Source: Oscillospiraceae bacterium
Lineage (GTDB): Bacteria > Bacillota > Clostridia > Oscillospirales > Ruminococcaceae
Assembly: GCA_022511485.1 (NCBI GenBank)
Contig: JAFLUJ010000003.1
Span: 1-34,621 of the forward strand
Direction: 5' to 3'
DNA: 34,621 nt
The position numbers and the translations under genes are program-made. The notes beneath the pieces were generated by a model. It saw only the letters and a list, made by a program, of their open reading frames with translations. It searched no databases and had not been told where the DNA came from. The first letter of the stretch is position 1. Each line of letters starts with the position of its first letter. Of this stretch, positions 1 through 34,621 are shown in pieces.

Positions 1-267
1 GGTTTCAATGGTCGTTGTTTCTTCCGGTGTTGTTTGGGTCGTTTCCTCGGTTGTGATTTCAGATGTTGTTGTCGCTTCGGTTGTGGCTGCAGGAGTTGTA
101 GTTTCTTCTGTTGTTTCTTCGGTTACTTTTTCTGTTGTGGTGGTGGTTGGCTCAGTGGTGGTTTCGTCGACCAAGGCTTCATCACCCACACCACAGCAGG
201 ACAATGACAGCACTATGGCAAACGCCAGTGCAAGGGTTATTGATTTTTTAATTAATGTTTTCATCAT
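1..267 (-). CDS. Thr-rich lipoprotein, N-terminal part (cut by window start)
   Basis: The reading frame starts at ATG 267 behind a GAGGAGG ribosome-binding site 6 nt upstream and runs off the window edge. The N-terminus (MMKTLIKKS followed by a hydrophobic stretch LALAFAIVLSLSCC) is a signal peptide, and the LSCCG segment fits a lipobox, so the mature protein should be lipid-anchored outside the membrane. What follows is almost only Thr, Glu, Ala and Ser (repeats of the TTE/EETT type), a low-complexity linker typical of secreted Clostridia proteins, where it precedes a catalytic or binding domain. That domain lies outside the window, so no function can be assigned. A plus-strand Val/Ser-rich open frame over the same bases is its antisense shadow. 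Confidence 0.8.
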   Translation of the reverse strand, partial: MMKTLIKKSITLALAFAIVLSLSCCGVGDEALVDETTTEPTTTTTEKVTEETTEETTTPAATTEATTTSEITTEETTQTTPEETTTIET

Positions 268-625
268 AGCATACCTCCTCATTATAATTATGTTATAATA
301 TAGCTGACTTGTTCAAGTAATTTTTAGTAAAAGGGGCAATTTTTATAGTAGAGTGTTTTTTGACAATATTAACAAAAATGTCCCTTTGACAAATTTATGT
401 CAAAGGACAGCGATTTATAAACCATGGTTTTCCTTGTGTTATTTTATTTCACATATTGTAGCATATCATAATAGCTTTGTCAAGGAAGCAAATATTTCTT
501 TACTTCAAAAAACAGTATTTTCAGGTGTTTCCGAAAGCTTCATTCTCTTTGCGGAACTGCGTAAAATCGTCATGAAAACCACTTTTACCGTTAGGATTAT
601 GATCTTTCCCATTCCACATAAGAAC
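268..625. other. Intergenic region with promoter area and one hairpin
   Basis: No credible gene is seen here. Bases 379-409 form a near-perfect hairpin (TGTCCCTTTGACA paired with TGTCAAAGGACA, one bulged C). On the minus strand it lies upstream of the truncated lipoprotein and could be an operator or part of a long leader. AT-rich sequence at 285-320 (TATAAT-like on the minus strand, with TTGAAC further up) probably holds the lipoprotein promoter, but the spacing is not decisive. Confidence 0.4.
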
Positions 626-661
626 AAAACCACCGAAAGAATGAACTCTCTCGGTGGTTTT
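626..661 (-). terminator. Terminator of the ABC operon (bidirectional stem)
   Basis: AAAACCACCGA (626-636) pairs with TCGGTGGTTTT (651-661) around a 14-nt loop, with T-rich sequence on either side. It lies 30 nt past the last stop codon of the eight-gene minus-strand operon, so it most likely ends that transcript. It could also stop plus-strand read-through. Confidence 0.85.
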
Positions 662-690
662 AAATTCAGTTAATATAGAATATGAACCCC

Positions 691-1776
691 TTACATACCG
701 GTAAGACCCGAACGAGCAATACCTTCTGTGAAGTTCTTTTGCAGCAGGATATACAGCACCAGGATCGGAGTGATCGAGATAAGGCAGGCAGCCTCCATCC
801 AGACAATGATCTCACGTGTATTTACCTGAGCATTTGCATCGCCGAACAAAAGTACCTTGATGTTTGCACTCAGGTTTTTCAGCGTCAGCGCCAGAGTCTT
901 ATAGTTCATAAAGAACGATGTACTTACATAGTAGTCATTCCAGTACCAAACTACTGAAAGCAGGAATACTGTAAGGAACGTAGAACCTGCATTAGGTATC
1001 ATAACACGTGCAAAAGTCGTAAGCGGAGAGCATCCGTCCAGTGCAGCAGCGTCCTCAAGCTCCTTAGGAAGACCTCTGAATGACTGTCTGAACAGGTAAA
1101 TGAATAGACCTGCACGCAATCCGTTAGCTGTCAGAGCAGGGAGGTACATCGCTGCTGCCTTATCAATAAGGCTGTAGTAATCTCCCTTGATCATATAGTA
1201 AATGCCAAGGGGATTGAAGTAACGGAAGAACATATACAGCGGGATAAGTATGATCTGCGGAGGTACAATGATCATCATGATAACGATAAAGAACAAAATA
1301 TTCTTGCCCTTGAAATTATACCGTGCAAATCCATAGCCTGTTACCGCACAGGTAAGAACCTGGAGTACTGAGCAAACTATGTTCAGTTTAAGAGTATTTC
1401 CCAATGTTTTGCCAAACTCCATTGCCTTTACTACGTCCTTGATATTTGATGTTGTAAAGTGTCTTGGTATCCACATGATCGTAGGATCATTCATGTCAGC
1501 TCTTGTACGGAAAGCAGCTGTGATCATATAAAGCAAGGGATAAATGATGATGAAGCACAAACCGAAAACGATAAGACCTCTGAAAATAGGCCACATAGCC
1601 TCTACAAACTGCTTACGTCTGAGATAGGCTTGCTCCTCAGGAGTGAGACACTCCATTCTCTTCTTATAGCGTTCTCTTTTTTCCATGCGGGAGAGCTTCT
1701 CCAGCTTGGGTTTTTTCTGAGGTTTATTTTTGTCAATGAAGTCAGAGATAACGTCTTTAATACCACTCATAGCCAT
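691..1776 (-). CDS. Carbohydrate ABC transporter permease, MalG-like
   Basis: This is an inner-membrane subunit of an ABC sugar importer. The 361-residue protein has a long charged cytoplasmic N-terminus (about residues 1-60, rich in Lys/Arg) and then six hydrophobic segments. The conserved EAA loop that contacts the ATPase is visible near residues 240-262 (LPKELEDAAALDGCSP, ending in MIP). It is the last gene of the operon, 14 nt after the preceding permease, with an AGGAGGGGGAG ribosome-binding site. The order MalF-like then MalG-like is the usual one for the CUT1 sugar uptake family. The substrate cannot be read from the sequence, and no ATPase gene is present in the window, so a shared MsmK-type ATPase is inferred. 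Confidence 0.93.
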   Translation of the reverse strand: MAMSGIKDVISDFIDKNKPQKKPKLEKLSRMEKRERYKKRMECLTPEEQAYLRRKQFVEAMWPIFRGLIVFGLCFIIIYPLLYMITAAFRTRADMNDPTIMWIPRHFTTSNIKDVVKAMEFGKTLGNTLKLNIVCSVLQVLTCAVTGYGFARYNFKGKNILFFIVIMMIIVPPQIILIPLYMFFRYFNPLGIYYMIKGDYYSLIDKAAAMYLPALTANGLRAGLFIYLFRQSFRGLPKELEDAAALDGCSPLTTFARVMIPNAGSTFLTVFLLSVVWYWNDYYVSTSFFMNYKTLALTLKNLSANIKVLLFGDANAQVNTREIIVWMEAACLISITPILVLYILLQKNFTEGIARSGLTGM

Positions 1777-1790
1777 TTTTCTCCCCCTCC

Positions 1791-2717
1791 TTAATCATCA
1801 TACCATACAAGCTTGTTTATGATCGCGAATATGATTCCGAGAACTACAAGGATTATTCCGAAGTAGCTCCACGCCATTGCCGCCGACAAACCGTATTTCC
1901 ATTCGGTCTGAACACTCAGCAATCGTTCCATTACCTGATTGGTAGGATCCGTAAAGGCATCGATGATCGTATAAACTATGTTTACAAGGATCATTGGGGA
2001 AATATAAGGCAGTGTGATTTTCCAGAAGAACTCCCATGAGGTAGCACCCTCAATTCCGGCTGCTTCTCTTGCGGAAGTAGGTATACCCTGCAATGCAGAC
2101 AGGAAAATGATTATCTGGATACCGCATTTCCATACCAGATTAAGTATGTCAGAGGTTATTTCCGTAAGCATATCCGTAAATGTCGCGCTGAATCCGTAGA
2201 TACCCACGAACTCCAGCAGCTGGTCTACCATGTCTGCCTCAAACATTGTTGAGAACTGAGCTGCCTCATTGTTTCCGCTGGTTTCCAGGTCGCCGGTGAT
2301 GATAGCATATACCGGACCGGTCGCAATGATTACCGGCAGGAAGAATACTGCTCTTGCAAAGGTTCTTCCGCGGAAATTCTGATTGATTACGATCGCAACG
2401 AAAAGGGAGAAAACAACGATTACCGGCAGGTCAAGCGCCATATCCTTTAATGAAGCAACCAGATACTGTCTGAAGTTCGGGTCGGTCATAAATGCGTTTT
2501 TGTAGTTCAGGAAAATATTCACCTTTCCCGTACTGTTATCGATCAGATCTTTTATCGCCGGAGCTCCTACCTCAGGAGCAACGTCATGGAACGAGTAGTA
2601 AAAGGACTGAAGCAGCGGAATGATAAAGAACATCAGCGCACCGACAAACCATAACGCAATAAAGCCATAGCCATAAAGACCTTTTTTCCTTTCATAGGAC
2701 ATATAAAGCTTTTTCAT
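1791..2717 (-). CDS. Carbohydrate ABC transporter permease, MalF-like
   Basis: This 308-residue membrane protein is the partner of the downstream MalG-like subunit. The EAA loop is clear (TSAREAAGIEGATSWEFFW, then ITLP) at about residues 214-238. The start codon overlaps the stop of the preceding large secreted-protein gene by one base (TGATG), which suggests translational coupling. Between the first and second membrane segments there is a larger extracytoplasmic stretch than in minimal permeases. Together with the next gene it forms the second of two permease pairs in the operon, far from the solute-binding protein gene. It may use the same binding protein or serve a different step. Confidence 0.93.
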   Translation of the reverse strand: MKKLYMSYERKKGLYGYGFIALWFVGALMFFIIPLLQSFYYSFHDVAPEVGAPAIKDLIDNSTGKVNIFLNYKNAFMTDPNFRQYLVASLKDMALDLPVIVVFSLFVAIVINQNFRGRTFARAVFFLPVIIATGPVYAIITGDLETSGNNEAAQFSTMFEADMVDQLLEFVGIYGFSATFTDMLTEITSDILNLVWKCGIQIIIFLSALQGIPTSAREAAGIEGATSWEFFWKITLPYISPMILVNIVYTIIDAFTDPTNQVMERLLSVQTEWKYGLSAAMAWSYFGIILVVLGIIFAIINKLVWYDD

Positions 2718-4993
2718 CAGCCGATTACCTCCTTTCCGATATAATCATAAAGACTGATCTTATTTCCGTTCTTAGTAACGGTCTTGTCTGCAAAGTTTAC
2801 AACAGTCTTTGTGCCGTTTGCGTAAACTGTTTCGACCTCATTATCCGACAAAATATTATATTCTGTGATCTGATTTCCTGCAACATCTGAGAGAACCTCA
2901 TTAGCAAACTTATAGCAGCCTGCTGCGTCTTCAACCCAGTATCTGTAATCAGCATAATAATATTTGTCGTATTTTGTATCCTTAAGCTCGTTAGCTTCGT
3001 CAGCAACAAAGTCAAATCTTACGTTAGTTCCTGATGCTACAGCGCTGAGAACCAGATCAGCTATCTGAGCGTCACCGTTTACCGCTGTACTGGAAACAGG
3101 CTTCAAACCGCTCATAACTATCTGATAGAATGGTATCTCCACATCAAACAGGTCATATTTGCTGGAGTTAAGAGGAACATTTGAAACATGATCCACATAT
3201 TTCAGTACGTAAGCGTTTGCTCCGTCTGCAAGTATCGAGCCAACTGAGCTTTGCAGGTCTGCCATATATTCCTGGAGATTGTTCTTGAACATCTCTCTGG
3301 AAATGGTAGTTCTGCCATAGTCTCCATAAATCACAGTTGTCGCGCTGCCCACCGATATGGTGCTCAGTCCTTGCTTTTTATAGCTGTCTGCAAGGTTATC
3401 AAATACCTTTGCATATTTTCTCGGACTCAGCAATGACATAGCCTTATAGTATTTGTTTTCAACGCCGTGTGCAAGGTCGTATTCTATCTGTCTGGAATAT
3501 GCGTTGGAAACTCTTATGGCTGTATCTGTTGCAGTCCAGTATCCTTTACCGGTCTTGAATGTCAGATTGTCTACCGCAGGATAAATAGTAATATCATTTA
3601 TCTTGGCATAATCCATAAGATCCTCAAAAGCGCCGTTGCCGCCCAGCTTTGAAGCAGCCTTTGCTTTGTCGGAAACCTGTTCCTTTATATCCGCAGTAGT
3701 CCATTGATTGTACTGAACTACTATGCTGTCTACGTCCATATTCTTGAGCTGTCCGAGAATATTTTTCGCATCCTTAAAGGAGGTGGTTTTATGCTGCATT
3801 GTTACCGGCAGACCAAGAACAGTTTCAGTTTTAAGAGTACCGCCGTAGAAATCAACATAAAGAGCAGTTTTATCCGCAGCAGCAGACTTTGTAACTCCCT
3901 CTGAATCCGTGAGATAATTTCTGTAGGCGTCTGCTATATCAATATAGTCCACCTTGCCGGTATCAGAAACCGGATAATATCTTACTTCTATCTCAGGAAC
4001 TTTAATGCCTCTCTTTTCAAAAACCTTAAGCGGGTTGGACTCGCCGCCCATAAGGTATTCATCAGATGTTCTGATCTCGAAATCGAAGTAGCAGGAGTTG
4101 TAGCTTGTTTTATTCTGTGCTCCCACGTAGGTGTTTATCGTAGCACAGGTATCGCCCTTGTCAGCAACGACCAGTAATCCGCCGTCATTCTTTACGATGC
4201 CGAACATCGGAAGGTAGATAGGCTGTGATGTAGTTGGCTTAGTCGTCTTTACAGCAGTAATATCATTACCGTAGACCTTGCCCTGATAGATCTTGTATCC
4301 TGCCTTGCCGTTGTTGAAGTTTATAAGAGCACCGCTTCCGTCCGGGATTACGAAGTATCCTTCCTCTTCACTGTCAGCCGCACCGAATGTCGTAAGAAGC
4401 GAAATATCGGTGGCGATCTTATCGCCGTTTCTCTCGATGATCTCTTTGGTATCAACACTTACTGCAAGATAGTTGTCATTCAGCGTATATTTGACCGGAA
4501 CGAGTATCTCTGCATCTCCGAAATCAAATGTTGCTTCCACGCCTGTATCAGTTACCTTCATTTGATATTTACTCTTTGTTCTGGCAACCTGTGTAAGAGT
4601 ACGACGTCTTGAAACCTCTGCATAAACCAGTGACATTCCGGATTTAAGCTCTTCCTTCTGAGCTTTTTTTCCTGCGGAAGCATCCGCATTTATCGGATTT
4701 GACCACCAGATCTTGCCGTTCTTTTTGTCTTTGAGCGCGAACTGTACTTCGCTTTCATTGTAGTAGAACGCAAGATTGCTGTTCTCGACAGCGAGCTTCA
4801 TGTTTTTCATTGCGTCGTCTTCGGTAATGAGCTTATCCTCATTGATGTCATATTCATCAGCGTCAATAGCCTCGCTCTCCTCAGAACTGCTGCTTTCCGC
4901 CTCATCATCCGAGCTTGCGGGAACTGCAAACAGCGGAACCATAAGCGCCATACAGCAGATACCGGCAAGAAACTTTTTCATAGCTTTTCGCAT
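2717..4993 (-). CDS. Large secreted protein, DUF5696-like
   Basis: The 758-residue protein has an N-terminal signal peptide (MRKAMKKFLAGICCMALMVP) with no convincing lipobox, then a Ser/Glu/Asp-rich linker (residues ~28-50). The rest looks like a globular extracellular protein: an N-terminal beta-rich part (~55-300), then alternating strands and helices that resemble a TIM-barrel-type glycosidase fold (e.g. VDFYGG, DSIVVQYNQWT, ITIYPAVDNL). I associate it with DUF5696 proteins, which occur in sugar ABC clusters of Firmicutes; this is recognition by context and general look, not a search. It is coupled by a one-base overlap to a MalF-like gene, so it probably acts on, or delivers, the substrate of that importer. 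The ribosome-binding site (GTGGTG) is weak. Confidence 0.72.
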   Translation of the reverse strand: MRKAMKKFLAGICCMALMVPLFAVPASSDDEAESSSSEESEAIDADEYDINEDKLITEDDAMKNMKLAVENSNLAFYYNESEVQFALKDKKNGKIWWSNPINADASAGKKAQKEELKSGMSLVYAEVSRRRTLTQVARTKSKYQMKVTDTGVEATFDFGDAEILVPVKYTLNDNYLAVSVDTKEIIERNGDKIATDISLLTTFGAADSEEEGYFVIPDGSGALINFNNGKAGYKIYQGKVYGNDITAVKTTKPTTSQPIYLPMFGIVKNDGGLLVVADKGDTCATINTYVGAQNKTSYNSCYFDFEIRTSDEYLMGGESNPLKVFEKRGIKVPEIEVRYYPVSDTGKVDYIDIADAYRNYLTDSEGVTKSAAADKTALYVDFYGGTLKTETVLGLPVTMQHKTTSFKDAKNILGQLKNMDVDSIVVQYNQWTTADIKEQVSDKAKAASKLGGNGAFEDLMDYAKINDITIYPAVDNLTFKTGKGYWTATDTAIRVSNAYSRQIEYDLAHGVENKYYKAMSLLSPRKYAKVFDNLADSYKKQGLSTISVGSATTVIYGDYGRTTISREMFKNNLQEYMADLQSSVGSILADGANAYVLKYVDHVSNVPLNSSKYDLFDVEIPFYQIVMSGLKPVSSTAVNGDAQIADLVLSAVASGTNVRFDFVADEANELKDTKYDKYYYADYRYWVEDAAGCYKFANEVLSDVAGNQITEYNILSDNEVETVYANGTKTVVNFADKTVTKNGNKISLYDYIGKEVIG

Positions 4994-5023
4994 TAATTAT
5001 TTCACCACTTTTCGTTTATAGTA

Positions 5024-5653
5024 TTAAACTCTGAATCTGTAAGAAAGCTCCGTATAGATCGAAAGGACAAATATTATTACCTGCTGGAACAGTGTAAGAA
5101 GAAGTACGAGCAGGAACAGGATCGCAACCATTGCCACCAGCGTCAGCAGCATAAGCGCTATAGTCTTTCCGAAGGTGAACTGGTGTACTGCTTTTATTCC
5201 CGATATAAATAGTACGAAGCTCCAGCATAATCCGAGGATCTCGACTGCCTGGATAAATACATATTCATCCTGGATCAGGAAGTGGGACATTACCGTACCT
5301 ATCAGATAGCAGGCAATAAACGGTATCAATGCATAAGCGGAATTGATGAAAATGTTTCTCATGCTTCCCTCGCCGTCAAAAAGCGTACACATCGCCCAGT
5401 TTGCCACTACCCAGGTTATGAACAGTATGAAGCTTTTGAATATGTAAGGAACGATGTTGAATGTCTTGTCATAATCAGAGTAATACTGAAAACCGTAAAG
5501 TCTGTTGTAAGCGATCTGCTGTACAAACAGCAGGCACACGACCAAAATAGCTATACGCATAGAGCCTGCTTTTTTCCAGCGAAGATCCTCGAAGCCCTCG
5601 AAAGGGTGGAAGATCACGTGTTTTACAAACTGAGGTCTGCTCAGATCCAACAT
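5024..5653 (-). CDS. Yip1-family-like integral membrane protein
   Basis: The start chosen is ATG 5653 (MLDLSRPQF), one base after the stop of the upstream gene (TAATATG). The open frame extends further, but that would overlap the upstream gene by 80 nt. The 209-residue product has about five hydrophobic segments and a short N-terminal cytoplasmic part with HPFEGFEDLRW, which resembles the start of bacterial Yip1/DUF1282 membrane proteins. The molecular role is unknown; its position between a membrane-anchored NHL protein and a secreted DUF5696-like protein suggests an accessory in the membrane complex of this transport operon. A clean alternative would be an uncharacterised polytopic membrane protein. 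Confidence 0.75.
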   Translation of the reverse strand: MLDLSRPQFVKHVIFHPFEGFEDLRWKKAGSMRIAILVVCLLFVQQIAYNRLYGFQYYSDYDKTFNIVPYIFKSFILFITWVVANWAMCTLFDGEGSMRNIFINSAYALIPFIACYLIGTVMSHFLIQDEYVFIQAVEILGLCWSFVLFISGIKAVHQFTFGKTIALMLLTLVAMVAILFLLVLLLTLFQQVIIFVLSIYTELSYRFRV

Positions 5654-5654
5654 A

Positions 5655-7157
5655 TTACAGCACACCGCCCTTTCTTCTTCTCTTCTCCCAAGGATATATG
5701 ATCTTTCTGCGCTTGCGCAGCTGCTTGTAAACAATGATGAGAGCGATCACCGCAATAATTACCAACAGACACATCTGATAGTTTGCTTTTATCCATATGT
5801 CTCTGTAGCCCTCAAAAGCCTTGTTATAACGTATGCGGCTTATTGCTACTTCAAAGTATTCCATTGCTTCTTCATACTCATATCTGTTATAGAGCGCATT
5901 GCCTATACCGATATAAGCTCTGCGGTAGTTTCCGTCATACTTAAGAACGTTCTTCCAGGGTTCAAGGGATTCCTCATAATAACCTGCGTTATAGAGGTTC
6001 GCTGCCTCTGTAACGATCTCTCCGAAAACTGTTCTTGTAAATAACGTGATGTTATTTTTTCTTGAATCCAGTACGTAGATATGATTATCGTGACTTTCAA
6101 TAGCAGCTGCCGACTGGAAAAGACCAAGCTGATCGCCTGTGCCGCCCATTATGAACATCAGCCAGCATTCCTTATCATACTGGAAGATACGTCCATGCTG
6201 GAAGTCCAGTATATTGAGCTCTCCGTTGGGACCGAGATCAATATCCGTAAGGCTTGAATTCTTTGAGTAGATCGAGTAGTATGTAGGAGGCATATCACCG
6301 AAGGTCATATCCGCTGCGCCTACGGAGTCAAGAATGTTATCGCCTCTTGGGTTAAGCTTTTTAACCAGGTCTGTAGTTACTGTCTGGGAATCTGTAACTG
6401 TATAGATAAAGCCCATGTCGTCAATATCAAAGTTTGTGAAGCCGATAGGCGTCTGCTTTGCACTACGCTCTCTCTGTGCTTCTGTACCGATCATGTTCCA
6501 GAAAGCGTTTGCAATAACCTCTGCTGTTGCCTCAACGCGGTTCGCACCGTAGAATCTGAGGAAGTTTCCCTCGGAATCAAACATTATCGCACCCTTTGTA
6601 ACAGATCTTACTACTACGTAAACATTTCCTGCCTTGTCAACAAGTACCTTGTTGGGATTATAGGTAAGGTTTTCATCGTAGAGCTCTGTCTGCGGCCTTC
6701 CGAAGATCATATCAACGTTGCCCTCTGTATCACATTTTATGACACGGTCATTTTCTGTATCACATATGTAGATATATCCGGTGTACTGGTCAACGTATAC
6801 ACCCGTAGGCTTTTTCAGTGTAAGTGTTTCTCCGTTATAATGGAACTCCTTCATTTCCTTCTTGAAGTTGAAATCCAGATCCGTTATAACTATTCTGTTA
6901 TTACCCTTATCAGCTATATACAAAAGTTCATCGTGGGATATGAACAGGTCTGACGGTTCATAGAAGTTTCCGCAGCCCATCATCTCGCCGTCTACGTATT
7001 TCTCAGCGGTGTATCCCGCCTGGGAAGCTACCGGGTCTCCCCACCTGTCATAGCTGTAGGGGTCATATGCTTCCAGCGCGGAGACATTTACAGCCAAAGC
7101 TGAAACAGTCACAGCCGCTGCTGATACTATTGAAAGTAGCTTTTTCAAGCCTGACAT
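5655..7157 (-). CDS. Secreted NHL-repeat beta-propeller protein with TPR and C-terminal membrane anchor
   Basis: The 500-residue protein starts with a signal peptide (MSGLKKLLSIVSAAAVTVSA, cleavage near ALA-VNVSA). Residues ~60-385 contain repeated NHL-type strands (LFISHDELLYIADKGNNRI, GVYVDQYTGYIYICDTEND, VLVDKAGNVYVVV, IDDMGFIYTVTDS, LGPNGELNILD), i.e. a beta-propeller outside the cell. Residues ~390-455 form TPR-like helices (NLYNAGYYEESLEPW; YNRYEYEEAMEYFEVAI). A single membrane helix (~468-485) and a very basic tail (KQLRKRRK, EKRRRK) anchor it with the C-terminus inside. It is probably a protein- or glycan-binding scaffold of the importer operon. The GGAGGG ribosome-binding site supports the start. 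Confidence 0.85.
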   Translation of the reverse strand: MSGLKKLLSIVSAAAVTVSALAVNVSALEAYDPYSYDRWGDPVASQAGYTAEKYVDGEMMGCGNFYEPSDLFISHDELLYIADKGNNRIVITDLDFNFKKEMKEFHYNGETLTLKKPTGVYVDQYTGYIYICDTENDRVIKCDTEGNVDMIFGRPQTELYDENLTYNPNKVLVDKAGNVYVVVRSVTKGAIMFDSEGNFLRFYGANRVEATAEVIANAFWNMIGTEAQRERSAKQTPIGFTNFDIDDMGFIYTVTDSQTVTTDLVKKLNPRGDNILDSVGAADMTFGDMPPTYYSIYSKNSSLTDIDLGPNGELNILDFQHGRIFQYDKECWLMFIMGGTGDQLGLFQSAAAIESHDNHIYVLDSRKNNITLFTRTVFGEIVTEAANLYNAGYYEESLEPWKNVLKYDGNYRRAYIGIGNALYNRYEYEEAMEYFEVAISRIRYNKAFEGYRDIWIKANYQMCLLVIIAVIALIIVYKQLRKRRKIIYPWEKRRRKGGVL

Positions 7158-7186
7158 ATTATCCCTCCATATCGTATTCTATTTCC

Positions 7187-7210
7187 CCGGGAATTTTTTC
7201 ATTGTCCCGG
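7187..7210 (-). promoter_or_regulatory. Intercistronic hairpin in the ABC operon
   Basis: CCGGGA (7187-7192) pairs with TCCCGG (7205-7210) in the 69-nt gap between the second permease gene and the NHL gene, the largest gap in the operon. There is no clear U-run, so it is more likely an mRNA processing or stability element that sets different levels for the binding protein/permeases and the downstream accessory genes than a full terminator. Confidence 0.5.
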
Positions 7211-7226
7211 CGGATATATGCATCCC

Positions 7227-8189
7227 TTAATCCTTCATGCCGGCGTGAGCCATCGTTTCCATAACGTTGCTCTGTGCGGCTATGAATATTGCCAGCGGCG
7301 GGATCATCAGAACTACTGCGGAAGCCGCTATAGCTCCCTGTCTCGCGATACCTGCAGCTGCTATCTGCTGTACTACCGTCGGTATCGTTTTCAGCGCCTC
7401 ATCGTATACCAGCGAGCCGCCGTTTGAGTTCCATGCCGCCTGGAACTGGAAGATGATAATTGTCATTAATGCAGGCTTTGAGTTTGGCATTACTATTCCC
7501 CAGCATATGCGCATAAGTCCTGCACCGTCGATCTTTGCTGCTTCTATCATTGCGTCCGGGATCTGTCCGACGCTCTGGATCATAAGGTAAAGTCCCATTG
7601 AGCTTGCGATCAGCGGGAATATCAGCGCTGAGTATGTGTTGATCATGCCAAGCTTAGCCATTACCATATACTGCATGATGTATGTTACCTGGCTGTTGAA
7701 CAGCAGCGCGATTACTACGATCTTGTTTATTATCTTTACTCCCGGAAATCTGCACTTCGCAAGGATAAAGCCTGCTGTACACGCAAACAGCACGTGAAGC
7801 ACTGTTGCTACTACTGTTACGAAAATACTGTTGAACACGTTCCTGGAAAATGGTACCCAGGAGTTATTTGCTACTACAAACAGATCCTTGAAGTTGTCTG
7901 TTGTAGGATCTATCGCGTAAAGTCTCGGCGGCATGAGGAAGATCTCATTTACCGGCTTCAGAGATGTTACTATCGCGATATAGATAGGCGCCAGCATGAA
8001 CAATCCCAGTATGAACAGAAACAGGAAAATTCCTATATCGTTTGTCCAGCTCTTTCCTACCTGCTTGTTCGTTCCTTTGGATTTCTCCATTTTCTTATGC
8101 TGCTTCTCACGTCTTTTTCTAAGCGCTTCCAGCGCGGCGGCGTTCTCAGCCTCCTGCTGTTCCTTTATTGATTTTTCTTTCGTAGCCAT
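7227..8189 (-). CDS. Carbohydrate ABC transporter permease, MalG-like
   Basis: The 320-residue membrane protein has a charged N-terminal cytoplasmic stretch (~50 residues, many Lys/Glu), six hydrophobic segments and a clear EAA loop (IPDAMIEAAKIDGAG, then GIVMP) at about residues 208-233. It follows the MalF-like gene by 21 nt, with a GAGGTGAGA ribosome-binding site. With that gene and the upstream binding protein it forms the first, complete import set of the operon, lacking only the ATPase. Confidence 0.94.
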   Translation of the reverse strand: MATKEKSIKEQQEAENAAALEALRKRREKQHKKMEKSKGTNKQVGKSWTNDIGIFLFLFILGLFMLAPIYIAIVTSLKPVNEIFLMPPRLYAIDPTTDNFKDLFVVANNSWVPFSRNVFNSIFVTVVATVLHVLFACTAGFILAKCRFPGVKIINKIVVIALLFNSQVTYIMQYMVMAKLGMINTYSALIFPLIASSMGLYLMIQSVGQIPDAMIEAAKIDGAGLMRICWGIVMPNSKPALMTIIIFQFQAAWNSNGGSLVYDEALKTIPTVVQQIAAAGIARQGAIAASAVVLMIPPLAIFIAAQSNVMETMAHAGMKD

Positions 8190-8210
8190 TATGTGATCTC
8201 ACCTCGTTTC

Positions 8211-9176
8211 TCAGTTCATATATTTGCCGAGCAGCTTGGATACTCCCTCGTTACATAGGTACATAACCAGGAACAGCACGAAACATACTGCTGAGGAATA
8301 TCCCATCTCGTAACGGATCCAGCCGTAGTCAAATGCGTGGGTCATAATGGTATGCGCTTTATAATCTGTTGACGGGAAGCCGCAGAGCATTCTTCCTACC
8401 ATATCTACTGTGAAGGAGGATACAATCTGCATTACTGCTGCGAACATCAGCTGAGGTCCCATGGATGGGATAGTTATGTAGATAAGCTCCTGCCATCTGT
8501 TGCTGATACCCTCGATAGCTCCTGCCTCGTACATGGACTTGTCGATACCCTGGAAGCCGGCACGCATCGCAAGGAAGCCGGCGCCCATTGATACCCACAG
8601 CTGTACTATTATAACACAGGGGAGGATATAGTTTGCGTCTGTCAGCCACTGGATAGCAGCTGTTGTGACACCCAGTGTATTGAGAGCTGAGTTGAGATAG
8701 CCGTACACGTCGCCGGAGAAGATCAGGTTCCATACGAAGTAGATGTTTCCTGCCATGGACGGCGCATAGAAGATCAATGTGAATATAGTTTTCAGTACAG
8801 GGTGAAGCTCATTGATAAGCCATGCAAGGAAGAAGCTGAGCGCATAGCTGAGCGGTCCTGTAAATATCGCAAAGATAAGCGTTGTTCTGATCGCGCCGAT
8901 AAATACATCGTCCTCAAGGAACAGGGTATAGAAGTTATCCAGTCCCACGAATTTCGGCGGGAAGTGCGCCATATCAAAGTTTGTAAATCCCATAGGGAGA
9001 GCCATAACAACCGGTATTATCGTGAACACCAGAAAGAAGATCATAAACGGAGCCAGCATTGCGTAGCAGTTCCAGTTACGCTTCATTTCGTGGGTCGTAT
9101 AAGCCCATCTTTCCTTAAAGTCCATTTTGCGTTCATTGGGAAGCAAAATTTCCTTCTTCTGAATTTCAGCAGCCAA
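8211..9176 (-). CDS. Carbohydrate ABC transporter permease, MalF-like
   Basis: The 321-residue permease uses a TTG start (9176) behind a good AAGGAGGGATAA site. It has about 25-30 cytoplasmic residues, then six membrane segments; the EAA loop is GIDKSMYEAGAIEGISN followed by ITIPSM near residues 212-240. It sits 23 nt downstream of the solute-binding protein gene, the standard SBP-MalF-MalG order of CUT1 sugar importers. It should pair with the next gene to form the translocation pore. Confidence 0.94.
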   Translation of the reverse strand: MAAEIQKKEILLPNERKMDFKERWAYTTHEMKRNWNCYAMLAPFMIFFLVFTIIPVVMALPMGFTNFDMAHFPPKFVGLDNFYTLFLEDDVFIGAIRTTLIFAIFTGPLSYALSFFLAWLINELHPVLKTIFTLIFYAPSMAGNIYFVWNLIFSGDVYGYLNSALNTLGVTTAAIQWLTDANYILPCVIIVQLWVSMGAGFLAMRAGFQGIDKSMYEAGAIEGISNRWQELIYITIPSMGPQLMFAAVMQIVSSFTVDMVGRMLCGFPSTDYKAHTIMTHAFDYGWIRYEMGYSSAVCFVLFLVMYLCNEGVSKLLGKYMN

Positions 9177-9199
9177 AGGTTATCCCTCCTTATTATTCA

Positions 9200-12127
9200 T
9201 CAGGAATCAAGTCCGAGATTCTCTCGTTTTCTTGTGATCTCTCTGTTGATGTCTATATTGTACCACCGCAGTGTTTCTCTTGGATTTTCCTTGTCGTTTA
9301 CAACCGCTCTGAATGCGTTCATGATACTTCTTGTTACAACGTATGCGGAAGGAACTACAGGGATCTCCTCCAGCTGATCCATCTGATAAAGTATCTTATC
9401 AAGATCCTTATTGGACCAGTTAAGCTGCTTGAGAGCTTCAACGTTTGCGCTGTCGAAACGTCCGAGAGGACCCATTACGCCTTCTACGTTCTGACCGTAT
9501 TCTATCATTGTATCCGTATCGGTAAACCACTTGATGAACTCCCAGGCTGTCTGGGTGTCCTTGCAGCTTGAAAGTATTACAGCACCTGAGCCGTTTGAGT
9601 TAGCGGCGTTGGAGATGCTTCCGTCTGCCTGAAGTGTTCCGGGTATCGGACAGAAGTCCCACAGTCCCTTTATTTCAGGAGCAGCCATATTAAGCTGATT
9701 GTAGAATGTGCAGTAGTTCTGAATAACTATAGGAGCTTCACCTGTTCTGAAACGTGTGAATGCGTCGTATGTCTGGTCGAACTTATAGATATTATAGAAG
9801 TCGGTCCATGTAGCGAATGCGTCAACTGCTGCATTGGAATCGAAATTCGTTGCTGTCTGGTCGTCGTTGTAATAGTTGGTGCCCGACTGGAGCATCAGAA
9901 GTGCGAATGTGTGTCCTGCTTCTGTTGCCGGCGAGATGGAAACACCGCCCGATACTACACCAGGCAGGATAAGTCCCGGCTGGAGATATTTTCTCTGCAT
10001 AGCGGGAAGCATATCTATCAGCTCATCCCATGTTGCCGGTGCGGTATCCATACCGACCTCGGAAAGTATATCCTTACGGTAGAACATCATTGGGAAGCTT
10101 CTGTTGATAGGTATTGCATAAACGTTTCCGTCGTATGTATACTGTACCATAGCATTTCTCTGGAAACGTTTTGCCACATCGTCAAAGCCGTCCATATCAT
10201 TAAGAGGAATTACCAGATCTCGCAGGGCAAGGTTTACAGGGAACTCGCCTCCTACAAACAGCGAGGCATCCGGACCTTTGCCTGCAAGGACGGCTTCCAT
10301 GATAGCGCCCTGTACAAGGTTGATGGCTACCTGTGTGCTGTGCTCGGGATTGAACTCGGCGTCAACAAGCTGTTTGATAACGTTTGTCTGGTCACGTCCG
10401 AGACCTACCCACACGTTTATGGAATCTCTTGTAGTATCGGAAAGCTGTGTATAATCCTCAAAGAATGAATTTATAAATCCTTGGAGACCGAAGATAAAGC
10501 TCTTCCAGAGGTTTGGTTTTACCTTTGTGAAATCTCCGCTGGCAGGAACGAGCTCGATAAAGTCGATAACAAGGGGCTGCTCACGGTACTGTCTCATCCA
10601 TGATGAAACAGAGGAAACGTTATCCTTGATCGAGCCGTTAGAGATCATATCCGGGATCTTATGGGGCTTTTCCGAGCCTCTTTCAAGGACTGTTGCAAGT
10701 CTTTCAAGAGCGGCAGCCTCAGTACCCTTCTGATTTGCCAGCTTTTCGATGTTGTCCTCAACGCCGAGAAGCTGTGCTGACATTTCAGCGAACACTGTTG
10801 TCAGCTCTGGGATCTCCTTGTGAACATAGTAGTCGGTATATTTATCCGGAGAAGGTCCTGTTATCATCAGGATCTGCATATAATACTGGTTTGCGGTATA
10901 AACGATCTCGTCGAGATAGCGCATTGCCTCGCCGATCTCTCCCGGGATAACTTCAAGAGCCAGCTCATGCTTGCCTGCGTCGAGGTAAACATATATCGGA
11001 TCTCCGTTTTCGTCCTCGGGAACTACTAGGATCCAGTCGTCGTCGTACTCAAACTTGATCTGAGCAAGTTTTTCGTTGGGAACTTTTCCGTCGATATAAA
11101 GTCTGCGGTTTGTATAAAGACCTCTCAGAACGTTCTGCTTTGCCTTTATGCCGATCTTGTAGTATCCCGCAGTATCAACGGTCATTTCCCAGGTAATCAT
11201 CTGACCCGCGTTATCCCATGTGCCGTCACCCACTGTATTATAGCGCTGTTTGGAGGGGTGATTCAGATTGCCCGAATTATCCTCGGTGAGGTAGGAGCTT
11301 CTGTCATATGTAGGGAAAAGGGTCTGGGAATTTGTATAAATATACTGTTCGCCCTGTATCTTTATACTTGATGCGCCGGAATTCTGTGCAAGGTCAGAAT
11401 CCGAAGGCTTCACATAAGCATCGTAGTCTCCAATATTGCAGAGCTTGATATATTCAATGGCTACGCCTGCCCGCTCCGATTCAAAGGAGATGGTATGCTG
11501 ACCCGCTTCAAGATTGAAATAAAGCGGTTCGTTGAAAAGACCGTCCACGTCGTATGCCATACGTGTCACCCATTTAGGTGTTTGTATCTGAGGCGGACGT
11601 ATTTCATTATCCTTGCTGTCCAGCTTTATGGGATATGCGCTGTTCCAGACATGATCCAGCGTTAAACGGGTGGCTGTATCATAGGGAGACTCGCCGTCCA
11701 GCAGGACTGAAAGCTCTGTGATGGTAGTGACCTCAAGAGGGTAGTAGCTTATCTCCATCTGGTATGCTCCGGATTCGGGAACGTCCACGGTATAATCGAC
11801 CCGTCCCTCATCGTTTGACCAGACGAGGACGTTATCTCTGCCCTCGAATGTTGTTACTTCCGCATCTGCGAGATTATCCTTTCCGGAGTAGCTCAGCACA
11901 GCTTCCTTATCCGGACGTTTTGCATCTGCGATCTCGTCATAGTACTCGCTGTAGGTTTTCTGCTTGAATGAAGCACTCACCTCACCGAGACTGACCCCGG
12001 TCTCCGCGGCGGGAGGTTCGCCCGCGCTGTCTTCGGCGGCGGCGGGAAAAGCAGGAAGCATAGGAATACAAACAAGAACTGCCAGCGCTGCCGAAAGCAG
12101 ACGCTTAAAATTCGTTTTCCTTGACAA
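9200..12127 (-). CDS. Large extracellular solute-binding protein with N-terminal carbohydrate-binding-like domains
   Basis: I choose the TTG start at 12127 (M-SRKTNFKRLLSAALAVLV), because an AAAGGTGG site lies 8-9 nt upstream. A GTG at 12139 is in frame but overlaps that site. The protein has ~975 residues, more than twice a usual family 1 binding protein. Order of parts: signal peptide without lipobox; a galactose-binding-like beta domain (~60-230, with RDNVLVWSNDEGRVDYTVDVP and LDGESPYD); a second similar domain (~260-415, WEMTVDTAGYYKIGIKA, YIDGKVP, LDAGKHEL); a helical connector; and a C-terminal family 1 substrate-binding domain (~545-930, with AVLAGKGPDASLFVGGEFP, YAIPINRSFPMMFYRKDIL, TWDELIDML, SSCKDTQTAWEFIKWFT). 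It captures an oligosaccharide outside the cell and hands it to the permeases encoded next. No anchor is visible, so retention may rely on the beta domains. Confidence 0.93.
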   Translation of the reverse strand: MSRKTNFKRLLSAALAVLVCIPMLPAFPAAAEDSAGEPPAAETGVSLGEVSASFKQKTYSEYYDEIADAKRPDKEAVLSYSGKDNLADAEVTTFEGRDNVLVWSNDEGRVDYTVDVPESGAYQMEISYYPLEVTTITELSVLLDGESPYDTATRLTLDHVWNSAYPIKLDSKDNEIRPPQIQTPKWVTRMAYDVDGLFNEPLYFNLEAGQHTISFESERAGVAIEYIKLCNIGDYDAYVKPSDSDLAQNSGASSIKIQGEQYIYTNSQTLFPTYDRSSYLTEDNSGNLNHPSKQRYNTVGDGTWDNAGQMITWEMTVDTAGYYKIGIKAKQNVLRGLYTNRRLYIDGKVPNEKLAQIKFEYDDDWILVVPEDENGDPIYVYLDAGKHELALEVIPGEIGEAMRYLDEIVYTANQYYMQILMITGPSPDKYTDYYVHKEIPELTTVFAEMSAQLLGVEDNIEKLANQKGTEAAALERLATVLERGSEKPHKIPDMISNGSIKDNVSSVSSWMRQYREQPLVIDFIELVPASGDFTKVKPNLWKSFIFGLQGFINSFFEDYTQLSDTTRDSINVWVGLGRDQTNVIKQLVDAEFNPEHSTQVAINLVQGAIMEAVLAGKGPDASLFVGGEFPVNLALRDLVIPLNDMDGFDDVAKRFQRNAMVQYTYDGNVYAIPINRSFPMMFYRKDILSEVGMDTAPATWDELIDMLPAMQRKYLQPGLILPGVVSGGVSISPATEAGHTFALLMLQSGTNYYNDDQTATNFDSNAAVDAFATWTDFYNIYKFDQTYDAFTRFRTGEAPIVIQNYCTFYNQLNMAAPEIKGLWDFCPIPGTLQADGSISNAANSNGSGAVILSSCKDTQTAWEFIKWFTDTDTMIEYGQNVEGVMGPLGRFDSANVEALKQLNWSNKDLDKILYQMDQLEEIPVVPSAYVVTRSIMNAFRAVVNDKENPRETLRWYNIDINREITRKRENLGLDS

Positions 12128-12155
12128 CAGATAGACCACCTTTCATATAACTTAA

Positions 12156-12276
12156 CCTGTCCCAAGGCTGAGCCTTGACCCATGCCGTTGCACACTTTTT
12201 TCAGCAGAGTAAAATACAACACGGATATTTCATTTGCTCTCAAAAGCTACAAAATCATAAGCCGAGCCTTGACAGG
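12156..12276 (-). repeat. Structured repeat, copy 1, in the leader of the ABC operon
   Basis: Ends CCTGTC and GACAGG close a ~121-nt unit; the imperfect terminal inverted repeat extends inward (CCAAGGCTGAGCCTT against AAGGCTCGGCTT). On the minus strand it contains a hairpin ACTCTGCTG...AACGGCATGGGT that needs G-U pairs, and the self-complementary AAGGCTCAGCCTT. A second copy with the same core lies at 23203-23315. It falls wholly in the 5' untranslated leader of the solute-binding protein gene, ending about 16 nt before the ribosome-binding site, so it could act as an RNA regulator. The second copy's location inside a terminator loop argues for a mobile intergenic repeat. Confidence 0.6.
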
Positions 12277-12349
12277 ATAAAGTGTTAGTTTTGTGTCAAT
12301 TGCAAAAAATTTAGTTGTTCGTGTGGAAAAAATTCAGCGTTATATAATT

Positions 12350-12378
12350 ATTATACCAATCCGGCGATTATTTGTCAA
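12350..12378 (-). promoter_or_regulatory. Promoter of the carbohydrate ABC operon
   Basis: On the minus strand TTGACA (12378-12373), a 17-nt spacer and TATAAT (12355-12350) form a full consensus vegetative promoter. Transcription should start near 12342, giving a ~215-nt leader that holds the structured repeat. Nothing like a clear CcpA cre box was recognised. Confidence 0.85.
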
Positions 12379-12531
12379 GTATTTTTAGTGAATTTTGTTC
12401 AGAAAATCTCATTTTTTATGCCAGAAAATTATGGTTTTTTAATAGTTTTACCTTCATTGTCTATGGTTTTACTATATGATGTGATTGTGTGGTGTTATGC
12501 ATATCATATATTGATGTTTTGTCCGCAGATG

Positions 12532-12563
12532 AAAAAAGCTCCCCTGTTCGGAGGAGCTTTTTT
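12532..12563. terminator. Strong bidirectional terminator
   Basis: AAAAAGCTCC and GGAGCTTTTTT form a GC-cored stem flanked by A and T runs, so it works on either strand. On the minus strand it follows, by ~100 nt, a TTGACA-17-TACAAT promoter at 12670-12642. No plus-strand gene precedes it. The arrangement resembles the promoter-RNA-terminator layout of the toxin-antitoxin modules nearby. Confidence 0.7.
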
Positions 12564-12659
12564 GTCTGACAATCAGCACAAAAATCCAAATAGCAAACAG
12601 AATCCCCGGGGTCACACCCTCAGGATACTGCATTTCAAGTATATTGTACACCATGATTT

Positions 12660-12911
12660 TACATTTGTCAAGTGCTTTTTACCTCATGCGGATAAGTTCC
12701 CTTGTGCGTTCATCTGCGCTCATTTTATATACTGGCCTGTATGCCCTTCTGAATCCCTGCTATATTTGTAGTTTCCAACATATCGAACTCCTCCTTGCTA
12801 TCCGCTTTTATGAACCGGAGCCATAGCTCCTTACGTTTGCTTTTTTCAATATCCCCGGGGATCTTGTTAAGCTCAAAGAAGTGTATAGACATTTTGTCTG
12901 AGAGTTTTTTG
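12660..12911 (-). pseudogene. Fragment of an Rpn-type (PD-(D/E)XK) nuclease/transposase gene
   Basis: On the minus strand the frame reads NKKLSDKMSIHFFELNKIPG, then ELWLRFIKADSKEEFDML, GIQKGIQASI, stop, KMSADERTRELIRMR, stop, KALDK. Both the motif order (IHFFEL-K-P, ELWLRFI, MSADERTRELxRMR-KAL) and the spacing match the C-terminal half of the Rpn/PDDEXK transposase-like family, as I know it from Clostridia. The nuclease core upstream is missing and two in-frame stops interrupt the rest, so the gene is dead. The 5' break point coincides with the promoter of toxin module A (TTGACT at 12912), and the 3' end runs into another TTGACA promoter. ATG 12892 opens a residual 55-codon frame that probably has no function. 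Confidence 0.75.
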
Positions 12912-12940
12912 TTGACTTATGGCAAAACATATGTTATACT
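12912..12940 (+). promoter_or_regulatory. Promoter of toxin A
   Basis: TTGACT (12912-12917), 17 nt, TATACT (12935-12940). The spacer contains GGCAAAACATATGT with the palindrome ACATATGT, which also occurs at the same place in the promoter of toxin B and, one base changed, in relic C. The start site should lie near 12947. Confidence 0.85.
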
Positions 12941-12998
12941 ATAAACAGAGCACACCTAACGGTGGACGGTTGCTCCTGAAAAGGAGGTGATAACCGAG

Positions 12999-13091
12999 AT
13001 GATCACATTGGCGGAGATTCTCCAGTTCATGTCACTCATTGTAGACGTTATCTCGCTATGCTTTCTTGTCTCAAAAAACAAGAAAAAGTAG
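12999..13091 (+). CDS. Small hydrophobic type I toxin A (holin-like/Fst-like peptide)
   Basis: ATG 12999 lies behind a perfect AAGGAGGTGAT site. The 30-residue product MITLAEILQFMSLIVDVISL plus CFLVSKNKKK has one membrane helix and a lysine-rich tail, like the putative holin-like toxins (Hol-Tox, related to TxpA/BsrG and Fst) of Firmicutes, which damage or depolarise the membrane when overproduced. The mRNA leader has two hairpins: GAGCA...TGCTC (12948-12975) and CTCCT-GAAA-AGGAG (12973-12986), the second of which hides the ribosome-binding site. It converges on an antisense RNA with a shared terminator (13113-13157). Peptides B (16089-16193) and D (30925-31014) share the ISL motif and the K-x-KK end. 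Toxicity is inferred from the family and layout. Confidence 0.8.
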   Translation: MITLAEILQFMSLIVDVISLCFLVSKNKKK

Positions 13092-13112
13092 TCGTTTTTA
13101 TATTTTATACAT

Positions 13113-13157
13113 ATAAAAATAGCCGCCCAGCTCCGACAAGTTGGCGGCTATTTTTAT
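13113..13157. terminator. Bidirectional terminator of module A
   Basis: ATAAAAATAGCCGCC (13113-13127) pairs with GGCGGCTATTTTTAT (13143-13157). It ends both the toxin mRNA (plus) and the antitoxin RNA (minus), so the two RNAs are complementary over the stem and loop. Sharing a terminator between convergent partners is the par/Fst type layout. Confidence 0.9.
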
Positions 13158-13203
13158 AACCAATAACTAAAGGAGCAGCCGTTCATCGGTGTGCTCTTTT
13201 TAT
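13113..13203 (-). ncRNA. Antitoxin RNA A
   Basis: A consensus minus-strand promoter, TTGACA (13238-13233), 17 nt, TATAAT (13215-13210), starts an RNA near 13203 that ends at the shared terminator, about 90 nt. Its 5' hairpin (13196-13172) reads GAGCACACCGATGAACGG and then CTGCTCC, nearly the same as in antitoxin RNAs B and D. The downstream CUCCUUU is complementary to AAAGGAG in the ribosome-binding region of toxin A, and CACCG in the loop can pair with CGGUG in the toxin leader. It should block translation of the toxin. No open reading frame is seen. Confidence 0.8.
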
Positions 13204-13437
13204 GTTTTCATTATACACCACACTTCCGCATTTGTCAAGTGTTTTCATAAAAATAGCGGGTAGGGCATAGAAAAAATGATCTATCCTCTATTTTCTATCT
13301 CTCTATCCTCTAATAAAAGCGGCGCTGCCCGTTCTGCATCCGGACAGCGCCTATTGATGTTAGAATAACGTACAATTACTCAAAGTAACCGTTGTTATAC
13401 TTTCATGAAATTCAAGACATTTATATCTGTCTTTAAA
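13158..13437. other. Intergenic region with a terminator for the surface protein gene
   Basis: Besides the antitoxin A promoter, it holds a stem GGCGCTG (13321-13327) with CAGCGCC (13345-13351), extended by further pairs and followed on the minus strand by a T-rich run. This is the likely terminator of the 698-residue surface protein gene. Bases 13280-13312 hold a short imperfect direct repeat of CTATCCTCT. No gene is seen. Confidence 0.7.
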
Positions 13438-15534
13438 TTAGCCTCTCTTCTTAGCAACTACTGCTGCTGCTGCGAGAGCTACAGGGATAACTGCGAGAGC
13501 TACGGAAGCATTACCTGTCTTAGGGTTCTCTGCTACTGCAGGAGCTGCCTCTGTTACTACAGGAGCCTCTGTCTCAGGAGTTACGTCTACTTCTTCATCT
13601 TCATCGCCGCCGAGGTCGATGTCCTCGTCCATGTCGATATCCTCGTCGAGTGTATCTAACTCACCTTCTACGCCAGCGTCAGCGGATACATCCTCTTCCT
13701 CACGGAGAGCAAGAACTACATCGAGAGAATCCCAGAACCATGTCTGTGATGTAGCAAGACCCATTGTGCTGATGTAGAGAGCTCTGTCGTTTGTGATACC
13801 CTTCTCAGCAGCTGCGTCAACAATGTCATCCCAGCTGAAGGAGATGGATGTCTGAGCCCAGTCAAAGTACTCTGTGTTGGAGAGGCTCATTGTGAGACCG
13901 CCGTTAACTACGAGAGCGCCAGCGAAGAGGTTAACGCCTGCCCAATCCATACCTGTGAATGTGGAGAGCTCGAAGTCATAGAGAGGATAGAGGTGCTGAC
14001 CGAATGCCATGTACTGGCTGGATACCCAATCCTTCCATGTATCGCTTGTGTATGTGCCGTAGAGATCATTATTAAAATCATCTGCACCGCCGTTAGTAGG
14101 TGAGCAGAGGTTTACAGGCTGTGTAGCTGTGTTGAACTTAAATGTTACATCGTAGTTCTGTACAGCGTCGTTAAGTACTGCGCCTACGTTGGAGTAAGAA
14201 CCGTAGTTACCGCTGAGACCAAGACCCTTGAAGATGTTCTTGTTTACAGAAGCTGCACCAGCATTTACTGCCTGTGTCTCAAGGTATCTGATGATATCGC
14301 CGTCGAACCAGTCATCAGCGTCAGCGCCCCATACGCCAAGGTATGTTCTGCCAACACCTGTTGTTGTATCGGTCATGTAAGGAGCGAATGCGTAAGAACC
14401 AGCTGTGAAGCCAGCAGCAACGCCGTCAAAACCTGTCTTTACGCCAGCACCAGCACCAATCTTAACAGTGAAGTTGTCGCCTACAGCTACAGTACCCCAA
14501 ACGCCAGCAGTACCGCCTAAGTCATTATCTACTGTAGGATCTACAGCAGGAACTTCTGCACTTCCGAGGTTTACTATAATTGTCTCTGCTGCAGTGTAAG
14601 GACCTGCATCTATTGTAAGACCCCATTCACCGAAATCTACGCCGAGATCAGTAGTACCAGCATCCTTAACTACCCAGTTGCCTTCGTTATTTACTACGAA
14701 TGTAATTGTTGTTTCACCAGTAGCTGCTGCATATGCCCAAGCCTTCTTATTAAGAGTTGACTGACGAGCAATAGTTGCAGTTCCGCTATATGTTCCGGCT
14801 CCAAGTGTAGCATCAACAGCAGGTACTGCAGGTGAGCCAGCACTAGTTACTGTGATTGTAACTTCCTGACCAGCTACATAACCATCAGGAACGCCTACGA
14901 GGTTGCACCAGCCGCCTGCTGCAGCACCAGCATCAAAATCGCTTGCGATGATCTGTGCAGCACCGCCAGCAACAGGAGTGCTGATCTCAACACCGAGTTC
15001 GCCCTTTGCAATAGCACCGTTTATATCAGCGAGGCTGCCGTATTTCTTAGCGTCAAGACCATTGTAGCTAACTGTTACCTTAAGGTCAACCTTGCTGGAT
15101 GCAATAAGAACGGGCTTGCCATCCTTCTGTGTTACTGTATCAGCAGCAACTACAGGGATTGTAAGTGTATCGCCTGTGTTATCGAGGAGCTTCTCACCAG
15201 CTACGCTGTACTCAGAACCCCAAGTAGCGTGTGTAGCGAGCATTTCCTGAATAATGCCTACACCGCCTGTGGATGTTGTGTAAGTACCGGATACCTTGAA
15301 TACATCGCCCCAAGCATTACCCTGAATAACCTTAAGAGTAACATTCGTGTCTGCTGCAAGAGCAAGGTTCTGGAATGTAGCAGTAACTGTTACCTTAGCA
15401 TCAGCCTTGGACTGCTTTTCTCTTACGAGACTATAAGTAAGTGTTTTAGCTTCGAGAGCGGAAGCTGTTGTAGCCATTGCAGATACGGCTACGGATGCTG
15501 CTGCAACTGCAGCGATTGTCTTTTTCATGTTCAT
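13438..15534 (-). CDS. Large cell-wall-anchored surface protein with acidic stalk
   Basis: The start at 15534 has an AAGGAGG site 8 nt upstream. The 698-residue protein has a signal peptide (MNMKKTIAAVAAASVAVSAM, cleaved near ASA), ~600 residues of beta-rich, Gly/Ala/Thr-rich sequence with few Cys and several Ig- or cohesin-like strands, then an acidic stalk (~620-655: DTLDEDIDMDEDIDLGGDED), a Pro/Glu/Thr spacer and the C-terminal sorting signal ENPKTG, a hydrophobic helix and KKRG. The NPKTG pentapeptide is an LPXTG variant, so a sortase should couple it to the wall. I do not recognise the main domain. It may be an adhesin or a glycan-binding scaffold. It has its own consensus promoter and a terminator, i.e. 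it is monocistronic. Confidence 0.85.
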   Translation of the reverse strand: MNMKKTIAAVAAASVAVSAMATTASALEAKTLTYSLVREKQSKADAKVTVTATFQNLALAADTNVTLKVIQGNAWGDVFKVSGTYTTSTGGVGIIQEMLATHATWGSEYSVAGEKLLDNTGDTLTIPVVAADTVTQKDGKPVLIASSKVDLKVTVSYNGLDAKKYGSLADINGAIAKGELGVEISTPVAGGAAQIIASDFDAGAAAGGWCNLVGVPDGYVAGQEVTITVTSAGSPAVPAVDATLGAGTYSGTATIARQSTLNKKAWAYAAATGETTITFVVNNEGNWVVKDAGTTDLGVDFGEWGLTIDAGPYTAAETIIVNLGSAEVPAVDPTVDNDLGGTAGVWGTVAVGDNFTVKIGAGAGVKTGFDGVAAGFTAGSYAFAPYMTDTTTGVGRTYLGVWGADADDWFDGDIIRYLETQAVNAGAASVNKNIFKGLGLSGNYGSYSNVGAVLNDAVQNYDVTFKFNTATQPVNLCSPTNGGADDFNNDLYGTYTSDTWKDWVSSQYMAFGQHLYPLYDFELSTFTGMDWAGVNLFAGALVVNGGLTMSLSNTEYFDWAQTSISFSWDDIVDAAAEKGITNDRALYISTMGLATSQTWFWDSLDVVLALREEEDVSADAGVEGELDTLDEDIDMDEDIDLGGDEDEEVDVTPETEAPVVTEAAPAVAENPKTGNASVALAVIPVALAAAAVVAKKRG

Positions 15535-15672
15535 GAAAAAATCCTCCTTGTTTTGTTTTAATTTTTTTCTTTATATTTATTTCCAAAATAAAATGGAAAT
15601 CAATATTAGTTGGACAGGCTGTCCGGAGTGACCGTTTTGGATAACCCGGGAGTTTTGCCTATCACGCTTATA
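15535..15672 (-). promoter_or_regulatory. Structured 5' leader of the surface protein gene
   Basis: The ~130-nt leader has two compact self-complementary blocks: GGACAGGCTGTCC (15612-15624) and GATAACCCGGGAGTTTTGCCTATC-like sequence (15640-15663) with a CCCGGG core. Read on the minus strand, GTGA and TCAC can also close a larger stem around the second block. I could not match it to a known riboswitch class. It could also be a 5' stabiliser of an abundant mRNA. Confidence 0.4.
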
Positions 15673-15701
15673 ATTCTAACATTTTGTTTTGAAAGTGTCA
15701 A
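15673..15701 (-). promoter_or_regulatory. Promoter of the surface protein gene
   Basis: Minus strand TTGACA (15701-15696), 17 nt, TAGAAT (15678-15673). Farther upstream (15795-15835) GTAACC/TTGTAAC words recur; GGTTAC words also occur upstream of the small anchored protein at 34480-34505. Confidence 0.75.
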
Positions 15702-15955
15702 TGTACAGTATAAACAAAAATTTAAATCAAAAATAATGACAAGCGCACAGATTTCAACAAAAAATTAAAGGATGGCAAAAATCTGCACAAAATTTTAGTA
15801 ACCAAAATGCAATAATTGTAACACTTTTGTAACCTTGTCCGTATCCGGGACGGGATGCATATACATATAAATCGTATGGGGGGATGGGGTCAATATGATC
15901 TTTTTGCTATTCGGGGGATATACATATTATATATTTGTGCTTTTTTTAAAAATGC

Positions 15956-15984
15956 TTGACAAAAGAAATTTTATGATGTATAAT
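15956..15984 (+). promoter_or_regulatory. Promoter of antitoxin RNA B
   Basis: TTGACA (15956-15961), 17 nt, TATAAT (15979-15984): full consensus, stronger than the toxin promoters. That fits the need for excess antitoxin. Confidence 0.85.
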
Positions 15985-15990
15985 ATTAAC

Positions 15991-16081
15991 ATAAAGGGCA
16001 CGCCGATGAACGGCTGCTCCCTTTATATTAGTTGTTTAATGAAAAAACAGCCGCACGTTGGGAACTGGGCGGCTGTTTTTT
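15991..16081 (+). ncRNA. Antitoxin RNA B
   Basis: The RNA should run from about 15991 to the shared terminator, ~90 nt. Its 5' hairpin (GGGCACGCCGATGAACGG, then CTGCTCC) matches antitoxins A and D. The following CUCCCUUU is complementary to the AAAGGG in the ribosome-binding site of toxin B. Convergent with toxin B on the minus strand. Confidence 0.8.
16042..16081. terminator. Bidirectional terminator of module B
   Basis: AAAAAACAGCCGC (16042-16054) pairs with GCGGCTGTTTTTT (16069-16081). It is shared by the toxin B mRNA and antitoxin RNA B. Confidence 0.9.
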
Positions 16082-16088
16082 GTCTGCC

Positions 16089-16193
16089 TTACTTTTTCTT
16101 GTTGCCTTTAATAATAGCAACAGTAAGGGAGATAACAGAGAGAAGCACTGTCGTATACAGAAATAAACATTCGTATGTAACATAAGCATCCAT
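16089..16193 (-). CDS. Small hydrophobic type I toxin B
   Basis: Too short for most gene callers. ATG 16193 follows a GAAAGGGGG site. The 34-residue product begins MDAYVTYECLFLYTTVLLSV, continues ISLTVAIIKG and ends NKKK, i.e. one membrane helix plus a lysine tail. It shares ISLT and the KKK end with peptides D and A. The leader folds CCCTTTC against GAAAGGG, hiding the ribosome-binding site as in toxin A. Its promoter (16288-16260) sits directly behind the terminator of the small membrane protein gene 16316-16492. Assignment to the holin-like type I toxins rests on layout and peptide type. Confidence 0.78.
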   Translation of the reverse strand: MDAYVTYECLFLYTTVLLSVISLTVAIIKGNKKK

Positions 16194-16259
16194 GCTACCA
16201 ACCCCCTTTCTGTAATGAAAGGGAGCAGCCATCCACCGTTTTAGGCGTGTCCAGATAAT

Positions 16260-16288
16260 ATTATAACATATGTTCTGCCAAATGTCAA
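16260..16288 (-). promoter_or_regulatory. Promoter of toxin B
   Basis: Minus strand TTGACA (16288-16283), spacer TTTGGCAGAACATATGT of 17 nt, TATAAT (16265-16260). The spacer keeps GGCA, then AACATATGT, as in toxin A; the shared ACATATGT palindrome may be an operator. Confidence 0.85.
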
Positions 16289-16289
16289 C

Positions 16290-16316
16290 AAAAAATCCCC
16301 TGAACGGGGATTTTTT
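16290..16316 (-). terminator. Terminator behind the small membrane protein gene
   Basis: AAAAAATCCCC and GGGGATTTTTT form a short strong stem that begins within the stop codon of the preceding minus-strand gene. It separates that gene from the toxin B promoter. Confidence 0.85.
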
Positions 16317-16492
16317 CAGCTTAATTTTATTGTATGATCCAATACTGTAATACTTGTACCATCCTCTGTTTTGTCAAGATCAAATACCACCATTTTTTCC
16401 TCGTGCATTATATTGTATGTGTTTACATACACCGTGATAAATCCTGCCGTAAACGCTGCCATGAGAAGCACTGCCGTGATACCGTATTTCAA
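16316..16492 (-). CDS. Small single-pass membrane protein downstream of spoIIP
   Basis: The frame ends with TGA at 16318-16316. TTG 16492 gives 58 residues (MKYGITAVLLMAAFTAGFIT and a hydrophilic tail ending DHTIKLS) with an AAAGGGA site close upstream. The frame stays open to about 16570 and the extra residues (GRIYKFRRKNKRRHKKGYL) look like the basic cytoplasmic side of the same membrane helix. A GGAGGGG site precedes that longer version, but no ATG/GTG/TTG is there, so it would need a rare ATA start. Topology is N-in, one helix, a short outside tail. It is probably co-transcribed with spoIIP; the function is unknown. Confidence 0.6.
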   Translation of the reverse strand: MKYGITAVLLMAAFTAGFITVYVNTYNIMHEEKMVVFDLDKTEDGTSITVLDHTIKLS

Positions 16493-16596
16493 ATATCCCT
16501 TTTTGTGGCGTCTTTTATTTTTCCTGCGAAATTTATATATCCTGCCTATCTTTATTACTCCCCTCCGTTTTTATGTACATATTATCCGGGGAAGCT

Positions 16597-17805
16597 TCAT
16601 TCAAAGCAGTCCGCCAGAGCCTTTCCTATAAGCTCTCCGCTGTAGACAGCCTGATCTATGCTGTTTGCATGACCTCCCACTTCTATCAGTATTGAGCCTG
16701 TGGTAAGATCCTGATTGTATTTCCGGTAATCAAAAAGTATGGGACGGGTCAGTCCGGGAAATTCGCTCTCCATTTTTTGCTGGAGCATACTCGAAAACCG
16801 GAAGTTTTTAAGGTAGTCCGGCATATCCATAGTTCCGTCGTCACATCCGTTTATTATCATTACCTGAGCGGCGTTTCTTCCGTTTATTTCAGCTACGGGA
16901 GCGATGCGTTCGCCGTCGCTTCGTTCTATTGCGTCCCGGTGAATATCCAGAACTATTTTTATGGAGGGATACTCTTTAAGAATTTCCGATACCGTCACAC
17001 GGCTTCTGTCATAGCTGTCATTATAGGAGGGATAATCATGCTTTGTAGTATCATGTATGACCCCTATCCCTGCTGCTTCGAGCTGCTCTGCTATCGCGTC
17101 TCCCACAGCCACCATGTTCATTTTTTCGTCCGTAGTTCTGGAACCCCAGCTGCTGTCGTAAAAATCCCTCTCGTATGGCTCGTAGCTTTCGGTGGTATGG
17201 GTGTGCATTATCAGGATCTGAGGCTCGCCGTTTTTTTCTATTGTAAATTCAGGAGCAAGTCTGCTTTCCGCAAGCAGAGTTCCGTTTGATACGGAGGTGA
17301 TATTTCTCACCTGACCTGCCAGATCAAGGTTGATATAATTATCTCCGTTAAAGCTTCCGTAATTAAGGGAGGTTATTATGCCGTCCCGGCTTTCAAGGCT
17401 TTCAGGATATGGTTCAGGTCCGACATCGTAGCTTTTGTCGGTAACGACGCGTTCTTCGTCTGTACTATTCGGAAATTCAAGCACTCCATAGGAAAGCATT
17501 TCGCTGTCGTCAACAGAAAATGCCATTGGTGCGGCAAAGGACTTGTCCGCATTTTTTTCTCCGGAATAAATTTCTTCGGAAATTTGATTTTCATTATTTT
17601 CATCGGAAATATTTTCGCTGTTTTTTTCGTAGGGGAAAATATCTCCTGCTGTCAGAAAAGCGGAGGTGCTTGCTGCAAAAAACACCGCAGTCTCCGCAGA
17701 GGTCACAGACGCTGCGGCAGCGATCATAAACGGCAGGAGTAAAATAAATCCCCCGCCTGCTGCAATTATCCGGAGACGGTCTTTTCTTTTTCTCGATAAA
17801 GCCAC
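16597..17805 (-). CDS. spoIIP: Stage II sporulation protein P (SpoIIP)
   Basis: I use the GTG start at 17805 because AGGAGGAGC lies just upstream; the ATG at 17823 would place this site inside the gene. The 402-residue length matches SpoIIP (~400). It has a basic N-terminus, a membrane segment (~13-40), an acidic linker, and the C-terminal SpoIIP domain with ILIMHTHTTESY, the region GVIHDTTKHDYPSYNDSYDRS, ILKEYPSIKIVLDIHRDA, and IEVGGHANSIDQA. The family is a cell wall amidase/endopeptidase acting in the mother cell with SpoIID and SpoIIM during engulfment. This is the main sign that the organism belongs to an endospore-forming lineage. Confidence 0.93.
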   Translation of the reverse strand: MALSRKRKDRLRIIAAGGGFILLLPFMIAAAASVTSAETAVFFAASTSAFLTAGDIFPYEKNSENISDENNENQISEEIYSGEKNADKSFAAPMAFSVDDSEMLSYGVLEFPNSTDEERVVTDKSYDVGPEPYPESLESRDGIITSLNYGSFNGDNYINLDLAGQVRNITSVSNGTLLAESRLAPEFTIEKNGEPQILIMHTHTTESYEPYERDFYDSSWGSRTTDEKMNMVAVGDAIAEQLEAAGIGVIHDTTKHDYPSYNDSYDRSRVTVSEILKEYPSIKIVLDIHRDAIERSDGERIAPVAEINGRNAAQVMIINGCDDGTMDMPDYLKNFRFSSMLQQKMESEFPGLTRPILFDYRKYNQDLTTGSILIEVGGHANSIDQAVYSGELIGKALADCFE

Positions 17806-17834
17806 GGAAGCTCCTCCTTTCATTTATGCTTACT

Positions 17835-17865
17835 AATATTATGCCATAAGGGAGGGAATTTATAC
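17835..17865 (-). promoter_or_regulatory. Possible sigma-E-type promoter of spoIIP
   Basis: Minus strand GTATAAAT (17865-17858), a 14-nt spacer and CATAATATT (17843-17835) resemble the sigma-E pattern (ATA-rich -35 element, CATA-starting -10 element), fitting a mother-cell gene. There is no TTGACA/TATAAT pair here. Judged by eye only. Confidence 0.5.
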
Positions 17866-17868
17866 CCG

Positions 17869-17888
17869 ACGATTTATCTAAATCGTCC
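17869..17888. repeat. Perfect short palindrome between spoIIP and the Cys-rich gene
   Basis: GACGATTTA-TC-TAAATCGTC is a perfect 9-bp inverted repeat. It is followed by CCCC...GGGG and, at 17953-17969, by another small stem (GCAGGGC/GCCTTGC). The first may be an operator for the spoIIP promoter next to it; the last is a weak candidate terminator for the Cys-rich gene on the minus strand. Confidence 0.4.
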
Positions 17889-17970
17889 CCTTGATAGGGG
17901 GCTTTGTAATCTGAATCTTTTGAATTTACTAAGGGTGGGGGTAGATAATCGTGCAGGGCTTCGCCTTGCT

Positions 17971-18183
17971 TTATCTTACCAATCCTTTTTTATATTCTGC
18001 ATTAATTTCCGAAATTTCTTTTTCTCCGTCAATATAAGGCTGATAATATGATTCAATTCTTCCCCCTCCGAGATTGTCACAGCCGTTGCAGAATTCGCAG
18101 GATTGTCCGCATACATTAAGGGACTGATTTACTATTTTTATTCTTTCCTCTCTGGTGGTATCCTTTATCAGAATTGATCTCAT
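17971..18183 (-). CDS. Small Cys-rich conserved protein
   Basis: ATG 18183 has an AAGGAGG site 8 nt upstream; the longer frame would start inside the preceding region without a site. The 70-residue product starts MRSILIKDTTREERIKIV and has the cluster CGQSCEFCNGCDNLGGG (five Cys including C-x3-C-x2-C-x2-C), then YYQPYIDGEKEISEINAEY. I recall similar short proteins in Clostridia, all without known function. The Cys pattern suggests metal or iron-sulfur binding, which is inference. It lies behind the AT-rich 235-residue gene with a 75-nt gap. Confidence 0.72.
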   Translation of the reverse strand: MRSILIKDTTREERIKIVNQSLNVCGQSCEFCNGCDNLGGGRIESYYQPYIDGEKEISEINAEYKKGLVR

Positions 18184-18257
18184 AAAAGACCTCCTTTTTG
18201 ATACAATTTTTTTATTAAATATAAAATTTATTCTGCATTTTATTTCTTGCAAAAAAA

Positions 18258-18965
18258 TCAATTATAATTGTCACAATATATATTTATTCTGGCATTTCCT
18301 TTTAAATATATTACCTCTGCAATTATTATTTTTTCTCCAAGGATACAATCAATATAATCCGATAACAAGCTTAAAAGTCTTTTATCAATGCGGTCATAAT
18401 TTATATCGGGATATAAATAATTAATATCAAATTGTACTGCATCGTTTTCATCATCGCTGAAAATTTCCTCAGCAAGTGACCGGATCTTTATTTCAAGAAG
18501 ATCTAAAATATTTTCTGATTTTCTTATTTCCTTAAATGTTTTTATTTGTTTTTTTATTTCATTATATTTTTCCATATTGCCTGAGATGTATTTTTCAATT
18601 GCCGATTTTAATTGTATGCAATTAAAATATATGCTATTATATTGGTTCATTTTATTATATTTCCATGGCAAAGATATGCGATAAAAAAATACTTTATTTT
18701 CATCGCCGGATAAAATACTGTAGACGTAATTTATTTCGCTGTCGAAAAATTTCGTTTTGATATTTTCTTCTTCCCGGTCATTTTCAAACGCAGTATACAG
18801 ACGGCTCAAAAGCGGGTAAATACAAAGACTTTTTAATTCCAAAAATCCATTTAATAAAAAATCAGAATACACTGATCTTAACCATTCAATTAATTCTTTT
18901 TGAGTTATTTTTTGATCGAAATAATCCTCAATTTTATTTTTTAAAATTTTAAGATCATATTCCAT
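18258..18965 (-). CDS. AT-rich orphan protein of unknown function
   Basis: The frame extends to a TTG at 18983, but ATG 18965 (MEYDLKILKNKIEDYF) has an AGAGGT site 8 nt upstream and is preferred. The 235-residue protein is cytoplasmic-looking: Lys/Glu/Ile/Asn-rich, helical, with no signal peptide or membrane segment. The N-terminal part (KIEDYFDQKITQKELIEWLR) resembles small polymorphic-toxin immunity-type or orphan proteins of Clostridia, but I do not recognise a family. Base composition is much more AT-rich than its neighbours (many AAA, ATT, TTT codons), which suggests recent gain. Confidence 0.65.
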   Translation of the reverse strand: MEYDLKILKNKIEDYFDQKITQKELIEWLRSVYSDFLLNGFLELKSLCIYPLLSRLYTAFENDREEENIKTKFFDSEINYVYSILSGDENKVFFYRISLPWKYNKMNQYNSIYFNCIQLKSAIEKYISGNMEKYNEIKKQIKTFKEIRKSENILDLLEIKIRSLAEEIFSDDENDAVQFDINYLYPDINYDRIDKRLLSLLSDYIDCILGEKIIIAEVIYLKGNARINIYCDNYN

Positions 18966-19049
18966 AATCAATACCTCTTGCAATTAAAATATTAATTTAT
19001 CAATATGATTTGTCTTCTTTTGAAATAAAAAATAATATAAATTCAGACC

Positions 19050-19769
19050 TCACATATTTCCCGTAAGATTCATAATTATCGCCGTCACAGCAATGGGACA
19101 GGTCTCACATCGGAGTATCCTTTCTCCCAGCCAGATGGGGACAGCTCCCGCATTTATCGCCCTGTCCGTTTCGGAGCGTTCAAAGCCGCCTTCCGAACCT
19201 ATCATAACTCCGATATTTTTCTTTTCCGAAAAAGAAATACCGGATAATTTTTCCCCTCCGTTTTCATAGCAAACAAGTGACAGATCATTTTTTTTCATAT
19301 CCTCTATTGCTTCATTAATTGTCATAAGGGAAGTTATTTCCGGAATTATTCCTCTGCCAGATTGCTTTGCAGCTTCCTCCGAAATTTTTTTAAGTCGGGG
19401 AAGCTTTTTTTCATAGGAAGCTTTATCCGGTCTTGCCACACATCGGGACGAAATAAACGGAACTATTCTCGTTACACCAAGCTCGGTAGTTTTCTGAATT
19501 ATTAATTCAAGCTTGTCCTTTTTCGGATATGCCTGATAGACCGTGAGCTGCACTGTCGGCTCGGAAAGAGTGGGGGAGATGTTTTCCACCCGGCAGATGA
19601 CCTCATCCTCTGTGATCTTTTCAATTATGCAATTGTGATCCATTCCTCCGTGGCAGAATGTGATCCTTTCCCCGGGTTTCATTCTCAGTGAAAAACGGAT
19701 ATGATCCGCGTCACTTCCTTTTACGATAATAACATCCTCTGCGGGAGAATCGGTAAAAAATCTTGGCAT
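19050..19769 (-). CDS. rsmE: 16S rRNA (uracil(1498)-N3)-methyltransferase
   Basis: The 239-residue length and all landmarks fit RsmE: an N-terminal PUA-like part (MPRFFTD, HIRFSLRMKPGE, F-CHG), the KKDKLELIIQKTTELGV motif, and the C-terminal SPOUT knot with IGSEGGF, WLGERILRCET and AVTAIIMNL. It methylates U1498 of 16S rRNA in the assembled 30S subunit with S-adenosylmethionine. The start has an AGGAGCT site. It follows the chemotaxis receptor gene but a terminator separates the two, so expression probably starts in the gap or by read-through. Confidence 0.95.
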   Translation of the reverse strand: MPRFFTDSPAEDVIIVKGSDADHIRFSLRMKPGERITFCHGGMDHNCIIEKITEDEVICRVENISPTLSEPTVQLTVYQAYPKKDKLELIIQKTTELGVTRIVPFISSRCVARPDKASYEKKLPRLKKISEEAAKQSGRGIIPEITSLMTINEAIEDMKKNDLSLVCYENGGEKLSGISFSEKKNIGVMIGSEGGFERSETDRAINAGAVPIWLGERILRCETCPIAVTAIIMNLTGNM

Positions 19770-19795
19770 AAAAAAATACAGCTCCTATCAAAAAT

Positions 19796-19817
19796 CCCCC
19801 CTACAAAGGCAGGGGGG
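19796..19817 (-). terminator. Terminator of the chemotaxis receptor gene
   Basis: CCCCCCT (19796-19802) pairs with AGGGGGG (19811-19817); on the minus strand ATTTTTG follows. It lies between the receptor gene and rsmE. Confidence 0.75.
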
Positions 19818-19845
19818 AAATATCTTTGTGCGGTATTGCATCAAT

Positions 19846-21540
19846 TTAATCGTAATATCTGTTCTCTCTGAGCTTGAACTGTCCTGTAAGCTCGTTGAGC
19901 ACCTGGGACTGTCCCGAAAGCTGCTCTGACGCTGCTGCTGACTGTTCAGCTGTAGCAGAGTTGGTCTGAACAACAGAGGCTATCTGATCCACGCTTACGG
20001 TTATCTGATCTACAGACTGCGCCGCATCGTTTGAAGCCTTGGTAATTTCATTGCTTATATTTTCTACCTCTCTTGAAGCGTCCGCTGTAGCATCTACATC
20101 TGCAACTACCTTGGCTGCCATTGCACTTGCCTTTTCAATTGACGCCACGGTGTTTTCAATGAGCTCGGTAGTGTTCTGTGCTGCCTCCGCTGATTTTCCT
20201 GCAAGATTACGGACCTCGTCTGCAACCACTGCAAAACCTTTTCCGGCAGCTCCCGCACGTGCAGCCTCGACAGCCGCATTAAGTGCAAGGATATTTGTCT
20301 GGAATGCAATATCGTCTATAGTCTTGATGATCTTCTTTATATCCTCTGAGATAGCGCTTATATCCATGATCGCATCCGCTAGCTGATCCATTTCGTCCTT
20401 GGACGCCATCATCTTGGATACAACATCGTTTGTAGCCGTACCTGCACGCGTTGCACTTTCTGCACTGCTCCGTACTATGCCGGCAACGATATTTATCTCC
20501 GCAGCCAGCTCCTGTATGGAGGACGCCTGCTCTGTAGCTCCCTGAGCCAGAGACTGAGCTCCCATAGATACCTGCTCCGAGCCGGCAGCTACCTGATCGG
20601 AGGATACATTGATCTTCTGCATTACTTCGTTGATCTCATCAATAAATTTTCTCATTGATTCCAGGATGTTGTAGAACATTCCGATATAAAGGCTCTTGTC
20701 CTTTGAGGACACTCTCAGATTTCCATCTGCCAGCTCAGCCAGAATATAATCCAGATCCTTGATGACCATCCTCGTTCTGCCTGAAAGACCTCTCATACTG
20801 TCTGCAAGAGCGCCTATCTCATCTCTGGAATTGTAGCCTATATTGATATCGAAATCTCCCTCAGCCATTTTCGCAGCTGCCTCTGTGACTTCGCTTACTC
20901 CGCTTACTATCATTTTTGTTATGTACATTGCCATAAACATAGCAATCAGTGCAGCGACCACGCCGTCAAAAATAACGCTTATAATAAGGACTGAGGAAAG
21001 ATGATTTGCACTGATGTAATCATTGTCACATTCCTGAATGACCCTGTCCCTCATGCCGGAGGCTTCGGTATAAGCGGTCACAATAGTTCCCATCATCTGT
21101 GTATCATAAAAATCAATAGAGGCGTCCATGTCACCGCTTCGGACTTTTTCCTTAAATTCTAAATAGTCCGATTCAATGTCATCACACAGCGCTTTCAGAT
21201 CCGTAAAATCCGAGAGATTACCCATATATACGTCGTCCAGTGCCTCCAGAGCGGTGTTTACATCATTAAAGCAAAGCTCCGCTTGTTCAAGGTAATATTC
21301 TGCTGCTGACTGTTGTCTTGCATCTGCCGCAGCATGGAGTACATTTTTTGCCCCCTCCTGCATTTTGGCGTTTACGCTGTCAATGTACATGACCGAGAGA
21401 ACATTCTGGTTGTAAAATTCCCTGATCGCAGATTTCAGCCTTGTAATAGACGACAGACTTATGATTATCAGAACGACCATAAGCACCAGCACTATTCCAA
21501 AAGCTGTGATCAGTTTTTTGGATACGCTTAAATTTTTCAT
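19846..21540 (-). CDS. Methyl-accepting chemotaxis protein
   Basis: The 564-residue transducer has a short N-terminus, membrane helix 1 (~10-30), an extracellular four-helix-bundle-like sensor (~35-185), membrane helix 2 (~187-208), HAMP (~210-262, with a second HAMP-like linker after it) and the cytoplasmic signalling coiled coil. The hairpin tip is highly conserved ([33 protein letters not shown]). It passes ligand signals to CheA/CheW to steer flagella. No other chemotaxis genes are in the window, so it is an orphan receptor. A TTGACA-17-TATACT promoter (21683-21655) drives it, and a CCGTACA/TGTACGG hairpin sits in the leader shortly before the start. The ribosome-binding site is weak. Confidence 0.95.
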
Positions 21541-21654
21541 ACGATCCCGCGTACCGTACAGCTTGTTATTACTTGTACGGAAGCATAGCTCCCCTTTCTC
21601 TTTATTTCATTTCCGCGATGCACACCTGCTTAAAGGGCATACGCAGCTAAATTA

Positions 21655-21683
21655 AGTATACTTTAATATGAGAATTTTGTCAA
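21655..21683 (-). promoter_or_regulatory. Promoter of the chemotaxis receptor gene
   Basis: Minus strand TTGACA (21683-21678), 17 nt, TATACT (21660-21655). A sigma-A-like site; no sigma-D (flagellar) pattern was recognised. Confidence 0.8.
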
Positions 21684-21717
21684 TTAACAAATTGTTTCAA
21701 ACACATGAACAAAGCAA

Positions 21718-21774
21718 GGCTGCTGCATAGAACTGTTTCATAAATGTATTATGAAACAGTTCTATGCAGCAGCC
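21718..21774. terminator. 26-bp perfect hairpin
   Basis: Bases 21718-21743 and 21749-21774 are exact reverse complements (GGCTGCTGCATAGAACTG... ) around a 5-nt loop ATGTA. On the plus strand CCGTTTTGTTTTT follows, like a strong terminator; on the minus strand the tail is CCTTGCTTTG. Both flanking genes are on the minus strand, so the T-rich side faces the wrong way for a simple terminator of the 59-residue gene. It may be bidirectional, or the remnant of a palindromic element. Confidence 0.6.
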
Positions 21775-21842
21775 CCGTTTTGTTTTTATCATGCACGCTC
21801 CCTCGGGGAACGTCATTTCTTCCGCGATATTATGTACACAGT

Positions 21843-22022
21843 TCAGCTCCGAAGCTGCTCGTTCAGCCATTTGGTATACTCTTTCTCCGAGCTTTTTTTT
21901 GCAGCTATTGCAAACTGGAAATCATGCGCCTTTGCAATAAAGGAATTGAATGCCTGAAGATCACCATCCATTTTGTACTGCTCCTGCTTCTTGCGATAAA
22001 CCATCTCGTACAATAAATTCAT
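21843..22022 (-). CDS. Small protein of unknown function (59 residues)
   Basis: ATG 22022 follows AAAGGAGAATCCGCTT, a good ribosome-binding site, so the upstream in-frame ATG at 22049 is less likely. The product MNLLYEMVYRKKQEQYKMDG continues with helical, charged sequence ending NEQLRS. It has no signal peptide and no membrane segment and looks like a single helical hairpin. The family is not recognised. It is followed by the 26-bp hairpin. Confidence 0.6.
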   Translation of the reverse strand: MNLLYEMVYRKKQEQYKMDGDLQAFNSFIAKAHDFQFAIAAKKSSEKEYTKWLNEQLRS

Positions 22023-22160
22023 AAGCGGATTCTCCTTTTTGAATATCAATAATGTTGTAATTATATCACAAATCCGGACAGGTTTCTATAGTATAATTGC
22101 ACAAAAGAAAAATAAAATACTGTCAATTGCAACAAAAATAAAAAAATTTTCTATACACTC

Positions 22161-22189
22161 TTGAAAAAAGATTTTGACTATGATATAAT
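22161..22189 (+). promoter_or_regulatory. Promoter of lipoprotein gene 1
   Basis: TTGAAA (22161-22166), 17 nt, TATAAT (22184-22189). The leader that follows forms a conserved hairpin, GTACTGACT paired with AGTCGGTAC, enclosing ACAC/GTGT. The copy in unit 2 (23530 onward) keeps the pairing by G-U changes. Confidence 0.75.
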
Positions 22190-22260
22190 AAGCGGTACTG
22201 ACTAAACACGGGGGTGTCCTCATAAAGTCGGTACTACATATAGAATACAGGAGAAAAATT

Positions 22261-23178
22261 ATGAAAAAAATTATTGCGTCCGTTGCCGCTCTTTCTATGT
22301 GTGCATTTATGCTCGCAGCCTGCGGCGATAAGACAACCGGAGACAGCACTCTGACAGAAAGCATTACTGCTGGACAAACAGCAGGAGAAAATAACGCAGC
22401 AGCAGATGACAGCTCGGACAGCGACGAAACAAAGGCGAAAACAGAATCCTCCGACGATGCAGCAGAAAATGATGCCGCTCAGGAAACAGAAGCAGAAAAG
22501 AGTGACAGCGGCGACGCTGCGGCGTCCTATGCTTCTCTTGATGAATTTATCAACTCAGATGACATTTTCGACCGCGAGGGAGAGCTTATTGACAGCGAAA
22601 ACACAAATACATACAAATTCATGAGCAGCCTTGATATCGAAAACGGCAACGGATTCTACATGGACGTTGAAGCTACGGACGGCAGCATGAAGGCAACAAT
22701 GGCAGCAGCAGAAGATCAGGTCTCCATAAATATGTCCGGTGATGGCGTGGATGTATCGTTCATCATAAAAGACAACACGATGTATTTGCTGGAATCCAGA
22801 TCCAAAAAAGCTGTTTACATGGAGCTTGACGAAGAGGCTATTGCTTCAAACATAGAACAGTACAGCGCCGGTAACATCCTTGGAAACGCAGTTGATGCTG
22901 ACATCTCAGATATTCCCGGAGCGGAGTGCTATGAAGTCAGCATCGGCGGCGATATCTATGCTTTTGAGATGGTGGATGATGCCGGTTTTCTTTATGATCC
23001 AAGCGGAGATCTCTGCGCAATGGTAAGCAGTCAGGCAGGCACAACTTATGCATTCATCATCAATGAATTTACTCTTAATGTTCCTGCAAATGCTTTTGAC
23101 ATCCCTTCCGATTATGAACTGGTCGATGCGAAATCATTGGATACGTCAGAGTTTTTTGAATTATTTGGTGCTTTTTAA
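22261..23178 (+). CDS. Lipoprotein 1 of a duplicated pair
   Basis: ATG 22261 has an AGGAG site 8 nt upstream. The 305-residue product has a signal peptide with lipobox LAAC (Cys 21), a long Asp/Glu/Ser/Ala-rich linker (~25-85) and a C-terminal domain (~90-305) with repeated beta-strand-like segments (YKFMSSLDIENGNGFYMDVE, TMYLLESRSKKAVYMELDEE). This fold pattern recalls LolA/LppX-like lipoprotein beta sheets, but I cannot assign a family. The paralogue 23607-24368 has the same signal peptide and domain but lacks the linker. It should face the outside of the membrane. Role unknown. Confidence 0.85.
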   Translation: MKKIIASVAALSMCAFMLAACGDKTTGDSTLTESITAGQTAGENNAAADDSSDSDETKAKTESSDDAAENDAAQETEAEKSDSGDAAASYASLDEFINSDDIFDREGELIDSENTNTYKFMSSLDIENGNGFYMDVEATDGSMKATMAAAEDQVSINMSGDGVDVSFIIKDNTMYLLESRSKKAVYMELDEEAIASNIEQYSAGNILGNAVDADISDIPGAECYEVSIGGDIYAFEMVDDAGFLYDPSGDLCAMVSSQAGTTYAFIINEFTLNVPANAFDIPSDYELVDAKSLDTSEFFELFGAF

Positions 23179-23202
23179 TAATTTATCTATTTTAAAATCA
23201 TC

Positions 23203-23320
23203 AGGACGGCAAAGGCTGAGCCTTTACCCATTCCGTTAGACACTCTTTTCGGAACGGGTAAAATACGACACGGAAGCTTAAAACTTCTGTACCGTTACCA
23301 GCTCAATGCCGTCCTTTTTT
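23203..23320 (+). terminator. Terminator of lipoprotein gene 1 containing the structured repeat, copy 2
   Basis: AGGACGGC (23203-23210) pairs with GCCGTCCT (23308-23315), followed by TTTTTT, so it still looks like a terminator, but its loop is ~97 nt. The loop holds the element also found at 12156-12276: AAGGCTGAGCCTT, ACCCATTCCGTT, ACACTCTTTT, and GGTAAAATACGACACGGA. In the duplicated unit the same terminator (24380-24406) has only a short loop, so the repeat was gained here or lost there. On the minus strand it folds into two hairpins, ACCCGTTCCG/CGGAATGGGT and ACGGTACAGAAG/CTTCCGTGTCGT. Confidence 0.65.
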
Positions 23321-23506
23321 ATATATATTATATAAGAAATCCCCCATTTTGTAATGTAATTTATTGAAAATATTATTTATCCATTGCAATTTATATTTAA
23401 AAATGCTATAATATTAAATATCTTAACATAATTTTTTGTTAATTTGTCACAATTTAATTTGATAGGAGTACACTATAACAAAAATAAAAAATTTTTCTAT
23501 ACGCTC

Positions 23507-23535
23507 TTGAAAAAAGATTTTGACTATGATATAAT
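23507..23535 (+). promoter_or_regulatory. Promoter of lipoprotein gene 2
   Basis: TTGAAA (23507-23512), 17 nt, TATAAT (23530-23535), a copy of the promoter of lipoprotein gene 1. An EF-G promoter copy (TTGCAA-17-TATAAT) lies upstream within unit 1, so gene 2 may be read from two promoters. Confidence 0.75.
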
Positions 23536-23606
23536 AAGCGGTGCTGACTAAACACAGGGGTGTCTCCGTAAGGTCGGTACTACATATAGAACATAGGAGA
23601 AAAATT

Positions 23607-24368
23607 ATGAAAAAAATTATCGCGTCTATTGCTGCGCTTTCTATGTGCGCATTTATGCTCACAGCCTGCGGCAGTGACCCTGTAAATGACAGTCCGGCTG
23701 AAAACATTGTCGAAGCAGCAGCATCCTACGCTTCAATTGAAGAATTCATAAAAGCAGGCGACGCTTTTGACCATGATGGCAAGCTTATTAACGGAAAGGA
23801 CACCAATACATATACTTTTCTGAACAGTATGTATTCTGAGAACAAAAACAAATTTTATTTTGACGCTGAATTATCCGACGGCTCCACGAATATTATCATG
23901 GCAGCATCGGAAAATGCGATCTATGCGAATATGACATACGGCGATGACGTTATAATCAGCGTTATAAATCTGGAAGAAAAAAAGATGTATATGTTTGAGC
24001 CCGATTTAAAAATAGCTGTTTCTATGGAGATCAGTGATGAAGAAATTGCAGGATATGCAAAGCCGTTCAGCGTCGGGGATATGCTGGGAGAGAAATTTGA
24101 TACCAAAGTCTCCGATCTTTCAGATATGGTAAGATATAATGTGGATATCGGCGGTGAGATGCATACATTTGAAATGATAGACGGGGATGGGTTTCTTTTT
24201 GACAGCAGCGGAAAGATTCGCACTTTTTTGAGCAAAAATGCAAGCGCAGATACCCCTACATACATCTTCAACGAGTTCACTCTCAATATCCCGGACGGCA
24301 TTTTTGATATCCCATCCGATTATGAGATTGTAGATAAGGATGCATTAAAACAGTACCTTAGCAAATAA
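23607..24368 (+). CDS. Lipoprotein 2 of a duplicated pair
   Basis: ATG 23607 (MKKIIASIAALSMCAFMLTAC) has an AGGAG site 8 nt upstream and matches the start of the paralogue; the longer frame from 23541 would run through the conserved leader hairpin and is rejected. The 253-residue protein has a lipobox LTAC, almost no linker, and the same ~210-residue C-terminal domain as lipoprotein 1 (ASYASIEEFIKAGDAFDHDG, FNEFTLNIPDGIFDIPSDYE). The domains differ at many positions, so the duplication is not recent or selection differs, although the flanking noncoding copies are close to identical. Confidence 0.85.
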   Translation: MKKIIASIAALSMCAFMLTACGSDPVNDSPAENIVEAAASYASIEEFIKAGDAFDHDGKLINGKDTNTYTFLNSMYSENKNKFYFDAELSDGSTNIIMAASENAIYANMTYGDDVIISVINLEEKKMYMFEPDLKIAVSMEISDEEIAGYAKPFSVGDMLGEKFDTKVSDLSDMVRYNVDIGGEMHTFEMIDGDGFLFDSSGKIRTFLSKNASADTPTYIFNEFTLNIPDGIFDIPSDYEIVDKDALKQYLSK

Positions 24369-24379
24369 ATCTGTAAATC

Positions 24380-24406
24380 AAGGACGGTACAACGCCGTCC
24401 TTTTTT
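24380..24406 (+). terminator. Terminator of lipoprotein gene 2
   Basis: AAGGACGG (24380-24387) pairs with CCGTCCTT (24395-24402), followed by a T-run. It is the short-loop counterpart of 23203-23320. Confidence 0.9.
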
Positions 24407-24476
24407 GTATATATTATATAAGAAATTCCCCATTTTGTAATGTAATTTGTTGAAAATATTATTTATCCATTGCAAT

Positions 24477-24505
24477 TTATATTTAAAAGTGCTATAATAT
24501 TAAAT
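24477..24505 (+). promoter_or_regulatory. Promoter of the EF-G-like gene
   Basis: TTGCAA, a 17-nt spacer and TATAAT in the ~150-nt region before the gene; the same sequence recurs in the duplicated leader near 23390-23420. The leader after it is AT-rich, with AGGAGAG as ribosome-binding site. Confidence 0.65.
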
Positions 24506-24563
24506 ATCTTAACATAATTTTTTTGTTAATTTGTCACAATTTAATTTGATAGGAGAGTACACT

Positions 24564-26651
24564 ATGAAAAATTACAGCCCGGACAAAATAAAGAATATCG
24601 CTATTGCAGGTCATGCAGGCGCAGGAAAGACCTCTCTGGCGGAAGCTCTGCTCTTTAAGGCAGGCGTTACTGACAGACTTGGCAAAACTGCTGACGGAAA
24701 CACAGTATGCGATTTCGACCCGGAGGAGATAAAGCGCAAGGCATCCCTTAACACCGCTCTTGCTTCCTTTGAGCACGGAGATATAAAGGTAAATCTGCTT
24801 GACATTCCCGGTCTTTTTGATTTTGAGGGAGGTCTCTACGAGGGCGTTACCGCCGCAGGAACGGTTATGATCGCTGTATCTGCAAAATCCGGTGTGCAGG
24901 TCGGTACTGAAAAGGCTTACGAGCTTGCCTGCAAGCAGGGCAAGCCGACTATGTTCGTCATTACCAAGGTAGACGATCCGGACGCTAATTTCTATAATGT
25001 CCTTACCGATCTTAAAACAAAATTCGGTCCTACTGTGTGTCCTGTTGTTGTTCCCGTTATCAAGGACAGAAAAGTAGTTTCCTTTGTAAATCTTATTGAA
25101 ATGAAAGCATATACCTACGACGACAAGGGCAATGCTGTAGAAACAGAAATGCCTACTGCCGAGGTCTCCGAAAAGATGGAGTACCGTATGGACGGTCTTG
25201 TTGCTGCTTTCTCCGAGGCTGTTGCTGAAACAGACGACGACCTTATGGAGAAATTCTTCGAGGGTGAACCTTTCACTCAGAAGGAGCTTGTACATGGTAT
25301 CCACAAGGGCATGAACACCGGTGTTATTACTCCTGTTGTATGCTGTTCCTCAACTACAACTGCCGGAATAGATATGCTCCTGAAAGAGATCGAGCTGCTG
25401 CTTCCCGCACCTGTGGACAACAAGCCTGCATTTGCTGTTGACGGCAATGACGAGCCTGTTGAGGTCGCTTATGATGATAAAGCTCCTGTGTCAGCATTTG
25501 TATTTAAGACTGTTGCTGATCCCTTTGTTGGCAAGATGTCCTATATCAAGGTTATCAGCGGCGTGCTGAAAGCTAACTCCGATTATACAAACACTGTTTC
25601 CGGACAGCAGGAAAAGGTGGGTAAGCTTTATTCCCTCTGCGGAAAGAAACAGACGGAGGTTGACCAGGCTTCCGCAGGAGACATTGTAGTCGCTGTCAAG
25701 ATCGGTGCTGCTACATCCGATACAATTTGCGGTGCAGGTCTCAATGTAAAATTCCCTGAAATAGAATTTCCGAAGCCTTGCTATAAAATGGCGGTATCCG
25801 CTAAGACGCAGGGAGACGAAAGCAAGATCGGAACAGGCTTGCAGCGTCTTACCGAGGAGGACAGAACTCTTTCCTTTGGTCTGGACGAATTTACAAAAGA
25901 GCAGATCCTTGCAGGCTTAGGCGAGCAGCATCTTGACGCCGCAGTCGCAAAGCTGAAAACCAAATTCGGTGCGGACGTTGTTCTTAATGAACCTAAGATC
26001 GCTTATCGTGAGACTATCCGTAAAAAGGTCAAGGTTGAAGGCAAGCACAAGAAGCAGAGCGGCGGTCACGGTCAGTATGGTCATGTATGGATCGAATTTG
26101 AACCCTGTCTTTCCGATGAGCTTGTTTTTGAGGAAAAGGTATTCGGCGGAGCAGTTCCGAAGAATTTCTTCCCTGCTGTTGAAAAGGGCTTGCAGGAAAG
26201 CATGAAGAAAGGCGTTCTTGCCGGCTGTCCCGTAACCGGTCTTAAGGCTGTTCTTGTGGACGGTTCATATCACCCGGTAGACAGCTCCGAAATGGCGTTC
26301 AAGACAGCAGCTTCCATCGCTTATAAGGAGGGTCTGAAACAGGCTGATCCTACTATCCTCGAGCCGATAGGAAAGCTGGTTGTTACCGCTCCGGACGAAA
26401 ATACCGGAGACATAATGGGCGATCTGAACAAGCGCCGCGGCAGAGTAATAGGGATGAATCCTGCTGATAAAAAGGGTATGACCATCATTGAAGCGGAGGT
26501 TCCCACTCGTGAAATGCAGAGCTTTACGATGCAGCTCCGGCAAATAACAAGAGGCAAGGGAAGCTTTACTCTGGAGCATCTCAGATATGAACAGCTTCCG
26601 GGAAATCTTGTGAGTGAAGTAATTCTCAGTGTGGATAACAATAATGAGTAA
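24564..26651 (+). CDS. Divergent elongation factor G (EF-G2/FusA2 type)
   Basis: ATG 24564 (MKNYSPDKIKNIAIAGHAGA) has an AGGAGAG site; the longer frame starts in the leader. The 695-residue length and domain order (GTPase, domain II, III, IV, V) are those of EF-G, which drives tRNA-mRNA translocation. G1 is GHAGAGKT (residues 16-23). G3 reads DIPGLFDF (80-87) in place of DTPGHVDF, so the catalytic His is Leu. G4 is TKVD (134-137) in place of NKMD. Domain IV (KKQSGGHGQYGHVWIEFEP, FPAVEKGLQESM, DGSYHPVDSSEMAFKTA) is well kept. These changes are typical of a second, non-housekeeping EF-G; a role in recycling, stress or ribosome protection is possible but not shown. Confidence 0.9.
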   Translation: MKNYSPDKIKNIAIAGHAGAGKTSLAEALLFKAGVTDRLGKTADGNTVCDFDPEEIKRKASLNTALASFEHGDIKVNLLDIPGLFDFEGGLYEGVTAAGTVMIAVSAKSGVQVGTEKAYELACKQGKPTMFVITKVDDPDANFYNVLTDLKTKFGPTVCPVVVPVIKDRKVVSFVNLIEMKAYTYDDKGNAVETEMPTAEVSEKMEYRMDGLVAAFSEAVAETDDDLMEKFFEGEPFTQKELVHGIHKGMNTGVITPVVCCSSTTTAGIDMLLKEIELLLPAPVDNKPAFAVDGNDEPVEVAYDDKAPVSAFVFKTVADPFVGKMSYIKVISGVLKANSDYTNTVSGQQEKVGKLYSLCGKKQTEVDQASAGDIVVAVKIGAATSDTICGAGLNVKFPEIEFPKPCYKMAVSAKTQGDESKIGTGLQRLTEEDRTLSFGLDEFTKEQILAGLGEQHLDAAVAKLKTKFGADVVLNEPKIAYRETIRKKVKVEGKHKKQSGGHGQYGHVWIEFEPCLSDELVFEEKVFGGAVPKNFFPAVEKGLQESMKKGVLAGCPVTGLKAVLVDGSYHPVDSSEMAFKTAASIAYKEGLKQADPTILEPIGKLVVTAPDENTGDIMGDLNKRRGRVIGMNPADKKGMTIIEAEVPTREMQSFTMQLRQITRGKGSFTLEHLRYEQLPGNLVSEVILSVDNNNE

Positions 26652-26654
26652 TTT

Positions 26655-26679
26655 GTGGGGGAGTTGAAAAACTCCCCTA
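26655..26679 (+). terminator. Hairpin behind the EF-G-like gene
   Basis: GGGGAGTT-GAAA-AACTCCCC forms a perfect 8-bp stem 4-8 nt after the stop codon, followed by TAATAATTT. The U-run is poor, so termination may be partial. Confidence 0.65.
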
Positions 26680-26697
26680 ATAATTTCCCTAAACGTA

Positions 26698-26726
26698 TTG
26701 ACAAATCCCTTTTTCTATAATAAAAT
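26698..26726 (+). promoter_or_regulatory. Promoter of the secreted jelly-roll-like protein gene
   Basis: TTGACA (26698-26703), 17 nt, TAAAAT (26721-26726). It probably drives 26784-27524 and the following membrane protein gene. Confidence 0.75.
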
Positions 26727-26783
26727 AATAGTAGTATGTATTTTTTTACTGTGCAGAACATATCTGGAAAGGATTGAATCATA

Positions 26784-27524
26784 ATGAAAATTAAAAAACT
26801 TTTTGCGGCTTTTATCGCCGCAGCCACTGTTATGGGAACTGCTGCTCTGACTTCTTTTGCTGACGAAAGCAGCAATAGCAGAGAAGCTACTTATTGTTTC
26901 GATACGGCAAGCAATGTCTCCGACTGGCAAACCTATGGCTCTGTCTCGGAAACAGGCTTTAAATTTTCACAGACAACTAAAGAGTCCAAAAGCGGAAACG
27001 GCTGTTTAATTGTTTCTGAGGACGTTTCAGGCGAGGTCGAGGACGCTTTCGGAGGTGCTTTTGTTACTGCGGATACTTTCGGTCTTGCAGATTTCAGAGG
27101 CTGTACGATCTCAATGAGCGTCATGCTTTCAGATAATGCTGATAACCACCATGAAAATCTCTTTCTTTACAGTGATGGCATGATCTGGATCCAGACCGCT
27201 CCTGAAACACTGAGCTCCACCGAATGGTCAGGCGTTACACTTATGATCCCTGAGGATGCTGCCAATACAAAAGTAGGCTTCACCATCCCAACCTTTGATG
27301 TTTATTCCGGTGATGTAATGTATATTGATGATTTTGCTATCATTGATTCCAACGGAAATCCAATTGCAAATGTAGGAGATTATCAGGCTAAGTCCAAAAG
27401 CATCATAAACGCTGTTCCCGGTTGGGTCAACATCGTGCTTATCGTTGTGCTTGTTATCCTCGTAGTTGCAATTATCGCCGGTATCGGTATGCTTATTTCC
27501 TCCAACGTCGGAAAATTCCACTAA
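26784..27524 (+). CDS. Secreted, membrane-anchored protein with carbohydrate-binding-like domain
   Basis: The 246-residue product has a signal peptide (MKIKKLFAAFIAAATVMGTA, cleaved near SFA-DES), a ~170-residue beta-sandwich-type domain (YCFDTASNVSDWQTYG, GCLIVSEDVSGEVEDAFGGA, WSGVTLMIPED, YIDDFAIIDSNG), and a C-terminal membrane helix (~215-240) with a short tail. The pattern of a strand-rich domain with FDDxx and VYIDDF-like ends resembles family 4/9/22-like carbohydrate-binding modules. It lacks a sorting signal and is held by the helix instead. Similar domain logic occurs in the anchored protein at 31937-32890. Ligand unknown. Confidence 0.8.
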   Translation: MKIKKLFAAFIAAATVMGTAALTSFADESSNSREATYCFDTASNVSDWQTYGSVSETGFKFSQTTKESKSGNGCLIVSEDVSGEVEDAFGGAFVTADTFGLADFRGCTISMSVMLSDNADNHHENLFLYSDGMIWIQTAPETLSSTEWSGVTLMIPEDAANTKVGFTIPTFDVYSGDVMYIDDFAIIDSNGNPIANVGDYQAKSKSIINAVPGWVNIVLIVVLVILVVAIIAGIGMLISSNVGKFH

Positions 27525-27556
27525 TGGATCATTAATTACGGAGCTTAAAATATTAT

Positions 27557-28489
27557 ATGGAAAAATTAAAAGCGGTGTTTACAAACAAATGGTTTATCCT
27601 CGTGATAAGCCTGCTGTGTTCTGCATATACAATTTGCCTTTGCTATTTCGCATATGCCGTATTCTTCTATAACATTGCCTATATTGACAAGACAAAATTT
27701 GCCATTATCTATACGATAATATCCCTGCTTGCGGGACTGCTGTATTTCTACACCAGACGTTCCTTTATCACCTGCATTATCAGTATGGTAAATATGGCAG
27801 TGTTTTTCCCGACGCTGCTCCTTGACTGGGGAAACTGGCCCTTGCTTGTCCCTGCGGCTATGGTGACCCTTTTTGGTTTCTTCTGCTGTAAAATGAATGA
27901 CACTATGAAAACTATTTTCGGAACTATTTTTCTGCTCCTGTATATTCTGGGCGGCATTGCATTTTTCCTTGTTATGAACGTGTTCAGGGTAACTACTGTT
28001 GATACCCTGCTTACTCCCCGGGGCGGGATCATTTCTCCTTCGGGAAATTTCCGCTGCTATGCTCTGGATGTGCAGAATAAATCCTCCGGAAAGATCTCTG
28101 TATATGTGGAGCCAAACAAGCTTGACACTGATGTGTTAGGCTGCATACGTCTCGAAACCACCATCAAAAAGCTTGTCAAGCAAGCCAATAAGGAAAATAA
28201 GGACGACGCTCTGCGTTATGACATCCACTGGGACGGCGATCTCCTCTTCATAAACGGCGAGGAATATTTTGCCGAACCCGATTTTCTGACGGAAACCGAT
28301 GACGGTGAAATGACTTATAACTTTACTGATGATGTCTGGACGCACACATATTTTGACTTTGATTACCCCATATTTGAACTTATTGATATGATCACCAAGA
28401 TCGTTTCGGAGAAGCTTCTCAGTAATGACGATGCGGAAACGGACCCGGTCAATGCTGCGGAAACATTGGTCTCCGCCGTGTCAGAATAA
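27557..28489 (+). CDS. Integral membrane protein of unknown function
   Basis: The 310-residue protein starts 32 nt after the preceding gene and is probably co-transcribed; its ribosome-binding site (GGAG) is 12 nt away and weak. The first ~145 residues form four to five membrane helices. The remaining half is soluble and begins TPRGGIISPSGNFRCYALDV, a pattern seen in small Firmicutes membrane proteins whose outer domain carries an SPxGxY-type strand (DUF5412-like). The tail is acidic. No catalytic motif is visible. A link to the secreted protein upstream is suggested only by the gene order. Confidence 0.75.
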   Translation: MEKLKAVFTNKWFILVISLLCSAYTICLCYFAYAVFFYNIAYIDKTKFAIIYTIISLLAGLLYFYTRRSFITCIISMVNMAVFFPTLLLDWGNWPLLVPAAMVTLFGFFCCKMNDTMKTIFGTIFLLLYILGGIAFFLVMNVFRVTTVDTLLTPRGGIISPSGNFRCYALDVQNKSSGKISVYVEPNKLDTDVLGCIRLETTIKKLVKQANKENKDDALRYDIHWDGDLLFINGEEYFAEPDFLTETDDGEMTYNFTDDVWTHTYFDFDYPIFELIDMITKIVSEKLLSNDDAETDPVNAAETLVSAVSE

Positions 28490-28500
28490 TTATGACAAAA

Positions 28501-28538
28501 TACGGCTGTTATGTCCAAGGTATGGTATAACAGCCGTA
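28501..28538 (+). terminator. Terminator-like hairpin behind the membrane protein gene
   Basis: TACGGCTGTTAT (28501-28512) is an exact reverse complement of ATAACAGCCGTA (28527-28538). A 12-bp stem 11 nt after the stop codon; only a weak T-run follows. Confidence 0.7.
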
Positions 28539-28550
28539 TAATAGTATCTA

Positions 28551-28655
28551 ATACTAATCTCTGGTAAAAGTGTAGACAAAAAATCTTCGCAAAACTATAT
28601 ATACGCAAGCTTTTGCTCGATTTTTTTTGTACACTTTTAAATCAGGGATTAGTAT
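28551..28655. mobile_element. MITE-like palindromic element
   Basis: A ~105-bp block has imperfect terminal inverted repeats of over 30 bp: ATACTAATCTCTGG...AAAAGTGTAGACAAAAAATC on the left against ATACTAATCCCTGA...AAAAGTGTACAAAAAAAATC from the right. The centre (GCAAAA...TTTTGC) continues the palindrome. No reading frame is present. Size, ends and intergenic position fit a miniature inverted-repeat element mobilised by an IS elsewhere. A TA pair lies at each end, but target duplication cannot be proven from one copy. Confidence 0.6.
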
Positions 28656-28698
28656 GTGCAAAAAATTGTGTAAATTTATAATTTTTTTCAAAAAAAGC

Positions 28699-28727
28699 AA
28701 GACAAATAGGATTATTTATGGTATAAT
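28699..28727 (+). promoter_or_regulatory. Promoter of the Nudix hydrolase gene
   Basis: AAGACA, 17 nt, TATAAT (28722-28727). The leader holds a small hairpin GGATCG...CGATCC just before the ribosome-binding region. Confidence 0.65.
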
Positions 28728-28790
28728 TGTACTAAGGATTGAAATATGGATCGTATATCTTGCGATCCGGAAAGGAACGGTACATAGCCT

Positions 28791-29198
28791 ATGACCCATG
28801 AAAAATCCTGTGGTGCGATCGTCTATCGAAGATACCACGGAAATATTGAAATATTGCTCATTAAGCATATCAACAGCGGACACTGGTCATTTCCTAAGGG
28901 ACACGTAGAGGACGGCGAAACCGAAACAGAGACTGCTCACCGTGAAATACTGGAGGAAACAGGCGTTGATGTAATTATTGACCCGACCTTCCGGGAAACT
29001 GTACAGTACTTCCCCCGTAAGGACACTCAAAAAACCGTTGTATACTTTATTGCAAAGGCAAAAAATTATGATTTCACTCCCCAGGCAGAGGAGATCGCAG
29101 AAATAAAATGGGTGGATGTGGGACACGCTACTGCGGTGCTGACTTACGAAAATGACAAATCTATCGTCAACAAAGCTAAAAAAGCTATCAGAGACTAA
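28791..29198 (+). CDS. Nudix hydrolase (Ap4A-hydrolase-like)
   Basis: The 135-residue protein carries the full Nudix box (GHVEDGETETETAHREILEE then TGV; residues ~38-60), with the E-E motif that binds magnesium. The N-terminal KSCGAIVYRR and SGHWSFPKGH stretch resembles bis(5'-nucleosyl)-tetraphosphatases, which remove signalling or damage nucleotides such as Ap4A. Length is typical for the family. The likely ribosome-binding site AAAGGAACGG is rather far from the ATG (about 14 nt). It is monocistronic, with a promoter and a hairpin of its own. Confidence 0.93.
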   Translation: MTHEKSCGAIVYRRYHGNIEILLIKHINSGHWSFPKGHVEDGETETETAHREILEETGVDVIIDPTFRETVQYFPRKDTQKTVVYFIAKAKNYDFTPQAEEIAEIKWVDVGHATAVLTYENDKSIVNKAKKAIRD

Positions 29199-29201
29199 AA
29201 T

Positions 29202-29230
29202 AATCCCGGATACAAACAGTATCCGGGATT
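29202..29230 (+). terminator. Hairpin behind the Nudix gene
   Basis: AATCCCGGATAC pairs with GTATCCGGGATT around a short loop (perfect stem), a few nt after the stop codon. T-run is weak; termination is still likely because of the GC-rich stem. Confidence 0.75.
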
Positions 29231-29262
29231 TGAACATCCTATTCGATAAATCCGCTTTTTTG

Positions 29263-29450
29263 TTGACTTATGGCAGAAAATATGTTAAAATGTAAATAAG
29301 GACACACTAAAAACGGTGTCCTCGTTCCATGGCAAATGCTAACGCATTAGTGTAATAGTGATATAGAAGTTTTCACCAAATTAAGCTATAAGACCAATAC
29401 AGCGGATTATGTCAACCGGCTTTCTGTCATCAGGAAGTCGGTTTGTTTTA
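29263..29450 (+). pseudogene. Relic C of a toxin-antitoxin module
   Basis: TTGACT (29263-29268), spacer TATGGCAGAAAATATGT (17 nt) and TAAAAT (29286-29291) match the toxin promoters A and B. A leader hairpin AGGACAC...GTGTCCT (29299-29322) follows, with the AACGGTG word kept. Then no hydrophobic peptide is encoded: the first ATG opens only eight codons. An AACCGGCTTTCTG/CAGGAAGTCGGTT terminator lies at 29414-29443. No opposing TTGACA promoter was found. It is either a dead module or a module that now makes only an RNA. Confidence 0.6.
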
Positions 29451-29634
29451 TCTGCATGATTGTTGATGTGCTTCCCCTTGATTTTCATGTGTTTTTGGGC
29501 GTATGTTATTTTCCGTAGGAGCATTTCTGCGAATGATAACTCCCGCAAGTCCGGCTGACCTGCGGGAGGTTTGCTGTATATTCAAAATTTTCCAATTACA
29601 ATATACCATGATGTTCCATAGTCTATCCTCAATA
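29451..29634. other. Intergenic region with one hairpin
   Basis: No gene is seen. AACTCCCGCA and TGCGGGAGGTT (29538-29571) form a stem with a GC core and a weak T-run, probably a terminator serving either the relic on the plus strand or the phosphatase gene on the minus strand. Confidence 0.5.
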
Positions 29635-30678
29635 TCAACACACCTGCTGGTTGATATATCTCACCACAACTTTTCCGTCCGGTTCTATAACAAACTTTGA
29701 AACCGACCCGCCGACGCCGATAAACCGTCTTTTAGCGATGTCCTCAAAGGAATCACCCATGAGCATGGATTGTAAAAAGCTCAATGTAGTGCCGTGAGAA
29801 ACGATGAGTATTCTTTCCCGATCGTTTGAAATTATCTCCCGATAAAACGGATATAACCGATCCCAAAGCTCTCGGTCGGACTCGGCATCTTCAAAGGGCT
29901 TGTAGTCGGGATCATAGCCGCCGCCTTTGGACTTTTTGTTGCGGTCGTACCATTCGCGTGGCTGACCGTTCCCCCTGCCTGCGCTGACCTCACGGATAGC
30001 GGCGGTCACTGTCGGCATTATCCCGAGAGTCTTGTTGATCTCCTCGGCGGTCTGCAACGCTCTTTTCAGGTCGGATACATACATCTCAAAGCACTTGTCG
30101 CAGTCCTCGTACAAGAGCCATTTCCCGATCTCAAACGCCTGATCTCTCCCACGTTCGGTAAGCTCCCAATCGCCCCATGCCCCTATCATTCCGTTAACAT
30201 GGTGCTGCGACTCGGTGTGCTGAACCATAATAATGGTCTTACGCTTCTTTTTATTGAAAAACTCCCTTATTATCTCCTCCGCACACTCACGCCCGAACCA
30301 GCCCTCGCCCACGTCCTCGCGGGGATAAAGGCGGTGAAGATCTTCCTTTTCCGTCTCGCTCAATTCCGAAAAGTCGTCTATACCCCTGTCAAGCGGAACG
30401 CCCACAAGCTTATGGTCGCTGTCATTCCGTTTAAAGACACCGACGATCTTCACGCTGTCCTCGTCGCCCAGCTCGTACTCCTTATCCGTCATGACTATAA
30501 CGTCCAGATGCTCGCAGGGCGGCGTTCCCGACTCCTTTATCCAACCATAGGGCTGACGGACATTTCTCTCGTAAGATAGACTTATCAGCTCCTTTTCAAC
30601 AAAGGAATCCGTTTGGGGAATATATTTCATTCGCTTATGATAATGATATGTCTGCTCGATTTTAACTGTGTAGATCAT
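29635..30678 (-). CDS. Histidine phosphatase family protein with pyrophosphatase-like N-terminal domain
   Basis: The frame extends to 30843, but ATG 30678 (MIYTVKIEQTYHYHKRMKYI) follows AAGGAGG and is the real start, giving 347 residues. The C-terminal ~210 residues are a phosphoglycerate-mutase-like fold: IIMVQHTESQH (139-149), ELTERGRDQA, SDLKRALQTAEE, and ILIVSHGTTLSF (second catalytic His at ~295). The usual RHG has become QHT, so the nucleophile His stays but the phosphate-binding Arg is Gln. Residues ~25-115 resemble soluble inorganic pyrophosphatase (YGWIKESGTPPCEHLDVIVM, KIVGVFKRNDSDHKLVGVP) with altered metal ligands. I infer a two-domain phosphohydrolase, perhaps with a regulatory first domain. 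Monocistronic. Confidence 0.82.
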   Translation of the reverse strand: MIYTVKIEQTYHYHKRMKYIPQTDSFVEKELISLSYERNVRQPYGWIKESGTPPCEHLDVIVMTDKEYELGDEDSVKIVGVFKRNDSDHKLVGVPLDRGIDDFSELSETEKEDLHRLYPREDVGEGWFGRECAEEIIREFFNKKKRKTIIMVQHTESQHHVNGMIGAWGDWELTERGRDQAFEIGKWLLYEDCDKCFEMYVSDLKRALQTAEEINKTLGIMPTVTAAIREVSAGRGNGQPREWYDRNKKSKGGGYDPDYKPFEDAESDRELWDRLYPFYREIISNDRERILIVSHGTTLSFLQSMLMGDSFEDIAKRRFIGVGGSVSKFVIEPDGKVVVRYINQQVC

Positions 30679-30850
30679 GCACAGCGCCTCCTTTTTCTGA
30701 TTTATATTATTGTATCGCACTTTAAAAGGAATGTCTTGATGATTTGAGTATTTTTTGATCTGTATTCCGATACTATCAGCCTTTTGCCTGCGAGTTTTGC
30801 TTTCCTCGCTGCCGCTCGGAATTTTGCTAACGCAAAACCACAAAACATCG

Positions 30851-30915
30851 CCCCTTGTGTTATTGACATCTCAGGCTTCAGACATAATAAGCATTATCCA
30901 AATAACACAAAGGGG
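30851..30915 (+). promoter_or_regulatory. Leader of toxin D: inverted repeat and promoter candidate
   Basis: CCCCTTGTGTTAT (30851-30863) and ATAACACAAAGGGG (30902-30915) form an inverted repeat that would hide the toxin ribosome-binding site if transcription starts upstream. Inside it, TTGACA (30863-30868), 16 nt, TAATAA is a possible promoter that would leave the left arm untranscribed. The usual toxin promoter with ACATATGT is missing at this locus. Confidence 0.5.
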
Positions 30916-30924
30916 GTGGGTAAT

Positions 30925-31014
30925 ATGAAATTGAGTTTTGCAGATTTATGTCTGCTCATAAACACTATTTTAAATATTATCTCCCTTACATATACGGTAA
31001 AACGTAAAAAGTAA
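30925..31014 (+). CDS. Small hydrophobic type I toxin D
   Basis: ATG 30925 follows AGGGGGTGGG; the open frame goes on upstream to 30784, but that part has no site and crosses the leader repeat. The 29-residue peptide MKLSFADLCLLINTILNIIS, LTYTVKRKK has one membrane helix and a basic tail, the closest of the three to known putative holin-like toxins. It shares IISLT with peptide B. It converges on antitoxin RNA D with a shared terminator. Confidence 0.75.
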   Translation: MKLSFADLCLLINTILNIISLTYTVKRKK

Positions 31015-31025
31015 GGCAGACAAAC

Positions 31026-31069
31026 AAAAATAACCGCCCAGCTCTTCCCCAAGTTTGACGGTTATTTTT
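31026..31069. terminator. Bidirectional terminator of module D
   Basis: AAAAATAACCG (31026-31036) pairs with CGGTTATTTTT (31059-31069). It is shared by the toxin mRNA and the antitoxin RNA. Confidence 0.9.
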
Positions 31070-31118
31070 GCAATCAGTCACAAGGGAGCAAACCGTTCAT
31101 CGGTGTGCCCTTTTTTAT
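31026..31118 (-). ncRNA. Antitoxin RNA D
   Basis: The promoter TTGACA (31153-31148), 17 nt, TATAAT (31130-31125) is full consensus. The RNA (about 93 nt) starts with AAAGGGCACACCGATGAACGG, the block conserved with antitoxins A and B. Its GCUCCCUUGUG differs from the other two and is complementary to CACAAAGGG in the toxin D ribosome-binding region. Confidence 0.8.
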
Positions 31119-31185
31119 GCTTTTATTATACACCCTTATTATCCATTTGTCAAGCGGTTTTTGCAAAATTAAGCCAACCATAAAA

Positions 31186-31215
31186 AACGGGTATCGGAAA
31201 TTCCGATACCCGTTT
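31186..31215 (-). terminator. Terminator of the surface protein operon
   Basis: AAACGGGTATCGGAA pairs perfectly with TTCCGATACCCGTTT; TTTTTTATGG follows on the minus strand. It ends the three-gene operon. Confidence 0.9.
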
Positions 31216-31253
31216 AATATTATCCTTTAAGAGATCCGGTTTTATGTACCGAA

Positions 31254-31892
31254 TTACTTTCTCTTCCTGGAAGCGATCGCAGCAGCGCCGGCAACAGCCA
31301 TTACAGCAACAACAGATGCAACAGCAACGTTGCCTGTAGCAGGAGCTGTAGTTGTTGTTTCAGCAGCGGGAGCAGGAGCATCTTCGGAAGATGTGTCCTC
31401 TGCGGGAGCAGCAGCTCCACCGCCAAGACCGGAAACTGTAAATGTGATCTTAAGGCTGGAAGAAATAGCTGTAGCGTTATCTACAGGTGAATCGTTCTTA
31501 GTATCACCGTACTGGTTGTAAATTTCAATTCTGAAATTTCCCTTGTCCTCTACATCACCGTAGATGATCTTACCTGCGTCAAAGGAAAGAGCAGAACCAT
31601 CAACCTCAATGCTGTCAAGAACAGCTGTAGCATCAGGAGATCCGGCATACATACCCTCAATATCAATTACAAATACGCCGAAATCAACAGCGCCTGCAAC
31701 AGCAGTGGTCTCCAGTGTGTACTGACCATCGCCGTTAACTGTTACAGATGTATCCCAGTCCTGAGCAGCCCATGCTGTATCAGCAAAGCCGATCTTAGCG
31801 GTATACTCATCAGCTGCAAATGCATTCACAGCCATTGTAGAGAGAGCTACAGCAGCAGCTGCAACAGCAGCAACTATCTTTTTGATTTTCAT
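31254..31892 (-). CDS. Anchored surface protein with PATGN sorting signal
   Basis: ATG 31892 (MKIKKIVAAVAAAAVALSTM) is preferred: the in-frame ATG at 31907 contains the GGAGG site. The 212-residue protein has a signal peptide, a compact beta-rich domain (~27-155: IGFADTAWAAQDWDTSVTVN, VFVIDIEGMY, FRIEIYNQYGD, SLKITFTVSG), an Ala/Pro/Thr/Glu spacer and PATGN, a hydrophobic helix and RKRK. The tail is a variant LPXTG sorting signal. The domain looks like a small carbohydrate-binding-type sandwich. Last gene of a three-gene operon, 44 nt after the previous stop. Confidence 0.83.
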   Translation of the reverse strand: MKIKKIVAAVAAAAVALSTMAVNAFAADEYTAKIGFADTAWAAQDWDTSVTVNGDGQYTLETTAVAGAVDFGVFVIDIEGMYAGSPDATAVLDSIEVDGSALSFDAGKIIYGDVEDKGNFRIEIYNQYGDTKNDSPVDNATAISSSLKITFTVSGLGGGAAAPAEDTSSEDAPAPAAETTTTAPATGNVAVASVVAVMAVAGAAAIASRKRK

Positions 31893-31936
31893 TATGCTTA
31901 CCTCCATACTTTATTAGAGTCAATGTTTAATGAAAA

Positions 31937-32890
31937 TTACTTTCTCTTCTTGGAAACGAGTGCAGCAGCACCAGCAACAGCCATTACAGCAGCGATAGAT
32001 GCAACAGCAACGTTACCTGTAGCAGGAGCAGCAGTTGCAGCCTCAGCAGCAGCCTGTGTCTCTGCGGGTGCAGGAGCAGCCTCTGTCTCAGCAGGAGCAG
32101 GAGCTACTTCATCATCAACGTCAACATCAATGTCGATGTCTTCGTCCTCGTCAACATCAAGGTCAACGTCAACTGCCTCATCAGCAACCTCAGCTTCTGT
32201 AGCTTCGGGCTCAGCCTCTGTAGCCTCAGGCTCTGTCTCTTCAACAACAGGTGCAAAACCAACAGTAATAGCATTTCCGCTAGCATCCTTAAATTCGATG
32301 TTGTCAATGTACATTACATAATCATCAGCATCCGCAGCAACAGCCCATCTCATAAGCCCGAAGAAAGGACTTTCACTTTCTTCTTTGTACTGCTCAGCTG
32401 CTAATATGAACTTTCTTTCAACCTTGACTGTAGCAACCTCACCAGGATTGTAAGCTCCGCCGTCCCATGCCTTATCGGACCAACTGGGGTTTTTCTGTGT
32501 ACCGTAGCTGCCTGCTGTACCAACAGCACCGCCTGCCCATCCAACGATACCTTCTTCTGTCTTAGGAACGATAGAAAGATCAAATGTAATGCTCTTGATC
32601 TTAACTACGTTTTCTTTCTCCATCATTTTGTAGAGATCAAACCAAACCTTAGGAACAGCAGTCTTATCAGCAACGTCAACCTTGAGCTGCTTGGAACCAT
32701 TGTAGTCCTCAACGCTGAGAACAGCATCAGAAGAACCGCTGTCTAAGTTCATATAAACGAAAGAGCAGTCGCCATCTTCAAAGTCAACAACTGTTGCACC
32801 TGATGTAACAGCAGATGCAGAAACAGCAGTCATAGCAGAAACAGCCATAGAAGCTGCAGCAATTCCTGCAAAGATTTTTTTAAGTTTCAT
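31937..32890 (-). CDS. Anchored surface protein with acidic stalk and PATGN sorting signal
   Basis: ATG 32890 (MKLKKIFAGIAAASMAVSAM) has a GGAGG site; the frame upstream only adds a TTG inside it. The 317-residue product has a signal peptide, a carbohydrate-binding-like beta domain (~30-210: VVDFEDGDCSFVYMNLD, DDYVMYIDNIEFKDASG), then a Glu/Pro/Ala repeat (PEATEAEPEATEAE) and a strictly alternating acidic/hydrophobic stretch (VDVDLDVDEDEDIDIDVDVD), a second Pro/Ala/Glu spacer and APATGN, helix, KKRK. The DxD run could bind calcium or act as a stiff charged stalk. It is the middle gene of the operon. Confidence 0.85.
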   Translation of the reverse strand: MKLKKIFAGIAAASMAVSAMTAVSASAVTSGATVVDFEDGDCSFVYMNLDSGSSDAVLSVEDYNGSKQLKVDVADKTAVPKVWFDLYKMMEKENVVKIKSITFDLSIVPKTEEGIVGWAGGAVGTAGSYGTQKNPSWSDKAWDGGAYNPGEVATVKVERKFILAAEQYKEESESPFFGLMRWAVAADADDYVMYIDNIEFKDASGNAITVGFAPVVEETEPEATEAEPEATEAEVADEAVDVDLDVDEDEDIDIDVDVDDEVAPAPAETEAAPAPAETQAAAEAATAAPATGNVAVASIAAVMAVAGAAALVSKKRK

Positions 32891-32936
32891 TGTAAATTCC
32901 TCCAAAAATTTTTTGTTTTTTATAGTAATTATAAAA

Positions 32937-33644
32937 TTACTTTCTTTTCTTAGTTGCTACAGCAGCAACACCAGCAACAGCCATTACAGAGATCATAACA
33001 GCAGCAGGAACATTTCCGGTTGCAGGAGCTGTAGTTGTAGTAGTTGTTGTTTCTCCAGCATCAGCAGCGGGAGCAGGAGCAGCTTCTTCTGATGTGTCCT
33101 CAGCAGGAGCAGCAGAGCCTCCATCAGGAGTAAATGTACCATTACTATAATCCCAGATCTGCTCTTCCTCAAGGGTATTAACAGAAGCACCGCTGAATGT
33201 ACCGGGCTCAAGATCAGCAGACTTAACGATTACGTTCTGAACCTGAAAACCGATACCGGAATCGCCAAGAGAAGCAATAGTATCAGCAGATACAACGAAA
33301 GTAAGAGTTGGCTCATTGGGAGAGATACCGATAAATCCGTCGCCCTTAGCGTAAACCTTATCACCCTGGATCTGATCGGTGATACGCAGCCAGCCGTTGT
33401 CAAAATCCATAGGAGCAATAATGTGCTGATCCTCTATGATAGATGATCTCCACTCAACAGTAAGTGTTACCTGAACGTCTCCACCTACAGCCTCAAGGTC
33501 AGCCTTAGGGATAGTTTTTCCTGCACCCCATGCACCAACATAATCTGAGTCCAGCTCAATTGTAGTAGCAAATGCGTTTACTGCCATCATAGAAACTGCA
33601 ACAGCAGCCGCAGCGATTCCTGCAACGATTTTTTTAAGTTTCAT
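32937..33644 (-). CDS. Anchored surface protein with PATGN sorting signal
   Basis: ATG 33644 (MKLKKIVAGIAAAAVAVSMM) follows GGAGG by 8 nt; the ATG at 33659 overlaps that site. The 235-residue protein has a signal peptide, a beta-rich domain (~28-180: YVGAWGAGKTIPKADLEAVG, VQVTLTVEWRSS, GFQVQNVIVKSADL), a Glu/Ala/Pro/Thr spacer, PATGN, a hydrophobic helix and KKRK. First gene of the operon, from a TTGCTA-17-TATAAT promoter at 33754-33726. The three proteins share signal peptide and tail but have different middle domains. Confidence 0.84.
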   Translation of the reverse strand: MKLKKIVAGIAAAAVAVSMMAVNAFATTIELDSDYVGAWGAGKTIPKADLEAVGGDVQVTLTVEWRSSIIEDQHIIAPMDFDNGWLRITDQIQGDKVYAKGDGFIGISPNEPTLTFVVSADTIASLGDSGIGFQVQNVIVKSADLEPGTFSGASVNTLEEEQIWDYSNGTFTPDGGSAAPAEDTSEEAAPAPAADAGETTTTTTTAPATGNVPAAVMISVMAVAGVAAVATKKRK

Positions 33645-33725
33645 TGCAAATTCCTCCATTCTTTTTCCTTTTAGCTGATATGCCGGGATACATCACCTAC
33701 CATACCGCTATTATTACGTATAATC

Positions 33726-33754
33726 ATTATAGCATTAATATTTCAAATTAGCAA
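33726..33754 (-). promoter_or_regulatory. Promoter of the three-gene surface protein operon
   Basis: Minus strand TTGCTA (33754-33749), 17 nt, TATAAT (33731-33726). The ~80-nt leader holds GGTATGGTAGGTGATG and CCCGGCATATCAGC, without a clear long hairpin. Confidence 0.7.
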
Positions 33755-33998
33755 CATCATTTTTAAATAATTATTTCTCATTTTTTTTGTTCAAAATAGC
33801 GAAAATGACTATAAGTGCCTTCAAATTTGCCATTTGATACGTTTTTCGGGATATTCGCATATATCGCCTGTTAATTTTATGTGAACGAAAAACAAAAAGC
33901 CCATCCAAAAGCTGAACCTTTTCCATTGCCGCCTTAACAAGCATCGTGCAAAACAAAAAGCCCGCCCAAAGGGACGAGCTTCTTTAAGAAAAAATAAA
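33755..33998 (-). terminator. Two related terminators in tandem
   Basis: On the minus strand, AAGCTCGTCC pairs with GGCGGGCTT (about 33960-33985) followed by TTTTTGTTTTG, the terminator of the small acidic surface protein. About 60 nt further, a second block GGGCTTTTTGTTTTT (around 33887-33908) repeats the same stem end and tail, so the terminator was partly duplicated. No gene is supported in between. Confidence 0.65.
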
Positions 33999-34310
33999 TT
34001 ACTTAGCCTTCTTAGCAACAACAGCAGCTGCAGCGAGAGCTACAGGGATAACTGCGAGTGCGATAGGTGAGTTGCCTGTAACAGGGTTGGGAGCAACAGC
34101 GGGAGCTTCTGTAACAGCTTCTGTTACAACGGGAGCAGGCTCTGTCTCCTCTTCCTCTTCCTCTTCACCGAAATCGATCTCCTCGCCCTCAACTTCCTCG
34201 TCGAGAACGTCTACTTCAGCCTCAATGCCTGCTGCGGAAGCAGTCATGCCAACCATAGCTACAGACATTGCGCAAGCTGCGATTGCAGCAAGGATCTTTT
34301 TAATTTTCAT
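33999..34310 (-). CDS. Minimal anchored surface peptide with acidic stretch and NPVTG sorting signal
   Basis: ATG 34310 (MKIKKILAAIAACAMSVAMV) follows GGAGG; the ATG at 34325 overlaps it. Only 103 residues: signal peptide (cleaved near SAA-GIE), an acidic stretch (VDVLDEEVEGEEIDFGEEEE), a Thr/Glu/Ala/Pro spacer, NPVTGN, a hydrophobic helix (IALAVIPVALAAAAVVA) and KKAK. There is no folded domain. The tail is nearly the same as in the 698-residue protein (NPKTGN, AVIPVALAAAAVVAKK). It may put a dense negative charge on the cell wall or be a spacer/competitor for the sortase. Confidence 0.85.
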   Translation of the reverse strand: MKIKKILAAIAACAMSVAMVGMTASAAGIEAEVDVLDEEVEGEEIDFGEEEEEEETEPAPVVTEAVTEAPAVAPNPVTGNSPIALAVIPVALAAAAVVAKKAK

Positions 34311-34363
34311 TGTTTTTTCCTCCATTCAATTGTTTTATCATAGTTTATCCTAACTACAGTGTA

Positions 34364-34392
34364 ATTATAACACAATTAACTCATAAATCCAA
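34364..34392 (-). promoter_or_regulatory. Promoter of the minimal surface peptide gene
   Basis: Minus strand TTGGAT (34392-34387), 17 nt, TATAAT (34369-34364), with a ~45-nt leader to the start codon. Confidence 0.75.
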
Positions 34393-34621
34393 GTAGCAAC
34401 CTAACAATTTTTAAGTTCATTATTTGGTGGAAATTAAGCAACATCCACAAAAAAGCAGAAATTTTTCACCGTAAAGTGAAATTTTGGTTACAATTTTTGT
34501 TACCTTTTTCCCTTTTTGTAATTTATTGTATAGATTGCTCCCGTATAAATGACGGAAAAGGACGCGGGGGTCAGGAAACCAAAGGGAAATGGAAAAAAAA
34601 AACCAAAAAAAATAAGCAATT
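34393..34621. other. AT-rich intergenic region at window end
   Basis: No gene is seen. AAATTTTTCAC/GTGAAATTTT (about 34460-34482) and GGTTACAA/TTTTTGTTACC (about 34486-34504) are inverted repeats; GGTTAC/GTAACC words also occur upstream of the large surface protein (15795-15835), so they may be sites for a common regulator. The last ~60 bases (GGACGCGGGGGTCAGG and A-rich sequence) could be the start of another leader cut by the window end. Confidence 0.4.

Follow-up and report, generated by a model that had tools for sequence, protein, structure and literature searches.

Two copies of a structured repeat in one window

The window analysed here, a stretch of 34,621 nucleotides from an Oscillospiraceae bacterium, contains the same structured repeat twice, once in the leader of a sugar ABC operon and once in a terminator. 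This raises the question of whether the repeat is a regulatory RNA of that operon, as a first-pass annotation of the window had suggested, or a DNA element that has been inserted at both places. Both copies were located at the positions given in that annotation (12156-12276 for copy 1 and 23203-23315 for copy 2), and their likeness is far beyond chance (BLAST E down to 3e-17; profile E≤0.001). These bounds do enclose the repeat, but for both copies they also count in flanking inverted repeats; the repeat proper extends over ~12163-12258 in copy 1 and ~23211-23307 in copy 2.

Copy 1 is surrounded by an outer inverted repeat, CCTGTC (12156-12161) and GACAGG (12271-12276). Read on the plus strand, it begins with the H1 head palindrome CAAGGCTGAGCCTTG (12163-12177), the head common to most copies, and continues with the H2 body (12178-12225), in which ACCCATGCCGT (12178-12188) is able to pair with ACAACACGGA (12216-12225), with A-C mismatches among the plus-strand pairs. 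The tail module (12226-12258) is a degenerate H3 whose last part is GCTAC plus ~8 nt. Behind copy 1, 95 nt after the first head, lies a decayed second head, AAGCCGAGCCTTGAC (12259-12273, plus strand), which by its sequence appears to be the remnant of a tandem second unit and fits the tandem copies found elsewhere.

Copy 2, also read on the plus strand, lies inside a terminator loop, as the annotation had it: an intrinsic terminator encloses the repeat with its arms AGGACGGC (23203-23210) and GCCGTCCT (23308-23315), the latter followed by a T run up to 23320. Between the arms are the H1 head palindrome AAAGGCTGAGCCTTT (23211-23225), H2 (23226-23259), with ACCCATTCCG (23226-23235) pairing with CGGAACGGGT (23250-23259), H3 (23265-23295), with ACGACACGGAAG (23265-23276) pairing with CTTCTGTACCGT (23284-23295), and the right end TACCAGCTCAAT (23296-23307), for which the family consensus is GTTACYTGCCTAA. 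This terminator lies between two tandem paralogous genes for putative lipoproteins (22261-23178 and 23541-24368; 47% identity over ~209 aa).

A high-copy family within one genus

Both copies belong to a high-copy family. A BLAST search with copy 1 against its own genome, a 2.71 Mb draft in 363 contigs, gave 29 matches, the best of them apart from the query itself at E 3e-17. A sequence-only profile built from 25 copies (the 89-nt model R1) gave 58 matches in the window's genome at E≤0.001. In the genus sample, 13 of 21 species contain matches, with 1-71 copies each, and the other 8 have none. The repeat-rich genomes are G000, G001, G002, G007, G008, G009 and G013, and those without a match are G003-G006, G011 and G016-G018. 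A wider family sample of 299 genomes gave a match in 2 of 126 genera at E≤1e-5, under stricter filters that weak members could escape. As far as sampled, the repeat is restricted to one genus of Oscillospiraceae/Ruminococcus-like bacteria, and a pattern scan of named genomes found relatives in Oscillospiraceae bacterium HAN075, in Ruminococcus sp. MAGs and in an uncultured Clostridia MAG. A single related element was seen in a genome of another genus of the family (G097, contig L177, 1500-1566); it starts exactly at a probable stop codon, TAAGGCAAAGCCTTAACCCATATCG..., and this stop codon would be part of the stem of the head hairpin. Rfam gave no match above the gathering threshold for 12 sources and only chance-level matches at E≤5.

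Anatomy and modularity of the element

The unit is ~95 nt long and forms three hairpins, of which the H1 palindrome is the most constant and H2 and H3 are less so. In plus orientation, the order is the head [CA]AAGGCTGAGCCTT[GT], ACCC, the body, which is the second hairpin and ends near ACGACACGGAA, a third hairpin, and the right end given above. The head is swappable, being either hairpin AAGGCTGAGCCTT or AGCGGGGAAGCCCCCGC, and the middle is also exchangeable. The window's genome contains 51 occurrences of the alternative head hairpin, AGCGGGGAAGCCCCCGCRGGC, at ≤2 mismatches, and in many copies this head stands before the same body. The body varies as well: some copies have a terminator-like module behind the head, and others, in the HAN075 genome, an unrelated hairpin body. 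At four HAN075 sites (L044 4774, L052 4081, L059 90 and L126 686), the same head is followed by a module TTATCTACCCCCACC...AGCCCCCTATCAAGGGGGCAG, which probably also belongs to the modular family. In G001 and its relatives, H2 has the stem TTATTG/CAATAA, as against TTACCG/CGGTAA or TTCCG/CGGAA in the window's genome.

Units are in places arranged in tandem with a period of ~91-98 nt. The ends of the element form at best AGGC...GCCT as a terminal inverted repeat, and no consistent target-site duplication was found among the copies. In G019 (contig L204), a tandem array of several diverged units, with the heads GCAGGCTGAGCCTGC, CAAGGCTAAACCTTG and CAAGGCTAAGCCTTG, lies after the stop of a homologue of the window gene 22261-23178, and the gene's own TGA stop is inside the first head.

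Compensatory change in H1, with no strand assignable

The first-pass annotation had described a structured repeat with base-paired stems, and H1 does show compensatory change. Its outer pair is C-G or A-T and seldom mixed, with GCAGG/CCTGC and AAGGG/CCCTT among the other stems. When H1 arms are exchanged between copies, they fit each other less well than the two arms of one copy do (z above 6 and p<0.0003, both for the window's genome and for G007). The same arm swap gave p about 0.001 for H2 in the window's genome, an effect that is not seen in every genome, and the H3 co-variation was not significant in the window's genome. Paired cells made up 76% for the structure versus 26-43% for slid structures, and the covariation score of 0.098 compares with at most 0.075, none of 500 shuffles being as high. 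Pairs changed on both sides numbered three, which is not above shuffles. The compensatory changes in H1 could mean that the repeat has a function beyond mobility.

The annotation had further argued from G-U pairs that a minus-strand RNA is under selection. The raw numbers lean this way: in the window's genome, the fold energy is -26.6 kcal/mol for the minus strand versus -24.3 kcal/mol for the plus strand, and plus-strand A-C cells outnumber G-U cells in H2a (37 vs 9), H2b (64 vs 45) and H3 (118 vs 84). Against dinucleotide shuffles, however, the strand difference is gone (z -2.49 vs -2.19, p=0.29 in the window's genome; the other genomes are alike), and when partner letters are shuffled among copies the A-C excess is matched (27 vs 26.4 in H2; 60 vs 63.8 in H3), implying that it belongs to the consensus letters rather than to co-evolution. 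The minus-strand claim therefore fails on both counts, and it is also opposed by the orientation of the copies between co-directional genes, where plus exceeds minus (49 vs 27, p=0.015). Since the strands are equal in z-score and the A-C surplus equals its control, we treat the structure as a property of the double-stranded element; it is assignable to neither strand.

Copies crowd the ends of genes

The copies are dispersed and mostly intergenic, lying between ORFs called by a simple rule, which means that individual distances may be wrong. Strong flanking inverted repeats were found at 14 of 82 long copies, versus 0.88 expected when flanks are swapped among copies, and these 14 look as if placed in the loop of a hairpin or terminator. 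Among the 51 copies that lie downstream of a gene in the same direction, 12 start ≤2 nt from its stop codon (3.1 expected, p about 1e-4), an excess that comes mainly from G007 (8 vs 1.6 expected), with 3 vs 0.7 in the window's genome (p=0.04). Thirteen further ORFs extend into the element and terminate with the H1-loop TGA or shortly behind it. Genes for tRNA-Gln, tRNA-Ala and tRNA-Pro are each adjoined by an element after the CCA end with no gap, and in the window's genome an element lies 6 nt from the tmRNA gene. On the other side, 24 of 59 copies end ≤25 nt before the next start codon.

Elements directly after tRNA CCA ends (L033 193-240, L056 4009-3962 and L152 2030-2104) have an H2 stem CCCTTTCCG/CGGAAAGGG and then T-rich sequence, as if adopted as tRNA terminators.

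No strict target motif emerged from the left flank, where the one preference was for A at position -1. The exact abutment at stop codons and tRNA ends and the loop placement, which is far above expectation, favour some targeting, but survival, in place of targeting, could explain part of the gene-end excess.

Relatives have empty sites at three loci

We compared three loci with their homologues, namely the ABC leader, the copy 2 terminator and an amidase/radA locus, and found empty homologous sites at all three, which suggests a lineage-specific insertion at each. Copy 1 is located in the 5' UTR of the minus-strand gene for the sugar-binding protein, between promoter and start codon. The probable promoter of the ABC operon, a TTGACA...TATAAT-like block recognised by eye in orthologue leaders, lies at about 12340-12380 on the minus strand, upstream of copy 1, which would make copy 1 part of the transcribed 5' UTR. 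Orthologues of the binding-protein gene are present in 17 other genomes of the genus (77-84% identity), and their leaders conserve the promoter-like TTGACA/TATAAT block and the start-codon region, the 5' UTR being otherwise variable. None of the 17 leaders carries the element (the leader in L165 is cut short by a contig end), implying that copy 1 is an insertion peculiar to the window's species among those sampled.

For copy 2, homologues of the preceding gene, which are distant (34-46% identity, taking each genome's best match), are followed by plain intrinsic terminators, e.g. ACGTCCTGCG...CGCAGGACGTTTTT in G009 and G013. The amidase-like gene before radA has two tandem elements in the window's genome, and its ORF ends ...EFAKQG* inside the first; in the 15 other genomes with this gene the element is absent, and the gene ends ...EFAKSKV*, ...EFTEA* and similar.

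How the repeat may have spread

We consider it probable, at about 83%, that the repeat belongs to a genus-level family of small non-autonomous interspersed repeats, modular and ~95 nt long, similar to BOX and RUP. Its copies are dispersed, shorter than 200 nt, mostly intergenic and without coding capacity, and relatives have empty sites at the three loci. We infer that the family spread as DNA, moved in trans by some enzyme, and that copies would have survived where the insertion was harmless. At the 3' ends of ORFs, the TGA of the H1 loop can act as a new stop; within a terminator, the repeat would occupy the loop and leave the stem and the T run intact; and behind tRNA genes, the H2 stem together with the T-rich sequence may act as a terminator. 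Copy 1 would then be a 5' UTR insertion flanked by short inverted repeats and copy 2 an insertion in a terminator loop, and any effects on neighbouring genes would probably be local and incidental, exerted through mRNA structure. Our searches for the mobilising enzyme covered three domains, and a draft in 363 contigs could miss IS copies: the Y1 transposase domain (PF01797) had no matches in the window's genome and is present in 4 of 21 genus members, reverse transcriptase (PF00078) had no match in the window's genome, and the IS630-type DDE domain (PF13358) had no match in the whole genus sample.

Several other explanations have to be weighed against such a mobile family. The one suggested by copy 1 itself is a cis-regulatory RNA that would act on the minus strand in the leader of the sugar ABC operon, be it as a riboswitch, as an attenuator or as the target of an sRNA. 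The location in the leader of the sugar-binding-protein gene, which the first-pass annotation had reported, stands, the copy is indeed flanked by a conserved promoter on one side and the start codon on the other, and it can fold on the minus strand; the regulatory role drawn from this does not hold up, because none of the 17 orthologous leaders has the element and the other 50-odd copies adjoin unrelated genes, more often in plus direction. The folding shows no strand preference after shuffling and Rfam gave no match, and we regard this explanation as scarcely credible. A conserved riboswitch at copy 1 is for practical purposes excluded, although copy 1 may have an incidental effect on the expression of the operon. 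The case is a caution that a structured repeat inserted in an operon leader can mimic a riboswitch. Dispersal of REP/REPIN-like palindromes by a Y1 transposase (RAYT/IS200-like) would account for the high copy number, the hairpins, the intergenic sites and the insertion in hairpin loops, but the Y1 transposase is absent from the window's genome and from the repeat-rich G001, G002, G007, G009 and G013, and the architecture of head, body and tail is unlike a REP of 20-40 bp (PMC3733652), which makes this origin very improbable.

The placement at gene ends admits two further readings. The repeat could be a domesticated general module of mRNA 3' ends and intergenic regions, whose position and structure are themselves selected instead of being by-products of mobility, with hairpins behind stop codons and tRNA ends that would keep exonucleases out, end transcription or uncouple the translation of neighbours. 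The exact fit of copies against stop codons and tRNA CCA ends, the compensatory changes in H1, the wholly different hairpin head on the same body and the terminator-like body variants of some copies all agree with this, whereas at the three loci compared other species lack the site, both orientations occur, copies are found upstream of genes too, and several species of the genus have no match at all; we hold this module to be possible but doubtful. It is unlikely, in our view, that the repeat is a mobile element that targets gene 3' ends as such (stop codons, tRNA CCA ends and terminator loops), with an RNA intermediate or recognition of hairpins as a conceivable route. Such a 'gene-end homing' repeat would bring along a stop codon within its head hairpin, which would make insertion at an ORF end harmless.

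Comparison with known systems

The interspersed-repeat family preferred here adds a modular family in a Ruminococcus-like genus, and we found no earlier description of such a Ruminococcus repeat, nor of its head sequence, in the open-access literature. Its positional precision at gene ends makes it testable how short non-coding repeats reach stop codons, tRNA ends and terminator loops.

The family resembles BOX of S. pneumoniae and S. suis in having modular, exchangeable sub-sequences that are rich in hairpins, intergenic, present in many copies, limited to a genus and without an encoded enzyme (PMC3049150). The modularity takes the form of alternative heads and of middle modules that are exchanged while the tail or the head stays the same. 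We did not file the repeat as BOX because the modules, as described, differ: the element here has two alternative hairpin heads, an H2 body and an H3 tail, and its insertion sites are stop codons, the ends of tRNA genes and the loops of terminators. The likeness is one of architecture.

RUP is linked to an IS630 element, unlike the repeat here, for which the genus sample contains no IS630-type DDE transposase domain. RUP and SPRITE of S. pneumoniae share with our element the nature of structured non-autonomous repeats of ~100 nt, and SPRITE is terminator-like and located near gene 3' ends (PMC3049150). Unlike SPRITE, the element here sits inside existing terminators and is itself a terminator in some variants only. 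REP/REPIN sequences with their RAYT are likewise dispersed extragenic palindromes (PMC3733652, PMC3116915). The repeat described here differs from them in being longer, modular and built of three hairpins, in a genome without a Y1 transposase. The bcr repeats of the Bacillus cereus group, likewise in Firmicutes, are mobile, 100-150 nt long, dispersed and foldable as RNA, and our element is like them by general description, while belonging to another genus and having another architecture.
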